A DNA stretch of 64,000 bases from Sporolactobacillus kofuensis. GTDB taxonomy: Bacteria > Bacillota > Bacilli > Bacillales > Sporolactobacillaceae. Below, in pieces: positions 1 through 64,000 of the stretch; the stretch's first letter is position 1; every line of letters begins with the position of its first letter. Below the pieces are notes generated by a model. That model did no database searches. It worked only from the letters and a program-made list of their open reading frames with translations, and was not told the origin of the DNA. A program made the translations under genes and the position numbers. The stretch is taken from assembly GCF_024125425.1 (NCBI RefSeq), contig NZ_JAMXWN010000004.1:62001-126000 (forward strand), given 5' to 3'.

Positions 1-477
1 CTCACCATCCACATGGAAGGAACCGCCTTCCATAACTAGAGGTGCGTCAAAGCAGGGAATCTGCATTGCGCTAAGAATCACCGGTGCCACTGCATCATCG
101 AGATCCCATGGCTCATATTTCTCGCCCCATGCATTAAAGCGCCAGTTTACACCGGCCAATCTTCCCTGTTGATCCTTAATAAACGTTGGTCCATTGTCAC
201 GAATCCAAGAATCGTTATGCGGAACAGCTATAATTTCAATCGGATGTTTCATCGGTTTACTCAAATAGGAGCGCACAATCTTTTGATCATCCGGATTCAC
301 AAGCACGCTGACCGATTCAAATTCGGAAATTGCCTTGACAAATTCAGCATAGCCAGAGCAAACCCGTGCATACTCGTCTGGATAACACATCGATTCACGC
401 ACCGGCCACGAAAGGAACGTCCGTTCATGGCTTTCCCACTCCGCCGGCATTTTATAAGTCAGTTCTTTCGGATTCAT
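1..477 (-). CDS. aguA: Agmatine deiminase family protein (N-terminal part, runs off the window)
   Basis: The reading frame starts at an ATG at 477, behind a GAGGT ribosome site, and is open to base 1, giving the first 159 residues. The product would hydrolyse agmatine to N-carbamoylputrescine and ammonia, a cytoplasmic step in polyamine or arginine catabolism. Visible family signatures are the early HERTFLSWP segment, WIRDNGPTF (substrate binding) and MEGGSFHVDGE at the window edge. The catalytic Cys lies in the missing C-terminal part, so activity cannot be judged. The related peptidyl-arginine deiminase-like enzymes share the fold, but the WIRDNGP context favours agmatine deiminase. It is the last gene on this strand before the window edge; the gene upstream is a diguanylate cyclase with a weak hairpin between them. 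Confidence 0.88.
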   Translation of the reverse strand, partial: MNPKELTYKMPAEWESHERTFLSWPVRESMCYPDEYARVCSGYAEFVKAISEFESVSVLVNPDDQKIVRSYLSKPMKHPIEIIAVPHNDSWIRDNGPTFIKDQQGRLAGVNWRFNAWGEKYEPWDLDDAVAPVILSAMQIPCFDAPLVMEGGSFHVDGE

Positions 478-579
478 GGCATACCTCACAATGATCATTA
501 AAGTTGTCTTGATTAGTATGTTATCATAAATCATTCAAAACAAAAATGGACCTGGTTTGCCCAATCAGCCACGGAAAAT

Positions 580-613
580 GCCCAAACAGTTAGATGGATC
601 AAACTGCTTGGGC
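580..613 (-). terminator. Hairpin between the diguanylate cyclase and aguA
   Basis: GCCCAAACAGTT at 580-591 pairs with AACTGCTTGGGC at 602-613, with one mismatch and a 10-nt loop. On the minus strand only four T follow, so termination after the cyclase gene is plausible but weak. Confidence 0.45.
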
Positions 614-718
614 TCACTCTTGATTTTGAATGAAGTTCTTCTCAAACATTGCCTCTTGATGAGAAAAACAACAGGATCATTTAATCAGATATTTTTATTA
701 AAAATTCATTCTATACGA

Positions 719-1915
719 TCACAATTCGGCTTTAAGTTCCTCTTGATAGTGTCCGCGATAGACCCCATTTTTTCCATTCCGTTTCGCTCCGTACAAGGCA
801 TTATCACAAGAGATGTAGAGTGTTTCTATATCGGTGAATTGGTCGGGCAAGATCGTCAGAAGCCCAATGCTTATCGTATATTTCAGAGGCTGATTAGGTA
901 GGAAGATCTGTGCTTGAGCAACTTCATTTCTTATTCTCTCAGCCAATAATGCAGACGCTTCTTCATCCATTCCCGGCATTAGAATTGCAAATTCATCACC
1001 GCCGAATCGACTGAACAGGTGATCTGGTTCGATCTGATTATAGATGCGTCTGGAAAGATCCCGCAATACACGATCGCCGATATCATGACCATGTGTATCA
1101 TTTATGCATTTAAAGCTGTCCACATCAAATAACAAAAAGGATAGCTTCTGCTTTTTCTTAGCATAATAATTGAGATAATACTCTGTCTGTGCAAAGAAAG
1201 CTCTACGATTCAATGTCTTCGTTAAATCATCATAATTCGCAAGGTGAACCAGTTCTTTATCGGTCATTTCTTTGAGTAGCAAGATGAAGCCCGTACCTCC
1301 CAGAATCATGGTCATATTGATCATAATAAAGCTAAATCCATAGGCAAACGAAGCAGCGTTCGAATCCAGGTCAGTGGAAGGATTGATAACCAGAGCAACA
1401 ATCGTGCGCGCCACTAATCCCAGTAACAAAATAAAGTACAGATACCCCATGGAGTGCATCAGCAAAGAGTGCTGTTTTCCTCGCGTCATTCGCCATACTG
1501 GAAGAACAAGAATTACCACCAATGCTACCGAGGCGAACGCAATTCTGATATGCGCTTGATTGAAAAAGAAGAGGATAATGTGAAAGCTAAGAATATATAA
1601 GACCGAAAACCAAAGATAGAGATTTCGAGTGGATCGATGATAACTTCTCGCCAATTTAAGCAGCGCGAGCACTTCAAAAGTATAGCCAATGAACAATAAA
1701 CTGTTTGCGAGTGAAACAGCTATCAGATCAAAAGCTCCTCCTCGAAAAATCGCGATGATCCAGGCAATGGTCTGGAGACACTTCCCATAGAAGAACGTAT
1801 TCAATGTATCATCGTCCCTGTGCCGCCATAGGTATGCCCCAATCAGAAAAACCATGACGACATTCCCGGTCACAAGGAAAGATAAAAACATTTTCATATC
1901 CATCAGAGCGTTCAT
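719..1915 (-). CDS. Membrane-anchored diguanylate cyclase (GGDEF)
   Basis: This 398-residue protein makes cyclic di-GMP from two GTP at the inner face of the membrane. Residues 1 to about 225 form seven or eight hydrophobic segments (a MASE-like sensor without a motif I can name). Residues about 230-390 are a GGDEF domain with the exact active-site loop FGGDEF and the upstream phosphate-loop segment LLFDVDSFKCINDTHGHDIGD. The position where an inhibitory RxxD I-site would lie, five residues before GGDEF, reads EPDH, so product inhibition at the classical site is unlikely. The ATG at 1915 follows GAGG with about 10 nt spacing. It is one of five c-di-GMP genes in the window and appears to be transcribed alone. 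The sensor ligand is unknown. Confidence 0.93.
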   Translation of the reverse strand: MNALMDMKMFLSFLVTGNVVMVFLIGAYLWRHRDDDTLNTFFYGKCLQTIAWIIAIFRGGAFDLIAVSLANSLLFIGYTFEVLALLKLARSYHRSTRNLYLWFSVLYILSFHIILFFFNQAHIRIAFASVALVVILVLPVWRMTRGKQHSLLMHSMGYLYFILLLGLVARTIVALVINPSTDLDSNAASFAYGFSFIMINMTMILGGTGFILLLKEMTDKELVHLANYDDLTKTLNRRAFFAQTEYYLNYYAKKKQKLSFLLFDVDSFKCINDTHGHDIGDRVLRDLSRRIYNQIEPDHLFSRFGGDEFAILMPGMDEEASALLAERIRNEVAQAQIFLPNQPLKYTISIGLLTILPDQFTDIETLYISCDNALYGAKRNGKNGVYRGHYQEELKAEL

Positions 1916-2256
1916 TCCCCATCATCCTCATCCATAAAAAAACGAGATTTGTCCTTTTATTGTAACAAATATTGTCGAATTAGAATATTATTCGCAAACT
2001 ATTGTAAAAAAAAGAACGCATATATTTATCGGCTGTATACGGATGATTTTCGTAGAATTTACTCCATAAATTTTGCAAATGACACTTTATTCCTCGTTCA
2101 CTTATACCCTTGATCGATGTGCCTAATCGCATTGCATTTGTTGTGACCATCTTCTATATAAAATAAATGGTTAATTATGAATTGCATCGACGAGATGAGA
2201 ACCTTCTGAATCATTACTAATTCGAGTAGATCTGCTCATACTAACATTGGAGGTGC
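1916..2256. other. Divergent intergenic region without a gene
   Basis: About 340 bp of AT-rich DNA separate the cyclase (minus) from vanW (plus). It should hold both promoters, but I see no -35/-10 pair good enough to call and no operator-like inverted repeat. Confidence 0.5.
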
Positions 2257-3201
2257 GTGATCCCGATGCGGCTACTGATGTTAGCAGGAATGCTGATTCT
2301 GGCGCAACAGCAACCTGTGGTTCTTTCTGATCATTTGATAATAAAACACCATGAAACAACGTTGAGTACAGTCAATCGAGATGATTTTACTACTCTGTTT
2401 TCCCCATTGATCGATCAAGAGAAAGTTAATCAATTAATGAATCGACTCAATCAGGAGGTAAGTCAGCCACCGATCAATGCCAAAATCAATGACCATGGGA
2501 CCATTGATTCTGAGCAAACTGGGTTTAAACTCTACAGAAGTAAGTTCAAAGACCGCTTTTATCGTTATTATTATGGACACGGCTCTGCCCAGATTGAGGT
2601 TCCTTTACTCACGGTCTATCCGAAGGTTGATGGAGAGTTGCTTGCACACATTCGTACCGAGCAAATCGGTCACTATACCACCTTCTTTAATTCCGGCAAC
2701 AAAAGTCGCGCGCATAACATCGAATTAGCTGCTCAAGCATTAGATGGTCATGTCGTTTTTCCTAATGAAACCTTTTCATTTAATCAAACTGTTGGCATGC
2801 GCACAAAGAAAAAAGGCTATCTCCCCGCCCGCGTTATTGTCCGAGGTGAATATTCTGAAGGTGTAGGAGGAGGGATTTGCCAAGTATCCTCTACATTATT
2901 CAATGCAGTCGATCGTGCCGGATTGAAAATCATTGAACGTTATGCGCATAGCCGGCGCGTCGCTTATGTACCTTTAGGTCGTGATGCTACCGTCAGCTGG
3001 TATGGCCCTGATTTCCGTTTCAGGAACAACTATAATCAACCCATTCTGATACGCGCACATAAACACGGCGGCAGCATCAGTTTTGCCATTTATTCTTCCG
3101 ATGTGATTAATGTTTTGCCGCGCAAAATTCCTAATGCTTCTTCCCAATTACCGAAGGAGACGAAACATACGAGAAAAGCGCAGCATTTAGACATGCATTA
3201 A
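2257..3201 (+). CDS. VanW family protein, exported or membrane-anchored
   Basis: The 314-residue product carries the VanW domain at about residues 130-290, with the conserved stretch RAHNIELAAQALDG, FNQTVGMRTKKKGYLPA, and GEYSEGVGGGICQVSSTLFN followed by YVPLGRDATVSWYGPDF. VanW proteins are named after the vanB cluster; their biochemical role is unsettled, and chromosomal homologues are common in bacilli, so this is not evidence of glycopeptide resistance. The N-terminus is hydrophobic (MRLLMLAGMLIL), fitting a signal anchor. The frame opens with GTG at 2257, only 3 nt after GGAGG. ATG at 2266, 12 nt after it, is an alternative and perhaps better start. No van ligase or regulator lies nearby. 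Confidence 0.88.
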   Translation: MIPMRLLMLAGMLILAQQQPVVLSDHLIIKHHETTLSTVNRDDFTTLFSPLIDQEKVNQLMNRLNQEVSQPPINAKINDHGTIDSEQTGFKLYRSKFKDRFYRYYYGHGSAQIEVPLLTVYPKVDGELLAHIRTEQIGHYTTFFNSGNKSRAHNIELAAQALDGHVVFPNETFSFNQTVGMRTKKKGYLPARVIVRGEYSEGVGGGICQVSSTLFNAVDRAGLKIIERYAHSRRVAYVPLGRDATVSWYGPDFRFRNNYNQPILIRAHKHGGSISFAIYSSDVINVLPRKIPNASSQLPKETKHTRKAQHLDMH

Positions 3202-3416
3202 AGTATGAGGGATTGTAAGTTATTGCACAGTCTCTCTATTTTGTTGCACATATTTTAGTACCTAACTTTGTAATGTTTTTTTAGCTCTTAACAAACAAAA
3301 AAATGAGTAGATCTGAAAGAACGAATAGAGTTATGATACTATGAATGATAGGTAGTCTGACTAAATAGCTTACGACTTAATTTACTATGGCGCATAAGCG
3401 TTCATGAGGTGATTTG

Positions 3417-3815
3417 ATGGGCAAGACTTTATCCGTTGTCGCAGCAATAATAGAAAATGAAAATGAAGAAATTCTCTGCGCATTGCGTTCGCCTAAGATG
3501 TCGATTCCAAACCAATGGGAATTCCCAGGGGGAAAAATTCAGGAAGGCGAACGTCCGGAAGAAGCGATTGAACGAGAAATCAATGAAGAATTGAAGTGCA
3601 CAGTAAAAGCCAATACAATGTTTCTCAAAAGTCACCATGACTATGAAACTTTTTCAATTGATCTTACGGCAATTAAATGCACATTAACCTCTGGTCTTCC
3701 AACCGCACATGAGCATTCTAAGCTCATCTGGTTGAAACGAGAGAACTTGGATTCTTTGAGATGGGCACCAGCAGATGTTGCAACCGTCGAGCAACTTATG
3801 ACAGAGTGTCTGTAA
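3417..3815 (+). CDS. Nudix hydrolase, MutT/NudG-like
   Basis: A 132-residue single-domain Nudix enzyme. It should split a nucleoside diphosphate linked to another moiety, with 8-oxo-dGTP or an oxidised pyrimidine nucleotide as the likely substrate from the MutT-like length and start. The Nudix box is complete at about residues 38-60: GGKIQEGERPEEAIEREINE followed by E and L, with all metal-binding glutamates of REINEE. The ATG at 3417 follows GAGGTGAT with 3-5 nt spacing; a TTG directly before it is not needed. It stands alone between vanW and a degraded toxin-antitoxin element. Substrate choice within MutT, MutX and NudG is uncertain. Confidence 0.92.
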   Translation: MGKTLSVVAAIIENENEEILCALRSPKMSIPNQWEFPGGKIQEGERPEEAIEREINEELKCTVKANTMFLKSHHDYETFSIDLTAIKCTLTSGLPTAHEHSKLIWLKRENLDSLRWAPADVATVEQLMTECL

Positions 3816-3875
3816 GACTTATTCTATTTTTGTTTTTCTAGAAATTGTGTAGAATAAAGATAGTAAGAGCGTAAA

Positions 3876-4066
3876 ATAAAACCGCCCGATGTGACTGCAA
3901 TCATATCGGACGGCTTGAGTCAGGCAATATCCGCATAGAGCGGAATCAGTGCTTTAACTAAATCAATCATTTAGAAGTGATCCGTCTTAGCCTGTACGAG
4001 GATATGAGACGGATCACTTTTTGTTTCTTGACAAATCATGTGTGTCAGTACTTAAAATGTTGTCAT
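3876..4066 (+). ncRNA. Type I toxin-antitoxin element, copy 1 (antisense RNA part kept, toxin degraded)
   Basis: This is the first of three copies (see about 8972-9144 and 15338-15663). The shared architecture on the plus strand is: hairpin one with arms around 3882-3914 (CCGCCCGATGT with ACATCGG-type complement, read as terminator on the minus strand), a short hairpin CCGC-atagaGCGG at 3930-3943, and a strong hairpin GTGATCCGTCT with AGACGGATCAC at 3977-4018 followed by TTTTTG, the plus-strand terminator. On the minus strand GGGGGTGACCTT precedes an ATG at 4066, but the frame stops at codon 5 (TAA). The span from ATG to the matching TGA at 4014 is 53 nt against 84 nt in the intact copy, so about 31 nt were lost out of frame. 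The RNA end points are inferred. Confidence 0.7.
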
Positions 4067-4156
4067 AAGGTCACCCCCAATCTTCAGGGTGTCACCGATC
4101 CGCTCATATATTTCATCTATTACCTAGTAAATTTATATCAGATTAATAGAATCACT

Positions 4157-7000
4157 TTATACCTTCGTAATAAATTCTTGATACAACGACATCGGCACTT
4201 CATGATGTAGCGCGATTTCAGTAGTAATTGGCTTATTGCCTCGATACTTAACTACATCCCCTGAACCAATGTAAATATAGGGTTCAGAAATATTCTTTTC
4301 AATACTTTTGAATTTCCGCACAAACAGATAAAGATGTATGCCGTACTTCTTATTATTTATAATACGATGCCCTTGGGTTGTATCCTGACTATTCGAGTTA
4401 GGCGTCTCCCATTGGAATAGCGATGGGCTAATGAAATGATCTTGGTAATTGATACTGTCTTTGATTCCGTCATCCTTATGCAAATCAATAAACAGATAAT
4501 AATCATTTCCATTTTTTATCGTTCCTGATCCACGGAATGAGCTAAGGATCTTTTGATAGTTTGATAGCAATGCAGACTCAACCATCGTGTACTGTTCATA
4601 AAGTTTCAGAAATGGGACTCCATAATTCTTATGTCCGAACATTTTTCCATAACGATAGAGTCCATAATTAAGTACATCAAGAATATAGGTTCTTTGCTGT
4701 TCATCCTCACAAATTGTGCCAAAGATCTCGGATTGAGTTAAACACTTATTTTCCCGGTCATAGGTACACAACTTGATGTCACGAGATTTCTGCCCTTGAT
4801 CATCATACGTTTGATTCAAATGTTCAAATGCGTGTTCCAGGGTTGCCTCTTCGATCGTCTCCATTTCTTTAAGTACTTCATTCTTAGCGTCTTCCCAGGA
4901 AACAATTTTATGGGTAATCAGATAACGTAAAGCACAGAACTCGTAGGGCCTTTTAATCGGCAACTCAGCTGATAATTGTTTTAAGATGGTGGAGAATGGC
5001 TCATCATTGGCCAATTGCTTTAAATCATCGGTTTTTTCAACGGCTGCCAAGAAAGATAGATATGTTTTTTTGTTCGCAATAAACTTGATGGGATCAGGCG
5101 CATTCTCAAATTTGGCATAATCCATCAGATAATTAGGAATCGATCGATTTCCTGCAACAGTAAATTGTTTCTTAAATTCCTGGTATTCTTCTTTAAGATA
5201 TTTCATTGCTCTGAAATTTTCCTGGTTCAGTTGCTCGATAATTCTTTGTTGAGAAATTCGATCCATTTGGATATGCGTGGCACCAGGAAGATCTGGAAAC
5301 CCACGGTGAACCGCTACTTTTAGGCTGTCTTTATCATAAAAACGTTTGCCGCTAAGCGCGATGGCAATGAGAAACGTCTTACTATGATTTCCAATAAAAT
5401 CGAGAACAGTTAAAAAGGACTGACCCTCGTATTTTCGCAACCCACGCCCCAATTGTTGCATAAAAATAATCGGCGAATTTGTTGGCCTGAGCATCAGCAC
5501 CAAATTTATTGACGGAATATCGACACCTTCATTGAAAATGTCCACTGTAAAGATCACCTGAAGTGGATCATCATCATTTTCAAGTCGGCGAATCATTTCT
5601 TGTCGCTTGGTTTGTGCATCATCACCTGTTAAATATGTGCTGACAATTCCTTGTTTATTAAATTCATCCGCCATATACTGTGCGTGGTCCTTGGTTACGC
5701 AATACCCCAAACATTTACAGCTCTCGCCATCATATCCATAGAAATTCATTTTATCGATGATAAAGTCAACGCGCTGGTTCACTTTCAGCCTTTTAGCAAC
5801 TTCTGCCACATCATCAATGGAGACGTCTGACAAATCAACGCCATCCACATCTGTGATACCAAAATAGTGAAAAGGGAGAACTAAGTCCTCCTCCAACGCT
5901 TCATTCAAGCGAACTTCAATCGCAATATTATTATCGAATAAACCAAAGATATCACCACTGTCACACCGTTCTGGAGTTGCTGTCATCCCAAGTAGAAATT
6001 TCGGCTGAAAATAATCCAGTACACGCGTGTAGCTTGGACTCGTGGCGTGATGCGCTTCATCAATAATGATGTAGTCGAAGTAATCTGCAGGAAAATCGCT
6101 GCAATGATCCTTGATGGTTTGGATGGTTGTAAAAATATAAGATTTCCCTTCGTAGTCCTTACTGTTACCGGTAAACATCCCCATTTGATTGCCGCGACCG
6201 AGCAATCGCTCAAAGGTCTCTTTAGCCTTTGTTAAAATTTCTTCACGATGCACGATGAAGAGCATCGTCTTCGGTTGAAACTTCTGAACATCAAACGCTG
6301 ACATATATGTTTTCCCAGTACCTGTCGCTGAAATGACAAGTGCCCGTGTTTCACCATGCGCGCGTAATCGTTCGAGATTATCGATTGCTTGCTGTTGCAT
6401 CAGATTCGGTACAATTTTCTGCATTTCAGCGTTTCCATAGCTGCTAAACGAAGGTTCATGGGCAGCTGCAACTTGGGCCCTTAAACTTTCGATAAAATTC
6501 TGGTACCTCTGTAAAAATAGATCATCCGCAACCGTACATTGATCCCAAAGTTCATTATATTCCTTAATGGCTTTCTCCAAGAAAGGACTCTGTTTCGTTG
6601 AGACGGTTGCAACATTCCATTCCACATTGCTTTTCAGCGCACTCTGCGTAATATTCGACGACCCGATCATAATGGTATAGGCATCATTGCTTTTGAAAAT
6701 ATAAACTTTACTATGAAACCCTTTAACCTTGTCCGCCTCAAAAACTCTGAGATCGATATTATCAAAGGTTTTAATCTTCTTCAGCGCCTTAGGTTCTGTG
6801 AAATTCAAATAGGTAGACGTCATGATCTTCCCATGAACCCCACGATCACGCAGTTCCTTCAAATGATCAAGAAGCAACTGAAGCCCACTATAGTTAATAA
6901 ATGCTACACTAAAATAAAATTCGTCGCAGGTTGAAAACGCCTGCTGCAGTTCGTATAAAAAGGTTTGTCCATTTGAGTTGGTGATGAGTTTGTTGTTCAT
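4157..7000 (-). CDS. PLD-like / DEAD-box helicase / DUF3427 protein
   Basis: The 947-residue protein combines an N-terminal phospholipase-D-like nuclease domain (about 1-160, with HSKVYIF at 96 and GSSNITQSA), a superfamily 2 helicase (about 215-560: Walker A ATGTGKT near 225, motif II DEAHH near 316, GMTATPER, and QQLGRGLRK as motif VI), and a C-terminal DUF3427 region (about 690-947). ATG at 7000 follows AGGGA; 21 codons upstream are open but have no ribosome site. The same order is widespread as a stand-alone gene. Only one HxK motif is visible, so a dimer would be needed for PLD catalysis. The family resembles type I restriction HsdR and DISARM-type components, so a role in DNA defence or repair is an inference; no partner gene is adjacent. 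Confidence 0.92.
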   Translation of the reverse strand: MNNKLITNSNGQTFLYELQQAFSTCDEFYFSVAFINYSGLQLLLDHLKELRDRGVHGKIMTSTYLNFTEPKALKKIKTFDNIDLRVFEADKVKGFHSKVYIFKSNDAYTIMIGSSNITQSALKSNVEWNVATVSTKQSPFLEKAIKEYNELWDQCTVADDLFLQRYQNFIESLRAQVAAAHEPSFSSYGNAEMQKIVPNLMQQQAIDNLERLRAHGETRALVISATGTGKTYMSAFDVQKFQPKTMLFIVHREEILTKAKETFERLLGRGNQMGMFTGNSKDYEGKSYIFTTIQTIKDHCSDFPADYFDYIIIDEAHHATSPSYTRVLDYFQPKFLLGMTATPERCDSGDIFGLFDNNIAIEVRLNEALEEDLVLPFHYFGITDVDGVDLSDVSIDDVAEVAKRLKVNQRVDFIIDKMNFYGYDGESCKCLGYCVTKDHAQYMADEFNKQGIVSTYLTGDDAQTKRQEMIRRLENDDDPLQVIFTVDIFNEGVDIPSINLVLMLRPTNSPIIFMQQLGRGLRKYEGQSFLTVLDFIGNHSKTFLIAIALSGKRFYDKDSLKVAVHRGFPDLPGATHIQMDRISQQRIIEQLNQENFRAMKYLKEEYQEFKKQFTVAGNRSIPNYLMDYAKFENAPDPIKFIANKKTYLSFLAAVEKTDDLKQLANDEPFSTILKQLSAELPIKRPYEFCALRYLITHKIVSWEDAKNEVLKEMETIEEATLEHAFEHLNQTYDDQGQKSRDIKLCTYDRENKCLTQSEIFGTICEDEQQRTYILDVLNYGLYRYGKMFGHKNYGVPFLKLYEQYTMVESALLSNYQKILSSFRGSGTIKNGNDYYLFIDLHKDDGIKDSINYQDHFISPSLFQWETPNSNSQDTTQGHRIINNKKYGIHLYLFVRKFKSIEKNISEPYIYIGSGDVVKYRGNKPITTEIALHHEVPMSLYQEFITKV

Positions 7001-7146
7001 TGTAATTTTTCCCTGCAATCTTGTAATAATTATTCCGTAATCAAGTATACAACTTGACACCATATTAGTTGAAATAAAAATACAAATTTATTTGAAAATT
7101 AGTTAGTCGCCTTTTGCTTTTTTAATTTCTCATGAATTCCTTAACT

Positions 7147-7179
7147 AAAAAAGCAGAACAGGTTTAGTCCCATTCTGCC
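7147..7179 (-). terminator. Intrinsic terminator of the phosphatase gene
   Basis: On the minus strand GCAGAA and TTCTGC form the stem and six T follow. It lies 50 nt past the stop of the gene at 7230-8666. Confidence 0.8.
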
Positions 7180-7229
7180 TAAGAAATGCTTATTTTCCAT
7201 TGATTATATTTATTTAAAACATTGAGCAT

Positions 7230-8666
7230 TTATTTGATGATACCAAATTGATCGATAATATACGGATCGTCGGTGCCCTTGATCCGATCAATCTCGTAGA
7301 CAACAACGGAGAGCTTATTTTTACTAATCGTGACGCTCGAAAAGTTCTGGACGGCACCGCGCACTGGACGCGTCGGATCGCTTGGATCAAGTCCGTATTT
7401 CATGGCATGATTTTCTTCGGCACGGACAAATTTGTTATAAAATGTATCACCGAGCACCGGATCTGTATTTTTCTTGTAGACTTTCGGACCAGATGTTGCC
7501 GGGATATAATAGATTGCACCATTCGGTTTTACGGTATAGTCAATTTTTTCGCCATTCATCCATTCTGTTATTGTTGTTGGCTGTGTTGCTTGATTATTCT
7601 TGTTGATTGGCAAAGTGCGTGCATAGATGTGGTCGTGCCCCTGGATTACCAAATCAACCCCAAGCTTTCCAATCAAGGGTGCAATCTGGTATCTGACACC
7701 GTTTTGGTCAATAATATCTGAATCGGTCGCATGATTGGATGTCGTATACGGTCCTTTGTGAATCAGGACGACTGTCCATTTCGCACCATTTTTCTTCGCC
7801 TTTTTAATGTCCGCCGTCACCCATTTCACTTGTTCCGGCGTGAAATCACGATATTGTTCGGAGTCTTCGTTTGTATTCAGGACAACAAAATGCGTGTTGC
7901 TATAATTGAAGGAGTAATAAGCACCTGTTTTTGTGTCTTGATTCTTTGTTGCCATTTTCAAATTAAAGTGATCAATAAACGCATAATTCTTGGCTTCATG
8001 ATTTCCAGCAGCTGGAACCACCGTTGTATTGCCCCAAACGCTGCGGCTGTTGTTGATTAGCCAGTCCCATTGATCTTCCTCAACACCGTTATCGACAAAG
8101 TCCCCGGTTACAGTCATAAAATCATAATTTTTTACGGTTTCTGCTGCCTTGTTAAATGTATCCGCAGCCAGTTTGCCTTCATCCTCTGTTTTTGCTTGTG
8201 GGTCGGTCAGTTCTAGGAACGTGAATGCACCATTTTTTTTGGGTGCTGTTTTGACCGTGTCGATCTCGCTCCAAATGTTCTGCTTTGCATCGCCGACACG
8301 ATAATAATAGTCTGTATCTGCTTTTAATCCTTTCGCTTCAGCCTTATGGACCCGCTCGCCACTGTCATTTCTCGACACATAGCTTATCCCTTTGAACGTC
8401 AGCGCCTTTTTGAAGTCTGGCTTTTTGACGCTCTTACCCAACTTCTTGACCAGTTGAAGATCACTTCCAGAAGATTCGAGATTCGTATACCAGGTGAAAC
8501 CTTTATTTGTCCGCGAGTCACCATTAAAAGTTGGCACGACTTTCTTGACAATCGGTTCGGCAGTCTTTGCGGAAGCACGCTGTGAAAATCCGGAAGACAC
8601 CGAAAACATAGTAAACAGCAGAGACATAGTGACAGCAACAGTCAGCATCTTAACTCTAAACGTCAA
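7230..8666 (-). CDS. Secreted purple-acid-phosphatase-like metallophosphoesterase
   Basis: The product (478 residues from TTG at 8666) begins with a signal peptide (MLTVAVTMSLLFTMF ... SASA-like cleavage region), then a fibronectin III-like purple acid phosphatase N-domain (about 45-140) and a calcineurin-like phosphoesterase domain (about 145-420). Metal ligands are visible as LTDPQ, VTGDFVDNG, AAGNHEAK, VLIHKGPY and GHDHIYAR. It should release phosphate from organic esters outside the cell. The ribosome site AAAGGGAG is 9 nt from TTG 8666; a TTG at 8675 abuts it and is unlikely, and an ATG at 8648 is possible. It is monocistronic with its own terminator. A Pho box was not recognised, so phosphate control is only an expectation from the family. 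Confidence 0.93.
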   Translation of the reverse strand: MTFRVKMLTVAVTMSLLFTMFSVSSGFSQRASAKTAEPIVKKVVPTFNGDSRTNKGFTWYTNLESSGSDLQLVKKLGKSVKKPDFKKALTFKGISYVSRNDSGERVHKAEAKGLKADTDYYYRVGDAKQNIWSEIDTVKTAPKKNGAFTFLELTDPQAKTEDEGKLAADTFNKAAETVKNYDFMTVTGDFVDNGVEEDQWDWLINNSRSVWGNTTVVPAAGNHEAKNYAFIDHFNLKMATKNQDTKTGAYYSFNYSNTHFVVLNTNEDSEQYRDFTPEQVKWVTADIKKAKKNGAKWTVVLIHKGPYTTSNHATDSDIIDQNGVRYQIAPLIGKLGVDLVIQGHDHIYARTLPINKNNQATQPTTITEWMNGEKIDYTVKPNGAIYYIPATSGPKVYKKNTDPVLGDTFYNKFVRAEENHAMKYGLDPSDPTRPVRGAVQNFSSVTISKNKLSVVVYEIDRIKGTDDPYIIDQFGIIK

Positions 8667-8971
8667 ACATTCCAACTCCCTTTAAGATGTAATTGACTAA
8701 CTCTCAAAGAAAAGTCTAATAGATGAAATTTAATTCTAAGAAAACTGACTATATTGTTTTTGTAAATGGCAGGTCTATAAGCACAGGTGGAAGGTCGACT
8801 TGATCAAAAGCCTATGTATCTAATAAAATGGGTGTGTTTCTTGATTTTTGGATTATTTTACCTAATTATGTACTACTTTAAGCCTATGAAAAAAGGTGAA
8901 CTGTACACTTTTAATAAAAGGTATACAGTTTTCGAAAATTTAATTAGTCGGGTACCAATGTGCATACACTA
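8667..8971. other. AT-rich spacer upstream of the phosphatase
   Basis: It should contain the phosphatase promoter (minus strand). A hydrophobic 61-codon frame on the plus strand is present but has no ribosome site, so I do not call it a gene. Confidence 0.4.
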
Positions 8972-9144
8972 AATAAAGCCCTCTGCTGGTAACAGTGAGG
9001 GCAAGCTTGTCAACATCCGCAATGAGCGGACAGCAGTGCATGAGCTAAAAAGTTTTACAACTGATCTGCTTCAGCCACTGCAATGGCACATGAGGCGGAT
9101 CATTTTCTTTCTTTGAACAACAATTAGTGACCGTATGTTCGCAA
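8972..9144 (+). ncRNA. Type I toxin-antitoxin element, copy 2 (toxin deleted)
   Basis: The plus strand repeats the architecture of the intact copy: hairpin GCCCTC-nnn-GAGGGC at 8978-9003, CCGCaatgaGCGG at 9018-9030, and a terminator hairpin around 9064-9104 ending in ATTTTCTTTCTTTG, identical to the same stretch of copy 3. On the minus strand only the last codons of the toxin remain (TTC AAA GAA AGA AAA TGA, stop at 9100-9102), preceded in frame by TAA. Just beyond, TTGCGAACATACG matches the -35 region of the intact toxin promoter (TTGCGAACGTATG). A deletion therefore joined the -35 region to the end of the toxin gene, removing the -10, leader and about 20 codons. Confidence 0.7.
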
Positions 9145-9245
9145 TGAATTGGTCATTTTTTACTTGCAAAAATTTTTATTTATGCACTAATGAAGTTTCC
9201 CTTCACACACAATGAGAACAAAACCTCTAATCACACATGTTTCCG

Positions 9246-10043
9246 CTATCTTTTCATGGTGTATTGATCAATCTCGGGTAAAAATTGTTTAATAATCCGA
9301 TTAAACGCTTCATGCTGATGTGTGGGCAGTTGATGAAAGGCTTTCTCGATAAAAATAATTTTAGTATGCGTTAATGTGTCAAAATACTTTTTGTGTTTGT
9401 TGATAAATTTGTCGCGCGTCCCGTAGATGATGCGCATGGGCAGTTGATCTAATTGTGGCAGTTTCGACGAATAATCTGCACGGAAACCGGCTTTATATAA
9501 ATCAGAGACGGCGTGCATGTTTGCTTTTTTTCCATACATGCGCAAGACGATTTCATCTTCTGATGTGACTTTATGCGCTTTTGCGAGAAGTCTGCTAAGC
9601 AGATTTATACCCTGTGCTTTCATTATGAGAATTCCGACCTGGAATTCCATAAATAAGATCGATGAATCAACACGTGGGAATCCGCCGGAGAGAACAACTC
9701 CGCCAAGTTCATTGGTGAATGCTAATGCATAGGCGAGCGCAATCAGGCCGCCGCTCGAATAGCCGACAAGCACCGGTCGTTTGAGGTCCAGCTCTTGTAT
9801 CAGTGCTCTCAGATCGTCGACATGGTCCGGGATGACGTGTTCAAGCGAATGGGAAGGTTGATACCCGCTTCTTCCATGCCCTCTCTGGTCATAGAGAATC
9901 ACTTGTACATGATCGGATAATGCCTCTTGATAACGAAAAACAACGTGGCCCATTAATGGAGGATGGATAAAGATCACCGGTCGTCCTGTTCCATAACTTT
10001 CATAATACAATTGGATCCCTTTTGGTGTATTCACATATGGCAT
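9246..10043 (-). CDS. Alpha/beta hydrolase
   Basis: A 265-residue soluble alpha/beta hydrolase of the haloperoxidase/lipase-like type. The catalytic triad is readable: nucleophile Ser in GYSSGG, Asp in YGTRDKFI, and His in AFHQLP near the C-terminus; the oxyanion region is FIHPPLMGH and the RGHGRSGYQ turn follows. The likely start is ATG at 10043, behind AAAGGA with 10 nt spacing; the frame stays open for another 74 codons upstream, which look non-coding for this family. The substrate cannot be predicted. It converges on the degraded TA copy 2 and diverges from the aldo/keto reductase. Confidence 0.9.
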   Translation of the reverse strand: MPYVNTPKGIQLYYESYGTGRPVIFIHPPLMGHVVFRYQEALSDHVQVILYDQRGHGRSGYQPSHSLEHVIPDHVDDLRALIQELDLKRPVLVGYSSGGLIALAYALAFTNELGGVVLSGGFPRVDSSILFMEFQVGILIMKAQGINLLSRLLAKAHKVTSEDEIVLRMYGKKANMHAVSDLYKAGFRADYSSKLPQLDQLPMRIIYGTRDKFINKHKKYFDTLTHTKIIFIEKAFHQLPTHQHEAFNRIIKQFLPEIDQYTMKR

Positions 10044-10389
10044 AGCATGGTCATCCTTTGAGTAATCTTCAAGAAACAATAAGTAATTATTATTCTGTTC
10101 AAGCCGCATGTTCTTATTCCTTAAAGAGTACATCATGAGAACTGATGCTGGGTCACATACGAGAATTCGGGACGCGCTCAATAATCCGACTTTCATGTTA
10201 TTTGCTACTGTATGGGCAGAGGTTACATACCTCCCGATCAAACTAACTCCCAATAAACCAAGCATTACACGTTACACTACAAGAATTTTCGCTTATTTTT
10301 CAAATTGAATCGCTTTAAAAAAAGTTCCGTTCGTTTTATGATAAATATGGAAGGGCTTACCACCCAATCTTTCTATGGAGGGGATTTAT
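10044..10389. other. Intergenic region with an unexplained in-frame extension
   Basis: The divergent spacer between the hydrolase and the aldo/keto reductase should hold both promoters. On the minus strand the frame of the hydrolase stays open from 10265, but has no ribosome site at its start and no family resemblance, so I read it as chance or as a remnant. Confidence 0.35.
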
Positions 10390-11325
10390 GTGAAGCAAAT
10401 CGCAATTGGACCTGAGAAAAAATTAGGCTCTGCTGTTGTTCAAGGATGTATGCGTATCGCGGATATGTCCGAGGAAGCAGTGGATCATCTGATTAAGACT
10501 GATCTAGAGAACGGCGTCACGTTCTTTGACCATGCAGATGTATACACGGACGGAGCGTGCGAAGCGTTGTTCGGTAAAGTATTGGCCAAACAGCCAGGCC
10601 TGCGTGATCAGATCACCTTGCAAACTAAATGTGGTATTGTTCGCGGAAATGGTGACCATAATAAAGCTTTTGATTTTTCAAAAGAACATATTCTGGAAAC
10701 AGTCAATGCCAGCTTGCAAAGACTGCAAACCGATCATCTGGATTACTTGCTGCTTCACCGACCGGATGCACTGGTCGAACCGGAGGAAGTCGCTGCAGCA
10801 TTTGATGCGTTGTACGACGCCGGAAAAGTGCTTCATTTTGGTGTCAGCAATCAGAATCCGTTGCAAATTGAGCTATTGAAGAAATCGGTGCGTCAACCCC
10901 TCGAAATCAACCAGCTTCAATTCAGTATCATGGCAACCGGCATGATTGATGCAGGCATCAATGTGAATATGACCGTTGAGGGTGCAAATGTACGTGATGG
11001 TAGCATCTTGGATTATTGTCGTCTACATGACATTACCATTCAGGCATGGTCACCATTCCAATTCGGTTTCTTCGAAGGGGTCTTCCTGGACAACCCGAAA
11101 TTCCCTGAATTAAACAAAAAAATTGATGAAATTGCTACCAAATATGGAGTCAGCAACAATGCAATCGCGGTTGCTTGGATTTTGCGTCACCCAGCAGAGA
11201 TGCAGGTAATCCTCGGTACCACGAATTTGACACGTGTTGTGGAATCTGCCAAAGGTGCAGATGTCACACTGACTCGCCAAGAATGGTATGACATTTACCA
11301 AGCAGCGGGCAACATTCTTCCTTAA
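10390..11325 (+). CDS. Aldo/keto reductase family oxidoreductase
   Basis: A 311-residue NADPH-dependent (beta/alpha)8 oxidoreductase of the YdhF-like branch of the aldo/keto reductases. The catalytic tetrad is visible: Asp and Tyr in FFDHADVY, Lys in LQTKCGI and His in LLHRPD; the C-terminal GTTNLTRV region is typical for nucleotide binding. GTG at 10390 lies 6 nt after GGAGGGG (10377-10383) and is the best start; an in-frame ATG at 10375 overlaps that ribosome site. The gene is monocistronic with a terminator at 11363-11390. Physiological substrate unknown; aldehyde detoxification is the family default. Confidence 0.92.
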   Translation: MKQIAIGPEKKLGSAVVQGCMRIADMSEEAVDHLIKTDLENGVTFFDHADVYTDGACEALFGKVLAKQPGLRDQITLQTKCGIVRGNGDHNKAFDFSKEHILETVNASLQRLQTDHLDYLLLHRPDALVEPEEVAAAFDALYDAGKVLHFGVSNQNPLQIELLKKSVRQPLEINQLQFSIMATGMIDAGINVNMTVEGANVRDGSILDYCRLHDITIQAWSPFQFGFFEGVFLDNPKFPELNKKIDEIATKYGVSNNAIAVAWILRHPAEMQVILGTTNLTRVVESAKGADVTLTRQEWYDIYQAAGNILP

Positions 11326-11362
11326 TTATAGAAAATAGGCCGCCCATATCTGGAGCCTGATT

Positions 11363-11390
11363 GAGCCGAGCGCATCGCTCGGCTTTTCTT
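11363..11390 (+). terminator. Intrinsic terminator of the aldo/keto reductase gene
   Basis: AGCCGAGCG and CGCTCGGCT form a perfect 9-bp stem with a three-base loop, followed by TTTCTT. Confidence 0.9.
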
Positions 11391-11403
11391 ATTTCATTTC
11401 AAA

Positions 11404-11545
11404 ATGATCGATATTTTTTCCAATCTGATCGATAAATTTTTTGAAGTGATCGATATTTTTTCCAAAATGATCGATAAATTTTTCGAAATGATCGATATTT
11501 TTTCCAAAATGATCGATAAATTTTTCGAAATGATCGATACCAGCT
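11404..11545. repeat. 21-bp-period intergenic array A (GATCGAT core)
   Basis: GATCGAT recurs at 11406, 11427, 11448, 11469, 11490, 11511 and 11532, that is seven times with an exact 21-bp step. The filler alternates between ATTTTTTCCAAAAT-like and AAATTTTTCGAAAT-like sequence, so the true unit may be 42 bp. Because 21 is a multiple of three, the plus strand is open and would encode heptads such as IDIFSKM, but there is no ribosome site. Read on the minus strand the unit is TATCGATCATTTCGAAAAAT, the same family as arrays at 30910 and 57353. It lies between convergent genes. Confidence 0.9.
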
Positions 11546-11575
11546 ACAGGTACCGCAACTTTAATGATGATGCAT

Positions 11576-12865
11576 CTAATTTCTGCTACCTTCTTTAATC
11601 AGAGACAGAAACCGGAATAATTCAAGAGAAAGTATTAGCCCACTGACCCAGACAGAGGCAAAGACAAACCCGGCAAATAAATCACTCGGATGAATATTCA
11701 TAAACCGAATTCCACTTATGGAAAAGGCTAATAAAACAAATATCAAGAAACAGAATTCCACCAGACTAATTAAATAATTATCCTGATGGCGAATCAGCAT
11801 CATCAAGAAAAATCCGTAGAAAATAAGCAGCATCATCGCCGGCTCATTAGGAAAATCAGGACTGATCGAATGCCCGCTTAGCATAAAATGAAACAGCCAG
11901 CGCACACCATTTGAAAAGATAAAGCCACCAGTCAATGTCATACCAAAAAACAGCAATTCAAGCCATTTATTCTTGTTGTTAATCAAAATCGTGACCGTTG
12001 TCAATACGAAGATCACACCTAGTGCAATCCATGAAGAAAGCTCATAGAAATGATTCATTAATGGCTGCCATCGCGAGTCAAACAAGAAGAAAACTATGTC
12101 GCTTGAAACTTTATCAAACGTTGTGAACTCATTGCTGATAAAATCCTGAATCATACCAATCATCAATGTGACTAATGAAATAAACGCAGCCAGAATGACA
12201 AAAATAAAAAATTTGATTTTCAGGAAACTTTTGTACCGATGAAATACTTCTTGAAAAAGAAGTAAAAGCGATTCTTTAATATACTGTCGATTCTTCTTTA
12301 TCACAATAAAGCATAGGGCAACAAGGGCAATGAGCAGACTTGCCAGCACCAACCATTTCTTAATTTCTCCCTGATACTTATCCCATTGTGGACCCAGGAC
12401 ATAGCCGAGCCAGATAAAGGTGCTTGTCCAAAAGAAGACACCGATATAAGAGAAGAAACAGAACGATCGAAACCGCAGATGAATGACACCGGAAATAATG
12501 CTTGCAATATGTCGAATGCCCGGAATAAAGAAAGAAAAAACAAGCAAGACTTTTCCATATTTCCCATACCATCTAGAAATTCGCTCCATTTTCTCAGGAC
12601 CCATATGAATATAGCGGCCATACTTGCGAAAAAACGGAACCCCAAGTTTATAGCCAATCCAATAAGAAATCGTCGCTCCTAAGATTCCCCCGAACCCGGC
12701 AGAAAGCATTGACAAAATGAGGTTCATCTGACCGTGAAACGATAAAATTCCCACATAGCTAAGGAGTGCTTCGTTGGGTATTGGAATACAAATCAGTTCT
12801 AACATTAATGCAAAGAAAAGTGTTATATAACCATATTCATTAAGTAATTGAATTAACCCACTCAT
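11576..12865 (-). CDS. DedA-family protein fused to a degenerate PAP2 domain
   Basis: The 429-residue integral membrane protein starts with a DedA/VTT domain (about 1-170: LELICIPIPNEALL, GATISYWIGYKLG, FIPGIRHIASIISG), a family involved in lipid scrambling and membrane homeostasis. After a linker helix, residues about 200-425 show the helix pattern of PAP2 phosphatases. The PAP2 signatures are damaged: where PSGH is expected the sequence reads FPNEPAM, and the third motif is SGIRFMNIHPSD. Loss of the PSGH His suggests no phosphatase activity. ATG at 12865 follows AGGAG with 8 nt spacing; 16 upstream codons are open without a ribosome site. DedA-PAP2 fusions with an active second domain exist, so this one may use it only for lipid recognition. 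Confidence 0.88.
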   Translation of the reverse strand: MSGLIQLLNEYGYITLFFALMLELICIPIPNEALLSYVGILSFHGQMNLILSMLSAGFGGILGATISYWIGYKLGVPFFRKYGRYIHMGPEKMERISRWYGKYGKVLLVFSFFIPGIRHIASIISGVIHLRFRSFCFFSYIGVFFWTSTFIWLGYVLGPQWDKYQGEIKKWLVLASLLIALVALCFIVIKKNRQYIKESLLLLFQEVFHRYKSFLKIKFFIFVILAAFISLVTLMIGMIQDFISNEFTTFDKVSSDIVFFLFDSRWQPLMNHFYELSSWIALGVIFVLTTVTILINNKNKWLELLFFGMTLTGGFIFSNGVRWLFHFMLSGHSISPDFPNEPAMMLLIFYGFFLMMLIRHQDNYLISLVEFCFLIFVLLAFSISGIRFMNIHPSDLFAGFVFASVWVSGLILSLELFRFLSLIKEGSRN

Positions 12866-13022
12866 TCCAAAATCTCCTGCATAGACTTTGTTTTGTTCAA
12901 CTATTATTTCCACGCGCTAACTGAAACTGATGTATATTTCTTCGCCAAATTGTTTAAAAATATGGCGACTCATCGCATTTTTAATACAGAATCTCAGAGT
13001 TTCTTGCCTCGTCCATTGCATC

Positions 13023-13463
13023 TCATGTATTTAGATTGGACTCTGCTTTCTGCTTTATCACATTTAACTGCCATTCCCAGCCCTTGATATTCTCCTTAAA
13101 GGAGCGTACTTGCTGTCCTTCCGTAACATCAAGATGAGCAAAACCTTTTTCACGCACACTGAGTCTGGTTCCGTCATTTTCCGATCTGAGATGAAACGCA
13201 ATCAAGGTTGAGTTGCCCTCGATCGGTTCTTCCCCCGGATGAGCACTCGCCCAACGACACACCAACGTTGTTGGAGCCTCGATGTCCTCAATGAGCACTG
13301 GAAAACGTCCGTACGTGCAGTCGGCCACTAACCGTCGGCCATCAACAGTAACATGATCCGGCCCTTGGTCACCAACCCACCATGCAGGCGTGCTAACCAA
13401 CTGCCAAACCTCTTGAAGCGAAGCATTGATGAAGATCTCTTGTTCCAGTGTATTGTGATCCAA
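13023..13463 (-). CDS. SRPBCC domain protein (AHSA1-like)
   Basis: A 146-residue single-domain protein of the START/Bet v 1-like SRPBCC fold. The N-terminal pattern INASLQEVWQLVSTPAWWVG and the C-terminal WEWQLNVIKQ helix fit the AHSA1/YndB-type subfamily, which binds small hydrophobic ligands in bacilli. It starts with TTG behind GGGGGA (6 nt). It precedes the EamA transporter gene on the map but is transcribed away from DedA in the same direction; no shared role is evident. Function remains unknown. Confidence 0.87.
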   Translation of the reverse strand: MDHNTLEQEIFINASLQEVWQLVSTPAWWVGDQGPDHVTVDGRRLVADCTYGRFPVLIEDIEAPTTLVCRWASAHPGEEPIEGNSTLIAFHLRSENDGTRLSVREKGFAHLDVTEGQQVRSFKENIKGWEWQLNVIKQKAESNLNT

Positions 13464-13525
13464 AGTGAGTCCCCCAAATTTCTTATGTATAAAATAAAGT
13501 CAGCCTAAGAAATGATTCAGCATGA

Positions 13526-14440
13526 TTAAGAAGCATTTCTTCCTTTTTTACCTTTTAATCGTTTAAAAGAACGAAAATTAAATTTAAGTTCCGTAATCAT
13601 CATTGTACTGCTCAAAATCACAACAAGTCCGGCTAAAGTTCCGAGCGACATCCTTTCGCCGAGAAATAATAGTCCCCAGATTACTCCGTAAAGCGGAACA
13701 AGGAGCGTAACACTCAAAGTCTTGGTTGGGCCGACGCTCCGAATTAAAGAGAAGTAGATCAGGTAAGCGATCGATGTTGAGAAAAGGGCAAGAGAGAGTA
13801 CCGCAAGCGCGATTGGAAAAGTCATCATCTGAAATCGGTTGATGGAGGGCAGACTGAATGGAAGAAGCACCAAGCCGGCAGCCAGCTGTTGCCCAATCGC
13901 CAGCGTTAAGGACGGTTCTTTTGAAAATTTCTTTTTTGCATACACCCCGCTGATTCCATAACACAGCGAAGCTAAGAGAGAAAAGATCAGCGAAAGTAGC
14001 ACCATTGGCGAGTGACCCAGATGCCCCCATCCTGCCAAAATCGCAACGCCGACAATGCCGACAACGATACTAACGAGCTTGCTTAACAGGAGCTTCTCCT
14101 TCATCCATACCGTTGCAACAATCAGAGTGAATAACGGTGTTGTCGCATTGAGAATTGAAGATACCGAAGCTGTGAGATGCAGCTCTGAAGCAGCTATCAA
14201 GGTAAATGGGATCGCAGCATTCATTGCACCGAGAAAAATATACTGCTTCCATTTTTGCTTAAAGTTCGGTATTTTCCTGATTGTCAAAGCATAGAAAAGC
14301 AGAGCCAATCCTGCAAGAATCACCCGCAAAGCAATCAGTAAGACAGGACCTAACACGGGTGATGCAACGCGCATGAAAAGAAAAGAGCCGCCCCAAAGAG
14401 CGCCCAGTAGATTCAATAACATAAAATGCTTCATACTCAT
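13526..14440 (-). CDS. EamA-family (DMT superfamily) transporter
   Basis: A 304-residue inner membrane protein with ten hydrophobic segments arranged as two EamA repeats (about 8-138 and 150-290). The repeats begin with LLGALWGGSFLFMRVASPVLGP and end with LFLGERMSLGTLAGLVVI, both typical. Such proteins export amino acids or metabolites; the substrate is not predictable. ATG at 14440 follows GGGAG with 10 nt spacing. The C-terminus is basic, as usual for the cytoplasmic tail. It could be cotranscribed with the SRPBCC gene downstream (about 60 nt gap without terminator). Confidence 0.92.
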   Translation of the reverse strand: MSMKHFMLLNLLGALWGGSFLFMRVASPVLGPVLLIALRVILAGLALLFYALTIRKIPNFKQKWKQYIFLGAMNAAIPFTLIAASELHLTASVSSILNATTPLFTLIVATVWMKEKLLLSKLVSIVVGIVGVAILAGWGHLGHSPMVLLSLIFSLLASLCYGISGVYAKKKFSKEPSLTLAIGQQLAAGLVLLPFSLPSINRFQMMTFPIALAVLSLALFSTSIAYLIYFSLIRSVGPTKTLSVTLLVPLYGVIWGLLFLGERMSLGTLAGLVVILSSTMMITELKFNFRSFKRLKGKKGRNAS

Positions 14441-14758
14441 AAGTACAAAACTCCCGTCCTCTTTTCCTTATCTTAAAATGCGGGTAGATGTGAGTCAAAC
14501 TCTTTTTGCCCTTTATTATTTGGTTAAGAAAACCATGTTCAGTGAACAGAGCCCTCGATTTCTTAGATAGAGTCGCAATCCATTAATAATAATGTGCGCC
14601 TTCTGGATGAGCGTTCGATTCATATCAGCGCAGAAAACTTTTTCATGCAGTACAATTGAAGTATCAGATAAGCCGACACCGGGAATCATCGCTTACTACT
14701 TCCAATCTCAATGGAAGCCAAACCGAATAGTCCAATTGCCTTATATGGAGGTCTTTTC
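14441..14758. other. Divergent intergenic region without a gene
   Basis: About 320 bp between the EamA gene (minus) and the macrodomain gene (plus). I see the ribosome sites of both, no repeat, no stable hairpin and no convincing gene. Confidence 0.4.
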
Positions 14759-15280
14759 ATGAAATCATTTTCGATTATGCTTGGGGATATTACAAAAGTA
14801 AAAGCAGATGCGATTGTTAATGCGGCAAATACAACATTACTTGGTGGCGGCGGTGTAGACGGAGCGATTCATCGCGCAGCCGGCCCTCAATTATTGGAGG
14901 AATGCCGCGCATTGAATGGCTGCGCGACCGGGGAGGCGAAAATCACGAAAGGCTATCGTCTGCCTGCAAGCTATGTGATTCACACACCAGGACCCATTTG
15001 GCAAGGTGGGCATCATCATGAAGCTGATTTACTTCGCAACAGTTATTTGAACAGCTTGAAATTGGCTGAAGCCAATACGTGCCACTCCATTGTCTTTCCA
15101 TCGATCAGCACCGGTGTCTACCATTTTCCGCTTAATTTAGCCGCACCAATTGCGGTTCAAACGATTCGCCAATTCTTAAATCAAGCCACTGCTGTTGAGG
15201 CGGTACAAATGATCTGTTTTGATGAAGAAACAAAACGATACTATGATCAAGCGTTCAAAGAATTGTGTTCACGTTCCTAA
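14759..15280 (+). CDS. Macrodomain protein, YmdB-like ADP-ribose deacetylase
   Basis: A 173-residue macrodomain that would hydrolyse O-acetyl-ADP-ribose or remove ADP-ribose from acidic residues. The signatures are DAIVNAANTTLLGGGGVDGA with the following IHRAAG, and SISTGVYHFP, which together line the ADP-ribose pocket; catalytic Asn and Asp equivalents are in NAAN and GVDGAIH. ATG at 14759 follows GGAGG with 7 nt spacing; the 16 upstream open codons are not needed. It is followed directly by the antitoxin promoter of the intact TA element. NAD-linked partner: an Arr-type ADP-ribosyltransferase lies at 54665, but too far to imply a link. Confidence 0.94.
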   Translation: MKSFSIMLGDITKVKADAIVNAANTTLLGGGGVDGAIHRAAGPQLLEECRALNGCATGEAKITKGYRLPASYVIHTPGPIWQGGHHHEADLLRNSYLNSLKLAEANTCHSIVFPSISTGVYHFPLNLAAPIAVQTIRQFLNQATAVEAVQMICFDEETKRYYDQAFKELCSRS

Positions 15281-15337
15281 CTAGAGAGGCAACTGATTTC
15301 TCCTTTTATTTTGAAAAGGGATTTTGTATAATTAACT

Positions 15338-15500
15338 TATACATGATGTGTAGATGAATAAAGCCATCAGTGCTGGAACACCGATGGCAAGCATGATAAA
15401 GTTCCGCATCGAGCGGATAACAGCGCTTAGCAAATCAACCAACAAATGATCCGCTTCAGCCACCGTTAATGGCATATGGAGCGGATCATTTTCTTTCTTT
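15338..15500 (+). ncRNA. Antisense antitoxin RNA of the intact type I TA element (copy 3)
   Basis: A TATAAT at 15327-15332 would start a plus-strand RNA near 15338. It would contain hairpin GCCATC...GATGGC (15363-15388), CCGCatcgaGCGG (15406-15418) and a strong terminator stem AATGATCCGCT with AGCGGATCATT (15446-15490) followed by TTCTTTCTTTG. The terminator overlaps the last codons of the toxin gene on the other strand, so toxin mRNA and this RNA would pair over about 150 nt, as in txpA/RatA-type systems. The -35 is poor, and RNA ends are inferred from the sequence only. Confidence 0.72.
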
Positions 15501-15569
15501 GAATGACAGGATCATGATGATTAAACCCGCAAAAGAGATCGCAAGCGTTAATGCCTGATACACCGTCAT
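15486..15569 (-). CDS. Type I toxin, putative holin-like toxin (Hol_Tox) family
   Basis: A 27-residue hydrophobic peptide beginning MTVYQALTLAISFAGL and ending in LSFKERK: one transmembrane helix of about 17 residues with a short charged tail. The MTVxxALxL start is the hallmark of the putative holin-like toxin family related to TxpA/BsrG-type peptides, which damage the membrane when overproduced. ATG at 15569 follows GGGGGTGG with 6 nt spacing. Promoter at 15634-15663. The mRNA would run through hairpins to GCCATC...GATGGC and TTTATT near 15357. Two related loci at about 4.0 and 9.1 kb have lost this coding sequence. It is too short for routine gene calling. Confidence 0.85.
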   Translation of the reverse strand: MTVYQALTLAISFAGLIIMILSFKERK

Positions 15570-15633
15570 CGGTACCACCCCCAATCTGAAGGTGTCACCA
15601 CTATCCGCACATACGCCTCATTACCACAAATCT

Positions 15634-15663
15634 AGTATATTCCATACGATCATACGTTCGCAA
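15634..15663 (-). promoter_or_regulatory. Promoter of the holin-like toxin mRNA
   Basis: On the minus strand TTGCGA (15658-15663) and TATACT (15634-15639) are separated by 18 bp. Transcription would begin near 15627 and give a leader of about 60 nt before the toxin ATG. The -35 region and its flank recur in the damaged copy 2 (9131-9144). Confidence 0.7.
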
Positions 15664-15737
15664 TAGTCTTTTAGTACTTTCCTAGTAAAGTTGACTCTTT
15701 GTGTCTCAATGATTGATTGAAGAAGAGCGTTTGCTAC

Positions 15738-16934
15738 TTATTCAATCAGTTTTCGTTCACTGGGCAGGAACAGTGTTAATAGTGCGGCGAGAAAAGGAAG
15801 AAGCGCAAATAAGCCAAAAATCGTATGAATACCATACTGATCAGAAAGCCAGCCAATTAACGTAGCACCGATACCGCCTGCACCAATACCAAAGCCCACC
15901 ATCAACCCCGAAACTAGACCAATGTTCTTTGGAAACATCATTTGTCCGTACACAACCGTAACCGCAAACGAAGAAAGGACAAAGAATCCAAATACAAACA
16001 GAATAATAATCGATAAAATACCATGAACATGTGGTAATAACCACGCAAAAGGTACGGTTACAGCCATGGAAATGAAAAGCAGCCATTTTCGACTGATTCG
16101 ATCAGAGCAGCGTCCACCAATGAATGTACCAAGAGCGCCTGCAGCAAGAAAGAGAAATGTGAAGAGATCACCATATTTTAATGAGATCCCTTGATGTAAA
16201 TAAAGAAAAGGCAAGAAACCGGCGACGCCAATTTGTGTCCATGAACGAAGGATCACAACCCCTGTGAGTAGGCTGAGTCCAACCACATGATTACGTCCCT
16301 TGATCTCTTTTTTTCGTGCTTTATTTTTCTCCAAGCTTTGCTTGTACCACGGCATAATCGATAAGACGAGGACAAGACCGGCGGCTGCTAACGGGACTAA
16401 CCAGCCTAACCCATGCAAACCCGTATTGATAAGAAAAAGTGGAAGCAGTAGTGGCCCAACCGCCTGACCGAAGTTGCCGCCAACTTGCATGATTGCTTGA
16501 GCAGTCCCACGTGCAGTACCCGCTGCCATGTATGCGCCGCGCATTGCTTCCGGATGAAAAATTCCGGATCCGACTCCTGATACGCCGACTAATATTAGCA
16601 ATAGCCAATAAGCAGATGCGTATCCGGAAGCAGTGAGACCAAATCCTCCAAGACAAATTCCGAGTGGCATTAACCATGTCCTCGGATGCTTATCACTGAT
16701 CATTCCAAATAATGGTTGAGCAACAGATGACGTGAGCATAGACACAAATAGGACAATCCCAGATTGAAAGTAATTGAGATGAAATGCTTCCTTGTATAAA
16801 GGCAAAAGCGCAGGAACGATTCCTGTCGTCATCAGGTCGTTAATAAAATGCACACCACTGAGACTAAATAATTGCTTCTTTGCACCAAGTCTCGGTTTCT
16901 CTGATCCCAAATCTTTATTTAATGCTAAATTCAT
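15738..16934 (-). CDS. MFS transporter, Fsr-like (fosmidomycin resistance type)
   Basis: A 398-residue major facilitator with twelve predicted helices. Motif A-like FGMISDKHPRTWL lies between helices 2 and 3 and its second copy GGRCSDRISRKWLL between 8 and 9; SGVHFINDLMTTGIVPALLP at the N-terminus and GIFHPEAMRGAYMAAG are typical of the Fsr/YfnC-like branch. ATG at 16934 follows GGGGG with 8 nt spacing. It is divergent from an AraC-type regulator with a 132-bp shared spacer, so regulation of this exporter by that protein is likely. The substrate is unknown; Fsr homologues export fosmidomycin and other small polar compounds. Confidence 0.92.
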   Translation of the reverse strand: MNLALNKDLGSEKPRLGAKKQLFSLSGVHFINDLMTTGIVPALLPLYKEAFHLNYFQSGIVLFVSMLTSSVAQPLFGMISDKHPRTWLMPLGICLGGFGLTASGYASAYWLLLILVGVSGVGSGIFHPEAMRGAYMAAGTARGTAQAIMQVGGNFGQAVGPLLLPLFLINTGLHGLGWLVPLAAAGLVLVLSIMPWYKQSLEKNKARKKEIKGRNHVVGLSLLTGVVILRSWTQIGVAGFLPFLYLHQGISLKYGDLFTFLFLAAGALGTFIGGRCSDRISRKWLLFISMAVTVPFAWLLPHVHGILSIIILFVFGFFVLSSFAVTVVYGQMMFPKNIGLVSGLMVGFGIGAGGIGATLIGWLSDQYGIHTIFGLFALLPFLAALLTLFLPSERKLIE

Positions 16935-17066
16935 TTGGAAATCCCCCTAAAATAAATACGAGTATACACACTGTAGCAACAGTTCTATACTATCAAGAGA
17001 ATAGTCATCACTCATGCACGATTTTGCTTTTATTTAGCACAATTTTGATTGAGAAGGTTTTCAGCG

Positions 17067-17942
17067 ATGAAAAATGAAACAAAATATTCCCCGAAAAGGA
17101 ATCCGGATCGACATGCGTATGTCGATATTATAAAACGTAAAACAACGAGCGGTGGGCCTATTTTCCGTGAAAATTGGCATGAAGAAATACAGTTCTATTA
17201 TCTTACACAAGGAGTAGGAACGATCCGTTGTGAATCGGACATATTTGAGTTACATACCGGTGGAGTTGCTTTGATGAACAGTAATGAGCTCCATTTTATG
17301 GAAAGTAAGCGTGATGTATTGACCTGTTATATCATTCGCATTGATCTGGCGTCATTATTTAATGACCTTCCAGATCTGCGCTTGTTAAAGGATGCGGAAT
17401 TACTTGCACAGCAACTTATCGTTTTTCATCACCAGCTCAGCGAGGATACTCACATCGTTCATGGTATACGCAACCTAATTCTCGAACATGAAGAACACCG
17501 GCCAGGATATGAACTGGCTATTAAATCAACGGTATTACATCTGATTGTCCTTTTGCTAAGAGCACATATTCGCAAAATCTATACCAAAGAGCATTTTGAT
17601 CGGCGACTGAATAGTCTTAATCAGATGCGAACAACCATTAACTATATTCATGATCATCTCCATTCCCAGATCACGGTTCACAACTTGGCACATCGTGCGT
17701 TAATGAGTGAAGCCCATTTCTGCCGAACCTTTAAGAAACTGTATGGAAAACCCGTTGTTTCTTATATTAATGCTCTGAGAGTTGACCAAGCGGAAGACTT
17801 ACTGCAAACCAGTCCATACACCATTACGGAAATTGCTCTGAAAGTCGGTTTTAACGATGCCAATTATTTTAGTCGGGTGTATAAAAAACAAAAAGGAATC
17901 ACTCCGAAGCAGACCCGTCAATCTTATGTTAAGCGCTCCTGA
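17067..17942 (+). CDS. AraC-family transcriptional regulator with N-terminal cupin
   Basis: A 291-residue regulator: cupin-like ligand domain at about 20-135 (WHEEIQFYYLTQGVGTIRCE, then the HTGGVALMNSNELHFM strand) and a C-terminal double helix-turn-helix at about 190-288 (HNLAHRALMSEAHFCRTFKK; ITEIALKVGFNDANYFSRVY; KKQKGITPKQTRQ), the AraC/XylS signature. ATG at 17067 follows AGAAGG with 9 nt spacing; an in-frame TTG at 17049 lacks one. It is divergent from the Fsr-like MFS gene and is the obvious candidate regulator. The cupin suggests a sugar or small aromatic effector. Confidence 0.93.
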   Translation: MKNETKYSPKRNPDRHAYVDIIKRKTTSGGPIFRENWHEEIQFYYLTQGVGTIRCESDIFELHTGGVALMNSNELHFMESKRDVLTCYIIRIDLASLFNDLPDLRLLKDAELLAQQLIVFHHQLSEDTHIVHGIRNLILEHEEHRPGYELAIKSTVLHLIVLLLRAHIRKIYTKEHFDRRLNSLNQMRTTINYIHDHLHSQITVHNLAHRALMSEAHFCRTFKKLYGKPVVSYINALRVDQAEDLLQTSPYTITEIALKVGFNDANYFSRVYKKQKGITPKQTRQSYVKRS

Positions 17943-18031
17943 TCTTTAACCTGGAGTACTAGTATAAAGAATGGCAGCTAATTCCCATACGCTTTTTTAA
18001 AGATTGCGATTTTCCATTCCATTATCGCAGA

Positions 18032-18478
18032 TCATAACTTATTTTTTTCCATGCGCACGTGAGGAATGTTATCGAGGAGAAAGGGTTCAGACGTTTTGAT
18101 AAATCCAAATTGTGCATAGAGAGGCTGTATATATTCCTGTGCCTCAATTACTATAGGAAAATGAGGCATCTTTTGCTCGATGACTTCCATCACCTTAGTG
18201 ATCAGTGCGCGGCCAAGTCCTGATCCACGATCATTTTGACGGACCAGCACTCTACCGAAGGTCACCGTCTCACTCTCTTTGAAGATCCGTGCATATGCAG
18301 TGATCCTGCCCGAGTCATCCGTTGTGTAGACATGGAGGCTCTCCAAATCATGCTCATCAATTTCGTGGTAAGGGCATTCTTGCTCCACCACAAACACAGA
18401 TTCTCGTGCTTGAAAAATTTCATACACCTCGCGGCTCGTCATTTGATCCAATTTTTTGACTGTCCATTCATGATTCAC
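18032..18478 (-). CDS. GNAT-family N-acetyltransferase, ElaA-like
   Basis: A 148-residue GNAT enzyme of the ElaA subfamily. Family marks are LFQARESVFVVEQECPYHEID-like substrate loop (here YEIFQARESVFVVEQECPY), the acetyl-CoA P-loop VRQNDRGSGLGRALI and the C-terminal YAQFGFIKTSEPF. GTG at 18478 follows GAGGAG and lies 28 nt after the stop of the APH-like gene; 33 upstream codons overlap that gene and are unlikely to be used. It is the last gene of a three-gene operon (GNAT, APH-like kinase, ElaA-like GNAT). Substrate unknown. Confidence 0.9.
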   Translation of the reverse strand: MNHEWTVKKLDQMTSREVYEIFQARESVFVVEQECPYHEIDEHDLESLHVYTTDDSGRITAYARIFKESETVTFGRVLVRQNDRGSGLGRALITKVMEVIEQKMPHFPIVIEAQEYIQPLYAQFGFIKTSEPFLLDNIPHVRMEKNKL

Positions 18479-18506
18479 AAGTTTCTCCTCCTCATCATCC
18501 GTAGAT

Positions 18507-19415
18507 TCAGAACTCTTTTCGATACCATTTAGGAATAACTGATGTAAAATTAGCGAATGCTTCCATTGTTTTCTCAATTTCTTTGGTCATGACTTCAATT
18601 TCATGTTGTCCATAAGCTATGGACCATGGAACGGAAGAAATTAGATTCGTCGCAAGATACAAAGCCATTAATGGGAAAAATTCAGCAGGAACATTGTTTT
18701 CAAAATAGCCATTGATACGGCCGGTCGCAAATGCCTCACTAATACCCGCACACCATGTAATGCGGTTAAATTCTTCCCATGGATCTCCGATATCCAGTCG
18801 ATCAAAATCAATAATTCCAATTCGTTGTTTCTCTTTGATCACCATATTGCCACAATGATAATCACCATGCTGAAAGGTCTGTGGACGATCCTTTACAAGT
18901 GATCGATTCACATTAATAAAATCAATAATCATATCCGCATCAGGCACTCTAATTCCGCAATCTTTATAGGATAACAGCTTACGATCTATTTTATCGTTGT
19001 AGAAATCGTGCCATGAAGTATGACCTTTTGATACTTGGACTAAATGAATCTGTTTCAATATTTTTCCAGCTTGATAACCGAGTTCGTATTGTTTCTCAGG
19101 TGAAAGTGACGGCAGAATGTGTGAAGCACTTTCACCGTCAACCCATGTCATAAGGGTGAACACCTTTCTATTGTTGTCACAACGCCCAAAACTTACCGGT
19201 TTAGATATATTAATATCTAGAGGCAGCAATTTTTTTACCACATCATATTCTTTCATGCGCCTTGGATACTGATCACTCGATGAAAGACGAAGTAGATATT
19301 TTCTTCGATTGTGTAATTGAACGACATATTTTTGATCATGAGACCAGCCCGCATGGATCTCTTCAATGTTCATCCATTGATCTGATCCGGGTATATCACG
19401 CAAAAATTGTTCCAC
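18507..19415 (-). CDS. Aminoglycoside phosphotransferase-family kinase
   Basis: A 302-residue protein with the APH/choline kinase fold. The catalytic loop FQHGDYHCGNMV (HGDxHxxN) and the metal-binding IIDFDRL are intact, and WVDGESASHIL marks the hinge region. Starts with GTG at 19415 behind AAGGTGG. Such kinases in bacilli are often annotated as antibiotic phosphotransferases but many act on small alcohols or have unknown targets; sequence alone does not show resistance. It lies between two acetyltransferase genes in one operon, which is a resistance-like or detoxification context but not proof. Confidence 0.88.
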   Translation of the reverse strand: MEQFLRDIPGSDQWMNIEEIHAGWSHDQKYVVQLHNRRKYLLRLSSSDQYPRRMKEYDVVKKLLPLDINISKPVSFGRCDNNRKVFTLMTWVDGESASHILPSLSPEKQYELGYQAGKILKQIHLVQVSKGHTSWHDFYNDKIDRKLLSYKDCGIRVPDADMIIDFINVNRSLVKDRPQTFQHGDYHCGNMVIKEKQRIGIIDFDRLDIGDPWEEFNRITWCAGISEAFATGRINGYFENNVPAEFFPLMALYLATNLISSVPWSIAYGQHEIEVMTKEIEKTMEAFANFTSVIPKWYRKEF

Positions 19416-19461
19416 TTTCCCACCTTCATTCGGTTAAGTCTCTTCTCCAATTGTCTATTGA

Positions 19462-19989
19462 TCAATCGATCATGAGCCCCATATGTACCGAATCATAGAA
19501 TGTACGATCTATCTGCAAATCTCTTGTGATCACGCCTTCATGTACAAAGCCTAACGATTTGTAGAGGTGGATCGCGCGCGCATTATCCGAACGTGCCCGC
19601 AAATTTATTTTTCTAATTATGCCGTTCTCCTTGCTCCATTTCAACATTCGTTCAATAAGTGCGCGACCAATGCCATGTCCCCAATATTCCTTGAGCACAC
19701 TGATGCCAAATTCTCCTGTATGCACTGTTCTCTGTTTTGATCCACCATTGAAATTGAGACTGCCAACAATCTGACCGCTACATTCAGCGATTAAGTATTG
19801 TGCGTTGTTACGAGTCAATAGTTCTTCAAGAAGGCGTTCTTCTTTCTCCACAGTCAGATTGAGTTCATCTACAGAACCAAACGTTAAAAAGTTGGACTCT
19901 CCTGCGATCCGTTTGAGATACGCAATGATGGATCCTGCATCCGATCGTTTCGCTTCCCTAATCACAAAGTTTAATTGATCTTTGACCAT
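19462..19989 (-). CDS. GNAT-family N-acetyltransferase
   Basis: A 175-residue GNAT acetyltransferase. The acetyl-CoA binding motif is ISVLKEYWGHGIGRALIERM and the C-terminal ARAIHLYKSLGFVHEGVITRD is characteristic of RimI/YhbS-like and aminoglycoside-type GNATs. ATG at 19989 follows AAAGGG with 10 nt spacing. It is the first gene of the GNAT-APH-GNAT operon; 46 nt separate it from the next gene. The substrate cannot be inferred. Confidence 0.9.
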   Translation of the reverse strand: MVKDQLNFVIREAKRSDAGSIIAYLKRIAGESNFLTFGSVDELNLTVEKEERLLEELLTRNNAQYLIAECSGQIVGSLNFNGGSKQRTVHTGEFGISVLKEYWGHGIGRALIERMLKWSKENGIIRKINLRARSDNARAIHLYKSLGFVHEGVITRDLQIDRTFYDSVHMGLMID

Positions 19990-20079
19990 TCATTTCAGAC
20001 CCTTTCATTTAAAATTTCCACTACTATACCACACGCCCAATGATTCGTCCTTCGTTTTTTCAACCGATTACACGGATTA

Positions 20080-20215
20080 CACCTTGCCAGGAGAGGAGTG
20101 ATGCTTGCCAAATTCATGTGCTCGATTACTGTTTTATTAAATTGATTACTAAATTCATGATGTTCATTACTATTTATCTTTGGTTTTTTACCAATGTTGT
20201 TTGTTCGTTACGAAC
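20080..20215. repeat. Degenerate array G with a period of about 21 bp (TTACy/TTGCC core)
   Basis: TTGCC, TTGCC, TTACT, TTACT, TTACT, TTACC and TTACG occur with their third base at 20086, 20107, 20128, 20148, 20169, 20190 and 20210, steps of 21, 21, 20, 21, 21 and 20 bp. The filler is AT-rich and poorly conserved. This is weaker than arrays A to E and is called because the spacing agrees. It fills the spacer upstream of the GNAT gene. Confidence 0.5.
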
Positions 20216-20263
20216 TGTTTCCAATCGTGGATAACTATGCAATCGGTCATGTCATTCAGAATG

Positions 20264-20297
20264 CAAAAAAACCGGGAGTGTTCGATCACCCCCGGCT
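20264..20297 (-). terminator. Intrinsic terminator of the threonine aldolase gene
   Basis: On the minus strand GCCGGGGGTG and CACTCCCGG form the stem around ATCGAA, followed by seven T. Confidence 0.9.
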
Positions 20298-20322
20298 TGC
20301 TGTCTATTCTTGGATCTAGTGC

Positions 20323-21357
20323 TTATTCTGTAACTTTCTTTTTCAAGCTTTCAATAAATGCGTCAACGGCTTCTTCCTTGGTTGCCCATGATGTGACAAG
20401 TCGGACAGCTGTGCGGTGTTCATCCACCTTTTCCCAATCAAAGAAGTTAAATTGCTGATGGAGTTCGCTGAGTACTGTGTTCGGTAAAATAGGAAAGATC
20501 TGATTCGATACCGGCGGAGTCAGAAAATCATAGCCCGCCGCTTGCACAGCTTCACTGATCTTTTCAGCCATCACATTCGCGTGAGAAGCAAGGTCGAAGA
20601 AGAGATTATCTCGGAACAAGACGAGAAATTGGAGACCGGTCAATCTTCCTTTGGCCAGCATCGCACCTTTTTGCTTCATTAAGAATCGGAAATCTTCCTT
20701 CAGTGCATCATTGCAGATGACCAGTGCTTCACCAAGCAATGCGCCATTCTTCGTTCCACCGATATAAAAAGCATCGACGAGATTTGGCAAATCACTCAAT
20801 TCAAGATCATTCGCTGATGACGCAAGTGCTGAGCCAAGTCGAGCACCATCCAAATAAAGATAAAGATGATGGCTCTTGCAGAAAGCGCTAAGCTGTTCCA
20901 ATTCACTTTTGGTATAAACAGCACCGATTTCGGTCGTATCGGATATGTATACCAGCTTCGGTTTCACCATATGTTCATCCGGATGTGCATCAAGTACAGC
21001 TTGGATTGCGGCGATGGTCAACTTACCATCCTTGCCGCAGTCTGCCGTCAATACTTTATGTCCCGTGGTCTCAATTGCACCGGTTTCATGAACATTAATA
21101 TGTCCGGAGACTGCCGCAACAGCCGCTTCATGTGGCCGCAAGAATGAGGAAATCGCCGTCATATTTGTTTGCGTGCCCCCTGTGAGAAAATGAATCGCAA
21201 CATGCGCATTGTTCATCTTTTTCTTGAGCAGTTCAGCTGCCTGCAGAGAATACTGGTCTTCTCCATAGCCTTCTTCCTGCACCATATTCGTCTCAATCAA
21301 CGCATTAAGAATTTGCAAATGCGCGCCTTCACTGTAATCATTTTTAAAGCTGTACAT
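20323..21357 (-). CDS. Low-specificity L-threonine aldolase-like PLP enzyme
   Basis: A 344-residue fold type I PLP enzyme of the beta-eliminating lyase/threonine aldolase family, splitting L-threonine or L-allo-threonine to glycine and acetaldehyde. The PLP lysine is in YIGGTKNGAL, the substrate segment LFLDGARLGSAL-like here is LYLDGARLGSAL, and TGGTQTNMTAI binds the cofactor phosphate. The start follows GAGGAG with 8 nt spacing. A strong terminator follows at 20264-20297. The length fits bacterial LtaE-type enzymes. An amino-acid beta-lyase with another substrate cannot be excluded. Confidence 0.92.
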   Translation of the reverse strand: MYSFKNDYSEGAHLQILNALIETNMVQEEGYGEDQYSLQAAELLKKKMNNAHVAIHFLTGGTQTNMTAISSFLRPHEAAVAAVSGHINVHETGAIETTGHKVLTADCGKDGKLTIAAIQAVLDAHPDEHMVKPKLVYISDTTEIGAVYTKSELEQLSAFCKSHHLYLYLDGARLGSALASSANDLELSDLPNLVDAFYIGGTKNGALLGEALVICNDALKEDFRFLMKQKGAMLAKGRLTGLQFLVLFRDNLFFDLASHANVMAEKISEAVQAAGYDFLTPPVSNQIFPILPNTVLSELHQQFNFFDWEKVDEHRTAVRLVTSWATKEEAVDAFIESLKKKVTE

Positions 21358-21443
21358 GGGCTTCTCTCCTCAGCAGTCTGATTTTCTAATGAATCATTTA
21401 GGACCTTCACTACCCCACTTGAAGGGGTTGTCCTTGCCAAAAC

Positions 21444-21920
21444 TTATCCCCCGTAATAAAAGCCAGTTTCTTTCATCGTCAGTGGATCTCCGGTACGATG
21501 AACCCCTGCATGAATAACTTCACCGACATAGATATAATGATCACCAATTTCTAGACGGTCAACAACTTTGCATTCAAAGAAACTCAATGCGTCCGTAAAA
21601 ATTGGGCAGCCGGTTTCTTCAGTGGTAAATTCGTAACCTGCGAGCTTATTCCCATCAACCTCTAACGCACGGAAAAAGGCCGTCACCATATCCTTCTGTC
21701 CGCTTTCAAGAACATTAACACTGAATACCCCACTTGAGGCAATTTGTTGCTGGGACCGTGTGCCCGCCTTAACAGCCAAAGTAACCAGCGGCGGTTCGAA
21801 TGAAGTCTGAGTCAAGAAATTACCGGCAAATGCGTTCACACCACTTTCATCCTTAGTCCCGACAAGATACAAACCATAAGTAATCCCACGAAGGGCCGCT
21901 TTCTTTGCTTTTGGATCCAT
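21444..21920 (-). CDS. Flavin reductase family protein
   Basis: A 158-residue flavin reductase-like (split-barrel FMN-binding) protein. Typical features are GITYGLYLVGTKDESGVNAF at the N-terminus, the FMN-binding FLTQTSFEPPLVTLAV and the C-terminal DHYIYVGEVIHAGVH. It would reduce FMN with NAD(P)H, supplying a monooxygenase or an acceptor. ATG at 21920 follows GAGAGGGAG with 8 nt spacing. No oxygenase gene is adjacent; the LLM monooxygenase at 38875 has its own reductase. Partner unknown. Confidence 0.9.
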   Translation of the reverse strand: MDPKAKKAALRGITYGLYLVGTKDESGVNAFAGNFLTQTSFEPPLVTLAVKAGTRSQQQIASSGVFSVNVLESGQKDMVTAFFRALEVDGNKLAGYEFTTEETGCPIFTDALSFFECKVVDRLEIGDHYIYVGEVIHAGVHRTGDPLTMKETGFYYGG

Positions 21921-22235
21921 CCTATATTCTCCCTCTCATACTCAATTTCACATAATCTCCATACTTTTATTATAGGCAAAAGATCCTGAGGTAGAAAGAG
22001 AATATTAAATCAATAAGATCCCGAATTAATTACCCTTATTATTTTCATGAATGATTTCTGCGCTCAACAAGTATCGTGTCATGAGGTCAGTCCGACACAG
22101 TCATCCTTTCAATTTGGATCATCGTTTTCTCCGCCATTCATTGATTTCCTTATCCATGCGTTTCAATAAAAAGAAGATACCTTTATTTATCCCGAAAAAA
22201 CCGACTGAACTCCGATCAGCATTCTATAAAAACAA
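21921..22235. other. Intergenic region without a recognised gene
   Basis: About 315 bp between the flavin reductase promoter side and the terminator of the ECF operon. Nothing was recognised apart from AT-rich sequence. Confidence 0.4.
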
Positions 22236-22260
22236 ACCGCAGGCTTATTCTGCCTGCGGC
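22236..22260 (-). terminator. Terminator at the end of the ECF/creatininase operon
   Basis: On the minus strand GCCGCAGGC and GCCTGCGGT form a stem around AGAATAA and TTGTTTTT follows. Confidence 0.9.
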
Positions 22261-22307
22261 TGTCCTTCTTGTTCGTCGAGCTCGTTCATGAATAAAACGT
22301 TTATGAA

Positions 22308-22865
22308 TTAAACTCTTGGAATAATTGTCTGGATTCTTTTCAATCTCGGTGCCAACAACAACACAACAAATGGTGTGAGCGCAATTGGCACAACATCCGC
22401 GATGCCAATCCAAATGACACAGTACCAGTAACCAAGTCCTGTAAAGAAGGACAGTGAGAAACTCGTAGCAAGAATCATCAAGCATCCGAAAAGTAATGAC
22501 CAGAACAGTGATTGCCAAATGAAAGCTGCTTTGTTCTTAAGCAGTTCATCAAGAGATTTTCTCCGCGTCATCACATAAGAAGGCAGCGCTGCACTAAGCG
22601 CAACGGTAAGGCCATCGGCGATAAGCGTATGGGGAGCAATAAAGTAGCCCCCCAGCAGAGACCAAACAAGCGTACCGATATACCCTGCAAAAAAGCCGGA
22701 TACAGGTCCGAAAAGAAATCCAATAACAGGAATAATAAATGCGAACGTTCTGAAATGTACAGCACCAGGGATCAAAGGAATCGGACTTCCGTACGCCCAA
22801 AGAACACCTGTAAATACACCGAAAATAACAAAAAAGATAATGTTGACAAAGGTGAATTTCTTCAC
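22308..22865 (-). CDS. ECF transporter substrate-binding (S) component
   Basis: A 185-residue membrane protein with six hydrophobic segments, of ECF S-component size. FVNIIFFVIFGVFTGVLWAY at the start and FGPVSGFFAGYIGTLVWSLL in the middle resemble the thiamine-precursor/HMP-type S components (YkoE-like), but this assignment is weak. It would bind a small substrate and deliver it to the EcfT/EcfAA module encoded upstream in the same operon. Starts with GTG behind GGAGG (9 nt). It lies 14 nt after the creatininase gene and ends the operon with a terminator at 22236-22260. The purine riboswitch at the operon head points to a purine-like or pyrimidine-like ligand. Confidence 0.87.
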   Translation of the reverse strand: MKKFTFVNIIFFVIFGVFTGVLWAYGSPIPLIPGAVHFRTFAFIIPVIGFLFGPVSGFFAGYIGTLVWSLLGGYFIAPHTLIADGLTVALSAALPSYVMTRRKSLDELLKNKAAFIWQSLFWSLLFGCLMILATSFSLSFFTGLGYWYCVIWIGIADVVPIALTPFVVLLLAPRLKRIQTIIPRV

Positions 22866-22879
22866 GGGGTAACGCCTCC

Positions 22880-23659
22880 TTAATAATTTGTTTTTGCAAA
22901 AGTAGAAATAATATTTTTAAGCTCTTTGACTGCATAGTCGAAGAGCCTTTTGCCCTTTTCAGCGGTTGCATAGGTTGGTGCCCCAATGACGCCGCTCTTC
23001 GTAACATCTGCCGTTTTCCAACCCGCATTATACGGACCGAACAGTGTCACAAAATCATTATCACGCAGCGCTTCAACAGGTTCCTCATCAACGGCAAGTT
23101 CCATATGTACAGTCTCCGGTGCCGCGTGCAGCATCAGGGAAGTTTCGAGTTCGCACGCATGGAAAACACCATATTTTCCAGACTGTTTTAGTCCCTCAAG
23201 TCCTTTGTCCCAGAATGAAGTGAACCACCAATCAAACACAAAGACATCCATACCAAAGTCAATTCTTAAATCACGGCTGATCATGTTCAACATATCGGTA
23301 TTGCCGCCGTGGCTATTAAACAAAACAAGTTTCTTAAACCCGCTTTGAGCGATCGCTCCGGAAAGATCGTGGAGAACTGAATAATACGTTTGCGTGCCAA
23401 AAGTGATGGTCCCTGCAAAGCCCATATGCTCATTACTTTTGCCAACATTCAGCTGCGGGGCAAAAATCAGCGTACCTTCATCAAATGTTTGGGTTTCAAT
23501 GAAGTGATCAATTAAAGAAGAGAGAATAATAGAATCCGTTCCTACAGGCAGATGTGGTCCATGCTGTTCCGTAGCTGCTGTTGGAAGGAAAACGATTGCC
23601 GATTCTTTATCAATTGCTGCAAGTTCATCACGCGTCAAATTTTCCCATTTTGTAATCAT
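22880..23659 (-). CDS. Creatininase family amidohydrolase
   Basis: A 259-residue creatininase-fold enzyme. The metal ligands are visible: Glu and His in TEQHGPHLP, Asp in VGTDS, His in NSHGGNT and Glu in HACELETS. The family includes creatinine amidohydrolase, MftE peptidase and ArfB, which deformylates a ring-opened purine nucleotide. Here the gene sits inside an ECF transporter operon with a phosphoribosyltransferase under a purine riboswitch, so hydrolysis of an imported cyclic amide, formamidopyrimidine or similar base is a reasonable inference; creatinine itself is not supported. ATG at 23659 follows GGGAGG with 8 nt spacing. Confidence 0.9.
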   Translation of the reverse strand: MITKWENLTRDELAAIDKESAIVFLPTAATEQHGPHLPVGTDSIILSSLIDHFIETQTFDEGTLIFAPQLNVGKSNEHMGFAGTITFGTQTYYSVLHDLSGAIAQSGFKKLVLFNSHGGNTDMLNMISRDLRIDFGMDVFVFDWWFTSFWDKGLEGLKQSGKYGVFHACELETSLMLHAAPETVHMELAVDEEPVEALRDNDFVTLFGPYNAGWKTADVTKSGVIGAPTYATAEKGKRLFDYAVKELKNIISTFAKTNY

Positions 23660-23728
23660 TGTACATATCCTCCCATTTATTAATTTGCAAATAATAGTTG
23701 AGATCAGACAAGTAAGCGGTTGTCCTAC

Positions 23729-24595
23729 TTAAATCGGAATGTAATAGTGAACTTGTAAAACGATCGTAACCACAGTGGCAAGAACAGTCACTGCACTGAA
23801 AAACAGATCCGAAGACGTTGCCTTAATCATCTTGTAAGCCGTACGCTGTACTTTAAAATTCAACTTATAGTAATGCATCGCAAGAGAAATGGCATGTCCT
23901 TTGCTGAGTACGCGAAACAAGAGTGGTAGGGACACAATGACATAATTTTTCAACTTCGCAAATGTGCTGCATTTATCCACTTCGAGTCCTCGAGATTTCT
24001 GTGCTTCCATGATGGTCGCAAATTCTTGAACAATCATTGGAATGATCTGGAAGACAAGACCAACGCCAAAAGCAATCGCATACGGGACTTTCCAAGAACG
24101 TAAACCCAAGATGATTTGACTGAAATTCGTCGTTAAGATCACTGTGTAAAAGGCTGAGATCATTAAGAAAATCCGTAATGCATATACAGCACCTTTGTAA
24201 AAGTCGAAGGCCTCAAGACTAACTACAAAAGGATGACCAAAAATTGAAAATGCTGTTCGGAAGAGCACAGGTCCTTCATTTATTGTAAAAATGCCAAGAA
24301 CCAACCAAAGCAAGAAGATAAATAGGAGCAGCACTTTGATTTTATCTAATAAGACAAGCATGTACTGACCAATTCGGCCAACCAGCCAGATTGCTAGAAA
24401 CACAAGAAAAAGAAACAGTAGTGCTACGCCGCTTTTTACAAAGGAAGTGAGAATCGACATGATGATGAAAAAGAGAAATTTAGTTCTTGGATCAAGTCGA
24501 TGTAAATACGTGTTTAAGTCAACATATTGCAAGAAGTCACCCAATGTCTGTGCCCCCAATAGCTTCTGATCGATTGCTTTGTGCACTGTCAACAA
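23729..24595 (-). CDS. ECF transporter transmembrane (EcfT) component
   Basis: A roughly 270-288-residue membrane protein of the EcfT/CbiQ family, linking the ATPases to the S component. LNTYLHRLDPRTKFLFFIIM is the standard N-terminal motif; the coupling helices contain EAQKSRGLEVD (Ala-Arg-Gly type motif, here SRG) and a second KGHAISLAMHYY segment. The frame opens with TTG at 24595, which overlaps the ATPase gene by 59 nt; no ATG lies before the family start, so the true start is probably one of the TTG codons near 24560-24547 after GGGGG or GGGTGA. That uncertainty affects only the first 12-16 residues. Confidence 0.88.
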   Translation of the reverse strand: MLTVHKAIDQKLLGAQTLGDFLQYVDLNTYLHRLDPRTKFLFFIIMSILTSFVKSGVALLFLFLVFLAIWLVGRIGQYMLVLLDKIKVLLLFIFLLWLVLGIFTINEGPVLFRTAFSIFGHPFVVSLEAFDFYKGAVYALRIFLMISAFYTVILTTNFSQIILGLRSWKVPYAIAFGVGLVFQIIPMIVQEFATIMEAQKSRGLEVDKCSTFAKLKNYVIVSLPLLFRVLSKGHAISLAMHYYKLNFKVQRTAYKMIKATSSDLFFSAVTVLATVVTIVLQVHYYIPI

Positions 24596-26240
24596 GCGGC
24601 AAAATCATGTCCTTTAATTCATCGACCGTGCAAGCTAAGCGATTCAATCCAAGTTTTCTTGATAGCTTAACAACTGGCGGTAGATCAATAGTGATCTTAT
24701 TAAATAACGTTTCCTCACCGGCCAGTTCTTGTTTACTTCCTTCATCCAGCTTCTCTGCATGATCTAAAATCAATAATTGATCAGAAATTTTGAAAACAAG
24801 TGGTATTTCATGACTAATCACAATCACGGTCTTTCCCTTGCTCTTAAGGTCCCTGATGATTTCTTCCAAATAGTTTCTCAAATGAAGATCCATACCCAGT
24901 GTTGGTTCATCAAGTATGATCACCTCTGCACTCGAGAAAAGAACAGAAAGAATGGTAAGCAAGTGTTTCTTACCCATGGAAAGATTGACCGGGAGTTCAT
25001 CTTGGTCCTTAAGCAAATCATATTTTTCAAGCACTTCTCGTGCCTCTTTTTCACTGAACGGAATACCTTGAGCTCGGGCACAGAAGGTCAACTCTTTGTA
25101 GACATTTTCTTCAAAGAGCATGTGTTCCGGATGTTGAAAGACGAGAATAATATCCCGGCTAATTTCAGCGACAGAACGATTTGTTGTTTCAGCACCTTTA
25201 TAAGTAATCGTTCCTTCAGTTGGTCGATAGAGCCCATTCAGATGCTTGACAAGTGTCGTTTTTCCGGAACCATTCTGTCCCAAAATCGAGATCACTTTCC
25301 CTTTTTCAAAGCCAGTATTAATCTGTTTTAATGCTTGGAACCCATCTTGAAAACTCTTGCTGAGGTCATGCACCGACAGAATCGAATCTGAGTGCTCATT
25401 TCCACGTTCTTGAGTGGAGGTTGTCGATTGCTTATGAGTTAAATGTTCTTGTATATGCTCAACGGCACCCTCCAGAGTAGAAAAAGGCTTTAATCCAGGG
25501 ATGATTTTCGAGAGTTCGCCAAAGATTTCAACTTCTTGTGGAACGATCACACCGAGTCGTTTCTGCACAGCAAATTGTGCAAAAAATTCCTCCTTGCTCC
25601 CGTCGAACACCACTTCACCATGATCCATTCCGACAACATGATCGACAATATCTGCAGACCAATCTAAATTATTGTCCACAATAACCGTTGTCTGTCCGGA
25701 TCCCTTAAGATCATTCAAGACCGATTGGATCATCTGTTTGCCTCGAGGATCGAGTGAGCTCACCGGCTCGTCCATAATCACAAGATCTGGGCGCATGGCT
25801 AAAACGGAAGCAATGCAGACCGCTTGCCTTTGTCCACCTGATAATGTGCTTACTGCACGCTTCCTTAAATGCTGAATATGTAAGAGATCGAGTACTGATT
25901 CTACACGGCTGTGAATTTCTTGACTATTGAGGCCCATATTCTCAACCCCAAATGCAATCGCATCCTCAACGCCATAGCCAAACAACTGATTTTCCGGAGT
26001 TTGACTCACAACCGAGATAACAACATCCTCTCCGGCATGAAAATGGCCTGAGAGTTCTCCTTTGGTTAGCAAAGTTGGAATGACCCCGCTCAATATACTC
26101 ACTAACGTCGATTTACCGCATCCGCTTGGTCCTACAATAGCAGTGACTTTCTTCTCTTGAATATCAATATTAATATTTTTTAAGACTTGGGGTGCTTCCG
26201 GGCTATATTTATAACTTACCTTTTTAAGTTGAAAACTCAC
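24537..26240 (-). CDS. Double ABC ATPase of an ECF transporter (EcfA1-EcfA2 fusion)
   Basis: A 567-residue protein with two ABC ATPase domains (about 1-235 and 290-520), as in YkoD. Domain 1 has Walker A GPSGCGKST, signature LSGGQ and Walker B LVIMDEPVSSLDP. Domain 2 has Walker A GQNGSGKTT and Walker B VIILDEPTLGMDL, but its signature reads NLSMGKKHLL instead of LSGGQ, so one composite ATP site is degenerate. It would power uptake with EcfT and the S component encoded downstream. Start follows a good ribosome site 18 nt after the phosphoribosyltransferase gene. Confidence 0.93.
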   Translation of the reverse strand: MSFQLKKVSYKYSPEAPQVLKNINIDIQEKKVTAIVGPSGCGKSTLVSILSGVIPTLLTKGELSGHFHAGEDVVISVVSQTPENQLFGYGVEDAIAFGVENMGLNSQEIHSRVESVLDLLHIQHLRKRAVSTLSGGQRQAVCIASVLAMRPDLVIMDEPVSSLDPRGKQMIQSVLNDLKGSGQTTVIVDNNLDWSADIVDHVVGMDHGEVVFDGSKEEFFAQFAVQKRLGVIVPQEVEIFGELSKIIPGLKPFSTLEGAVEHIQEHLTHKQSTTSTQERGNEHSDSILSVHDLSKSFQDGFQALKQINTGFEKGKVISILGQNGSGKTTLVKHLNGLYRPTEGTITYKGAETTNRSVAEISRDIILVFQHPEHMLFEENVYKELTFCARAQGIPFSEKEAREVLEKYDLLKDQDELPVNLSMGKKHLLTILSVLFSSAEVIILDEPTLGMDLHLRNYLEEIIRDLKSKGKTVIVISHEIPLVFKISDQLLILDHAEKLDEGSKQELAGEETLFNKITIDLPPVVKLSRKLGLNRLACTVDELKDMILPLVDSAQSNRSEAIGGTDIG

Positions 26241-26258
26241 GATCCTGTCTCCCCTGGT

Positions 26259-26822
26259 TTACTGAATAGATTCAGATGGTTCAATTGGGAATAAAGGCAA
26301 TTTTTCCAGATAAATAATATCATCGCGATTGATGGCATCATCACCTTCAGCAAGGATTGCCGCCTTACCCACCAATATTCCACCAGCCATCTTAATCAAT
26401 TTCTCTAAAGCACGCACTGATTCACCTGTACTAATGACATCATCAACAATCAGTATCCGTTTTCCCTTGATTAATTCACTTTCATCCTTTTCGATACAAA
26501 GCAATTGTTTTCTTTGCGTTGTAATCGAATATACCTCTGAAATAAACGGATCGCTCATATAAGGTTTAATACTCTTGCGTGCGACAAAGTACCGTTTTTT
26601 ACCTTTAATTCTGGACAATTCATGAATAAGCGGTATCCCCTTAGCTTCCGCCGTAATATAGTAATCCGCCTCTGGAATAAGATCCTTAAGTTCTGCTGCA
26701 GCTGCGCTCACCAATTCGGTGTCGCCTAAGATGACAAAACTAGCAATCTTAATATTATCTGCAATACGTACAACCGGCAGTTTACGTTCAACTCCTGCCA
26801 CTTTCAAAATAAATTCATCCAT
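26259..26822 (-). CDS. Purine/pyrimidine-type phosphoribosyltransferase
   Basis: A 187-residue type I phosphoribosyltransferase. The PRPP-binding motif ILIVDDVISTGESVRAL is intact at about residues 122-138; YFVARKSIKPYM precedes it as a flexible-loop region as in adenine and xanthine enzymes. It would attach ribose 5-phosphate from PRPP to a free base. ATG at 26822 follows AGGTGAT. It is the first gene of the operon and lies directly behind a terminator-type purine riboswitch, so guanine-like ligands should shut it off. Which base it uses is open; the coupled creatininase and ECF genes suggest an imported purine or ring-opened purine. Confidence 0.9.
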   Translation of the reverse strand: MDEFILKVAGVERKLPVVRIADNIKIASFVILGDTELVSAAAAELKDLIPEADYYITAEAKGIPLIHELSRIKGKKRYFVARKSIKPYMSDPFISEVYSITTQRKQLLCIEKDESELIKGKRILIVDDVISTGESVRALEKLIKMAGGILVGKAAILAEGDDAINRDDIIYLEKLPLFPIEPSESIQ

Positions 26823-26866
26823 TTTCTATCACCTAATTCCTAGTAATAATTGTTTAGTAGAAAAGT

Positions 26867-26899
26867 AAAAAAAAAGACAGAGAACTGGTGTCCTCTGCC
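26867..26899 (-). terminator. Riboswitch-controlled intrinsic terminator
   Basis: On the minus strand GGCAGAG pairs with CTCTGTC and nine T follow. Its loop carries ACACCA (26886-26891), which can pair with TGGTGT of the aptamer P1 3' strand (26983-26988). That gives a simple antiterminator versus terminator choice. Confidence 0.85.
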
Positions 26900-26980
26900 T
26901 TTTGACAGTTTCCAGAAAATCATGGTAAGTGAACTACTTTTCTCAACGATTAGAATTTCACGAATGATCATCAGGAATAA

Positions 26981-27053
26981 GAACACCATAGTGCAGGCAA
27001 TTATGGTTGCCGCGTAGAAACATCTGCACCAAATTTGCAGACTTATATGGTTT
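26981..27053 (-). promoter_or_regulatory. Purine riboswitch aptamer (guanine-type)
   Basis: Read on the minus strand: P1 ACCATA with TATGGT; J1/2 TAA; P2 GTCTGCA with TGCAGAT; loop L2 AATTTGG (conserved GG); J2/3 GTTTCTAC, fully conserved; P3 GCGGCA with TGCCTGC (one bulged T); L3 ACCATAAT with the conserved CC; J3/1 AC followed by TATGG. The C in J3/1 is the guanine-specificity base of this class. A TATAAT lies just upstream and a terminator follows about 85 nt downstream, before the phosphoribosyltransferase ATG. Ligand binding should stabilise P1 and favour termination, an OFF switch. The bulge in P3 and the L2 sequence are slightly atypical, so a variant ligand should be considered. Confidence 0.87.
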
Positions 27054-27057
27054 CATG

Positions 27058-27063
27058 ATTATA
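27058..27063 (-). promoter_or_regulatory. Candidate -10 box of the riboswitch transcript
   Basis: TATAAT on the minus strand lies just before the aptamer, so transcription would start within a few bases of P1. No good -35 hexamer is seen at 16-18 bp. Confidence 0.5.
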
Positions 27064-27153
27064 TGTAATTCGACTTAATTCGATCTATTCATTAATAAAA
27101 CTATATCACTGTAATAATTTTTTGGCAAATGATTATTGAGTAAACTAATTTTT

Positions 27154-27543
27154 CTATATGATATGATTTTTTTGCTGGTATGGTTGATCAAACGTGTACG
27201 GTCCACTTCCTCGATACGCTTCAAAGAGGATAGGAATCGCCGCTGTATGATGCAGGCCAATCTTCGCACAGTGTTTACCAAATTTTGTACTTGGTAGCTT
27301 ATTTTTTAAGTAAATAATATACTGGTCCTGATTGGTATATAAGGTGAAGTACTCTTCTGATACTGAAAATGCTATGTATGTATTTTGATGATAATAGATA
27401 GGGATTTGGCAAAAAGTTGTCTCCTCCCATTCCGGAAAATGTTCACGCATAAACCTTACCATAGAGCTGAGCCAGAATCTTTGTTTTGGATTAAAACGAT
27501 TGAGATACTCTAATCGTTTAATAAGTTCCTTAACCGTCAGCAT
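27154..27543 (-). CDS. DUF1801-like (YdhG superfamily) protein
   Basis: A 129-residue protein with the compact alpha/beta pattern of DUF1801/YdhG-like proteins: MVRFMREHFPEWEETTFCQI, then YIAFSVSEEYFTLYTNQ and the C-terminal helix ILFEAYRG. Some relatives are frataxin-like iron chaperones; the present copy is divergent. ATG at 27543 has GGATGG about 12 nt upstream; an ATG at 27561 is an alternative. It stands alone upstream of the riboswitch operon. A clearer DUF1801 paralogue lies at 33033-33413. Confidence 0.72.
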   Translation of the reverse strand: MLTVKELIKRLEYLNRFNPKQRFWLSSMVRFMREHFPEWEETTFCQIPIYYHQNTYIAFSVSEEYFTLYTNQDQYIIYLKNKLPSTKFGKHCAKIGLHHTAAIPILFEAYRGSGPYTFDQPYQQKNHII

Positions 27544-27783
27544 CACAAATTCACCATCCATTTTATCTTCTGATAAGCATAGGATAGCGCATTGATCGGC
27601 GTCTTATACCTTTATCTGTAGAGAAAACACAACTGAATCAAGATGCTTCAATCGCTCGCCGCGGGTGATCCGTAAGTCTCCTCAAACATAGCTATCATCT
27701 GAAAGCAAAAAAATCTGAGCGAACGATTGACCCGTCACTCAGATGCATGCACTCTATGAATCATAAAAATGTTCATCTCAAAT

Positions 27784-27963
27784 TTATTTTTTTAATTCCC
27801 AATAGCACCGTTTCGGTGACACAATCTTCTCTTCCTTCTTCAATGTCGTCATCACCTTACTGACTTCTTTCTTATCCAATCCGGTCGCCTCGGCAACTTT
27901 CCCAGCGTTCACAGGTTCCTCAGCTTGTTCAAAAAAAGCCAATACAGCATGGTAGCTTTCCAT
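27784..27963 (-). CDS. Small winged-helix-type regulator (59 residues)
   Basis: A short gene of 59 codons with a strong ribosome site GGAGGG 8 nt before the ATG at 27963. The predicted product has a helix-turn-helix pattern: VLAFFEQAEEPVNAGKVAEA, then TGLDKKEVSKVMTTLKKEEK, and ends IVSPKRCYWELKK with a basic wing-like end. Similar tiny MarR/ArsR-like DNA-binding proteins are common in bacilli and their targets are unknown. It is encoded downstream of the Rep_3 initiator gene on the same strand (about 150 nt apart). Confidence 0.78.
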   Translation of the reverse strand: MESYHAVLAFFEQAEEPVNAGKVAEATGLDKKEVSKVMTTLKKEEKIVSPKRCYWELKK

Positions 27964-28113
27964 CCGTGAATCCCTCCGACCTCGTATCTTTTCACTACGT
28001 TCATCAATTGTTCAACTCTATTATAATGACTCGCACGACCTTGCGAACGTCTAGAGTTTGTCAATTGTTTTTCAATTTTGGAAGGACGGATCCATTCAGA
28101 TTTTGCTCTGAAT

Positions 28114-28854
28114 TTATTCAAGTGCTTTTATTCTAAAGCGTACTTGAGTCACTGATCGACCGGACTTTAATGGTTCATAAGTAATCCTAAAGGTACCCGT
28201 TTGATTGATTTCCTCAATGGCAGGTTCAATGACTCTTCGTTTCAAGTCCGCCCATCGCTCGAGCTTGCCTTTGCCCACATCAGCAAGATAGCGCAGTTGA
28301 TCCAAAGTGAGCGTAAGTTCAGGAATCTCTTGTCCTTGATGAATACGAAACAATTCATAGAGTCGTGAGCTGTACTTACTTTTCAATTGGCTATCGAGCA
28401 TAATCGTTTCATAGTTCAATGTCTGGAAGCGTTCATGTAAACAAACAATGTATGGATAGAGTGTCGGGCTCATATCTATTAAGAACTCTTCATTTTCATG
28501 ATCATAGATTACTGTTTGAATCCAGTTCGTCAAGACCTCATGTTTCATGCCTTCGGTTTGTGTGACCCAAAAAGAATGATTCCTGATTTTCAGGAGAATA
28601 GCCTTCACTTGCTCCGGGTCATCCGTAAAGTCCGGTAAAATAGCGGCAACTTTTGAAACCGATAGATGACTATAAGGGTGGTTTGTTTCAACCATGCAGA
28701 ATTTTATGAGGTGAAAAAGCAGCTGATTTTCAATGATCCCCATCTTTTGATGCGTTTCTTTAAATAATTTATTCGCCCGTACAAGCCAGTATACCCTGTC
28801 TTTAATTGGTTTTAGATAAATTTTGTCACCATAGTGTTCCGGATTATTTATCAA
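28114..28854 (-). CDS. Rep_3-type replication initiator protein
   Basis: A 246-residue protein with the double winged-helix layout of plasmid Rep_3/RepA initiators. The C-terminal half is diagnostic: SRLYELFRIHQG, LTLDQLRYLADVGKGKLERW and DLKRRVIEPAIEEINQTG, which matches the conserved RepA segment ending in PAIEEIN. On plasmids such proteins bind iterons and open the origin. Starts with TTG behind AAGGAG (10 nt). I see no iteron array in the flanks. It may be a relic of an integrated plasmid or a domesticated regulator. An inverted repeat (28893-28930) lies directly upstream. The small HTH gene downstream may belong with it. Confidence 0.85.
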   Translation of the reverse strand: MINNPEHYGDKIYLKPIKDRVYWLVRANKLFKETHQKMGIIENQLLFHLIKFCMVETNHPYSHLSVSKVAAILPDFTDDPEQVKAILLKIRNHSFWVTQTEGMKHEVLTNWIQTVIYDHENEEFLIDMSPTLYPYIVCLHERFQTLNYETIMLDSQLKSKYSSRLYELFRIHQGQEIPELTLTLDQLRYLADVGKGKLERWADLKRRVIEPAIEEINQTGTFRITYEPLKSGRSVTQVRFRIKALE

Positions 28855-28892
28855 TATATTTGTTCTCCTTCAGAATATATGCTACCATTCTT

Positions 28893-28930
28893 AAGTGACA
28901 TATTAATGTTATATTTTTATTTTGTCACTT
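28893..28930. promoter_or_regulatory. Inverted repeat between Rep_3 and the ABC permease
   Basis: AAGTGACA at 28893-28900 and its exact complement TGTCACTT at 28923-28930 are 30 bp apart start to start, around an AT-rich core. The site lies between divergent genes and could be an operator for either; an initiator binding site for the Rep protein is also possible. Confidence 0.5.
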
Positions 28931-28956
28931 TAATTAATTTTGGAGGTGCCTCGCTT

Positions 28957-30072
28957 ATGTATTTGTCATGGAAGGAAATTTGTCATAGTAAAGGCCGCTT
29001 TTTTTTCATGATGTTGATTATTGCGCTGTTGTCTTACCTTGTCTTCTTCATTTCCGGACTGGCAAATGGTCTTTCTTCTGATAACGCATCTGCCATTGAA
29101 AAATACAGTCATCAAACCTTTATTCTTCAAAAAGATGCAGATCAACGTATTAACCGCTCAGCATTGACTTCCGATACTGTGAACCGCTTGAGGGATAAGC
29201 TCGGCACAGATCGAACGCATCCCCTGAATCTGCTAACGACTACAGGAAACAAAGTGAATAAAGAGCAGAAAATCGATCTCACATTTTTCAATGGTCAACC
29301 GAGCCAGTCTTCGTCGGTTACTCTGATTGACGGTAAGCAGCCAAATAAGGCCTCCACGGTTGATATTATCATAGATCAATCCATTCAGAAAAGTGGCGTT
29401 CACCTCGGCGACAGGATCAAAGATCAGTTAAGTGGGCTCACATTTAGAATCGTTGGTTTAACAAAGCACACAACCTACTCACATATGCCGGTTGCCTACC
29501 TCAACCAAGCGGAGTGGCATCTGCTCAGCAAAAAAGCAGCTTTAAATTCAGCAAGGCCTTTGGAAAGTGCTGCAGTGCTCACATCACTGTCCGTGCAAGA
29601 AGCAAAGGAGCTCACGCATGGTCTTCCACTCTCCCAGGATGTTCAAGTGCTCTCTGCAGCAGATGTCATCAAATCTCTGCCCGGTTACTCGGCTGAACAA
29701 AGTTCACTGACGATGATGATTAGCTTCCTATTCTTGATTTCCGTATTCATCCTTGGTGTTTTCTTTTATATCATTACCGTCCAGAAGCGTTCGCAGTTTG
29801 GCCTATTGAAAGCAATTGGCACAGGGACAGCGTATCTTGCACGCAGCCTGTTGTTTCAGACGCTTATTGTTCTCGTCATTAGTCTAGGCATCAGTCTGCT
29901 CCTCACTTGGATCACAGCACTGGTTCTTCCATCCGGTATGCCGTTCGCACTTTCCCTTGCAACGATTGGGACACGCTTAGCAGCCTTTTTCGTCATCAGT
30001 ATGATCAGCATTCTGCTCTCCATTTATCAAATTATCAAAATTGATACACTCAGCGCACTGGAAGGGAGATAA
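28957..30072 (+). CDS. FtsX-like ABC permease, DevC/HrtB type
   Basis: A 371-residue permease with one N-terminal helix (KGRFFFMMLIIALLSYLVFF), a large extracellular domain of about 200 residues and three C-terminal helices (MISFLFLISVFILGVFFYII and following). The start MYLSWKEICHSKGRFF is the signature of HrtB/DevC permeases, which with HrtA export haem or other hydrophobic compounds and protect the membrane. ATG at 28957 follows GGAGGTG; 41 upstream codons are open but unlikely. The partner ATPase follows after 8 nt. Confidence 0.9.
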   Translation: MYLSWKEICHSKGRFFFMMLIIALLSYLVFFISGLANGLSSDNASAIEKYSHQTFILQKDADQRINRSALTSDTVNRLRDKLGTDRTHPLNLLTTTGNKVNKEQKIDLTFFNGQPSQSSSVTLIDGKQPNKASTVDIIIDQSIQKSGVHLGDRIKDQLSGLTFRIVGLTKHTTYSHMPVAYLNQAEWHLLSKKAALNSARPLESAAVLTSLSVQEAKELTHGLPLSQDVQVLSAADVIKSLPGYSAEQSSLTMMISFLFLISVFILGVFFYIITVQKRSQFGLLKAIGTGTAYLARSLLFQTLIVLVISLGISLLLTWITALVLPSGMPFALSLATIGTRLAAFFVISMISILLSIYQIIKIDTLSALEGR

Positions 30073-30079
30073 AATCACT

Positions 30080-30763
30080 ATGGACAATGCTATTTTATCC
30101 TTTAAGGATGTTGCTAAATCCTATCCGGACGGAGAAAATACGCTCGACATCTTACAAGCTATTGACTTTCAGCTGAACAAAGGGGAATTCATCGGTTTAG
30201 TAGGACCGTCCGGTGCAGGAAAAAGCACTTTATTATCACTCGCCGGCGCGCTACTCAACCCAACTCAAGGAGAAATTTATCTTGACGGGATATCCATGGC
30301 TTCACTGAGTCCAAAAGAACAAACAGCGCTCCGATTGAGTAAAATCGGATTCATCTTTCAAAGTGCTCATTTGGTCCCCTATCTGAATGTAAAAGAACAG
30401 TTATTATTTGTTGCCAAGCTCCATGGCACAGCGAAGGGTGACGCCAATCATCATGCCGATGAACTACTCGATAAACTCGGCTTAACTCATCGTTCAAAGC
30501 ACTACCCAGACAAATTATCAGGTGGAGAACAGCAGCGCATCGCGATTGCGCGCGCCATGATGAACGATCCCTCACTCATTCTTGCAGACGAACCCACCGC
30601 AAGTCTCGACTTCAGCCGTGCGACAAGCGTCGTTGAGTGGTTAAGTCATGAAGTGAACGAACAGGGCAAAGGCGCACTCATGGTCACTCATGATGAACGG
30701 ATGCTTCGCTTTTGTGACCGGGTCATCCAACTGGAAGATGGCAAGATTCGTTCGATTTCGTAA
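30080..30763 (+). CDS. ABC ATPase, HrtA/LolD type
   Basis: A 227-residue ATP-binding protein of the MacB/LolD/HrtA family. Walker [11 protein letters not shown], signature LSGGEQQR, Walker [14 protein letters not shown] and the H-loop VTHDERM are all intact. ATG at 30080 follows GGGAG; the permease stop is only a few bases upstream, so translation is coupled. With the permease it should form a mechanotransmission-type exporter, possibly for haem. No two-component haem sensor (HssRS) is adjacent. A terminator follows. Confidence 0.92.
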
Positions 30764-30787
30764 AAAAATGAGAGATAAATAGATTTA

Positions 30788-30823
30788 AGAAGAGCCTTCT
30801 GCAACAGGAGGACTCTTCTTTTT
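30788..30823 (+). terminator. Intrinsic terminator of the HrtBA-like operon
   Basis: GAAGAGCCTTCTG pairs with AGGAGGACTCTTC-type complement around CAAC, followed by TTTTT. Confidence 0.88.
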
Positions 30824-30909
30824 ATGTTAACTAGTTATTCGAGGATACACCATAAGTAAAATAAGTGCTGATCTGCACTATGCTATTGATGCGCGTCTTG
30901 AAAAAGTTT

Positions 30910-31045
30910 TATCGATCATTTCTAAAATTTTATCAGTCATTTTCAAAAATATATCGATCACTTTCGAAAATTTATCAGTCACTTTAAAAAATATATCGAT
31001 CACTTTCGAAAATTTATCAGTCATTTCGCTTATTATCAGTCATTA
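30910..31045. repeat. 21-bp-period intergenic array B (TATCrrTCA core)
   Basis: ATC of the core lies at 30911, 30932, 30953, 30974, 30995 and 31016 (exact 21-bp steps), then 31035 (19 bp). Units alternate between TATCGATCA and TATCAGTCA, giving a 42-bp higher order. The filler is ...TTTCgAAAAtw. The unit matches array A read on the opposite strand. No open gene with a ribosome site fits. The rest of the 30824-31254 gap shows nothing else. Confidence 0.9.
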
Positions 31046-31254
31046 GTAAAGAACTTGGCCTGATCATCTCACCAATTTTTCGACCAATTAATAAAATTCC
31101 TCAGCTTTTTCGATTATCCAAATGCTTTAGAGTACTGAATCATCCCAGTTACTCCATGTAAACTGTTAGCCTCATCCCTAACTCGTCTATTTCTCTAACG
31201 TTGAATTATAAAGCACTTAATGTGTTATGAATCAAATGGCACTTCGCCTCCACA

Positions 31255-31341
31255 TTAAGATTTCCTGTTTTTCGCTTCATTGTACCAAAAAACAGATGCA
31301 GCTATTGAAAATACGAAGGTGAGCAAACCGAGAGCGATCAT
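31255..31341 (-). CDS. Small hydrophobic membrane peptide (28 residues)
   Basis: An ATG at 31341 (or TTG at 31344) follows GGAGGG (31352-31357) with 7-10 nt spacing and opens 28 codons encoding MIALGLLTFVFSIAASVFWY followed by NEAKNRKS: a single transmembrane helix with a basic tail. The size and layout resemble type I toxins or small membrane regulators, but I see no antisense RNA structure like that of the Hol_Tox loci. It is divergent from fetA. Confidence 0.55.
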   Translation of the reverse strand: MIALGLLTFVFSIAASVFWYNEAKNRKS

Positions 31342-31553
31342 CAATAGTATTCCCTCCATTTTTTTACAAGCGAGAATGTAACCGTTTTATACACCTTACG
31401 AAAAAACTGTACGGAAGTTTCAGAGCAGACGCATTTTTATGCGGATTTACAGATTGAGTCTGTGAAAAATTGGTATAATTGAAAGGTACTTTGTCTTTCC
31501 ATAATCAACGAAGCAATCATCCAAATTATTATTGAGAAACGGCGGTGCAGGTT

Positions 31554-32210
31554 GTGGCTTTACTTGAATGTTCCCATATATCCTATACTAGGGACGACAA
31601 AGCGATCATTGAGGATCTTGATTTAGGCGTAGAATCCGGAGATTTTATCTCCATTGTAGGGCCGTCGGGTAGTGGAAAAAGCACATTACTAAAGCTTTGC
31701 TGCGATCTAATCAGCCCGACCAAAGGAGACATTTTATTCCACAATCAATCCGTTGATACATACATCCCGACTGATCTTAGAAAGAAGATTTCTTATTGTC
31801 TTCAAACTCCTTATCTGTTCGGAGATAAAGTCATCGAAAACATTGAATTTCCTTTTGCGATAAGAAATGAGGCTCATGATCAGCAACGCGTCGAGGATCT
31901 TTTCTCCGCCTTCCAAATGACTACCGATTTTTTACAGAAAGATGTGAAGAATCTATCCGGAGGCGAAAAGCAGCGCATTGCCTTAATTCGCAGTTTGCTC
32001 TTTCAGCCAGAAATTCTTCTGCTCGATGAAGTGACTTCAGCACTTGATGTTGCAAATACACAAATCGTTGAAGACGTCATCGTAAAATTGAACAATGCAG
32101 GCACAACGCTATTATGGATCACCCATAATCCTGAGCAAAGCAGAAGATATGCAAATAAGCTCCTCACGATCGATTCTGGAAAAGTCAAATCCTTGGAGGT
32201 GATCCGATGA
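31554..32210 (+). CDS. fetA: FetA-like iron/metal export ABC ATPase
   Basis: A 218-residue ABC ATPase (YbbL/FetA type) with Walker A GPSGSGKST, Q-loop, signature LSGGEKQR, Walker B ILLLDEVTSALD and H-loop ITHNPEQ. With FetB it exports iron and guards against oxidative stress. GTG at 31554 lies 6 nt after GGCGGTG; an in-frame GTG at 31545 is part of that site, so the start is uncertain by three codons. The stop overlaps the fetB start as ATGA (32207-32210), so the two are translationally coupled. Confidence 0.9.
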   Translation: MALLECSHISYTRDDKAIIEDLDLGVESGDFISIVGPSGSGKSTLLKLCCDLISPTKGDILFHNQSVDTYIPTDLRKKISYCLQTPYLFGDKVIENIEFPFAIRNEAHDQQRVEDLFSAFQMTTDFLQKDVKNLSGGEKQRIALIRSLLFQPEILLLDEVTSALDVANTQIVEDVIVKLNNAGTTLLWITHNPEQSRRYANKLLTIDSGKVKSLEVIR

Positions 32211-32983
32211 ACGGTTCAGATACGATCCATACAACATCCCTGCTCATCGCTTCTTCACTCGTGTTTGTCACCCTTTTCTTCTCGTACTGGCAAAAATTGA
32301 AACTTGAGAAGGAAACCTTAATCAGCGTGATCCGAGCAGTCATCCAGCTTGTCGCCGTTGGCTATGTATTAACTTTCGTGTTCGGCATTAAACATCCTGC
32401 TTTTACCACCTTTTTACTACTCTTCATGACTTTCAATGCTGCCTATAATGCTGCGAAAAGAGGAAAAGAAATCAAGCGCGGCTTGCTGATTTCTTTTCTC
32501 TCTATTGCTATAGGAACACTTGTCACGCTGATCATACTCATCTTGTCAGGAATCATCCATTATGAACCGTACCAGATCATTCCGATCGGCGGCATGATTA
32601 TCAGCAATGCCATGGTTGCGCTCGGATTGTGCTATAAACAAATGGCTGCTGAATTCAAAGCCAGACGTGATGAAATTGAGACCAAGCTTGCTTTAGGAGC
32701 AGATATTCTTCCTTCATCTAAGGACATTATCCGTGATTGTATTAAGACGGGAATGGTACCAACGATTGATTCTGCGAAGACATTAGGTATCGTCTCGCTG
32801 CCCGGCATGATGACCGGGCTCATACTTGCTGGGACGTCACCACTTGAAGCGATTAAGTATCAAATCATGGTGACTTTCATGCTGCTCTCAACCACAGCCA
32901 TTTCTTCATTTATTGCCTGTTATTTAGCTTATAAGGGCTTTTTCAACAGCAGAAAACAGCTCGTTGATCGAAGTGAACGGTAA
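32207..32983 (+). CDS. fetB: FetB/YbbM-family iron export permease
   Basis: A 258-residue permease of the UPF0014 family with seven hydrophobic segments. Conserved stretches are RAVIQLVAVGYVLTFVF, IIPIGGMIISNAMVALGLCY, the cytoplasmic EIETKLALGAD with DCIKTGMVPTID, and SLPGMMTGLILAGTSPLEAI. Together with FetA it forms an iron exporter. It ends before a bidirectional terminator shared with a DUF1801 protein gene on the other strand. Confidence 0.94.
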   Translation: MNGSDTIHTTSLLIASSLVFVTLFFSYWQKLKLEKETLISVIRAVIQLVAVGYVLTFVFGIKHPAFTTFLLLFMTFNAAYNAAKRGKEIKRGLLISFLSIAIGTLVTLIILILSGIIHYEPYQIIPIGGMIISNAMVALGLCYKQMAAEFKARRDEIETKLALGADILPSSKDIIRDCIKTGMVPTIDSAKTLGIVSLPGMMTGLILAGTSPLEAIKYQIMVTFMLLSTTAISSFIACYLAYKGFFNSRKQLVDRSER

Positions 32984-33011
32984 ATACTTTTTCACCGATG
33001 AATTCAGAAAA

Positions 33012-33048
33012 AGAGGAGAAATGATCGATCAATCATTTCTCCTTTTTT
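33012..33048. terminator. Bidirectional terminator between fetB and the DUF1801 gene
   Basis: GGAGAAATGAT at 33015-33025 pairs perfectly with ATCATTTCTCC at 33032-33042. It is flanked by six T on the plus side and A-rich sequence on the other, so it can serve both convergent genes. Confidence 0.85.
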
Positions 33049-33413
33049 GCGGCCTTCTTTTTGTTTTCGTTCACTCTATAGGAAACGATGCGGCGAATGA
33101 GCGCAAAGGGGAGCGGCTGATCAATTGGAAACTGAATCGTTCCTTTAGATGTTTTGTAGCTCGTAAGCTCTTGTTGAAAAGCTGCGACCCCACTTGCCCC
33201 TGGGTAAAAGCCGATATGTTTTTTGTACGCAGCAAAATGGACCAAATTCCCGTGCAAGGCAAAGGTTGGCATTTGGTAGCTGATCTTTTCCGTTGCATCC
33301 GGCACGTCATCATGGATCACCTGACGGAGCATCTGAAGCATCTCTTGAACAGATTCAGGAAACAGGGCAATGTAGGCATCGATGGATGGAACCGTCGTTT
33401 TTTTGATCTCCAT
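33033..33413 (-). CDS. DUF1801 protein, frataxin-like YdhG/Fra type
   Basis: A 126-residue protein with the DUF1801 pattern VPSIDAYIALFPESVQEMLQ, EKISYQMPTFALHG, YKKHIGFYPGASGVAAF and the lysine-rich tail. The Bacillus relative is described as a frataxin-like iron chaperone for Fe-S assembly. Its stop lies within the bidirectional terminator shared with the iron exporter FetAB, a suggestive iron-linked neighbourhood. ATG follows GAGAGG. Iron function here is an inference from the family. Confidence 0.87.
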   Translation of the reverse strand: MEIKKTTVPSIDAYIALFPESVQEMLQMLRQVIHDDVPDATEKISYQMPTFALHGNLVHFAAYKKHIGFYPGASGVAAFQQELTSYKTSKGTIQFPIDQPLPFALIRRIVSYRVNENKKKAAKKEK

Positions 33414-33669
33414 GTCGTATCCTCTCTAATCACTTTGATTTCTGCTCTTCTCATACCCAATAAGCGACACAAGTATGCACAATAACCCTAATTAACATAC
33501 GTCACTGTCATTTATTGATGACTAAAAGGTGAACCTATGAAAAATTCATGGAATTTTCCTCATTTTTTGTTCCATCTGCGAAAAATATTTGCTATATTAT
33601 GACTAACATGTAAACAATGAGAGACGCCAACTTCCTGATTCTAGAGAATGAACCAAAAGAAGGGTCCCT

Positions 33670-34689
33670 ATGGTCGAAAAGATAAAGAATGTGCAGAAAA
33701 ATGATAGAATCAACGCTCTTTATGTTCTGATTAGCTCCTCTATTTGTTCTGTCCTCATTTCTTTTATTGTCTATTACACAGGTGGGACAAACAATGCCTA
33801 TTCAAATATTATGTACTTACCCATTGCTGTTGTTTCGGCAACAAATGGCAAGATAAAAGGAGTCATTCACGCCCTCCTCAGTGGCCTGTTGCTCGGACCT
33901 TTTATGCCGTTGGATGTGGCTTTACATCAGAGCCAGCCGCTTGAGAATTGGCTGATCCGCTTAATCTTGTATCTCATCATTGCTTTCGTGATCGGCTTTT
34001 TCGCTGATTATCACAAGCAAGAATATGTTAAGAACCTCAGACAGGAAAAAGAACTCTATGAATCGCAGATCGCTACGATTTATTCTTTGGTGCGGCTACT
34101 AGAATCAAGAGATCCTACATCAGGGTTTCATGTTGAACGGGTTGCAGCGTTCTGTAAGCTGCTCGCCAAGAAGCTCCAAGCTATGGCGAAGTACAAAGAT
34201 ATACTTGATGATTCCTATATTAATAATCTCTACAAGTCAAGTCCCCTGCATGACATCGGTAAAGTCGGCATACCTGATCACATTCTTCTGAAACCCGGAA
34301 AACTGACACCTGAAGAATTTTCTGTAATGAAGTCCCATACAACAATAGGCGCGCGTACGCTCTCAGAAGTACATAAAAAATACCCGGGAAATACTTTTTT
34401 GGAACTTGGCATTAATCTTACACGTTGGCACCATGAAAAATGGGATGGGAGCGGCTACCCGGATGGTCTAGCCGGAGAAAAGATTCCCCTCTCTGCAAGG
34501 ATTGTTGCTTTAGCTGATGTTTATGACGCACTACGATCGAAACGGGTTTACAAGCAGGCCTATTCCCATGATAAAGCTGTGAAAATGATTAGAGAAAGCC
34601 GCGGCACGCATTTTGATCCGGATCTTGTCGATGTTTTTCTTCAGTATGCAGATGAATTCAGAGACGCATTTGATCGGTTTGGGGATTAA
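33670..34689 (+). CDS. Membrane HD-GYP cyclic di-GMP phosphodiesterase
   Basis: A 339-residue protein: three or four N-terminal membrane helices (about 15-115), a short coiled linker and an HD-GYP domain (about 135-335). HD is in SSPLHDIGKVGIPD and GYP in HHEKWDGSGYPDGL; DVYDAL and SRGTHFDPDL complete the metal and substrate site. It should hydrolyse c-di-GMP to pGpG or GMP at the membrane. ATG follows AGAAGGG. It converges on a diguanylate cyclase gene with a 76-bp gap, so synthesis and degradation genes sit side by side. Confidence 0.95.
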   Translation: MVEKIKNVQKNDRINALYVLISSSICSVLISFIVYYTGGTNNAYSNIMYLPIAVVSATNGKIKGVIHALLSGLLLGPFMPLDVALHQSQPLENWLIRLILYLIIAFVIGFFADYHKQEYVKNLRQEKELYESQIATIYSLVRLLESRDPTSGFHVERVAAFCKLLAKKLQAMAKYKDILDDSYINNLYKSSPLHDIGKVGIPDHILLKPGKLTPEEFSVMKSHTTIGARTLSEVHKKYPGNTFLELGINLTRWHHEKWDGSGYPDGLAGEKIPLSARIVALADVYDALRSKRVYKQAYSHDKAVKMIRESRGTHFDPDLVDVFLQYADEFRDAFDRFGD

Positions 34690-34765
34690 TCATTCCAGAA
34701 AAATTTACAGATGCGTACACGTATTTCTCACCGTGCAACCATTTCGAAACGACTTTATTTAGATT

Positions 34766-35851
34766 TTAGTTTAACGACACAACCCGATTTCTTCCTTCTC
34801 TTTTTGCTCGATACAGCGCTTGATCTGCACGTTTCATTAAATGAGACAGTTCATCATTTTTCGCATGGGGAATCGTGATTCCGATACTAACACTCAAATC
34901 AAACGTTGTACCACGCTCAAGCTTCATGGTATATCCTTCAATATTTTTCCGAATCCGTTCGGCAATATGGGCAGCCTCAATTTGAGTCGTATTGGCCAGA
35001 AATACAGCAAACTCTTCTCCCCCAATGCGTCCAAAGAGATCATCACCATGCAAAGACCGCCTACAGATATCCGTAACTTTTTGCAAAGCTGCATCTCCAA
35101 TGGCATGTCCAAATGAATCATTGATTTTCTTAAAATGATCAACATCAAAGATAATGAAAACACAAGGCTTCATCTGTTTGAAGTGCTTTGCAAGTTGCTG
35201 TTTGACTAAGTATTCAAAGGATCTTCGATTATGAATACCTGTCAGAACGTCTGTATTCGCAAGTTTAGATAGTTTTTTCTCCATTTGTTCTGAATATTTT
35301 TTATAGAAGAAAGCAGCATAGGCAGCGCCAATAAAGGTAGCTGTAGCATTTGACACATACATAAACAGGGTCATAACATTACTTATTCTCGTGATCGGTG
35401 GATGCGTGTGTGAGTAGCCAAACAAAGATAATGTTGTTGAAAAAAGGAGTAAAGAAACAATGATGCGCAAAGAAATGTGCCATCTTGCGAAGAAAACAAT
35501 AGGGACTAGCGCAAGAAGATAATAATAGTAACCTTGTTCCCAACCAAATACCCAGATACAAATAACAGAATGAACGGCAACTTCACAAACCCATGTAAAG
35601 CTGGCAACGCGCATAAATCCTTTATAAGTAAGCGTCAAACATAACAAATCAAGAAAAATAGCGATGATATTATTTGTGAATGTCAAAAAATTGCCTGATA
35701 CGTAGAAGATGGGGACAAAGAGTACGTGCGCAACACATGCAAAGGTAAATACATTGTTGCAAAATATAAAATATTTCCGATCACTCTCATTATAATTTAA
35801 GCAAACGTTCTTATTATTATTGACTAATACCGCTTTCATAAAACAACTCAT
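34766..35851 (-). CDS. Membrane diguanylate cyclase, paralogue 1
   Basis: A 361-residue protein with about six membrane helices (1-190) and a GGDEF domain (about 200-360) whose active loop is IGGEEF; the phosphate loop is FDVDHFKKINDSFGHAIGD. The I-site position reads HGDD, with His in place of Arg, so product inhibition is probably lost. The sensor half (FACVAHVLFVPIFYVSGN) is clearly homologous to the gene at 36924-38009, which has the same length. Two ATG codons four codons apart are possible starts; the second has better spacing from AGGGA. The paralogue keeps RxxD. Confidence 0.94.
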   Translation of the reverse strand: MSCFMKAVLVNNNKNVCLNYNESDRKYFIFCNNVFTFACVAHVLFVPIFYVSGNFLTFTNNIIAIFLDLLCLTLTYKGFMRVASFTWVCEVAVHSVICIWVFGWEQGYYYYLLALVPIVFFARWHISLRIIVSLLLFSTTLSLFGYSHTHPPITRISNVMTLFMYVSNATATFIGAAYAAFFYKKYSEQMEKKLSKLANTDVLTGIHNRRSFEYLVKQQLAKHFKQMKPCVFIIFDVDHFKKINDSFGHAIGDAALQKVTDICRRSLHGDDLFGRIGGEEFAVFLANTTQIEAAHIAERIRKNIEGYTMKLERGTTFDLSVSIGITIPHAKNDELSHLMKRADQALYRAKREGRNRVVSLN

Positions 35852-35984
35852 TCCCTATATTTTTAATCATCGGAAATTCATCTTATTCGGAAAAGAAAGA
35901 CATCCTTTATTATATCTTATTACCGATTAGAAACTGAATAATTTGCTCCGTCGTAGAAAACAAATTCAGTTTCTACTTAATCGA

Positions 35985-36573
35985 TCAATCCGTGTCCATG
36001 ATTTCTCGTTCGTATTCACTAATCGCTTCATCACTGTCTTGTACATCTTCTAATCCATTTTCTTCGAGAGCAGACTCGATTTCGATATCGTCGAGATCCG
36101 TAGTCCAATAGTCATCAATCCGTTCATCAGAATAGTTATGGACCGGATTCTTTCTTACTGTATCGTAAAATTTGTTACATTCATTTTCTTTTTCATTAGA
36201 TTTTTGATTCGATCTCCTACCGTTAGCGCTTCCATAATGTTCCCTGTAGTATTCTTCATCGATCTGGCTTTGGTCAACGTGACTGATCTGCTCGCAATCC
36301 CCATCCCGTTTGTGCATCATCGAATGGACGAGTTGTTTTGCAATCAATGCACGGTCTGTTCCAGCTGTACCATCCAAATTCACATTCCCTTTCCAACTTA
36401 AAAGGTTCGTCAATATATCCCTTTGTTTCTCATTGGTCACTTGTTCAGAACTGCACTGTTCCTTCAGATCACCACGCACAGGATCTGCCTGTTTATCACT
36501 TGATTCGCCAAAATCAGACAGCAATAGCCTTCTGATACAATTCTTCCAATAAAATCTGGGGTATTTGATTCAC
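35985..36573 (-). pseudogene. Frameshifted acidic protein gene (or +1 frameshift gene)
   Basis: GTG at 36573 follows AAGGA and opens a 19-codon frame, MNQIPQILLEELYQKAIAV, ending at TGA (36514-36516). The +1 frame then continues as a 179-codon acidic, low-complexity frame (LLSDFGESSDKQADP ... SALEENGLEDVQDSDEA) to 35985, which has no ribosome site of its own. Skipping one T at GTC-TGA-T would join both into one protein of about 195 residues. This resembles either a simple frameshift mutation or a stop-associated +1 frameshift of the RF2 type. I know no family. It lies between two paralogous cyclase genes on the same strand. Confidence 0.6.
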
Positions 36574-36814
36574 TGAAAACACATCCTTGCGTGAGCAAAG
36601 CATTTAAAAGATTATATTGAAGAAATGGAACACCTTAACTATTTGTAAGGGATAATCCTGTGATGCTGTAAAAGCATGTGAGAAATTTAACACAATTATA
36701 TCAAAAGTCAATCAATAGATGACTTTTATTGAACCGATTTTTAAGTAAATTAGATGCGGAACTGGGAAAAGTAATAGGATGTGTAATTATTCTGCTATCT
36801 GAGGCTTTCATTTT
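36574..36814. other. Intergenic region upstream of the frameshifted gene
   Basis: Mostly AT-rich. A hairpin AAAAGTCA...TGACTTTT lies near 36702-36731. No gene with a ribosome site was seen. Confidence 0.4.
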
Positions 36815-36845
36815 TCAAAAAAAACACAAGCAAGTTGCTTGTGTT
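36815..36845 (-). terminator. Intrinsic terminator of diguanylate cyclase paralogue 2
   Basis: AAACACAAGC and GCTTGTGTTT form the stem; eight T follow on the minus strand. Confidence 0.88.
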
Positions 36846-36923
36846 TCGTTTGGTCTTAAGATGATTGGGAGCTTTATGGAACCTTTGTGGTAGGCTTTCT
36901 GAGTAGGTTTCTTACCCTTGCCG

Positions 36924-38009
36924 TCAGATTACTGATGCCACACGATTTCTTCCCTCTCTCTTTGCTTGATACAGTGCTTTATCTGCGCGTATCATCAATT
37001 GGGGGAGTTCGTCATGCTTTGCCTTTGGAACCGTGAAGCCAACACTTGCGCTTAAGGCAACCTGGGTGCCACCGTCAAGCTCAATTTGGCAAGCACTAAT
37101 CGTCTTCCGTAATCTTTCGGCAATGTGCGCCGCCTCATCATGACTGGTATGTGCTAGAAAAACGGCGAACTCCTCCCCTCCAATTCGGCCAAAATGGTCC
37201 TGCTCACGTAAGACCTGTTCACATACCTCAGCCATTTTCTGAAGCGCCATATCGCCAACTGCGTGCCCAAATGTATCGTTGATTTTCTTAAAATGATCAA
37301 TATCGAACAGAATTAAGGCACACGGTTTATGATGGTTTAATTGACGCGCAAGCTCCTTTTGGGCTAATCGTTCAAAGGACCGACGATTGTCAACGCCTGT
37401 CAAAACATCCGTATGTGCAAGCATTGACAATTTTCGCTCCAATTTTTCCGAATTGCTGCGATAGTAGAAGGCCGCATAACCGAGTCCGATAAAATTGAGC
37501 GTCACACTCAATAAATACATCAATTCAGACATCTCTGCACTCGTTCGTGTGATCGGCGGAACGGTTTTCGTGTAAAAATAGAAGAAAAGCAACGCAGCGA
37601 ACAGAATACCCGTCAACAGAAACCGCACCACGACATGCCATCTTGAGAAGAATACAATAGGAACCAACGATAGAAAATAGTAATAAAAACCTAGATTCCA
37701 CCCAAAGGCAAGAATGCAAATCGATGCATGAACGACAATTTCAAAAACCCATATAAAGCCCGCCACCCGCAGATAGCCTCTGTTTTTAAGTAATAGGCAA
37801 GCCAAATCAAGACACACAGCGATGATATTCGTGATGAACACAAACCGATTACCAAGCTGATAGAATACAGGCACAAACAAAAAATGAGCAACAAGCGCAA
37901 AAAGAAACATCGTGTTGCAATAAATTGAGAACCGCCGATCACTCTCATGTACATCTGATCGATTTTGCTCGGAACTCTTTTTGAAAATCTCCTTCATGAA
38001 ATTCTTCAT
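36924..38009 (-). CDS. Membrane diguanylate cyclase, paralogue 2
   Basis: A 361-residue protein colinear with the gene at 34766-35851: about six membrane helices with ALVAHFLFVPVFYQLGNRFV and RVAGFIWVFEIVVHASICI, then GGDEF with IGGEEF and FDIDHFKKINDTFGHAVGD. Unlike the paralogue, REQD lies exactly five residues before GGEEF, an intact RxxD inhibitory site. The pair therefore probably arose by duplication and then diverged in feedback control. Start as in the paralogue is ambiguous between two ATG codons four codons apart. Confidence 0.95.
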   Translation of the reverse strand: MKNFMKEIFKKSSEQNRSDVHESDRRFSIYCNTMFLFALVAHFLFVPVFYQLGNRFVFITNIIAVCLDLACLLLKNRGYLRVAGFIWVFEIVVHASICILAFGWNLGFYYYFLSLVPIVFFSRWHVVVRFLLTGILFAALLFFYFYTKTVPPITRTSAEMSELMYLLSVTLNFIGLGYAAFYYRSNSEKLERKLSMLAHTDVLTGVDNRRSFERLAQKELARQLNHHKPCALILFDIDHFKKINDTFGHAVGDMALQKMAEVCEQVLREQDHFGRIGGEEFAVFLAHTSHDEAAHIAERLRKTISACQIELDGGTQVALSASVGFTVPKAKHDELPQLMIRADKALYQAKREGRNRVASVI

Positions 38010-38225
38010 CCTTCATCTATTAATCAGTTCATAAGTCGATTATTTCCTTAAGAAAAAAACATGTTCTATTATACGCTTTTCACAGAAGAAAGGTTGAACG
38101 AATTTCATATTCAAGTATTTTCGTTTATTGATTAATTACGTTCACGTGCATTGTTAATCTGCCAAAATTTTTTCACCCATCCGCTTAATAGTTTTGAAAT
38201 AGTTCACACCCTCTCATACACCAAA

Positions 38226-38252
38226 AAATCATCTCCAATTTTGGAGATGATC
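38226..38252 (-). terminator. Intrinsic terminator of the LLM/FMN-reductase operon
   Basis: ATCATCTCC and GGAGATGAT form a 9-bp stem around AATTTT-like loop, with six T on the minus strand. Confidence 0.88.
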
Positions 38253-38311
38253 GTTTTACTTCTTATTCATTTTTCGCTATCGTCTTTTTCACCACAATCA
38301 ATAATTAGCCT

Positions 38312-38878
38312 TTAAAACCCATACTCCTTTTCCTTTTCTTCGCGTAATTTGGTATAGGTTTTTGTCATAAGCACTGTATCCTCAACCAGTCGGTCGATGC
38401 GGAAAAGGATATCGTCATTAACAATCTGTTTCCGGATAAAGTCTTTTTCCTCGATAAAGACATAAGTCTGCACCATTTGTGCTTTCATATAGGCAAGGAT
38501 AGGCTTGAGCTGTTGCTCGGCAACGAGATAGTGTTTCGGCGAGCCGGCAGTGACCATCATGCTTACCACTTTATCGCGAAATGCGTTCACAGGAAGCAGA
38601 TCAAAGATATTTTTCAATGTTGCGGGAATGGATGCCTGAAAAATCGGTGTGCCAATGATCAGAGCATCGGCTTCCATAATGGCTTTGGCGACACGTTGCG
38701 TATCGCCTTCATATTCGAGATAGTTGCGCCCGTCGCTGAACTGGACTTCATAATCCGCGAGGTCAATGAGTGAAGCATCAACATCAGGATAGTTCTCGTT
38801 TATTACCTTTAGGGCGTAGTCCATTGCCGTCCTCGTCTTGCTGCCTACTCTTGATCCGGATAATCCGACAATCTTCAT
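38312..38878 (-). CDS. NAD(P)H-dependent FMN reductase (SsuE/MsuE-like)
   Basis: A 188-residue flavodoxin-like FMN reductase. KIVGLSGSRVGSKTRTAMDY binds FMN phosphate and ALIIGTPIFQASIPATLKNI with DLLPVNAFRDK are typical of the SsuE group. Its start overlaps the stop of the LLM monooxygenase as ATGA (38875-38878), so the two are coupled: this enzyme would feed reduced FMN to that monooxygenase. The pair resembles alkanesulfonate and related two-component systems, but no sulfonate transporter lies nearby. Confidence 0.92.
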   Translation of the reverse strand: MKIVGLSGSRVGSKTRTAMDYALKVINENYPDVDASLIDLADYEVQFSDGRNYLEYEGDTQRVAKAIMEADALIIGTPIFQASIPATLKNIFDLLPVNAFRDKVVSMMVTAGSPKHYLVAEQQLKPILAYMKAQMVQTYVFIEEKDFIRKQIVNDDILFRIDRLVEDTVLMTKTYTKLREEKEKEYGF

Positions 38879-39954
38879 TCTTGCACCTTCTTATTCGTTT
38901 GCGTGTATTTTCTAATCGCCGGCAAGATTTCCGAACCGATGATTTCAATATTCTTCATTACGTTTTCAAACGGCATGCCACCAAAGTCGATCTGCGCAAT
39001 ATAACGCTGATTGCCGAAGACTTCATGTTGGTAAAGAATTTTTTCGATAATCTGCTGCGGGCTACCGATGTTTATTATACTATGCGGATCGGTACCTTGT
39101 GCGAAGAGCTGTTTCGGGAACCCTTGACCGTTCGTGCGTTTCATCCCTTCGTTAATGCGTGGATACAGCTCACGAAGTGCTTCTTTGGCGGTATCAGCTG
39201 CAAAGAAAAATCCAGCTGTGGTCACCGGAAGTTCTGACGGATCAAAGCCCTGCGCTCGAGCCGCATGGCGATACGCATCAATGGTTTGTTTGAAAGCGGC
39301 AGCAGGCCCACCCAAATGAGCCATAAACATCGGAACGCCTGCGTAACCGGCTTTTATAGCACTTGCCGGTGTTCCCCCGACTGCACGCCAAATGGGTAGC
39401 GATCCATTTTTCGGACGGGGGAGCACTTCAGCATGCTTGAGTGGCGCACGGAATTTTCCCTCCCAGTCGATGACATTCTGCTTGTTAATTTGCAACAGCA
39501 AGTCAAACTTTTCTTCATAGAGTTCCTCGTAATCACGCAAATTATAGCCCAGTAAATCAAACAAGCCGACGCGTGAGGCACGACCACAAATGATTTCAGC
39601 ACGACCGCCTGAAATTAGATCAATCGTCGCAAAGTTTTCGTAGACACGCACTGGATCCGATGTACTGATGATTGTCGACGTACTTCCGATTTTTATCTGC
39701 TTCGTCGCCTGTGCTATGGCTCCGAGAACAACCGCATGCGCTTGCGTTGCAAAATACTCCTGATGGCTTTCCCCGACACTGAAAAAGTCAATGCCTACCT
39801 GGTCCGCCAGTTTCGCATACTCAATAATTTCATGAATGCGCTGTTCTGCTGATATCCGTTCGCCGGTCAATGGATCCGGCAAATGGTCACCAAGTGTATA
39901 AATACCAAATTCAAGCCCTTTGTTTGGGTCTATGCGGTAGTTTTCCATTGTCAT
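38875..39954 (-). CDS. LLM-class flavin-dependent monooxygenase
   Basis: A 359-residue luciferase-like (beta/alpha)8 monooxygenase. LEFGIYTLGDHLPDPLTGE, DFFSVGESHQEYFATQAHAV, IKIGSTSTIISTSDPVRVYE and FDLISGGRAEI-type stretch (IDLISGGRAEIICGRASRVG) are typical of the Atu2307-like/CE1758 group. It uses FMNH2 from the coupled reductase to oxidise an unknown small organic substrate. ATG at 39954 follows AGGGA with 8 nt spacing. A promoter with an overlapping inverted repeat lies upstream (39994-40026), suggesting a dedicated repressor. Confidence 0.93.
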   Translation of the reverse strand: MTMENYRIDPNKGLEFGIYTLGDHLPDPLTGERISAEQRIHEIIEYAKLADQVGIDFFSVGESHQEYFATQAHAVVLGAIAQATKQIKIGSTSTIISTSDPVRVYENFATIDLISGGRAEIICGRASRVGLFDLLGYNLRDYEELYEEKFDLLLQINKQNVIDWEGKFRAPLKHAEVLPRPKNGSLPIWRAVGGTPASAIKAGYAGVPMFMAHLGGPAAAFKQTIDAYRHAARAQGFDPSELPVTTAGFFFAADTAKEALRELYPRINEGMKRTNGQGFPKQLFAQGTDPHSIINIGSPQQIIEKILYQHEVFGNQRYIAQIDFGGMPFENVMKNIEIIGSEILPAIRKYTQTNKKVQE

Positions 39955-39993
39955 CCGGTTCTTCCCTCATTTCGTTCATTTCCCTATACAGTT

Positions 39994-40026
39994 ATTATAA
40001 CTTATTAGCTTACTTTATGTAAGTAA
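39994..40026 (-). promoter_or_regulatory. Promoter with overlapping operator upstream of the LLM/FMN-reductase operon
   Basis: On the minus strand TTACAT (40017-40022) and TATAAT (39994-39999) are 17 bp apart. The perfect inverted repeat TTACTT-tatgt-AAGTAA (40010-40026) covers the -35. This is typical of repressor operators, and similar TTAC...GTAA palindromes are used by MarR/DUF24-type quinone and thiol sensors in bacilli. The regulator is not next to it. Confidence 0.65.
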
Positions 40027-40343
40027 TTAGACAGCACCTCTTGTGATCAACTAACCCCATTAACCTTGCCTTTTATCTAAAGTTAAGTGCAGAAACCGGC
40101 ACCGGTTTTCAAAAAGTGCTCTGAACAAAACTTTCTCTGCACTCATTGCGTATATACAAAAGCAAGGATTCATTTATCGCTATGCTACTTTTCGGAATCG
40201 ATGTGATAAATAGACAGACACTTTTTATGAACGTAGTAGATTATGGTTTATAATGTAGAGACACAAGATTAGCGAGTTACTCATATAACAAATGAGCGGA
40301 TATCGCACCCAAAAATAGAATTGGTTAATTACTAGGAGTGAAC
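40027..40343. other. Intergenic region between divergent operons
   Basis: About 320 bp upstream of the acyl-CoA synthetase-like gene, on the far side of the LLM promoter. No gene or repeat was recognised; the promoter of the plus-strand gene should be here. Confidence 0.4.
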
Positions 40344-41855
40344 GTGAGTATGTTACAAATACCTGAAGACGTGAACCTATTTGATGAAATGGTAAAGCAA
40401 GCAAAGCAGCATCCGAAAAAAGTGATTATTGAGGATCTAACTAGTTCTTTTACCTATAATAAGTTTCTCATTGCGGTAACAATCATGAGTAAAAAGATTA
40501 ATGAAGTGGTGAAAAATGAGGACCGCGTCGGCATCTTCTTACCCAATGTTGTTGCACAAGTCATAGTGCTCTTTTCTCTATTTAAGAATGAACAGAAACC
40601 ATGTATCTTGAATTTTACCATGGGGCCGCGAAACATTATTGACTGTATGGAGACCGCTTCCCTTAAGACGGTACTTACATCACGAGAATTTATTAAAAAA
40701 GCAGATCTCGGCTATGTGATTGAGGAAATGGAAAAAGAAGTAAAAATTGTCTATCTTGAAGATTTGAAGGACGGGATTTCTGCTTTCCATAAAATTTCCG
40801 GTTTGATCGAATCTAGAGTCTCTCGCTTTAAGAAAAGAGATTCATCGGAAGTCATCTTATTCACTTCCGGTACGGAGTCGAAACCAAAAGGCGTTATTTT
40901 AACTCATCGAAACATCTATGCGAATATCAAACAAGTACTCGCACATATAGACGTCAAAGAGAACGATCGAATCTTCAATCCGCTGCCCCTGTTTCACTCG
41001 TTTGGGATGACGGTAGGCTCGATACTTCCGTTCATTGGAAACGTTAAATCGTTCTTGTATCCCTCACCACTGAGCTATCGAGAGATTCCAAAGATGATTC
41101 AAAAAGATAAAAGTACCCTTTTTGTTGCGACCAACACATTTTTCAATAATTACGCCAAATTTGCGACAAAAGAACAATTCCAATCGTTGCGGATTGTGGT
41201 TGCTGGTGCGGAAAAGTTAAAAGACGACGTCAGGGAAACTTATAAAACTAAATTTGGAATCACGATTTTGGAAGGTTATGGGGCTACGGAAACATCGCCG
41301 ATTATCTCGCTGAATACTCCAAAAGCACTGAAAGAGGGCACGGTCGGTAAACTATTGCCGCTCATGGAAGCGAAGATCGCCAAAGTAGAAGGCGTTGACG
41401 AAGGCGGAAATTTACTGCTCAAAGGTCCTAATGTCATGAAAGGTTATCTCATTCACGGCAGAGGGTTTGTCCCTTGCGGCGAATGGTACAATACCGGAGA
41501 TATCGCCCAAATCGATAAAGATGGTTTTATTAAGATCATCGCCCGATTAAAGCGGTTTGCAAAAATAGCTGGAGAAATGATCTCACTGAATAAGGTTGAG
41601 GAATTAGCGCTAGAATGTTATGGGGAATCTGATTTTTACGCCGTGAGCATCCCCGATAAGCGAAAAGGTGAACAAATCATCATGTTCACGACAAAAGGTA
41701 AGGTCTCAACCCGAGAGTTCAAGAAGTTCATCAAGAGCAAGAAGATGTCCATGCTCTACATGCCGTCCGAGATCGAGTACATCGATGAAATCCCACTCCT
41801 CGGCAGCGGAAAACCGAATTATTGGAAACTGGAAAACTTGGCGAAAAATGAATAA
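40344..41855 (+). CDS. AMP-dependent acyl-CoA/acyl-ACP synthetase-like enzyme
   Basis: A roughly 503-residue ANL-superfamily adenylating enzyme. The ATP loop is LFTSGTESKPKGVILTH, followed by GYGATETSPIISLNTP (A5), EWYNTGDIAQIDKDGFIKII (A7/A8) and the catalytic Lys near the C-terminus in GSGKPNYWKL. It activates a carboxylic acid as adenylate; the overall pattern is closest to the acyl-ACP synthetase half of Aas-like enzymes, and its N-terminus is shorter than long-chain FadD. GTG at 40344 and ATG at 40350 both fit AGGAG. It is monocistronic with a terminator at 41886-41919. Substrate open. Confidence 0.88.
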   Translation: MSMLQIPEDVNLFDEMVKQAKQHPKKVIIEDLTSSFTYNKFLIAVTIMSKKINEVVKNEDRVGIFLPNVVAQVIVLFSLFKNEQKPCILNFTMGPRNIIDCMETASLKTVLTSREFIKKADLGYVIEEMEKEVKIVYLEDLKDGISAFHKISGLIESRVSRFKKRDSSEVILFTSGTESKPKGVILTHRNIYANIKQVLAHIDVKENDRIFNPLPLFHSFGMTVGSILPFIGNVKSFLYPSPLSYREIPKMIQKDKSTLFVATNTFFNNYAKFATKEQFQSLRIVVAGAEKLKDDVRETYKTKFGITILEGYGATETSPIISLNTPKALKEGTVGKLLPLMEAKIAKVEGVDEGGNLLLKGPNVMKGYLIHGRGFVPCGEWYNTGDIAQIDKDGFIKIIARLKRFAKIAGEMISLNKVEELALECYGESDFYAVSIPDKRKGEQIIMFTTKGKVSTREFKKFIKSKKMSMLYMPSEIEYIDEIPLLGSGKPNYWKLENLAKNE

Positions 41856-41885
41856 AGCACAGCAGATACGCTTATTGATAATAAA

Positions 41886-41919
41886 AAGGAATCGGATAAA
41901 AATATCCGACTCCTTTTTT
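41886..41919 (+). terminator. Intrinsic terminator of the acyl-CoA synthetase-like gene
   Basis: GGAATCGGATA pairs with TATCCGACTCC around AAAA, followed by six T. Confidence 0.9.
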
Positions 41920-41939
41920 CATGATCAGACATCGCTCTA

Positions 41940-42090
41940 GGGAAAATGCGTTCCTAACCGGGAAGGGATGCTTAGCCCGGACTTAATCCGGGAAAATTGA
42001 GTTTTAATCTGGGAAAAGTTCAGTGCAATCCGGGAAAAAGGGTTCCTTATCCGGGAAAGGACTCTGAGCCCGGGCTTAATCCGGGTAAAC
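41940..42090. repeat. 21-bp-period intergenic array C (TCCGGGAAAA core)
   Basis: GGG of the core TCCGGGAAA lies at 41990, 42011, 42032 and 42053 (exact 21-bp steps). Flanking half-copies are at 41940, 41960 and 42083; two CCCGG sites at 41976 and 42071 sit at the 14-19 bp phase. The sequence is unrelated to arrays A, B and E, and much richer in GC. It is directly followed by array D in the spacer between two convergent genes. Confidence 0.85.
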
Positions 42091-42097
42091 TCTTGCT

Positions 42098-42214
42098 TTT
42101 TGCGCATGGGCTTTTGCTTTTCGTGCATTTGGCCGTACGTTTCGCGCATTGGTTCCTATTTTCCGTGCATTAGTTTCTATTTTTCGTGCATTAGTTTCTA
42201 TTTTTCGTGCATTA
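42098..42214. repeat. 21-bp-period intergenic array D (CGTGCATTAG core)
   Basis: GCAT lies at 42104, 42125, 42146, 42167, 42188 and 42209, six copies with exact 21-bp steps. The unit is TTTTCGTGCATTAGTTTCTA-like, the last three copies being almost identical. It abuts array C but has a different unit, so two array types with the same period lie in tandem. Confidence 0.92.
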
Positions 42215-42227
42215 ATCCTCTAGATCG

Positions 42228-42272
42228 TAAAAGGACTGCCTCAAAGTCAAAATGACTTAGTGGGCAGTCCTT
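42228..42272 (-). terminator. Intrinsic terminator of the ferredoxin reductase gene
   Basis: AAGGACTGCC at 42231-42240 and GGCAGTCCTT at 42263-42272 form the outer stem and AAGTCA with TGACTT the inner one. TTTT follows on the minus strand. Confidence 0.88.
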
Positions 42273-42276
42273 ATCT

Positions 42277-43284
42277 TTAGTCTAATTGTTCATGCCACCG
42301 TTCATGATGTGTGCTGACCATCGCTTGGGACGGTGCCTCAGGATCCAGATCCTGTTTGATGCTGTTCACGGCAGTTGGCCCTTCAACGAAACCGGCCGCG
42401 ATTAAGTAAAATTTTTGCGGATAAGAAGCAGCATTACCAATGGCAAAAATGCCTTTGATTGATGCTTCCATCCGTTGGTCAACAACTATGCCATTATTCT
42501 CGAGCGACAGTCCCCAATGTTCTAGCCCACCAAGTCCATATTGGAACCCGTGGTTAACAATGAGTGCGTCGGTCAGAATGTGTTCCTCTTTCTCTGTTAC
42601 TGCATCGCGCACAGTCACGGATTCGAGCTGATCTGATCCTGACAGTGCGACAATCTCAGAATCTAGTTTCACATCAACGGCATGTTTTTTCAGGCGCTCC
42701 ACCTGATGCTCCAGAGCATGTGTAAATTGCTCGCCCCTATAGACTACGGTCACTTGTCGACAAATTGGTGCAAGTTCCGCCGCCCAGTCGAGTGCACCAT
42801 CTCCGCCTCCAGAGATAACCACTTCCTTACCAGCAAATTGCTGCACATGACGTACAGCATAAAATAGGCCTGAGCCTTCAAAGTGTTCAGCCCCATCAAG
42901 CTGTAGCTTATTGACTTCAAAGGTGCCACATCCGACCGCGAGAATGATTTTGCGTGTGAAGTGCACATCGCCGTTCGTGCTGGTCAATTTAAAGATGCCA
43001 TCCTCTTGTCGTTCCAGGTGATCAATCACCTGATTTTTAACAATGTTCGGTTGAAACGTTTCCGCTTGCTGAACCAGTTGATCCACTAACTCTTCGCCCG
43101 TAATTTTTACGATTCCACCAACATCATATAGTGTTTTCTCAGGATAAAACTGGGTGACAACGCCACCCAAGTCATTCTTTGCTTCAATCAATTTCGTTTT
43201 TAGCGCACGCATCCCGCTGTAAAAGGCCGTGTAAAGTCCCGCCGGCCCCCCACCGATGATGGTCACATCATATACATCGATCAT
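42277..43284 (-). CDS. Ferredoxin--NADP(+) reductase, thioredoxin reductase-like (YumC type)
   Basis: A 335-residue FAD/NADPH oxidoreductase. FAD binding: VTIIGGGPAGLYTAFYSG and FAIGNAASYP; NADPH binding: VVISGGGDGALDWA. The CxxC redox pair of thioredoxin reductases is absent, as in the bacillar ferredoxin/flavodoxin NADP reductases. It would pass electrons from NADPH to ferredoxin or reduce ferrisiderophores. ATG at 43284 follows AAGGAG. It lies next to a ferric-siderophore ABC operon on the same strand, fitting a role in releasing iron, but 190 bp separate them. Confidence 0.93.
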   Translation of the reverse strand: MIDVYDVTIIGGGPAGLYTAFYSGMRALKTKLIEAKNDLGGVVTQFYPEKTLYDVGGIVKITGEELVDQLVQQAETFQPNIVKNQVIDHLERQEDGIFKLTSTNGDVHFTRKIILAVGCGTFEVNKLQLDGAEHFEGSGLFYAVRHVQQFAGKEVVISGGGDGALDWAAELAPICRQVTVVYRGEQFTHALEHQVERLKKHAVDVKLDSEIVALSGSDQLESVTVRDAVTEKEEHILTDALIVNHGFQYGLGGLEHWGLSLENNGIVVDQRMEASIKGIFAIGNAASYPQKFYLIAAGFVEGPTAVNSIKQDLDPEAPSQAMVSTHHERWHEQLD

Positions 43285-43473
43285 TGAATAAGCTCCTTTA
43301 CTGAAAATCTCTTGAGTAGATCTTAGGAAAACTTAGAATGCCTATGGCGTATGCATTCGACCTTCCATAGTCACCGGGGACATGTTCGCTTACGACCCGA
43401 ATCTACATCAGTAAAAATTCCCTATGCACCCTCTCATCCTTGAAAACTTGTATTCTTAAATGCCGGAACAACA

Positions 43474-44487
43474 TTATTTATACAACTCGGGATGCATTTC
43501 TTTTGCCAGCTGTTCGAGTCCATCGAGCGTATTGTAGCTGTAACTGAACAGGTAGTTATAGTCCATGGTGTACACTTGCTTGTTCTTAATAGCTTTCATA
43601 CTGGACAGTTTTGGATTCGAGTACAGTGCTTTCTTCATTTTTGCCCCATCATTCTGCCAATCCAGGACAATGAGCACATCCGGGTTTGTTTTGACCAAAG
43701 TTTCGACACTAACATTGCCTTTCTCGTTCTGGAACACGTTAGTGAGTTTGACCATTTTAAAGGCATTATTGAAAAACGTTTGATCGTAAGCAGGATAGAC
43801 ATAGACTTCTTTTGGATCCGACATGTGCAGGTAAGCAAAAGTCTGCGTTTTTTTGATTTTCGATAATTGCGCAGTAATCTTTTTCTGACGCGTCTTCAGT
43901 TTGTCTGCAAACGTCTTCGCCTTATCCTGAACATTGAAGATCTTCCCAAGGTGATCAATATCTTGGTAGATTGAATCGTATGTACCGCCTGGAATTGACG
44001 ATTCAAGGACATAGGTACCGACACCCATAGTATTGAGTGCGTCGACTGTACCAACGCCCCAATCCGCATTGTCAAACAAATCGCCACGGCTGACAATGAT
44101 ATCCGGATTAGTTCCGATTGCTGCTTCTTTGCCAACATACGAATTGCTAAGCTTCTTTAACGATGCATAGCCTTTAGCAACTGATTGATCTGCGGTTCCA
44201 AAATTCCCACCAACTCCGACAATTTTATCTTTCAGTCCAAGATGAAGAAGCAGTTCGGCTACTGTTCGGGTTGTCGCCATGACCCGTTTCGGTTCTTTCT
44301 GATAGACCTCATCCTTCTTCTTCCATTTGGTTCCGCCTTCTGCCTTTGTATAATTTTGTATAGTGAGCGGGTAGTGTGATTTGCTGCTTTTTGCATTCTT
44401 GTCCGATCCGTTTGTTGCTGAGTTTCCGCAGCCGGCAAGCAGCAAGAGTGCAGTTAGGCAACCAGCGAGTAATTTTGTCTTTTTCAT
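43474..44487 (-). CDS. Iron-siderophore ABC transporter substrate-binding lipoprotein
   Basis: A 337-residue FecB/BtuF-fold lipoprotein. The signal peptide MKKTKLLAGCLTALLLLAG is followed by the lipobox Cys (LLAGC). The two-lobed binding fold has PKRVMATTRTVAELLLHLGL and PDIIVSRGDLFDN in the N lobe and TNPDVLIVLDW in the C lobe. ATG at 44487 lies 6 nt after AGGAGG; an upstream open stretch without a ribosome site overlaps the ATPase gene. It delivers ferric-siderophore or haem to the permease and ATPase encoded upstream in the operon, all behind a perfect Fur box. Confidence 0.93.
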   Translation of the reverse strand: MKKTKLLAGCLTALLLLAGCGNSATNGSDKNAKSSKSHYPLTIQNYTKAEGGTKWKKKDEVYQKEPKRVMATTRTVAELLLHLGLKDKIVGVGGNFGTADQSVAKGYASLKKLSNSYVGKEAAIGTNPDIIVSRGDLFDNADWGVGTVDALNTMGVGTYVLESSIPGGTYDSIYQDIDHLGKIFNVQDKAKTFADKLKTRQKKITAQLSKIKKTQTFAYLHMSDPKEVYVYPAYDQTFFNNAFKMVKLTNVFQNEKGNVSVETLVKTNPDVLIVLDWQNDGAKMKKALYSNPKLSSMKAIKNKQVYTMDYNYLFSYSYNTLDGLEQLAKEMHPELYK

Positions 44488-44498
44488 CATGATCCTCC

Positions 44499-45260
44499 TC
44501 ATATTCCGTAGGCAAAGCCTAATCGATGGGTTACTGGATTTATAAAAGTCTGACATTTTATTTGATAAAGTGCCTCTATTGTTTCGGGCGTAAGTACTTC
44601 TTCCGGTTTTCCGTGCGCATATATTTCGCCGTCTTTGACTGCATAGACATAATCGCAATACATTACGGCCAGTTCCAAATCGTGAAGGGCCGCCAGCACA
44701 CTGATTCCGAGTTGCTTCACGCAGGACAGGATCTCAAACTGGTAGCGGATATCCAAATGATTCGTTGGTTCATCGAGAATCATCAATTGTGGCTGCTGGG
44801 CAATGGTTCGTGCGAGAATGACCCGTTGTTTTTCTCCGCCGGAAAGCGACAGATAGCTACGCGTTCGATAATCGAGTAAACGTGTCCGCTTTAATGCCTC
44901 TTCGACGATCTGATAATCATCCGATTGATCCTGCTCTAGTAATTTCTTGTGCGGCGTCCGACCGAGAAGTACCATTTGCTCCACAGTTAAGTCAAAGCTC
45001 ATTTCATTGAATTGACCGACAACCCCCAAATGCAGCGATACTTTTTTCTCTGAGCTCTTCAAGACATCAAGAGCGTCTAAAAAGACGGTTCCACTCTGTG
45101 GGATCAAGCTTTTATAGATACTTTTCAGCAGCGTCGATTTTCCGCAACCGTTCGGCCCGATCAACCCGACAAATTGTTTGTTTTTCACAAAGACAGAAGC
45201 ATTTTTAATGATTTCTTTCTTGCCTCTTCGCACATACAGTGCTTTCGCTGCAAGTTCCAC
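44499..45260 (-). CDS. Iron-siderophore ABC transporter ATPase (FecE/FhuC-like)
   Basis: A 253-residue ATPase: Walker A GPNGCGKST, signature LSGGEKQRVILART, Walker B LMILDEPTNHLD, H-loop ALHDLEL. It starts with GTG behind GGAGG. Only 5 nt separate it from the permease gene upstream and 11 nt from the binding protein, so the three genes form one operon. Length and motifs are those of the FecCDE/FhuBCD family. Confidence 0.94.
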   Translation of the reverse strand: MELAAKALYVRRGKKEIIKNASVFVKNKQFVGLIGPNGCGKSTLLKSIYKSLIPQSGTVFLDALDVLKSSEKKVSLHLGVVGQFNEMSFDLTVEQMVLLGRTPHKKLLEQDQSDDYQIVEEALKRTRLLDYRTRSYLSLSGGEKQRVILARTIAQQPQLMILDEPTNHLDIRYQFEILSCVKQLGISVLAALHDLELAVMYCDYVYAVKDGEIYAHGKPEEVLTPETIEALYQIKCQTFINPVTHRLGFAYGI

Positions 45261-45265
45261 TTCTC

Positions 45266-46345
45266 TCAGCCTCCAAAATTGTAGCCTTTTTTCACAATCA
45301 TATAGATAAATAGCGGCGATCCGATGACCGATGTAATGATGCCAATCGGCAGATCAACATTGGGAACCACGATTCGCGACAGAATGTCTGCCCAAATAAG
45401 AAAGAGTCCACCCAAAAGTAGCGTCGCCGGAATTAAGCGTTTATGATCCGCACCGAAGAGTCCGCGGCAAATATGTGGAATAATCAGACCGACAAAGCCG
45501 ATTGTTCCCGCATACGCAACCATCGTTCCCGTGATCAGCGCTGCAAGGATCATATAGATTTTGCGAAAGGCACTCAAATTAATGCCCAGTGTGATCGCTG
45601 ACTCATCGCCGAGCAGCATTGTATTGAGCACGCGATGTTGGAACAAAAAAATAATGCAGCCGATCAGAACAACGACAGTCAAAATTGGGACCTTGTCCCA
45701 GCTTGACGGTGCAAGACTTCCCATTGACCAGAATGCCACCTGTTGAACACCCGCAGCATTGTTCGCAAAGTAGATCACGAGACTGGACAATGAGCTGCAA
45801 AAAGCACCGACAACAACACCGGAAAGCACAAGTTTCACCGGCGACGCCTTGCCACCGATACTTGAAAGCAAAAGCACCGCAGCCGAAGTCACTACGGCAC
45901 CGATAAAGGCACCAAATGCTATGCCAAAGTTGGCGAAAAAGGCGCTCGCCCCAAAACCGACCAGAATCGCAATCGTCGCCCCAAGAGAAGCACCAGAAGA
46001 AATCCCGATAATATATGGATCCGCAAGCGGGTTTTGCACAACAGCCTGCATCACTGCTCCGCACAGAGATAGGCCCATACCAATCAGCAAAGCGAAAATC
46101 ACCCGCGGCATTCTAATTTGATAGATGATCGTGAAATAGGATTGATTCCCGACAGCATCCGAAGAACCCAACTTGCCGTTTGTTAGTACATGCAACAAGA
46201 TATTCATCGATCGATTGAACGGGATATGTACTTGTCCAATTGAAACAGAATAAATCGCGGAAATGGCAATGAGAAAGAGAAGAAGCAGTATAATCGGATA
46301 ATAGAAATAGCCGATCATTCCACGTCTTGCCCCTTGATTGACCAA
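45266..46345 (-). CDS. FecCD-family iron-siderophore permease
   Basis: A 359-residue permease with about ten membrane helices. Family marks are RMPRVIFALLIGMGLSLCGA, VQNPLADPYIIGISSGASLG, GTIGFVGLIIPHICRGLFGA and the final DLPIGIITSVIGSPLFIYMI. A single permease gene suggests a homodimer. TTG at 46345 lies 8 nt after AGAGG; an in-frame GTG at 46354 overlaps that site. It is the first gene of the operon, with the Fur box 27-45 bp upstream. Confidence 0.94.
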   Translation of the reverse strand: MVNQGARRGMIGYFYYPIILLLLFLIAISAIYSVSIGQVHIPFNRSMNILLHVLTNGKLGSSDAVGNQSYFTIIYQIRMPRVIFALLIGMGLSLCGAVMQAVVQNPLADPYIIGISSGASLGATIAILVGFGASAFFANFGIAFGAFIGAVVTSAAVLLLSSIGGKASPVKLVLSGVVVGAFCSSLSSLVIYFANNAAGVQQVAFWSMGSLAPSSWDKVPILTVVVLIGCIIFLFQHRVLNTMLLGDESAITLGINLSAFRKIYMILAALITGTMVAYAGTIGFVGLIIPHICRGLFGADHKRLIPATLLLGGLFLIWADILSRIVVPNVDLPIGIITSVIGSPLFIYMIVKKGYNFGG

Positions 46346-46371
46346 AGAAATCACCTCTCAATCATTTAACT

Positions 46372-46390
46372 GATAATGATTATCATTATC
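46372..46390. promoter_or_regulatory. Fur box of the ferric-siderophore transporter operon
   Basis: GATAATGATTATCATTATC is a perfect 9-1-9 palindrome equal to the classical Fur consensus apart from the central base. It lies just upstream of the permease start on the minus strand, so iron should repress the operon. Confidence 0.95.
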
Positions 46391-46651
46391 TTTTATGATT
46401 CTAAACCAAAATGTGTGAAAACACAAGATGGCAAACTGACTTCCTTAGGCACCCTTAAAATGAAAAGCTTCGCTTTAAAGGATTGTTCCTACTCACAATC
46501 ACGAACGCAAAATCAGGTACAATTGAGGTCACCTACTCATAAATCAGATTGTTCGCTTCTCATTTCGCATTTTGTTACTATGAACAAGAAAAGGTGTAAC
46601 CGCTGTCGTTCTGAATAGACTTGTCGATTAATCAAGTGGAGGTTCCCTCTA

Positions 46652-48082
46652 ATGACCCAGTCGAAACAAAACAAGAGTGCTCGATCCATAACTGTTGGTC
46701 TCGCCTTAGCCATCTTCATGTCATCGCTCGATACAAGTGTCGTCAACATTGTACTTCCGACGCTTGTGAAAGCCTTCAACACCTCATTTTCCGGTGTACA
46801 GTGGGTGATCATCAGTTACATGCTTGCAGTCACCTCGCTGATTGTCGGTGCCGGTAGACTCGGCGATCTTTTTAACATGAAAAAGGTCTATCAGGTTGGC
46901 TTGGCAGCCTTCACCCTGGCCTCATTCTTTTGCGGCTTAGCACCAAACATCCTCGTGCTCTCAGTGGCACGCTTTATTCAGGGAATCGGTGCAGCGATTA
47001 TCATGGCGCTTAGTTTTGCGATTGCCCAAGATGCCTTTAGAGGAAAAATTGCTGCCCGGACCATGACCATTCTAACGGCTATGGTTTCACTCGGCTTTGC
47101 AATCGGTCCGACGATTGGTGGCGTTCTGATTGACATGTTCGGCTGGCGTTCCATATTCTTTATCAATGTACCACTCGGCTTACTGGCTCTTCTGCTCATG
47201 AAACCCTATTGCCCAGCACGCGCGCATAACGCATACATCCCTTTTGATTATCACGGACTACTCACGCTTGGCACTGCACTCGCTGTTTTTGTTTCCGCCA
47301 TGCTTCGATCAGAAAACAGAGGATTTAGTGATCCGTTGGTTTTATTTCTGTTCGGCGTGGCACTGATCGGATTTATCATTTTCTTTCTGCTTGAAATGCG
47401 GACGACTCACCCGCTGATCCGCCCCTCAGTTTGGCGGAACCGCATGCTCTGTACAAGCTTATTTGCAAGTATTTTTATCTATAGTAATCTGAATTGTGTT
47501 CAGGTAATTGCCCCCTTTTTCCTTCATCAAATCTCGCACTTAAGTAATGCACAGATGGGTCTCGTCTTTTCTGTCGGTCCTGCTGCAACAACACTACTCG
47601 GTTTTATCGCGGGTTGGTTGATGCAGAAAATAATGCCATGGAAAGTCATGACGTTTGGCATTTTACTCATTCTTCTCGGCGACTTCGCAATGACTTTTTT
47701 ATCCGCTACAAGCGGTGCAGTCGGTTATGTCTGGCGGATTATCCTGATCAATGGTGGACTCGCCTTCTTTCAGACCCCGAATAATGCAGTCGTCATGCAA
47801 AAAGCTCCTGATGCAGATAAGGGTCTGTTTTCATCAATGCTTGGTCTCGGTCGCAATCTCGGTCTTACAATTGGCACATCCGTGATGAGCTCTCTCTTCG
47901 CTATGCTGGTCTATGCCTTTTCTTCAGCGAAGGCCCCATTTTCCGATTCCGGTGCACTGATCAGTGCTTATCAGCATATCTTCCTCTTACTAATCGCGAA
48001 CATGCTCCTTACATTTGTCATACTCTTGGTTGGCTTTCGGGAGAAAGGAACGGATCCCGTGCAGCATTCAATAGGACATTAA
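46652..48082 (+). CDS. MFS drug exporter, DHA2 (EmrB/QacA) family
   Basis: A 476-residue transporter with fourteen predicted helices. SSLDTSVVNIVLPTLVKAFN in helix 1, GRLGDLFNMKKVY as motif A and GAAIIMALSFAIAQDAF with GPTIGGVLIDMFGWRSIFFI as motif C define the DHA2 drug:H+ antiporters. ATG at 46652 follows GGAGG. Its substrate is unknown; the gene has no local regulator. A terminator follows at 48148-48177. Confidence 0.93.
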   Translation: MTQSKQNKSARSITVGLALAIFMSSLDTSVVNIVLPTLVKAFNTSFSGVQWVIISYMLAVTSLIVGAGRLGDLFNMKKVYQVGLAAFTLASFFCGLAPNILVLSVARFIQGIGAAIIMALSFAIAQDAFRGKIAARTMTILTAMVSLGFAIGPTIGGVLIDMFGWRSIFFINVPLGLLALLLMKPYCPARAHNAYIPFDYHGLLTLGTALAVFVSAMLRSENRGFSDPLVLFLFGVALIGFIIFFLLEMRTTHPLIRPSVWRNRMLCTSLFASIFIYSNLNCVQVIAPFFLHQISHLSNAQMGLVFSVGPAATTLLGFIAGWLMQKIMPWKVMTFGILLILLGDFAMTFLSATSGAVGYVWRIILINGGLAFFQTPNNAVVMQKAPDADKGLFSSMLGLGRNLGLTIGTSVMSSLFAMLVYAFSSAKAPFSDSGALISAYQHIFLLLIANMLLTFVILLVGFREKGTDPVQHSIGH

Positions 48083-48147
48083 GTGGTCTTCTTATTGCAA
48101 TTTCTGGTATTCTCGCTTTGATAAGAAAGTAATTAACTTTGTCACGT

Positions 48148-48177
48148 AAAAAGCCGCGTAATGCGGTTTTTTATTTT
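48148..48177 (+). terminator. Intrinsic terminator of the MFS exporter gene
   Basis: AAAGCCGC and GCGGTTTT form the stem around GTAAT, followed by TTTATTTT. Confidence 0.85.
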
Positions 48178-48316
48178 GCCTCAATAGAGTGCATTCATCA
48201 GAGCATTATTGTCTGATTTTCTTATAGTCATAGTAGCGACATTATACTATTATATAAAGAACGCAAAGATACAAAGCAAAATTTTACCCCATCAGTTTTG
48301 AAAAGGAGGCAAGAAA

Positions 48317-50884
48317 ATGTTTTGGAAGGCTCGTAAACATGAAGCGGCGATCGCCCAGGACAACACAATGAAGTACTCCGATTTATTTTATCGATCACTT
48401 TTCGATCACAATCCGGATATTGTTTTTTACTTGGATATCAACGGCGTTATCACTTTACCAAACGAGCGATTTTCTGAATTTCTCGGCTATGATCCTAAAG
48501 AAATAGTATTAAGTAAAACAGAAAAATTTTTACAAAGTGATAAGGTTTCCTCATACATAAAAAGATTTAAAAAGGTACTTACCGGTGAAAAGCAGTATGT
48601 AAATACTGTTCTTTTAGACAAAAATGGTAAACCTATCGATTTTTGTTTAATCATGATTCCCGCCAAGACTGACAATCGAGTGATCGGTGTTTTCGTCATT
48701 GCAGAAGATATGACCTATAGGAAATTATTGGAGCAATCCTTAGAAGAAGCCGAGTTGAAGTTCAAAAGTCTAGCAGACGGTGCATCCTTTGGTATTTTTA
48801 TTATTTCAGATGGTAAATTAACCTACGGAAATCCCAAATTATATGAGTTTCTAGATCCGTATTTCTGTGTTGACGACTGCCTGTTCGATCACATAAAGCC
48901 GAGTGATCAAACGGATCTTTCCTCTTTTATTAATGAAGCAAAACCTATGGAAAAAAACATTTCTTTTCCGTTTAAATTAGAGAAGCAAGACGGTACTCAA
49001 GCCTATTTTGAATGCCATGTTAAAAAGACTTTCTACCAGAACCAGATCACAATTGTTGGCTTGCTTCAAGATGTTACAAAACGCAAAAAAGCAGAAGATT
49101 TAACCCGACACCTTGCGGATCATGATGAATTAACCGATCTTCCCAACAGAAGGTTTTTCCGTAAAAAACTGACAGAGGAAATCATGATTAGTCAAACATT
49201 ACAGCGTAAATTCGCCGTGATGTATTTGGATATGGATCAGTTTAAACACATTAACGATACGTTAGGACACCCCATTGGTGATCAATTACTGATACAATTT
49301 TCTAATCGATTAAGCGATCTACTCGATGAAGATCATTTCATTGCTCGATTGAGCGGGGATGAGTTTCTCGTTCTAGTGCCAAATATAGTAAATCTAGACC
49401 AGGTAATTCACCTATCAAACAAAATCATCAATACGTCTGAAGTTCCTTTCTTAATCGAGGATTATCGGTTGTTCGTTAACATAAGTATCGGAATCAGCAT
49501 ATATCCGAATGACGGAGATGATTCTGCCACTTTAGTTAGACATGCTGATTCCGCCCTTCATAAAGCCAAAGAAAAAGGACAAAACAAAGTTCAAATTCAC
49601 ACCTCTTCTATGGATATTGAAAGTTATAAACTTTTCAATCTGGAGTCAGATCTTCGTCAATCACTGGAATTGAATCAATTTGAATTATATTATCAACCAA
49701 AAGTTGACGGTACTACCCATCAAATTGTAGGCGCTGAGGCGCTTATTCGCTGGAATCATCCTAAATGGGGTCTTGTCTCTCCACAAGAATTCATTCCTTT
49801 GGCAGAAGAAATGGGCATGATGTATAAAATAGACAGATGGATTGAACAAACTGTCTGCGAGCAAAACAAAGCCTGGCAAAATGCAGGATTACCGGCGATA
49901 CCCATCTCGATCAATCTCTCAGCAAACCGATTCTTAGAGAACAATCTGATGTCTGATATTATGGGCATCCTTTCGAAAACTGGGTTGGATTCCAACTATT
50001 TAGAAGTCGAAATCGTGGAATCTTCCCTTCTTGAGAACGAAAAGATTGTGTATTCTATTTTAGATGGTTTACAAAGTGAAGGAATCAGAATCAATCTTGA
50101 TGACTTTGGTACAGGTTATTCATCCCTCTCCTATCTCAAGCGCTTTAAAGGCAAAATTAACACGTTAAAAATTGATAAATCCTTTATTGACGATTTAAGT
50201 GAAACAAATGAAGAAAGTTCAAACTTCATTACAAAGTCAATTATTGAACTCGCTCATCATTTAAAGATGGACGTTGTCGCAGAAGGTGTAGAAACTCGAG
50301 AGCAGCTGAAAATATTACAAGATTTCAAATGCAATATTATTCAAGGTTACGTCTTCTCTAAACCTGTTTCCACCGATGAATTTGCTGAACTGTTAAGGAA
50401 TGAAAAGTTAAACGATCCTACCGTTGAACGTCAAGAGAACGTGACCAATCGTGAAAATCGTAGAAAGTATTTTAGAATTGATCTGGATATCCCGTTACAT
50501 GGGTCAATTACCCTCGTTCAATTTCATGAAAAAAAGGTCAATCTTGGCAAAACCACTATTCTCATTGAAAATATTGGCTTAGGCGGATTACGTTTTCTTT
50601 CAGATTTGCGCTTTGGCGTTGATCCATCTTTGACATTGGAAATCGAAACAAAAATTCTCGGAAAAGTGATTAAACGTCAAGGTTCAGTGGTCTGGGTGAA
50701 GGAATTAAAATCTTCAATTTTTCAATATGGATTTAAATTTTCAATTGAAGAAAATGAACGGACCAATCTTTCGCAGTTATTAAATAAGTTTGCCATCCTT
50801 CTCAGAAACGATCATCACGTTCCAGACTGTGATTTTATTACAACTGATAAATACGACTTTTTCAAAAGAAAAAAACACATCTAA
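48317..50884 (+). CDS. PAS-PAS-GGDEF-EAL-PilZ cyclic di-GMP signalling protein
   Basis: An 855-residue cytoplasmic protein with five modules: PAS (about 22-135), PAS (about 148-258), GGDEF (about 265-425), EAL (about 440-690) and PilZ (about 715-825). The GGDEF loop reads LSGDEF, a Ser-for-Gly change seen in some active and some regulatory domains; no RxxD precedes it. The EAL domain is complete: GAEALIRWNHP, NLDDFGTGYSS and VVAEGVETREQ. PilZ has ENRRKYFRIDLDIPLHGSIT with the RxxxR and a NxSxxG-like NIGLGG. So synthesis or GTP sensing, hydrolysis and sensing of c-di-GMP are in one chain. ATG follows AAAAGGAGG. No membrane helix. Monocistronic with a terminator. Confidence 0.95.
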   Translation: MFWKARKHEAAIAQDNTMKYSDLFYRSLFDHNPDIVFYLDINGVITLPNERFSEFLGYDPKEIVLSKTEKFLQSDKVSSYIKRFKKVLTGEKQYVNTVLLDKNGKPIDFCLIMIPAKTDNRVIGVFVIAEDMTYRKLLEQSLEEAELKFKSLADGASFGIFIISDGKLTYGNPKLYEFLDPYFCVDDCLFDHIKPSDQTDLSSFINEAKPMEKNISFPFKLEKQDGTQAYFECHVKKTFYQNQITIVGLLQDVTKRKKAEDLTRHLADHDELTDLPNRRFFRKKLTEEIMISQTLQRKFAVMYLDMDQFKHINDTLGHPIGDQLLIQFSNRLSDLLDEDHFIARLSGDEFLVLVPNIVNLDQVIHLSNKIINTSEVPFLIEDYRLFVNISIGISIYPNDGDDSATLVRHADSALHKAKEKGQNKVQIHTSSMDIESYKLFNLESDLRQSLELNQFELYYQPKVDGTTHQIVGAEALIRWNHPKWGLVSPQEFIPLAEEMGMMYKIDRWIEQTVCEQNKAWQNAGLPAIPISINLSANRFLENNLMSDIMGILSKTGLDSNYLEVEIVESSLLENEKIVYSILDGLQSEGIRINLDDFGTGYSSLSYLKRFKGKINTLKIDKSFIDDLSETNEESSNFITKSIIELAHHLKMDVVAEGVETREQLKILQDFKCNIIQGYVFSKPVSTDEFAELLRNEKLNDPTVERQENVTNRENRRKYFRIDLDIPLHGSITLVQFHEKKVNLGKTTILIENIGLGGLRFLSDLRFGVDPSLTLEIETKILGKVIKRQGSVVWVKELKSSIFQYGFKFSIEENERTNLSQLLNKFAILLRNDHHVPDCDFITTDKYDFFKRKKHI

Positions 50885-50944
50885 CCTAACTTAGACAAAG
50901 AACATGAAAAGAGACTGATCAAAAAGCCTCTAAAACGAGTAAAT

Positions 50945-50987
50945 GGAGAGAAAAGCGTCAACTTTTCTCTCCGTTTTTCTTTTTTCG
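50945..50987 (+). terminator. Intrinsic terminator of the PAS-GGDEF-EAL-PilZ gene
   Basis: GGAGAGAAAAG and CTTTTCTCTCC form a perfect 11-bp stem around CGTCAA, followed by a T-rich run. Confidence 0.92.
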
Positions 50988-51080
50988 TCGATCCGGTTAG
51001 AATTCATCCCTTTCACTACTAAGAGAACCGTTCGAATCATATGATTTGAAACAAGAACATAAAAAGGACGGTAAAGTTCG

Positions 51081-52496
51081 TTGAAAAAAGTTAATGTTCG
51101 TTTGCGGCCTATTGTTCGTAGGATAAATCTACCCACTGTTTTGAAAACAACGATGCTTCCGGGTGACTCAATCGAAAGTTTATTTATTGCAACCCAGATA
51201 GGAGAGATCTTTTGTGTACGAAATGGAGTTCTAGAGACTTTTTTAGATATTCGCCCGAGAATTTTAAAACTAGGTGCTTCTAGTGGTGGCTACGATGAAC
51301 GGGGATTACTCGGTTTAGCCTTTCATCCCCAATTTTATGATAACGGTCTGTTTTATCTTCATTATTCAGTAGCCGGAACACAAGGGCCCGGTGCGCTCAC
51401 AAAACCTTTTAAGCCTGACCCATGTGTTCCCAATACGTTGAACCTTAAGTGGGTTAATAGAGACATGCACTATGATCATATTGATACCGTTGAAGAATGG
51501 AGCTTACAAACAAATGGTCAACCTCTAAAACGGCGAACACTACTGAATGTAAGAAGACCCTTTTTAAATCATAATGGGGTCAATAGCTTAAACTTTTCAC
51601 CCGAAACAGGGAAACTCGTGTTAACAACCGGAGATGGCGGATCAGGTTATGATCCATTTAATTTAAGCCAGGATGATATCGAAATCGCCGGTAAGATCAT
51701 TGAAATTGATGTAGCTAAGACAACATTTATCGATCAGCCACCCGTGGTTACACGTTTTCATGAACTCCCCGTACCTATTCAAGAAACGCTTACGGTCATT
51801 GCTAAAGGGGTGCGCAATATACCAGGCATTGCATATCAGAGATTATATAAACAGTATATAAAATACGTGGGAAATGTCGGACAGGATTTGGCAGAGTCAA
51901 TTTTTTCATTCGTTTACTATAAACCCATACCAGTGAATCAGCTTGTTCAAGCTTTTTTGACGCAATCTGAACTTGACCGAGAAGGATTGATTAATTTTGG
52001 TTGGCGTGGGTGGGAAGGTGCATTCCCCACTTCGCTAATAAGGGCTTGCGCTGCAAATCCGACTTCGGAAGAGCAAACAATTGCTTATTACGACGAAGCT
52101 GTGCAAACTTCAACGCTGCGTCTTCAGCCACTAACGAGTTATTTTCACGAAGAACCAAGACCTGATAAATTTGGTGGAACTGCACTGACAGGCGTACAGC
52201 CCTATATGGGAAACGAGATCCCCGATTTAACCGGAAGCCTTGTGTTTACCGATCTTGCTCGGAATGAAGAATCACAACCGCCCATTAGAGGGGTTTTAGC
52301 CTATACCCGAGTAAGCGCAGATTGTAAACTCAACGATTTTAGCGTTATTGAAGCCAATTACAATTTTGGATCTCAATCCGCTTATTACGTTAGTTTAGGA
52401 ACAAATTTGGAGCAAACCAAACTCTATTTAGGAGTTTATGGATCTATGAAAGTGGCCGATTTTAACCAAGGCACTATTTTTGAGATTGTGCCGTGA
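51081..52496 (+). CDS. Glucose/sorbosone dehydrogenase-like six-bladed propeller protein
   Basis: A 471-residue protein of the PQQ-dependent sugar dehydrogenase (Asd/GdhB, L-sorbosone) family. The blades show YDERGLLGLAFHPQFYDNGL, FLNHNGVNSLNFSPETGKLV and LTTGDGGSGYDP with the active-site His in NHNG, and PLTSYFHEEPRPDKFGGTAL in a later blade. No signal peptide is visible, unlike classical exported members. Bacilli usually lack PQQ synthesis, so the cofactor, the substrate or any catalysis is uncertain. TTG at 51081 lies 10 nt after AGGACGG. Monocistronic. Possibly acquired, but no mobile element is next to it. Confidence 0.85.
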   Translation: MKKVNVRLRPIVRRINLPTVLKTTMLPGDSIESLFIATQIGEIFCVRNGVLETFLDIRPRILKLGASSGGYDERGLLGLAFHPQFYDNGLFYLHYSVAGTQGPGALTKPFKPDPCVPNTLNLKWVNRDMHYDHIDTVEEWSLQTNGQPLKRRTLLNVRRPFLNHNGVNSLNFSPETGKLVLTTGDGGSGYDPFNLSQDDIEIAGKIIEIDVAKTTFIDQPPVVTRFHELPVPIQETLTVIAKGVRNIPGIAYQRLYKQYIKYVGNVGQDLAESIFSFVYYKPIPVNQLVQAFLTQSELDREGLINFGWRGWEGAFPTSLIRACAANPTSEEQTIAYYDEAVQTSTLRLQPLTSYFHEEPRPDKFGGTALTGVQPYMGNEIPDLTGSLVFTDLARNEESQPPIRGVLAYTRVSADCKLNDFSVIEANYNFGSQSAYYVSLGTNLEQTKLYLGVYGSMKVADFNQGTIFEIVP

Positions 52497-52522
52497 TCGA
52501 ATCCGTTGGCATAAATTCACCG

Positions 52523-52870
52523 TCAGCTCCTCAAAATCTTCTCCATTTTTCTGCCTTTTGCTAACTCGTCAACCAGCTTGTCAAGCCATCGGATTTTCTG
52601 CATGAGCGGGTCTTCGATTGCCTCAACACGATACCCGCAAATCACGCCTGATATTTTTGCAGCGTTTGGGTTTAACTGCGGGGCTTCGCTAAAGAAGGTT
52701 TCGTAATCAACATTCTTCTCAATTTGCGCTTGCAAGCCAGAAGCGTCATAGCCCGTCAGCCAACAAATCACAGTATCCACCTCTAATTTGGTGCGTCCTT
52801 TGCGCTCCGCCTTTCGGACGAGTAGCGGGTAGACGCTCGAAAACGCCATCTTGTACACGCGCTCGTTTTT
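52523..52870 (-). CDS. DUF2200 family protein
   Basis: A 115-residue protein matching the compact DUF2200 family: [20 protein letters not shown] at the start, [40 protein letters not shown] with [20 protein letters not shown], and the C-terminal [19 protein letters not shown]. The family is of unknown function. ATG at 52870 follows AAAGGAGTG with 7 nt spacing. It converges on the sugar-dehydrogenase-like gene. Confidence 0.9.
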
Positions 52871-53033
52871 CATTAAGTAACACTCCTTTGCTCTATTCTT
52901 CACAAAACGATGTTGGTGATCTATATCTTACAAAACACGCGTGTGTCGCGTATTTCGCTTTTCCGAATTTAAAAATTCCATAGGACTCACGTATTCTCAC
53001 AGTGATAAACGCTTAAGAAATACTCTTTTATCG

Positions 53034-53113
53034 GATTGACCTGGAAGAAAGAACGTGCAGAGATTGCAAAGATGATGCCGCCCATTTGATCATAGATCTG
53101 ATTGCGGCTCCAG
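53034..53113 (-). pseudogene. Fragment of an rlmD/rumA paralogue at the dus 3' end
   Basis: On the minus strand, in a frame shifted against dus, the DNA reads [17 protein letters not shown] then MGGIIFAISARSFFQVNP. The intact RlmD encoded at 55913-57289 has FGDKTKTIWGRDVIYDQ then IGGITFAISARSFFQVNP at about residue 260. About 25 of the 33 aligned residues after FG agree and the DNA is equally similar (compare 56423-56506). So about 80 bp of a second rlmD-like gene survives here. Its 5' part overlaps the end of dus, whose last residues and stop are read from it in another frame. Confidence 0.8.
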
Positions 53114-54100
53114 ATCGTGTTTGCCTTGTTCCCGAACAAAGTGATCAAGCAATGCACGCACTTCATCTGATGACTTTGTGCTCATCAGTTGATTCCTCAA
53201 TTCACTTGCCCCTCGAAAACTACGGACATAGATCTTAAAAAAGCGTTGAAGCGCTGTAAACGGACGTAGCTCTAATGCTTTCGCATATTGATCGTGGAGA
53301 TCCAAATGTAGCCTTAAGAGGTCAAGCAATTCTTTACTACTATGCTCTTTCGGTTCTTTTTCAAAGGCAAATGGATTTGTAAAAATACCGCGCCCAATCA
53401 TTAGCCCATCCACGCCATATTGATCAGCGAGCTTCAGGCCGGTTTGCCGGTCAGTGACATCACCATTGATCGTCAACAGTGTATCTGGTGCCAACTGGTC
53501 GCGAAGTTTCTTAATCTCCGGGATGAGTTCCCAGTGAGCATCAACTTTGCTCATTTCCTTCCGTGTACGCAGATGAATGGTAAGATTAGCAATGTCTTGT
53601 TGCAATACATGTGTCAGCCAGTCGTGCCATTCGTCGACATCCGTGTAACCAAGCCTTGTCTTCACACTTACAGGTAATCCCCCTGCTTTTGTTGCTTGTA
53701 TTATATCTGCTGCGACATCGGGACGCAGAATAAGCCCGCTTCCCTTCCCATTCGCCGTCACATTAGGCACCGGGCAGCCCATATTGAGATCCACACCGCT
53801 AAATCCTTGTTTCGCCAGACCAATACTCATCTGTCGAAAGCATTCAGGCTTATCCCCCCATATTTGGGCGACAATCGGTTGTTCATCCTCTGTAAAAGTC
53901 AAACGCCCACGCACACTATTGATCCCCTCTGGGTGACAATAACTCTCCGTGTTTGTAAACTCTGTAAAAAACACATCAGGTCTAGCTGCTTCACTAACTA
54001 CATGGCGAAAAACAACATCCGTCACCTCTTCCATTGGTGCCAGTGCAAAAAAAGGTCGTGGTAAATCACGCCAAAAATTATTGATCATATTTAAATTCAA
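53090..54100 (-). CDS. dus: tRNA-dihydrouridine synthase
   Basis: A 336-residue FMN enzyme reducing uridine to dihydrouridine in t[22 protein letters not shown], the catalytic Cys in [20 protein letters not shown] and the phosphate-binding [14 protein letters not shown] are all present. The length is somewhat greater than that of DusB-type cores but normal for Dus. The last residues, [15 protein letters not shown], are translated from DNA that in another frame is an rlmD fragment (see 53034-53113), so the C-terminus is probably a recombination product. Two starts are possible, TTG 54100 and ATG 54088, both after AGAGG with non-ideal spacing. Confidence 0.93.
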
Positions 54101-54664
54101 ATCCTCTCATTATGGGGTACCCAACCAAAACTTATCCCCAAAGTAAGGGGGGACCCGGAAATCAGAAATGTATCTTTCGGTTCAGAAGTTTATTTGTTCG
54201 TTAGACAGTTTACAGTTTTTTCTCTAGTAAAGTAACTGCTTTGACGTGGCTGGAGTCGATAGGATTGATGTCATTGGCCAATTGTTGAATCTTACGTTCA
54301 GGGAAACATATCAATCCGTCTTCACTAAAAACATTCTAACTAGCGTTCTCCATTACTGCAATAGATTTACTGCCAATAACCAACTCAGATGGGTAAATAA
54401 AAGGATGTGGTTGGAGCCCGTGGTGAGTGGTTCTTTAGCTTAGTCATCCGCGTTCAGGGAATCGAAACTCCGCATTTCACGCACAATCTTAATTTACCCA
54501 GGTCGCACTGAACAAGTCACTAAAACCAGCCACGGTACTTGTCCCCATGGCTAGCAACAACAACCAAGGCACCTACGGAATCAGGCGTAAGGTGCCTTGC
54601 TTTCTTTTTTGTATAAGCCCACAGACAAACTTGAAACATAACTATTTTACCCATTGAAATATGT
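54101..54664. other. 560-bp region without a recognised gene
   Basis: It starts with the dus promoter side and contains short open frames without ribosome sites. The only structured element is the hairpin AAGGCACCTACG with CGTAAGGTGCCTT at about 54565-54597, followed by CTTTCTTTTTT, a good plus-strand terminator at 54565-54611. No gene that would end there is intact, so a decayed gene may have occupied 54240-54560. Confidence 0.5.
54565..54611 (+). terminator. Orphan intrinsic terminator
   Basis: A 12-13-bp stem (AAGGCACC with GGTGCCTT at its base) followed by CTTTCTTTTTT on the plus strand, with no intact plus-strand gene upstream. Confidence 0.8.
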
Positions 54665-55414
54665 TCAATTAATAATTTCGCCCTTGTTTTTGGCTAACTT
54701 TTGGTGCCATTCGTGTCGCTCCGTAGTTGTCTGTTTCCTCCACTCTGTTTCTTCACCAATAATTCTTAAAGGTTTTTGTGAGCGATATGACCGCGTTAAG
54801 TTACCCGGAAATTTTTTGTCCGTAAGATTTGGGTCGTTTTCAAATTCGCCTGTTGGTTCTATTATATAAACGCGTTCTCTTCCTTCTCCTTTTGCTAATG
54901 CTGCTGCAAGTCCTGCGCCATTTACATTAGCAGTAAAATAAATGTGGTTCATTTTAAGCTCAGGTTTGTAATTTGAAGTTCCACCCGCTGTCAGTAAATC
55001 GCCAACCTGCAAATCTGCCTTTGTCCCATGATAAAATGGTCCTTTATCAGAAGGAGCACCCTTATATGAATTTGACAATTCATAATTTCTTTTTGCGTTA
55101 TCAGAATCACGCAACTCCTCATAACATTTGGCGATGTTTAAAAATAACGTTGAGTATGCACTTTTAACATTCTCATCATTTATATTTTGTGCACACTTTA
55201 AAGATGTTTCCATCCATTTCAATTTGTCTATAATACTAATTTGTTGACGAGCTAAATGGTAAGCTGCAATAAATCTTTCATAGTCGTCTGTTGCTTCGTG
55301 CCATGCTTTTTGAAATATCGCGGTCGCATCTTCAATGTTCCCGCTACTTTCCAAGTTCATCCCACTCATACAAAGTTTAATAATGATGTTATTCGGGTTA
55401 AATTTTATAGTCAT
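54665..55414 (-). CDS. arr: Rifampin ADP-ribosyltransferase (Arr) with N-terminal TPR-like domain
   Basis: A 249-residue protein. Residues about 1-115 are helical hairpins of TPR type (CMSGMNLESSGNIEDATAIF; LFLNIAKCYEELRDSDNAKR). Residues about 122-245 are an Arr domain: GPFYHGTKADLQVGDLLTAG, NHIYFTANVNGAGLAAALAK, RERVYIIEPTGEFENDPNLT and KFPGNLTRSYRSQKPLRIIG. Arr transfers ADP-ribose from NAD to the C23 hydroxyl of rifamycins and inactivates them. Typical mycobacterial Arr is only about 140 residues, so the TPR extension is notable, though such forms occur in bacilli and are often misnamed rRNA adenine methyltransferase. ATG follows GGAGG. Confidence 0.92.
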   Translation of the reverse strand: MTIKFNPNNIIIKLCMSGMNLESSGNIEDATAIFQKAWHEATDDYERFIAAYHLARQQISIIDKLKWMETSLKCAQNINDENVKSAYSTLFLNIAKCYEELRDSDNAKRNYELSNSYKGAPSDKGPFYHGTKADLQVGDLLTAGGTSNYKPELKMNHIYFTANVNGAGLAAALAKGEGRERVYIIEPTGEFENDPNLTDKKFPGNLTRSYRSQKPLRIIGEETEWRKQTTTERHEWHQKLAKNKGEIIN

Positions 55415-55912
55415 TCAACCTTACCTCCGAATTAGTAATCACATTTCATCATGCCTAATAGGACGTCTCATTTTCCCATTCACCATTATGGCTAATTAAC
55501 CGATTAACCTAGTTCAGTCATGTTCACGCGCCTATTTCACAACCATTTTATCGATTCAACCTTGACTAATCAAATCAATCCAATCCACGATCACACCGTG
55601 AAATAACCAGGAAAACATCCAATTTGACCACTCACAAACACCTAACATCTAAGCTGACCATTTGTCGACCACCAACATCTAAATCGTTCTGCCGCACTCA
55701 ATACTGCCAGCTTTGACTTATTCCCTCGGAGCGACTTTCACATTGAACTTCTAAAAATGCTAATTACTTATCTACTGAGCTTTTGACACACTCACCATTT
55801 TACCGTTCATTAGTGGATCTGTTCCCAAAATAAGAAAATCCGAAAGTAACACCTGTCTAGGTGACAAGTCCCAACTCCCGAATATCACTTGTTTTCTACA
55901 CTTTTTAGCCTT
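55415..55912. other. 500-bp region without a recognised gene
   Basis: The spacer between arr and rlmD has many stops in all frames. Two copies of a GACCA...ACATCTAA stretch 30 bp apart (55626 and 55656) are the only repeat seen. It may be decayed coding DNA. Confidence 0.45.
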
Positions 55913-57289
55913 TTACTTTTCTACCCGTGACATCAATACCACGCACTCAACGTGCATCGTCTGAGGAAACATGTCCACAGGCTGCACTTTCTTCACACCA
56001 TACCCGCCTGCAGTGAGCAGTTTGAGGTCACGAGCGAGTGTTGATGGGTTGCAGGAAACATAGACAATCCGCTCTGGCTGCATGGTAATCATAGTGTCAA
56101 TTAATGCAGCGTCGCAGCCTTTGCGCGGCGGATCGACAACGATGACATTGGGTTCAATGCCCTGGTCACGCCAATTTGGAATAACATCTTCTGACTTACC
56201 GACTTCGAAGCTGGCGTTTGTGATTTTATTAAGTTCAGCGTTCTTCTTCGCGTCCTCAATGGCTTCAGGGACGATTTCAACACCATACACGTGTTTTGCT
56301 TGTTTGGCGAGGAACAGAGAAATGGTTCCGATACCGCAATAAGCATCGATCACCGTCTCTTCCCCAGTGAGTGCTGCGTACTCAAGAGCTTTTCCATATA
56401 ATACTTCGGTCTGTGTCGGGTTAACCTGGAAGAAAGAGCGCGCAGAGATTGCGAAGGTGATACCGCCAATCTGATCATAGATCACATCGCGACCCCAGAT
56501 CGTCTTCGTTTTATCGCCGAATATGGCATTCGTTCTTTTTGAATTCACATTTTGCGCAATCGATTTGATTTGTGGATATTGCTCAGTCAGTGCTTTGATC
56601 AACAGCTTGCGGAAAGGTAATTCTTCAGTACGCGTCACGAAAACAACCATCACTTCACCGGTCTGCTTGCCGACGCGTGCCATCACATGCCGAAGGATCC
56701 CTCGATGCTTGAGTTCATCGTATGGCGTCAGACCGTTTTCTTCAGCAACGCGGTGCGCGGTTTGCACAATGTCGTCGATGAGCGGATCGGTAATCATGCA
56801 GTGTTCCATGTCGACGATCTCATGACTGCGTTTTTTATAAAAGCCGAAAGCGAATTTCCCATTTTGCGTGGCCACTGGAACTTGAATCTTATTTCGGTAG
56901 CTCCATGGTTCTGCCATGCCGAGAGTGGGTTCGACAGGAATGTCACTTAAGCCACCGATCCGCTCGAGTGCATTGCGCACGATCTCCCGTTTGTAGGCGA
57001 GCTGACCTTCTGCACTGATATGTTGAATCGCACAACCTCCGCATTGATCGTAATAGGGGCATGGCGGTTCCGCGCGCCGATCACTAGGTTGGGTTATTTC
57101 GAGCAAACGGCCGAAACCGTACCCTTTTTTTGTTTTAATAACTTGTACTTTTGCCTTTTCTCCAGGCAGTCCACCTGGAATGAACAAGGTGTAGCCGTCG
57201 ACCTTGGCAACGCCGGATCCGTCCTGAGTTAGGTCGGTAAAAGTCACTTCAAGTTGATCATTTTTGGCTACTGGGGTAGATTCGGACAT
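55913..57289 (-). CDS. rlmD: 23S rRNA (uracil-C5)-methyltransferase RlmD/RlmCD type
   Basis: A 458-residue SAM-dependent rRNA m5U methyltransferase. It has an N-terminal TRAM domain (about 5-65), a 4Fe-4S cluster motif PPCPYYDQCGGCAIQHIS with the distant fourth Cys, and the methylase core with DAYCGIGTISLFLAKQA, VVDPPRKGCD and YVSCNPSTLARDL (catalytic Cys). In bacilli a single enzyme often modifies U747 and U1939. ATG at 57289 follows AGGAG. A fragment of a paralogue lies at the dus 3' end (53034-53113). Array E begins about 65 bp upstream of the start. Confidence 0.95.
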   Translation of the reverse strand: MSESTPVAKNDQLEVTFTDLTQDGSGVAKVDGYTLFIPGGLPGEKAKVQVIKTKKGYGFGRLLEITQPSDRRAEPPCPYYDQCGGCAIQHISAEGQLAYKREIVRNALERIGGLSDIPVEPTLGMAEPWSYRNKIQVPVATQNGKFAFGFYKKRSHEIVDMEHCMITDPLIDDIVQTAHRVAEENGLTPYDELKHRGILRHVMARVGKQTGEVMVVFVTRTEELPFRKLLIKALTEQYPQIKSIAQNVNSKRTNAIFGDKTKTIWGRDVIYDQIGGITFAISARSFFQVNPTQTEVLYGKALEYAALTGEETVIDAYCGIGTISLFLAKQAKHVYGVEIVPEAIEDAKKNAELNKITNASFEVGKSEDVIPNWRDQGIEPNVIVVDPPRKGCDAALIDTMITMQPERIVYVSCNPSTLARDLKLLTAGGYGVKKVQPVDMFPQTMHVECVVLMSRVEK

Positions 57290-57352
57290 GTTTTCGTACT
57301 CCTAATGATTAATTGTTTGCCTGAATGGGTTTGATGCTGATGATGCAGAGGT

Positions 57353-57456
57353 TATCAGTCTGTTTTTTGTTTTTATCGTTCTAATTCATAGTTTTATCGG
57401 TCTATTTGAAAAAAATATCGGTCTGTTTCGCAGATTTATCGGTCTATTTGCGAAAG
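57353..57456. repeat. 21-bp-period intergenic array E (TATCGGTCT core)
   Basis: ATC of the core lies at 57354, 57375, 57396, 57417 and 57438, five copies with exact 21-bp steps. Units read TATCGGTCTATTTGAAAAAA-like. The core TATCrrTCw and A-rich tail place it in one family with arrays A (opposite strand) and B. Confidence 0.9.
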
Positions 57457-57500
57457 TAAACGTACTGCGTTAGCTTATCTCTTTATAAGATAGCGGTAAA

Positions 57501-57677
57501 ATGGCAATAATACAAGTTGCCCACATGCGCCGCGTTTTTTCGTTACTCGGAAGCTTATTATCGCTCGTTATGCCTCTCGATCTAATTTTTTCATGATTAT
57601 TTGCGGAACAGCTCGGTGTGCACCACTGGTTTCTCATTTCCGGCATCGCTATTATTTTGATTGCTTTAATCGTGTAG
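57501..57677 (+). pseudogene. C-terminal fragment of an MFS (macrolide-efflux-like) transporter with a nonsense codon
   Basis: From 57501 the plus strand reads AIIQVAHMRRVFSLLGSLLS, then LVMPLDLIFS, an in-frame TGA (57594-57596), and LFAEQLGVHHWFLISGIAII ending with LIALIV at TAG (57675). This is the typical end of DHA3-type MFS exporters (...RGRVFSLLGS...GxFAExLG...). The TGA stands where SG would read TCA-GGA, a single-base change. The rest of the gene is absent. A terminator (57718-57757) still follows. Confidence 0.75.
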
Positions 57678-57717
57678 CGGCGGCTTTCGATTCGTCCTAG
57701 ATTAATCAATAGAAGTA

Positions 57718-57757
57718 AAGTGCTATGAAGTTGATCATATTCATAGCACTTTTTTAT
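57718..57757 (+). terminator. Intrinsic terminator behind the MFS fragment
   Basis: AAAGTGCTATGAA pairs perfectly with TTCATAGCACTTT and TTT follows. It probably served the lost MFS gene, and may also work for the small gene on the other strand. Confidence 0.85.
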
Positions 57758-57802
57758 CTCCTCATCAACTTAGATTTACATGGGCTCTCATTTCTTAATA
57801 GA

Positions 57803-58042
57803 TTATAAGCTAAGATAATCCTTCTCAAAGTCTTTCAGTGACGAATAACATCTTATAGTTTTATGTAATATCACATATTCGTTAGCGTACATATCCATCA
57901 TTCGATCAAACGCTTCTGCAAATTCTTCGAGATTTCGGGGATCGAACTCTTTCAACAAATTAATGGCTACAGTTCCATATTCCTCATGCATCTCATGATA
58001 AAATTGCTGACAATACATAGCTGTCATTAGTAATAAACCCAT
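57803..58042 (-). CDS. Hypothetical small acidic protein (79 residues)
   Basis: An open frame with protein-like composition: MYCQQFYHEMHEEYGTVAIN, LLKEFDPRNLEEFAEAFDRM and MDMYANEYVILHKTIRCYSS, all helical and without a membrane segment. No family was recognised. The ribosome site is weak for the ATG at 58042 (GAG about 8 nt upstream); an internal ATG at 58024 is possible. It precedes a terminator-like hairpin. Moderate doubt whether it is expressed. Confidence 0.5.
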   Translation of the reverse strand: MGLLLMTAMYCQQFYHEMHEEYGTVAINLLKEFDPRNLEEFAEAFDRMMDMYANEYVILHKTIRCYSSLKDFEKDYLSL

Positions 58043-58190
58043 TACAATCTCATTAATTTTCCTATTTCGCCAGATTGCGTTCTGACGTTATATTATAAAT
58101 TAATCTTGTCTTCCTTTGGAAAAAAGCAGAAGTGTTCATTTTTACTTAACGACTACAACGTTTTAATTGCATACTCCAAAGCCAAATTGA

Positions 58191-58730
58191 TTACCTCGTT
58201 CCTTGAGCCATAGCTTTCGTTTCATGAACTGTACCATACGGATGCTCAGGTGGGGCATAGACAACGTACACTTTAAGGGGGCGATTACCTGTATTGGTTA
58301 AATTGTGCCATTTTCCTGCAGGTATCATAATTGCATAGTCATCGTACGCCATAACTTGAAAATCTAAGTTATCTCTGCTATCACCCATTTGAACAAGCCC
58401 CTGACCTTCTTCAATCCGTATGAACTGGTCGGTTGTTGGATGAACTTCCAAACCTATGTCTTCACCAACATTAATACTCATCAAAGTTACTTGAAAATAT
58501 TTACCTGTCCATAAAGCGGTGCGGTAATTATTGTTTTGTTTGGTTGCTTGGTCAATATTCACTACGAATGGTCTTGTTCCATAATCTTGTAATAGGATGT
58601 TTCCATATGGATTATAGTTGTGGTTGTTCCAGTCGTAATAGTGGGGATTCCAATCATAATTCCATTTATTATTCCAGTGGCATTGCATTGGATTATGCAA
58701 TTGATGGTGATAGCATGAATTAGGGTACAT
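58191..58730 (-). CDS. Cupin-domain protein with Asn/Trp/Tyr-rich N-terminus
   Basis: A 179-residue protein. Residues 1-45 are rich in Asn, Trp, Tyr and His (MYPNSCYHHQLHNPMQCHWN, then NKWNYDWNPHYYDWNN), a composition seen in spore-coat and surface proteins of bacilli. Residues about 60-165 are a cupin: GLEVHPTTDQFIRIEEGQG lacks the second His of motif 1, while motif 2 IPAGKWHNLTNTG is intact. Such cupins occur in many spore formers; a spore or surface role is an inference. ATG at 58730 lies 9 nt after GAGAGG; alternatives are 58736 and 58766. Confidence 0.87.
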   Translation of the reverse strand: MYPNSCYHHQLHNPMQCHWNNKWNYDWNPHYYDWNNHNYNPYGNILLQDYGTRPFVVNIDQATKQNNNYRTALWTGKYFQVTLMSINVGEDIGLEVHPTTDQFIRIEEGQGLVQMGDSRDNLDFQVMAYDDYAIMIPAGKWHNLTNTGNRPLKVYVVYAPPEHPYGTVHETKAMAQGTR

Positions 58731-58950
58731 ACACATGTTCCTCTCAGTGATTTTCTTATTGACCATTTATCCTATGCAACTACCTAGTTACAGGTAACCA
58801 AAATGGGCAAAAGTCCACTTGAACCTACACCTGAGCCAATTAGGACAGCCTTGAGACCGCTTTTGCTATTAAAAGAACCACCATCTCCGTAGAAAGAAGA
58901 GAAGAGGGGAAAGAAGTTTTTATTAAATGAATTTCGTCTCCATAAAAAAT

Positions 58951-58990
58951 AAAATAGCCGGACAGATCCTGGCTTTCCCTGTCCGACAAC
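58951..58990 (-). terminator. Terminator of the persulfide operon
   Basis: On the minus strand GTCGGACAG and CTGTCCGGC form the stem and TATTTTATTTTTT follows, just past the CoA-disulfide reductase stop. Confidence 0.85.
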
Positions 58991-59058
58991 CCATAATTTT
59001 GTTCTTCACTTTTCATAACACTGATTCAATCGAACTGATTGTTAACCTTTTGTATTGG

Positions 59059-60705
59059 TTACTTTACTATTTCTGGAAAAACGCTACTGTACAGTTTATA
59101 GCCTCCATCCAGATTCTTTACCGAATAACCGTTCTGAGCAAGAATACGCGCCGCAAGATAGCCGCGAAGACCCACCTGACACGTCACAATCAGATCTCGA
59201 ATTTTCGGAATCTCACTTAACCGTTCACGAAGATCGTCTAAAGGAATATTCACAGCCCCTTGGATGGTTCCGTTCCCATATTCCTGTTCTGTCCGAACAT
59301 CAATAAGCATTTCGCCTTGTTTTACCAGTTGATCGACTTCGTTCCATTGAACATTCTGCACATTGCCGTCCAACAGATTTGCTGAAGCATAGCCGATCAA
59401 ATTAACCGGAGCCTTGGCCGAGTTAAATGGCGGAGCGTAGGCAAGTTCAAGTTCGGTCAGATCATTGACAGTCATTTGTCCATGAATCGCTGTGGCAAGT
59501 ACATCAATGGTCTTATCAACTCCCTTCTTGCCAACCGCCTGAGCACCTAGTACCTTCCCAGATTCAGGGTCAAAGAGCAGTTTGAGTGTCATCTGTGCAC
59601 TACCTGGATAATAGGACGCATGATCCGGCGGACTCGTGTGCAGTGCCTCGTAAGGGATATTGAATCGCTGCAATAGTTTCTCACTCAATCCAGTGACAGC
59701 CGCAGACAAATCAAAGGCTTTCACTATTGATGTACCCAGAGTTCCCTTGTAACTGCGTTTCATTCCGCTAAGAATATCGGCAACCATGCGTCCTTGGCGA
59801 TTTGCCGGAGAAGCGAGCGGAATGACCGCTGGTCGACCGCCGACAGTTTGAGCAACCTCTATTGCATCTCCAATGGCATAGATGTTTGAATCGCTGGTCT
59901 GCAGATGATCATTCACTGATATACTTCGGCGTATGCCAAGCGCTAAGCCTGCTTGCTCAGCTAAGGATGATTCTGGAACAACACCGACCGACAAAAGGGT
60001 CAAATCTGTCTTTTTGCGCATGCCATCATCGAGAACCAGAATCGATCCATTTTCATCGAAGCCAGTTACGGTTTTCCCTTTAAGCACTTCAATGCCGTGC
60101 TTTTTCAGTTCTGCTTCTACCACAATAGCCATTTCTGGATCAAGTGGAGGAAGGACTTGGTGTTCTCGTTCAACGATCGTCACTTTAAGTCCGTGTTCCG
60201 CCAGATTCTCGGCCATTTCAATGCCGATAAAGCCGGCACCGATGATTACCGCGTGATCCACTTTATGCTGCTGCAGGTACTGAACAATGTGTTCAGCATC
60301 CGGAACATCGCGCAGCGTGAACAAATGATCGGCTTGGTCGATCCCTTCAATTGGCGGACGCATCGGACGCGCTCCTGTTGAGAGAATCAGTACGTCGTAG
60401 GTCTCTTCATAAGATTTTCCATTATGATCAATGATCACCTTCTTTTGTTCTCGATCAATACGGGTGACTTCGCTTTTCGTCCGCACATCCAGACGAAAAC
60501 GCTGATACAGCTTTTCTGCCGTCTGCACAAGCAGCTTCGACCGTTCTTTAATCACACCGCCAATAAAATAGGGAAGCCCGCAATTGGCAAAAGAAACATA
60601 AGGACCGCGTTCCAAGACAATAATTTCTGCCTCTTCATTCAACCGGCGAAGCCGCGTTGCTGCCGACATACCGCCGGCCACCCCTCCAATAATTACATAT
60701 TTCAT
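59059..60705 (-). CDS. CoA-disulfide reductase with C-terminal rhodanese domain
   Basis: A 548-residue fusion. The reductase part (about 1-445) has the FAD motif VIIGGVAGGMSAATRLRR, the single active-site Cys in YVSFANCGLPYFIGG, NADH-binding VIIGAGFIGIEMAENLAEHG and the C-terminal dimer motif with PPFNSAKAPVN. The rhodanese part (about 460-545) has LIDVRTEQEYGNGTIQGAVN and Cys in IVTCQVGLRGY. Such proteins reduce CoA disulfide or CoA persulfide and handle sulfane sulfur. It lies 13 nt after a rhodanese gene whose promoter region contains a CstR-type operator. Confidence 0.94.
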   Translation of the reverse strand: MKYVIIGGVAGGMSAATRLRRLNEEAEIIVLERGPYVSFANCGLPYFIGGVIKERSKLLVQTAEKLYQRFRLDVRTKSEVTRIDREQKKVIIDHNGKSYEETYDVLILSTGARPMRPPIEGIDQADHLFTLRDVPDAEHIVQYLQQHKVDHAVIIGAGFIGIEMAENLAEHGLKVTIVEREHQVLPPLDPEMAIVVEAELKKHGIEVLKGKTVTGFDENGSILVLDDGMRKKTDLTLLSVGVVPESSLAEQAGLALGIRRSISVNDHLQTSDSNIYAIGDAIEVAQTVGGRPAVIPLASPANRQGRMVADILSGMKRSYKGTLGTSIVKAFDLSAAVTGLSEKLLQRFNIPYEALHTSPPDHASYYPGSAQMTLKLLFDPESGKVLGAQAVGKKGVDKTIDVLATAIHGQMTVNDLTELELAYAPPFNSAKAPVNLIGYASANLLDGNVQNVQWNEVDQLVKQGEMLIDVRTEQEYGNGTIQGAVNIPLDDLRERLSEIPKIRDLIVTCQVGLRGYLAARILAQNGYSVKNLDGGYKLYSSVFPEIVK

Positions 60706-60718
60706 TGAGTTTCCCTCC

Positions 60719-61021
60719 TTAAAATTCGATCGGTCCGTGCCAGTTCATCATCCCGCCAACCATATTCTTCACCTTAAATCCACTTGCGGATAAGATGGCA
60801 GAAGCCACACCGCTTCTGCTTCCAGAATGACAAACAATAATGTGCTCTTGATTTTTGTTGATTTCATCAAGACGATTCTGGATTTTATTAACCGAAATAT
60901 TCTTGGCACCAGGAATATGCCCCTCAGCAAATTCAAAAGGTTCGCGAACGTCAATAATACTTACAGGCGCATGACTGCGTATCCGTTGCTCGACCTCTTC
61001 GGGTGTCCACTCTTCATACAT
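60719..61021 (-). CDS. Single-domain rhodanese
   Basis: A 100-residue sulfurtransferase. SIIDVREPFEFAEGHIPGAK and the active loop VCHSGSRSGVAS with its Cys persulfide site are intact, and VKNMVGGMMNWHGP is the typical end. It would carry sulfane sulfur as a Cys persulfide. ATG follows AAGGAGG. It is the first gene of a two-gene unit with the CoA-disulfide reductase and lies 55 bp downstream of a perfect CsoR/CstR-type operator. Confidence 0.93.
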   Translation of the reverse strand: MYEEWTPEEVEQRIRSHAPVSIIDVREPFEFAEGHIPGAKNISVNKIQNRLDEINKNQEHIIVCHSGSRSGVASAILSASGFKVKNMVGGMMNWHGPIEF

Positions 61022-61075
61022 GCTGTTTTCCTCCTTGGAACAACTTTTTATTTTTTATCAAAAACTGCGCATCTA

Positions 61076-61093
61076 TATACCCATATGGGTATA
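61076..61093. promoter_or_regulatory. CstR-type operator upstream of the rhodanese/CDR unit
   Basis: TATACCCATATGGGTATA is a perfect 18-bp palindrome of the form TATACC-N6-GGTATA, the layout bound by CsoR/CstR-family repressors. The same layout recurs at 61756-61773 before cstR. Confidence 0.88.
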
Positions 61094-61110
61094 TTTTTTC
61101 CCATAAAAAA

Positions 61111-61431
61111 TTAAAACCAGCGATTCATTCCGCCACGCACATTAGTCACTTTTTCATAACCTGCTTTTTTCAAAAGCTTACAGGCCACCGAGCTTCTCAT
61201 ACCGCTTTGACAAATGACAACCACTTCTTTTTCTTTCGGAATCTTATTGAGATGATTGCTCAGGGTTTGCAGTGGAATATTGACAAAACCCGGAATTGAC
61301 CGACCGCTGAATTCTGCTTTTGTACGTACGTCAAGAAAATAGTTACCCTTTTTACTCGGCAGATAGACTTCCTTTAGCTCTGAAGTGCTTATCTTCTTGA
61401 TTTTGGGTTTGCAAAAGAACATGCATCTCAT
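61111..61431 (-). CDS. Single-domain rhodanese with Cys-rich N-terminus
   Basis: A 106-residue rhodanese. YFLDVRTKAEFSGRSIPGFV and the active loop VICQSGMRSSVAC give the catalytic Cys; the N-terminus MRCMFFCKPKIKK is short, hydrophobic and has two extra Cys. It lies 46 nt downstream of cstR and should be cotranscribed with it. ATG follows AAGGAGG. It would relay sulfane sulfur in the persulfide pathway. Confidence 0.93.
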   Translation of the reverse strand: MRCMFFCKPKIKKISTSELKEVYLPSKKGNYFLDVRTKAEFSGRSIPGFVNIPLQTLSNHLNKIPKEKEVVVICQSGMRSSVACKLLKKAGYEKVTNVRGGMNRWF

Positions 61432-61477
61432 GATTGATTTCCTCCTTACGCCGTTGGACTCACTTCATCTTGATCCC

Positions 61478-61741
61478 TTAACGGCTTTTCACCAGCATTT
61501 GAACCGCTTCGTTTATGATTGATTCAGCTGACCCTTCACCGTTTTCAATCTGTTGCCGCAAGCAACTCTCGAGATTCTTTCCAATGACCAAACCTAGTGC
61601 ACGGTCCATTGCCGACCGTGCAGCCGTCATCTGGGTGACCACGCTGCGGCAGTCCTCTCCCTGTTCCATCATGTGAATAATTCCGCGGATTTGCCCATCA
61701 ATCCGTTTCAATCGATTGGTCATTTGCGATGTATACTCCAT
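61478..61741 (-). CDS. cstR: CstR-like persulfide-sensing repressor (CsoR/RcnR family)
   Basis: An 87-residue all-helical repressor. NRLKRIDGQIRGIIHMMEQG, DCRSVVTQMTAARSAMDRAL and ESCLRQQIENG are family hallmarks. The two sensor Cys are in GEDCRS and LESC. The His that copper-binding CsoR has four residues before the second Cys is Asn here (KNLESC), so copper sensing is unlikely and di-/trisulfide formation with persulfides, as in CstR, is expected. Its own promoter overlaps an operator (61756-61799), indicating autoregulation. Neighbours are all sulfur-transfer proteins. Confidence 0.92.
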   Translation of the reverse strand: MEYTSQMTNRLKRIDGQIRGIIHMMEQGEDCRSVVTQMTAARSAMDRALGLVIGKNLESCLRQQIENGEGSAESIINEAVQMLVKSR

Positions 61742-61755
61742 GAGCTGCCTCCTTT

Positions 61756-61799
61756 TATACCGATACAGGTATATTATTCAACTTATTTTTTGAAGTCAA
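61756..61799 (-). promoter_or_regulatory. cstR promoter with CstR-type operator
   Basis: On the minus strand TTGACT (61794-61799) and TAATAT (61771-61776) are exactly 17 bp apart. The operator TATACC-GATACA-GGTATA (61756-61773) overlaps the -10 box, so binding would block transcription. The layout equals that of the site at 61076-61093. Confidence 0.85.
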
Positions 61800-61897
61800 G
61801 CAAATAGGAACAGTCCCGCAGGAGTTTCGCACCTACACGCTTAATCTATAACCTACCCTTATCAAAGAGGGGCGGCTTATTCAATGATTTGATCTGA

Positions 61898-64000
61898 TTA
61901 AATAAATAGATTCACATTTGATTTTGCTGCTTCGCCTAAATAGCTGGCCACACCGCCGAATTCAACACCATCGATAATTTCTTCCCGTGCAACGCCCATG
62001 AGATCCATACTCATCGTGCAGGCAACCATTTTCACGCCAAGCTGTTTTGCACGCTCGATCATAACAGCAAGACTATCAACATTCTTGTCAGCCATGACCT
62101 TTTTTATCATTTTCGGCCCTATGCCACCCATATTCATCCGTGAGAGCGGCAAATGATCCGCGCTCTTCGGCAGCATCATACTGAACAGTTTGTCGGTTCC
62201 CGACTTGCTAATCTTTGTATTGGCATGCCTCTTAATAATATTTAGCCCCCAGAAGGTGAAGAAAAGCGTGACTGGCTTGCCCATCGCAGCCGATCCAGTC
62301 GCAATAATAAACGTTGCGATTGCTTTATCCAAATCGCCGTCAAAAACCACCATCGTCGTTGCACCGCCAGTGTCTGGGGCAGCTTGCAACGTATGAGCAG
62401 CATCGTCATGGCTAGCCTTTACTCCCTTCACCAGCGTCGCAACCACCTTATTGCCGACAATATCATTCGTCAGCAATTGATTACCTGTCGCATTTGCCCA
62501 AGCAACAATATCCTTGTGAAAACCAAAATCAGAAGCCTGCACTTGCAAGATGTCTCCCTTATTCATCTTCTCCATGGATTGCTTGACCTTGAGAATAGGA
62601 CCTGGGCACTGTAGCCCGCAAGCATCTACTTCAATTTTTGTACATTGCGGTGCTTGCTGCGCAGTTGTTGAATCCGATCCACTTTGAGCTGCAAGATGGG
62701 GCTGCGTTTTCATCTGACCCGTCTCATACTTTGCTTGTTCATAAGTTTTTAAACCGCCGTCAAGATTATAGACTTCAAAACCATTTAGTGCCAAAATGCG
62801 CGCGGCATTATAACCACGAAGTCCTACAGAGCAATAAACGTAAATCGGCTGTTCCTTGGGAAGCTCCGCCATCCGCCCTCTTAGTTCGCCTCGTGGAATA
62901 TGATGACTGCCAGGAAGTTTTCCGGCAGCAAGCTCGAAGGATTCGCGAACATCCAAGAAATACGCCTGTTTCTCAATCAGTGCATCGACCTCATGCCATT
63001 CAATCGTCTTCACTAATCCTTGCCGCTGATCCGCAGCGATATAACCAGCATAGTTGATCGGATCTTTTGCCGATGCATACGGCGGCGCATACGCTACTTC
63101 AATCAACTGAAGATCCTCAACCGATCCGTTTAAACGCATCACTGCTGAAATCATGTCAATGCGTTTGTCCACGCCTTCCGTACCAATGGCTTGCGCACCG
63201 AGAATTTTCCCATGTTCACCATAGATCACTTTCAATTCAATGGGTGCTGCGCCAGGATAATAGCCTGCATGGGAATTGGGGTGTAAATGAACAACCTGAT
63301 AGGCAATGCCGGCCTGATTCAAAAGGCGCTCGTTTTTCCCTGTGGTTGCCACGGTGAGTGCAAAAACCTTAGCCACAGCTGTACCCTGCACAGGAGGATT
63401 CTTCGCATCCAACCCATTTAGATAGTCTGCGAGAAAACGTCCTTGCCGATTGGCCGGGCCGGCAAGGGGGATTAACGTTGGTGTACCAGTGATGAAATCT
63501 TTAACTTCGATCACATCGCCAATCGCAAAAATATCTGGAACATTTGTTTCAAAATGCTCGTTAACAACAATCGCACCTTTAATGCCCGTCTTCACACCCA
63601 CTTTTTGCGCCAATGTACTGTCGGGTAAGACGCCGATCGCCATCACGGTCAGGTCGGTGTCTATTTCTTTGCCGCTACTAAGCACTACCGTTTTCCCATT
63701 GTCGGAAAAACGTGCAACGCCATCGTTTAAGATGAGTTGAACACCATGAAGTTCAATTTGCTCATGAGCAAATTGCGCCATTTCAAAATCAAGCGGTGCC
63801 ATCACTTGCGGACTCGCTTCAACAAGTGTGACCTCCAAGCCGAGATCTGCAAGATTTTCAGTCATTTCTAGCCCAATAAAGCCGCCACCGATTACCGCAG
63901 CTTTGTGCACTATATGAGCATCGATATAATTTTTTATACGTTCAACATCCGGTATATTCCGTACGGAAAAGACATTATCCGCTTGATCAAGTCCCTGGAT
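61898..64000 (-). CDS. CoA-disulfide reductase / rhodanese / TusA / DsrE2 fusion (N-terminal end outside the window)
   Basis: At least 700 residues, open to the window edge. Visible order: reductase part from IQGLDQADNVFSVRNIPDVE through VIGGGFIGLEMTENLADLGL to AYAPPYASAKDPIN; rhodanese (YFLDVRESFELAAGKLPGSH, Cys in VYCSVGLRGYNAARI); TusA-like domain (VDACGLQCPGPILKVKQSME); and a DsrE/DsrE2-like domain (MVVFDGDLDKAIATFIIATG; KMVACTMSMDLMGVAREEII). The active-site Cys of the reductase lies beyond the edge. The chain could reduce a CoA persulfide and hand sulfur through three carrier domains. A GTG at 63910 is internal, not the start. It lies upstream of cstR on the same strand, but cstR has its own promoter. 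Confidence 0.93.
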   Translation of the reverse strand: MQGLDQADNVFSVRNIPDVERIKNYIDAHIVHKAAVIGGGFIGLEMTENLADLGLEVTLVEASPQVMAPLDFEMAQFAHEQIELHGVQLILNDGVARFSDNGKTVVLSSGKEIDTDLTVMAIGVLPDSTLAQKVGVKTGIKGAIVVNEHFETNVPDIFAIGDVIEVKDFITGTPTLIPLAGPANRQGRFLADYLNGLDAKNPPVQGTAVAKVFALTVATTGKNERLLNQAGIAYQVVHLHPNSHAGYYPGAAPIELKVIYGEHGKILGAQAIGTEGVDKRIDMISAVMRLNGSVEDLQLIEVAYAPPYASAKDPINYAGYIAADQRQGLVKTIEWHEVDALIEKQAYFLDVRESFELAAGKLPGSHHIPRGELRGRMAELPKEQPIYVYCSVGLRGYNAARILALNGFEVYNLDGGLKTYEQAKYETGQMKTQPHLAAQSGSDSTTAQQAPQCTKIEVDACGLQCPGPILKVKQSMEKMNKGDILQVQASDFGFHKDIVAWANATGNQLLTNDIVGNKVVATLVKGVKASHDDAAHTLQAAPDTGGATTMVVFDGDLDKAIATFIIATGSAAMGKPVTLFFTFWGLNIIKRHANTKISKSGTDKLFSMMLPKSADHLPLSRMNMGGIGPKMIKKVMADKNVDSLAVMIERAKQLGVKMVACTMSMDLMGVAREEIIDGVEFGGVASYLGEAAKSNVNLFI

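Follow-up and report, generated by a model that had tools for sequence, protein, structure and literature searches.

The window, i.e., the whole 64,000-nucleotide stretch of Sporolactobacillus kofuensis DNA that was analysed, contains a five-gene operon behind a purine riboswitch. This operon probably serves guanine-repressed purine salvage in a lactic-acid-forming bacterium, with a purine base or fragment being taken up and ribosylated. The initial annotation had read the region as an uptake and ribosylation operon controlled by a purine riboswitch with OFF logic. Covariation, the shared expression platform, the conserved gene order, and parallel loci support this reading; the response to guanine, which it had also assumed, stands as a prediction. 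The elements of the leader are as follows.

27100-27128, minus strand: putative promoter of the sigma-A type, TTGCCA and TATAGT separated by 17 nt, with a TG ahead of the -10 element (10/12 in a consensus scan).
26969-27070, minus strand: purine riboswitch aptamer, guanine-type (RF00167, 65.6 bits, and covariation).
27013-27007 (5' strand) and 27000-26993 (3' strand), minus strand: the strands of P3, with a bulged U at 26995.
26981-26988, minus strand: extended P1 3' strand, UGGUGUUC, common to the aptamer and the antiterminator.
26872-26903, minus strand: intrinsic terminator, 14 pairs followed by a T run, supported by fold and duplex.

The covariance-model search proposed in the initial annotation was performed as an Rfam cmscan of the whole window. 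RF00167 Purine was the sole match (E 3.1e-9), and its score compares with a gathering threshold of 37 bits. The core of this match is the span 26981-27053, where the aptamer had been placed, and the guanine-type C claimed for J3/1 is C74, base 26991. U51 (27016) and U22 are also present, and all three bases are kept in 14/14 operon aptamers, i.e., those of the window and of 13 further loci. The aptamer has the three-stem junction of the guanine class with G-C kissing pairs between L2 and L3, the bases of which (GG in L2, CC in L3) are found in the window and in all 14 aptamers. P2 and P3 covary, with double changes at 7 of the 22 pairs among the 14 aptamers, a level reached in 0/500 shuffles. 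Judging from these bases, the window aptamer is predicted to respond to guanine.

A bulged U in P3 together with a G-C closing pair is common to the 14 operon aptamers and was seen in 0/49 comparison loci. The outer pair of P3 is G-C in 14/14, while the next pair is C-G in eight and U-A in six. The Rfam alignment places one inserted base in P3 of the window aptamer, the L3 of which lacks one base relative to the other 13; neither the bulge nor the short loop figured in the initial annotation. Since guanine-aptamer variants with other ligands exist, as described in the available parts of PMC9295807, this signature could mean that the aptamer has switched to xanthine, 8-oxoguanine, or another purine derivative and that the operon answers to that compound. 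We consider such a switch unlikely and retain it as no more than a rival reading: U22, U51, and C74 are the same in 14/14, and the differences lie in P3, away from the contacts that those parts of the paper list. The conserved bulged-P3 sub-variant offers a small set of natural aptamers with which ligands can be compared. A pattern search for it gave one match in 398 genomes of the class (G015), a count that says little about its frequency since the window's genus makes up only 2 of the 398, and two matches in 46 genomes around G009 (G009 and G474); all three matches are at the operon. The pattern cannot match the window itself because of the shorter L3.

The 5' arm of the terminator contains GGACACCA (26893-26886), which is complementary to UGGUGUUC (26988-26981) of the P1 3' strand, and this is the usual OFF layout. 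A pairing between the terminator and P1, as foreseen in the initial annotation, is thus possible and would run through the 5' arm. The duplex has an energy of -14.1 kcal/mol, and 0/300 shuffles were as strong. When the leader (27056-26855) was folded, P1, P2, P3, and the terminator all formed, with an energy of -54.8 kcal/mol (z -4.1; 0/200 shuffles as good). The OFF pairing was detected by a script in 12/14 leaders and by eye in L017; the exception is L016, in which the P1 3' strand is changed and the pairing does not fit. At low guanine, pairing of the P1 3' strand with the terminator 5' arm would allow the operon to be transcribed; bound guanine would lock P1, the terminator would form, and expression would stop. 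Promoter-like sites are hardly commoner in this region than expected by chance (15 versus 12.4 in shuffles). TTGCCA or TTGCTA ahead of TATAAT was seen by eye in six of the seven Sporolactobacillus leaders L004-L010, the sequence of the seventh, L006, ending at the promoter point.

The leader is followed by the five genes and a second terminator.

26259-26822, minus strand: phosphoribosyltransferase (PRT) of the PRK07322 subfamily (NF005592, 227.4 bits, cut-off 143).
24537-26240, minus strand: fused energy-coupling ATPases EcfA-EcfA (TIGR04521, 362.3 bits, cut-off 330; TIGR04520, 345.2 bits, cut-off 315).
23729-24595, minus strand: EcfT (PF02361, 92 bits, cut-off 25).
22880-23659, minus strand: creatininase-family metallohydrolase (PF02633, 232.4 bits).
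22308-22865, minus strand: ECF S component (PF07155, 25.1 bits, just under the cut-off of 26.7; AlphaFold2 model with pLDDT 87).
22235-22261, minus strand: intrinsic terminator past the S gene (10 pairs, 7 of them G-C, and a T-rich tail).

This is the gene list of the initial annotation, confirmed by Pfam and NCBIfam, the S component being supported by its predicted fold. The PRT carries the PRPP-type motif IVDDVISTG and is nearest to adenine-type PRTs, and the fused ATPases have two Walker A and two Walker B motifs. Comparison with homologues by eye suggests a TTG start for EcfT near 24544, so that its gene would overlap that of the ATPases. The terminator at 22261-22235, which had not been mentioned before, is likely the end of the operon.

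Two ECF ATPases, EcfT, and an S component in one operon make up a dedicated (group I) ECF transporter. Most known ECF transporters carry vitamins or metals. The S component had no sequence match in the PDB at E up to 1, and its model had no Foldseek match there within E 0.001, the best having 1.8e-3. With VIA-align, 40 of 774 chains reached Z >= 8, the lowest of the 40 being lipoprotein acyltransferases. The nearest S-component structures are mostly vitamin transporters by title, and the best match is 4hzu_S (Z 17.2, rmsd 2.7, 161 aligned), which we take to be a hydroxymethylpyrimidine transporter. As the closest solved S fold, it favours a pyrimidine or vitamin precursor (hydroxymethylpyrimidine-like) as the cargo, with purine control only because the product would feed a purine-linked cofactor. 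Such a cargo is very unlikely in our view, as fold likeness among S components says little about the substrate, the PRT is nearest to the adenine type, and no TPP riboswitch exceeded the Rfam threshold in the 41 loci compared. A dedicated ECF transporter under a guanine-type riboswitch together with a PRT instead predicts a purine-type cargo, which is directly testable. In the salvage operon that we propose, the S component, EcfT, and the fused ATPases would bring in a purine base or a purine-derived N-heterocycle, and the PRK07322 enzyme would add phosphoribose from PRPP to it. Before ribosylation, the hydrolase may attack a ring amide of the compound taken up; alternatively, it may clear a by-product.

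The comparative genomics of creatininase genes beside ECF genes, also proposed in the initial annotation, showed the five genes in the window order in 28/41 fetched loci, from Sporolactobacillus and Clostridia. The riboswitch is present in 13 of the 28, giving 14 operon aptamers with that of the window; the other 15 have no RF00167 match, so guanine control is not universal. A search with model R1 gave no credible hit in L012 or L018-L043, the top score being 16.5 bits (E 1.1, L028), and Rfam detected no RF00167 in these loci. In L012, one of the 15 five-gene loci with no RF00167 match, a gene judged by eye to be a transposase ends 200 bp ahead of the PRT gene. Among 15 Sporolactobacillus genomes, the riboswitch and the creatininase occur together in the same eight and neither occurs in the other seven.

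Parallel loci were found for the PRT. In two clostridia (G469 and G484), a canonical purine riboswitch (RF00167, 79.9 and 83.7 bits, respectively) is followed by a probable nucleobase permease and then by a PRT 62-63% identical to that of the window; the permease matches PF00860 below the threshold in G469 (22.6, cut-off 27) and does not match it in G484. A second PRK07322 gene adjoins a PF00860 permease in G009. For four of seven other PRK07322-type genes examined outside the operon (in G010, G011, G488, and G499), no adjoining nucleobase permease was seen by eye, and those of G488 and G499 score under the family cut-off.

The model of the hydrolase (AlphaFold2, pLDDT 90.5) matched 3no4 in Foldseek with a TM of 0.77. 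The protein scores below the curated cut-offs for creatininase EC 3.5.2.10 (TIGR04448, 111.2 vs 235 bits), MftE (TIGR03964, 131.8 vs 172), and IolN (NF041098, 74.4 vs 245). The metal-site pattern of the creatininase superfamily (E31, H33, D42, and H117) is invariant in 17 sequences, and Gly119 occupies in 17/17 the position aligned with creatininase Glu122, which is presumably a metal ligand; E122Q creatininase mutants are among the PDB structures matched by Foldseek. A plasmid collection contained only remote relatives, all below 60% identity.

Creatininases 49-56% identical to that of the window were found in seven microcompartment loci. Shell proteins and UbiD are present in 7/7 and adenine deaminase in 6/7, as far as the fetched DNA reaches, and five of the seven have related ECF genes (EcfAA and EcfT 39-60%, S 45-66% identical). 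One locus checked further contained a DeoD nucleoside phosphorylase and a RutB/BiuH-like hydrolase. These purine-enzyme neighbours suggest that the hydrolase acts on an amide within the ring of a purine or imidazole, rather than as the deformylase of formamidopyrimidines considered earlier, a reading that gained no specific support here.

The same loci could mean that the operon is catabolic, i.e., that the ECF transporter imports a purine or fragment as a nitrogen source, the hydrolase opens the ring, and the PRT diverts only part of the flux. The ring would then be opened as proposed for the five-ring hydrolase of the xanthine-utilisation microcompartment, e.g., from 4-imidazolone to formiminoglycine, and 4-imidazolone resembles creatinine in its chemical structure. 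The microcompartment pathway for xanthine is itself a prediction, in the available parts of PMC6620236. UbiD had no match in the window genome, and the formiminotransferase N domain PF07837 had none in 12 genomes, including the window genome and five microcompartment genomes (as a control, the search matched 1 of 14 named genomes). Therefore, the full predicted xanthine pathway is absent or different: the window genome gave no match to the UbiD-type decarboxylase or to the formiminotransferase of Xau/BUF1, and the five microcompartment genomes examined may use a pathway other than Xau. Guanine repression also suits salvage better than nitrogen scavenging, and we regard the catabolic role as improbable. 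UbiD genes of two Lachnospiraceae (G006 and G007) were considered as a link to the operon and rejected; they lie some 26-36 kb away, beside a UbiX-like gene, in a stretch with no purine genes by eye (in G006, as seen outside the part nearest the operon).

A more specific form of salvage, which we offer as a doubtful but consequential possibility, is that the operon imports a purine fragment (imidazole or ring-opened purine, e.g., released by purine fermenters) through a new ECF specificity. The hydrolase would trim the fragment, and the PRT would ribosylate it straight to an intermediate of purine synthesis, with guanine feedback. If true, purine nucleotides would be reached by a new route, and the transporter would be, to our knowledge, the first ECF system known for such a compound. 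As the hydrolase recurs in microcompartment loci for which the pathway is a prediction, identifying its reaction would help to settle both. No text retrieved in the literature searches, which covered few subscription papers, links a guanine riboswitch to a creatininase or to a purine ECF transporter.

Among known systems, the guanine-II riboswitch, as described in the available parts of PMC9295807, has a one-base insertion in J2-3 and an insertion in J3-1 and is predicted to be ON in Paenibacillus. The window shares with it a PRT directly downstream, the bases U22, U51, and C74, and the origin in Firmicutes. Its layout, however, is OFF and not that of an ON switch, and its extra bases, compared with the guanine-II insertions by description, can be read as P3 with a bulged U. 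The seven microcompartment loci resemble Xau/BUF1, as far as the available parts of PMC6620236, PMC8156839, and PMC4207490 describe it, in the related creatininase-family enzyme, deaminase, and UbiD, with related ECF genes in five; unlike these, the window operon has no adjoining shell gene or UbiD and has a PRT and a riboswitch instead. The creatininase family, which includes creatininase, MftE, IolN, and ArfB, shares the fold and the metal-site pattern with the window hydrolase, which differs in its scores under the curated cut-offs of the first three and in Gly119 in place of creatininase Glu122. The guanine riboswitch salvage operons of the xpt-pbuX type in Bacillus combine a terminator-based OFF layout with a PRT and a nucleobase importer. 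The window has the same elements under a guanine-type purine riboswitch, but with an ECF transporter in the place of the one-gene permease, a PRT of the PRK07322 type, a bulged P3 in the aptamer, and an additional creatininase-family hydrolase. With its vitamin-type importer and an odd, putatively ring-opening hydrolase, the operon seems to be an atypical member of a familiar class of salvage operons.

A covariance-model search of the window against Rfam found one family above threshold, RF00167, and this bore out the purine riboswitch proposed in the initial annotation. Among the relatives fetched, those nearest to the window are Sporolactobacillus species, in keeping with its origin in that genus. 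The elements of the leader are as follows.

26969-27070, minus strand: purine riboswitch aptamer (RF00167 Purine; Rfam, 65.6 bits against a threshold of 37)
26903-26872, minus strand: intrinsic terminator, which bears GGACACCA

The whole genome contains three RF00167 matches including this one. Judged by eye, the second is flanked on one side by a pur gene cluster that it precedes, beginning with purE/purK, and on the other by a purine-permease-like gene; the third precedes an amidohydrolase-like gene.

The aptamer was easily aligned with those of 13 operon relatives. The 22 named pairs of these 14 aptamers are formed in 95.8% of the 308 cells, and both-side changes were seen in 7 of the 22 pairs, a level reached by 0 of 500 shuffles, in a MAFFT alignment that was structure-blind and in which kinship among the rows inflates such counts. 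Further pair types in this alignment did not rise above the shuffles (198 of 500 as high). The ligand-contact bases U22, U51 and C74, the last being the guanine-type C, are invariant across the set. All 14 aptamers share the G-C pair closing P3 and one bulged U in its 3' strand; the second P3 pair covaries (C-G in 8, U-A in 6), and L3 of the window copy is one base shorter than in the other 13. The search for this sub-variant pattern matched 25 of 25 operon loci versus 0 of 49 other purine-riboswitch loci, where the operon matches follow by construction from a pattern derived from the 14 aptamers and several of the 25 loci are the same aptamer fetched again. With a model built from the 14 aptamers and run over 58 genomes, the operon copies scored 106.8-115.6 bits, against 67.6 bits for the highest-scoring match elsewhere; this gap is partly built in because the operon copies or near-copies were the training set of the model.

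The proposed pairing between the terminator and the 3' strand of P1 was also recovered. In the window, GGACACCA of the terminator is the complement of UGGUGUUC in the 3' strand of P1, and 12 of the 14 leaders pair at the terminator arm with -11.2 to -14.1 kcal/mol (shuffles as strong: at most 2%). The OFF pairing fits a further leader (L017) by eye and does not fit that of L016. The predicted layout of the leader is OFF.

The gene content named earlier was found as well. The phosphoribosyltransferase (PRT) matches NF005592 (227.4 bits, cut-off 143), and its best PDB matches are two entries titled as adenine and adenine/guanine PRTs (5zgo and 6fsp) together with an adenine phosphopsicosyltransferase (7f06). 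EcfAA and EcfT are both present. The hydrolase matches the creatininase family PF02633 and falls below the cut-offs of the curated models for creatininase, MftE and IolN; Foldseek placed its AlphaFold2 model (pLDDT 90.5) closest to 3no4 (TM 0.77). Seven residues (E31, H33, D42, H117, H167, E170, E172) do not vary among 17 sequences, and Glu122 of creatininase is aligned with Gly119 of the operon hydrolase; the metal-ligand roles considered here are those of the creatininase family. The S component was recognised by its predicted fold (AlphaFold2, pLDDT 87). Its top 22 VIA-align rows, identified by title or recall, are ECF-type S components including metal and cobalamin kinds, with 4hzu_S the best (Z 17.2, rmsd 2.7, 161 aligned), and the next kind, lipoprotein acyltransferase, starts at Z 8.3.

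The co-occurrence of creatininase and ECF genes extends beyond the window: 28 of the 41 loci fetched by the hydrolase carry the five genes in one order, and one further locus is interrupted by a contig end. By Rfam, RF00167 is present in 13 of these 28 and in none of the remaining 28 of the 41; the five-gene operons of L018, L020-L031 and L037 have no purine riboswitch upstream of the PRT gene. Among three genomes with riboswitch-less operons searched whole, two (G006, G007) gave no RF00167 match and G008 gave one elsewhere, ahead of a permease-like gene. In Sporolactobacillus, 8 of 15 genomes have the hydrolase and the same 8 have a high-scoring riboswitch. On the hydrolase tree, rooted at the midpoint and with unlabelled rows left uncounted, the riboswitch rows are explained by one change (support 83/47). 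The Sporolactobacillaceae are nested within clostridial rows, which suggests lateral transfer. One member of the riboswitch clade (L012) is without the riboswitch; a transposase-like gene (by eye, 1662-2705) ends 200 bp before its PRT gene, where relatives have the promoter and aptamer, and the riboswitch was apparently lost by insertion.

As to the surroundings, the gene preceding the operon has a Rep3-type replication initiator gene (28114-28854, minus strand; PF01051, PF21205) some 0.55 kb upstream of it, on a 241 kb contig that also bears pur genes. In two Sporolactobacillus species, L008 and L010, the operon is followed after about 0.1 kb by a match to a group II intron domain (RF02005, 7456-7690).

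PRT genes of this type also occur beside permeases. Two clostridial genomes, G469 and G484, have a canonical purine riboswitch (scoring 79.9 and 83.7 bits, respectively) followed by a probable nucleobase permease and then by a PRT with 62-63% identity to that of the window; the permease call is weak, with PF00860 at 22.6 bits (under the cut-off of 27) in G469 and no PF00860 match in G484. A second PRK07322 gene in G009 adjoins a clear PF00860 permease (129.9 bits). By eye, PRK07322-type genes in G010, G011, G488 and G499 have no adjoining nucleobase permease, so the link holds in three of seven. In those cases the ECF transporter seems to take the place of a nucleobase permease.

The hydrolase also occurs in seven microcompartment loci (L032-L036, L038, L039). 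All seven have BMC shell, EutN and UbiD genes, six have adenine deaminase (L035 stops before its expected position) and five have ECF genes; BMC shell, EutN, UbiD and adenine deaminase are absent from the other 34 of the 41 loci. One such locus from a Paenibacillus genome (fetched as L101, L036 and L102), with genes assigned by family models, has adenine deaminase (476.9 bits with TIGR01178, against a cut-off of 472.5), the nucleoside phosphorylase DeoD, UbiD, UbiX, DUF1989, cyclase, M20 and shell families, and an isochorismatase-family enzyme nearest to BiuH and RutB, below their cut-offs. This locus and the microcompartment locus L103 combine adenine deaminase, UbiD/UbiX and a creatininase-family enzyme with a dedicated ECF transporter. 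Loci of this kind have been named BUF (PMC4207490), and one BUF type is described as predicted to degrade xanthine (PMC6620236; PMC8156839), with a five-ring hydrolase assigned to one step (PMC6620236). We infer that the creatininase-family gene may encode this hydrolase and that the type predicted to degrade xanthine may include the seven loci. PF07837 formiminotransferase was found in none of 12 genomes, five microcompartment ones among them, and UbiD has no match in the window genome; both argue against a simple transfer of the predicted xanthine pathway. Since no formiminotransferase domain was found in the genomes of the Paenibacillus locus and L103, their own pathway may differ from the predicted route.

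The riboswitch-operon observation is real, conserved and coherent. In the best supported reading, the ECF transporter would bring in a purine base or a purine fragment, the PRT would ribosylate it and guanine would repress the operon through the riboswitch. Hydrolase and ECF genes keep each other's company in a salvage as well as a microcompartment setting, so the probable substrate of the hydrolase is the imported compound or an early product.

Two Paenibacillus loci (L070, L071) carry purine-riboswitch variants with a longer J3-1, ahead of one Rieske-type and one IMP-dehydrogenase-like gene (by eye); they resemble the published xanthine-II and guanine-II kinds. Guanine-II riboswitches are described as having PRT genes downstream, keeping the contact bases, bearing J2-3 and J3-1 insertions and being predicted ON in Paenibacillus (PMC9295807). 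The operon aptamers share the downstream PRT genes and the unchanged contact bases; since their layout is OFF, we keep them out of guanine-II. Classical guanine riboswitches have the same OFF layout as the operon leaders, and the riboswitch logic of the operon is ordinary.
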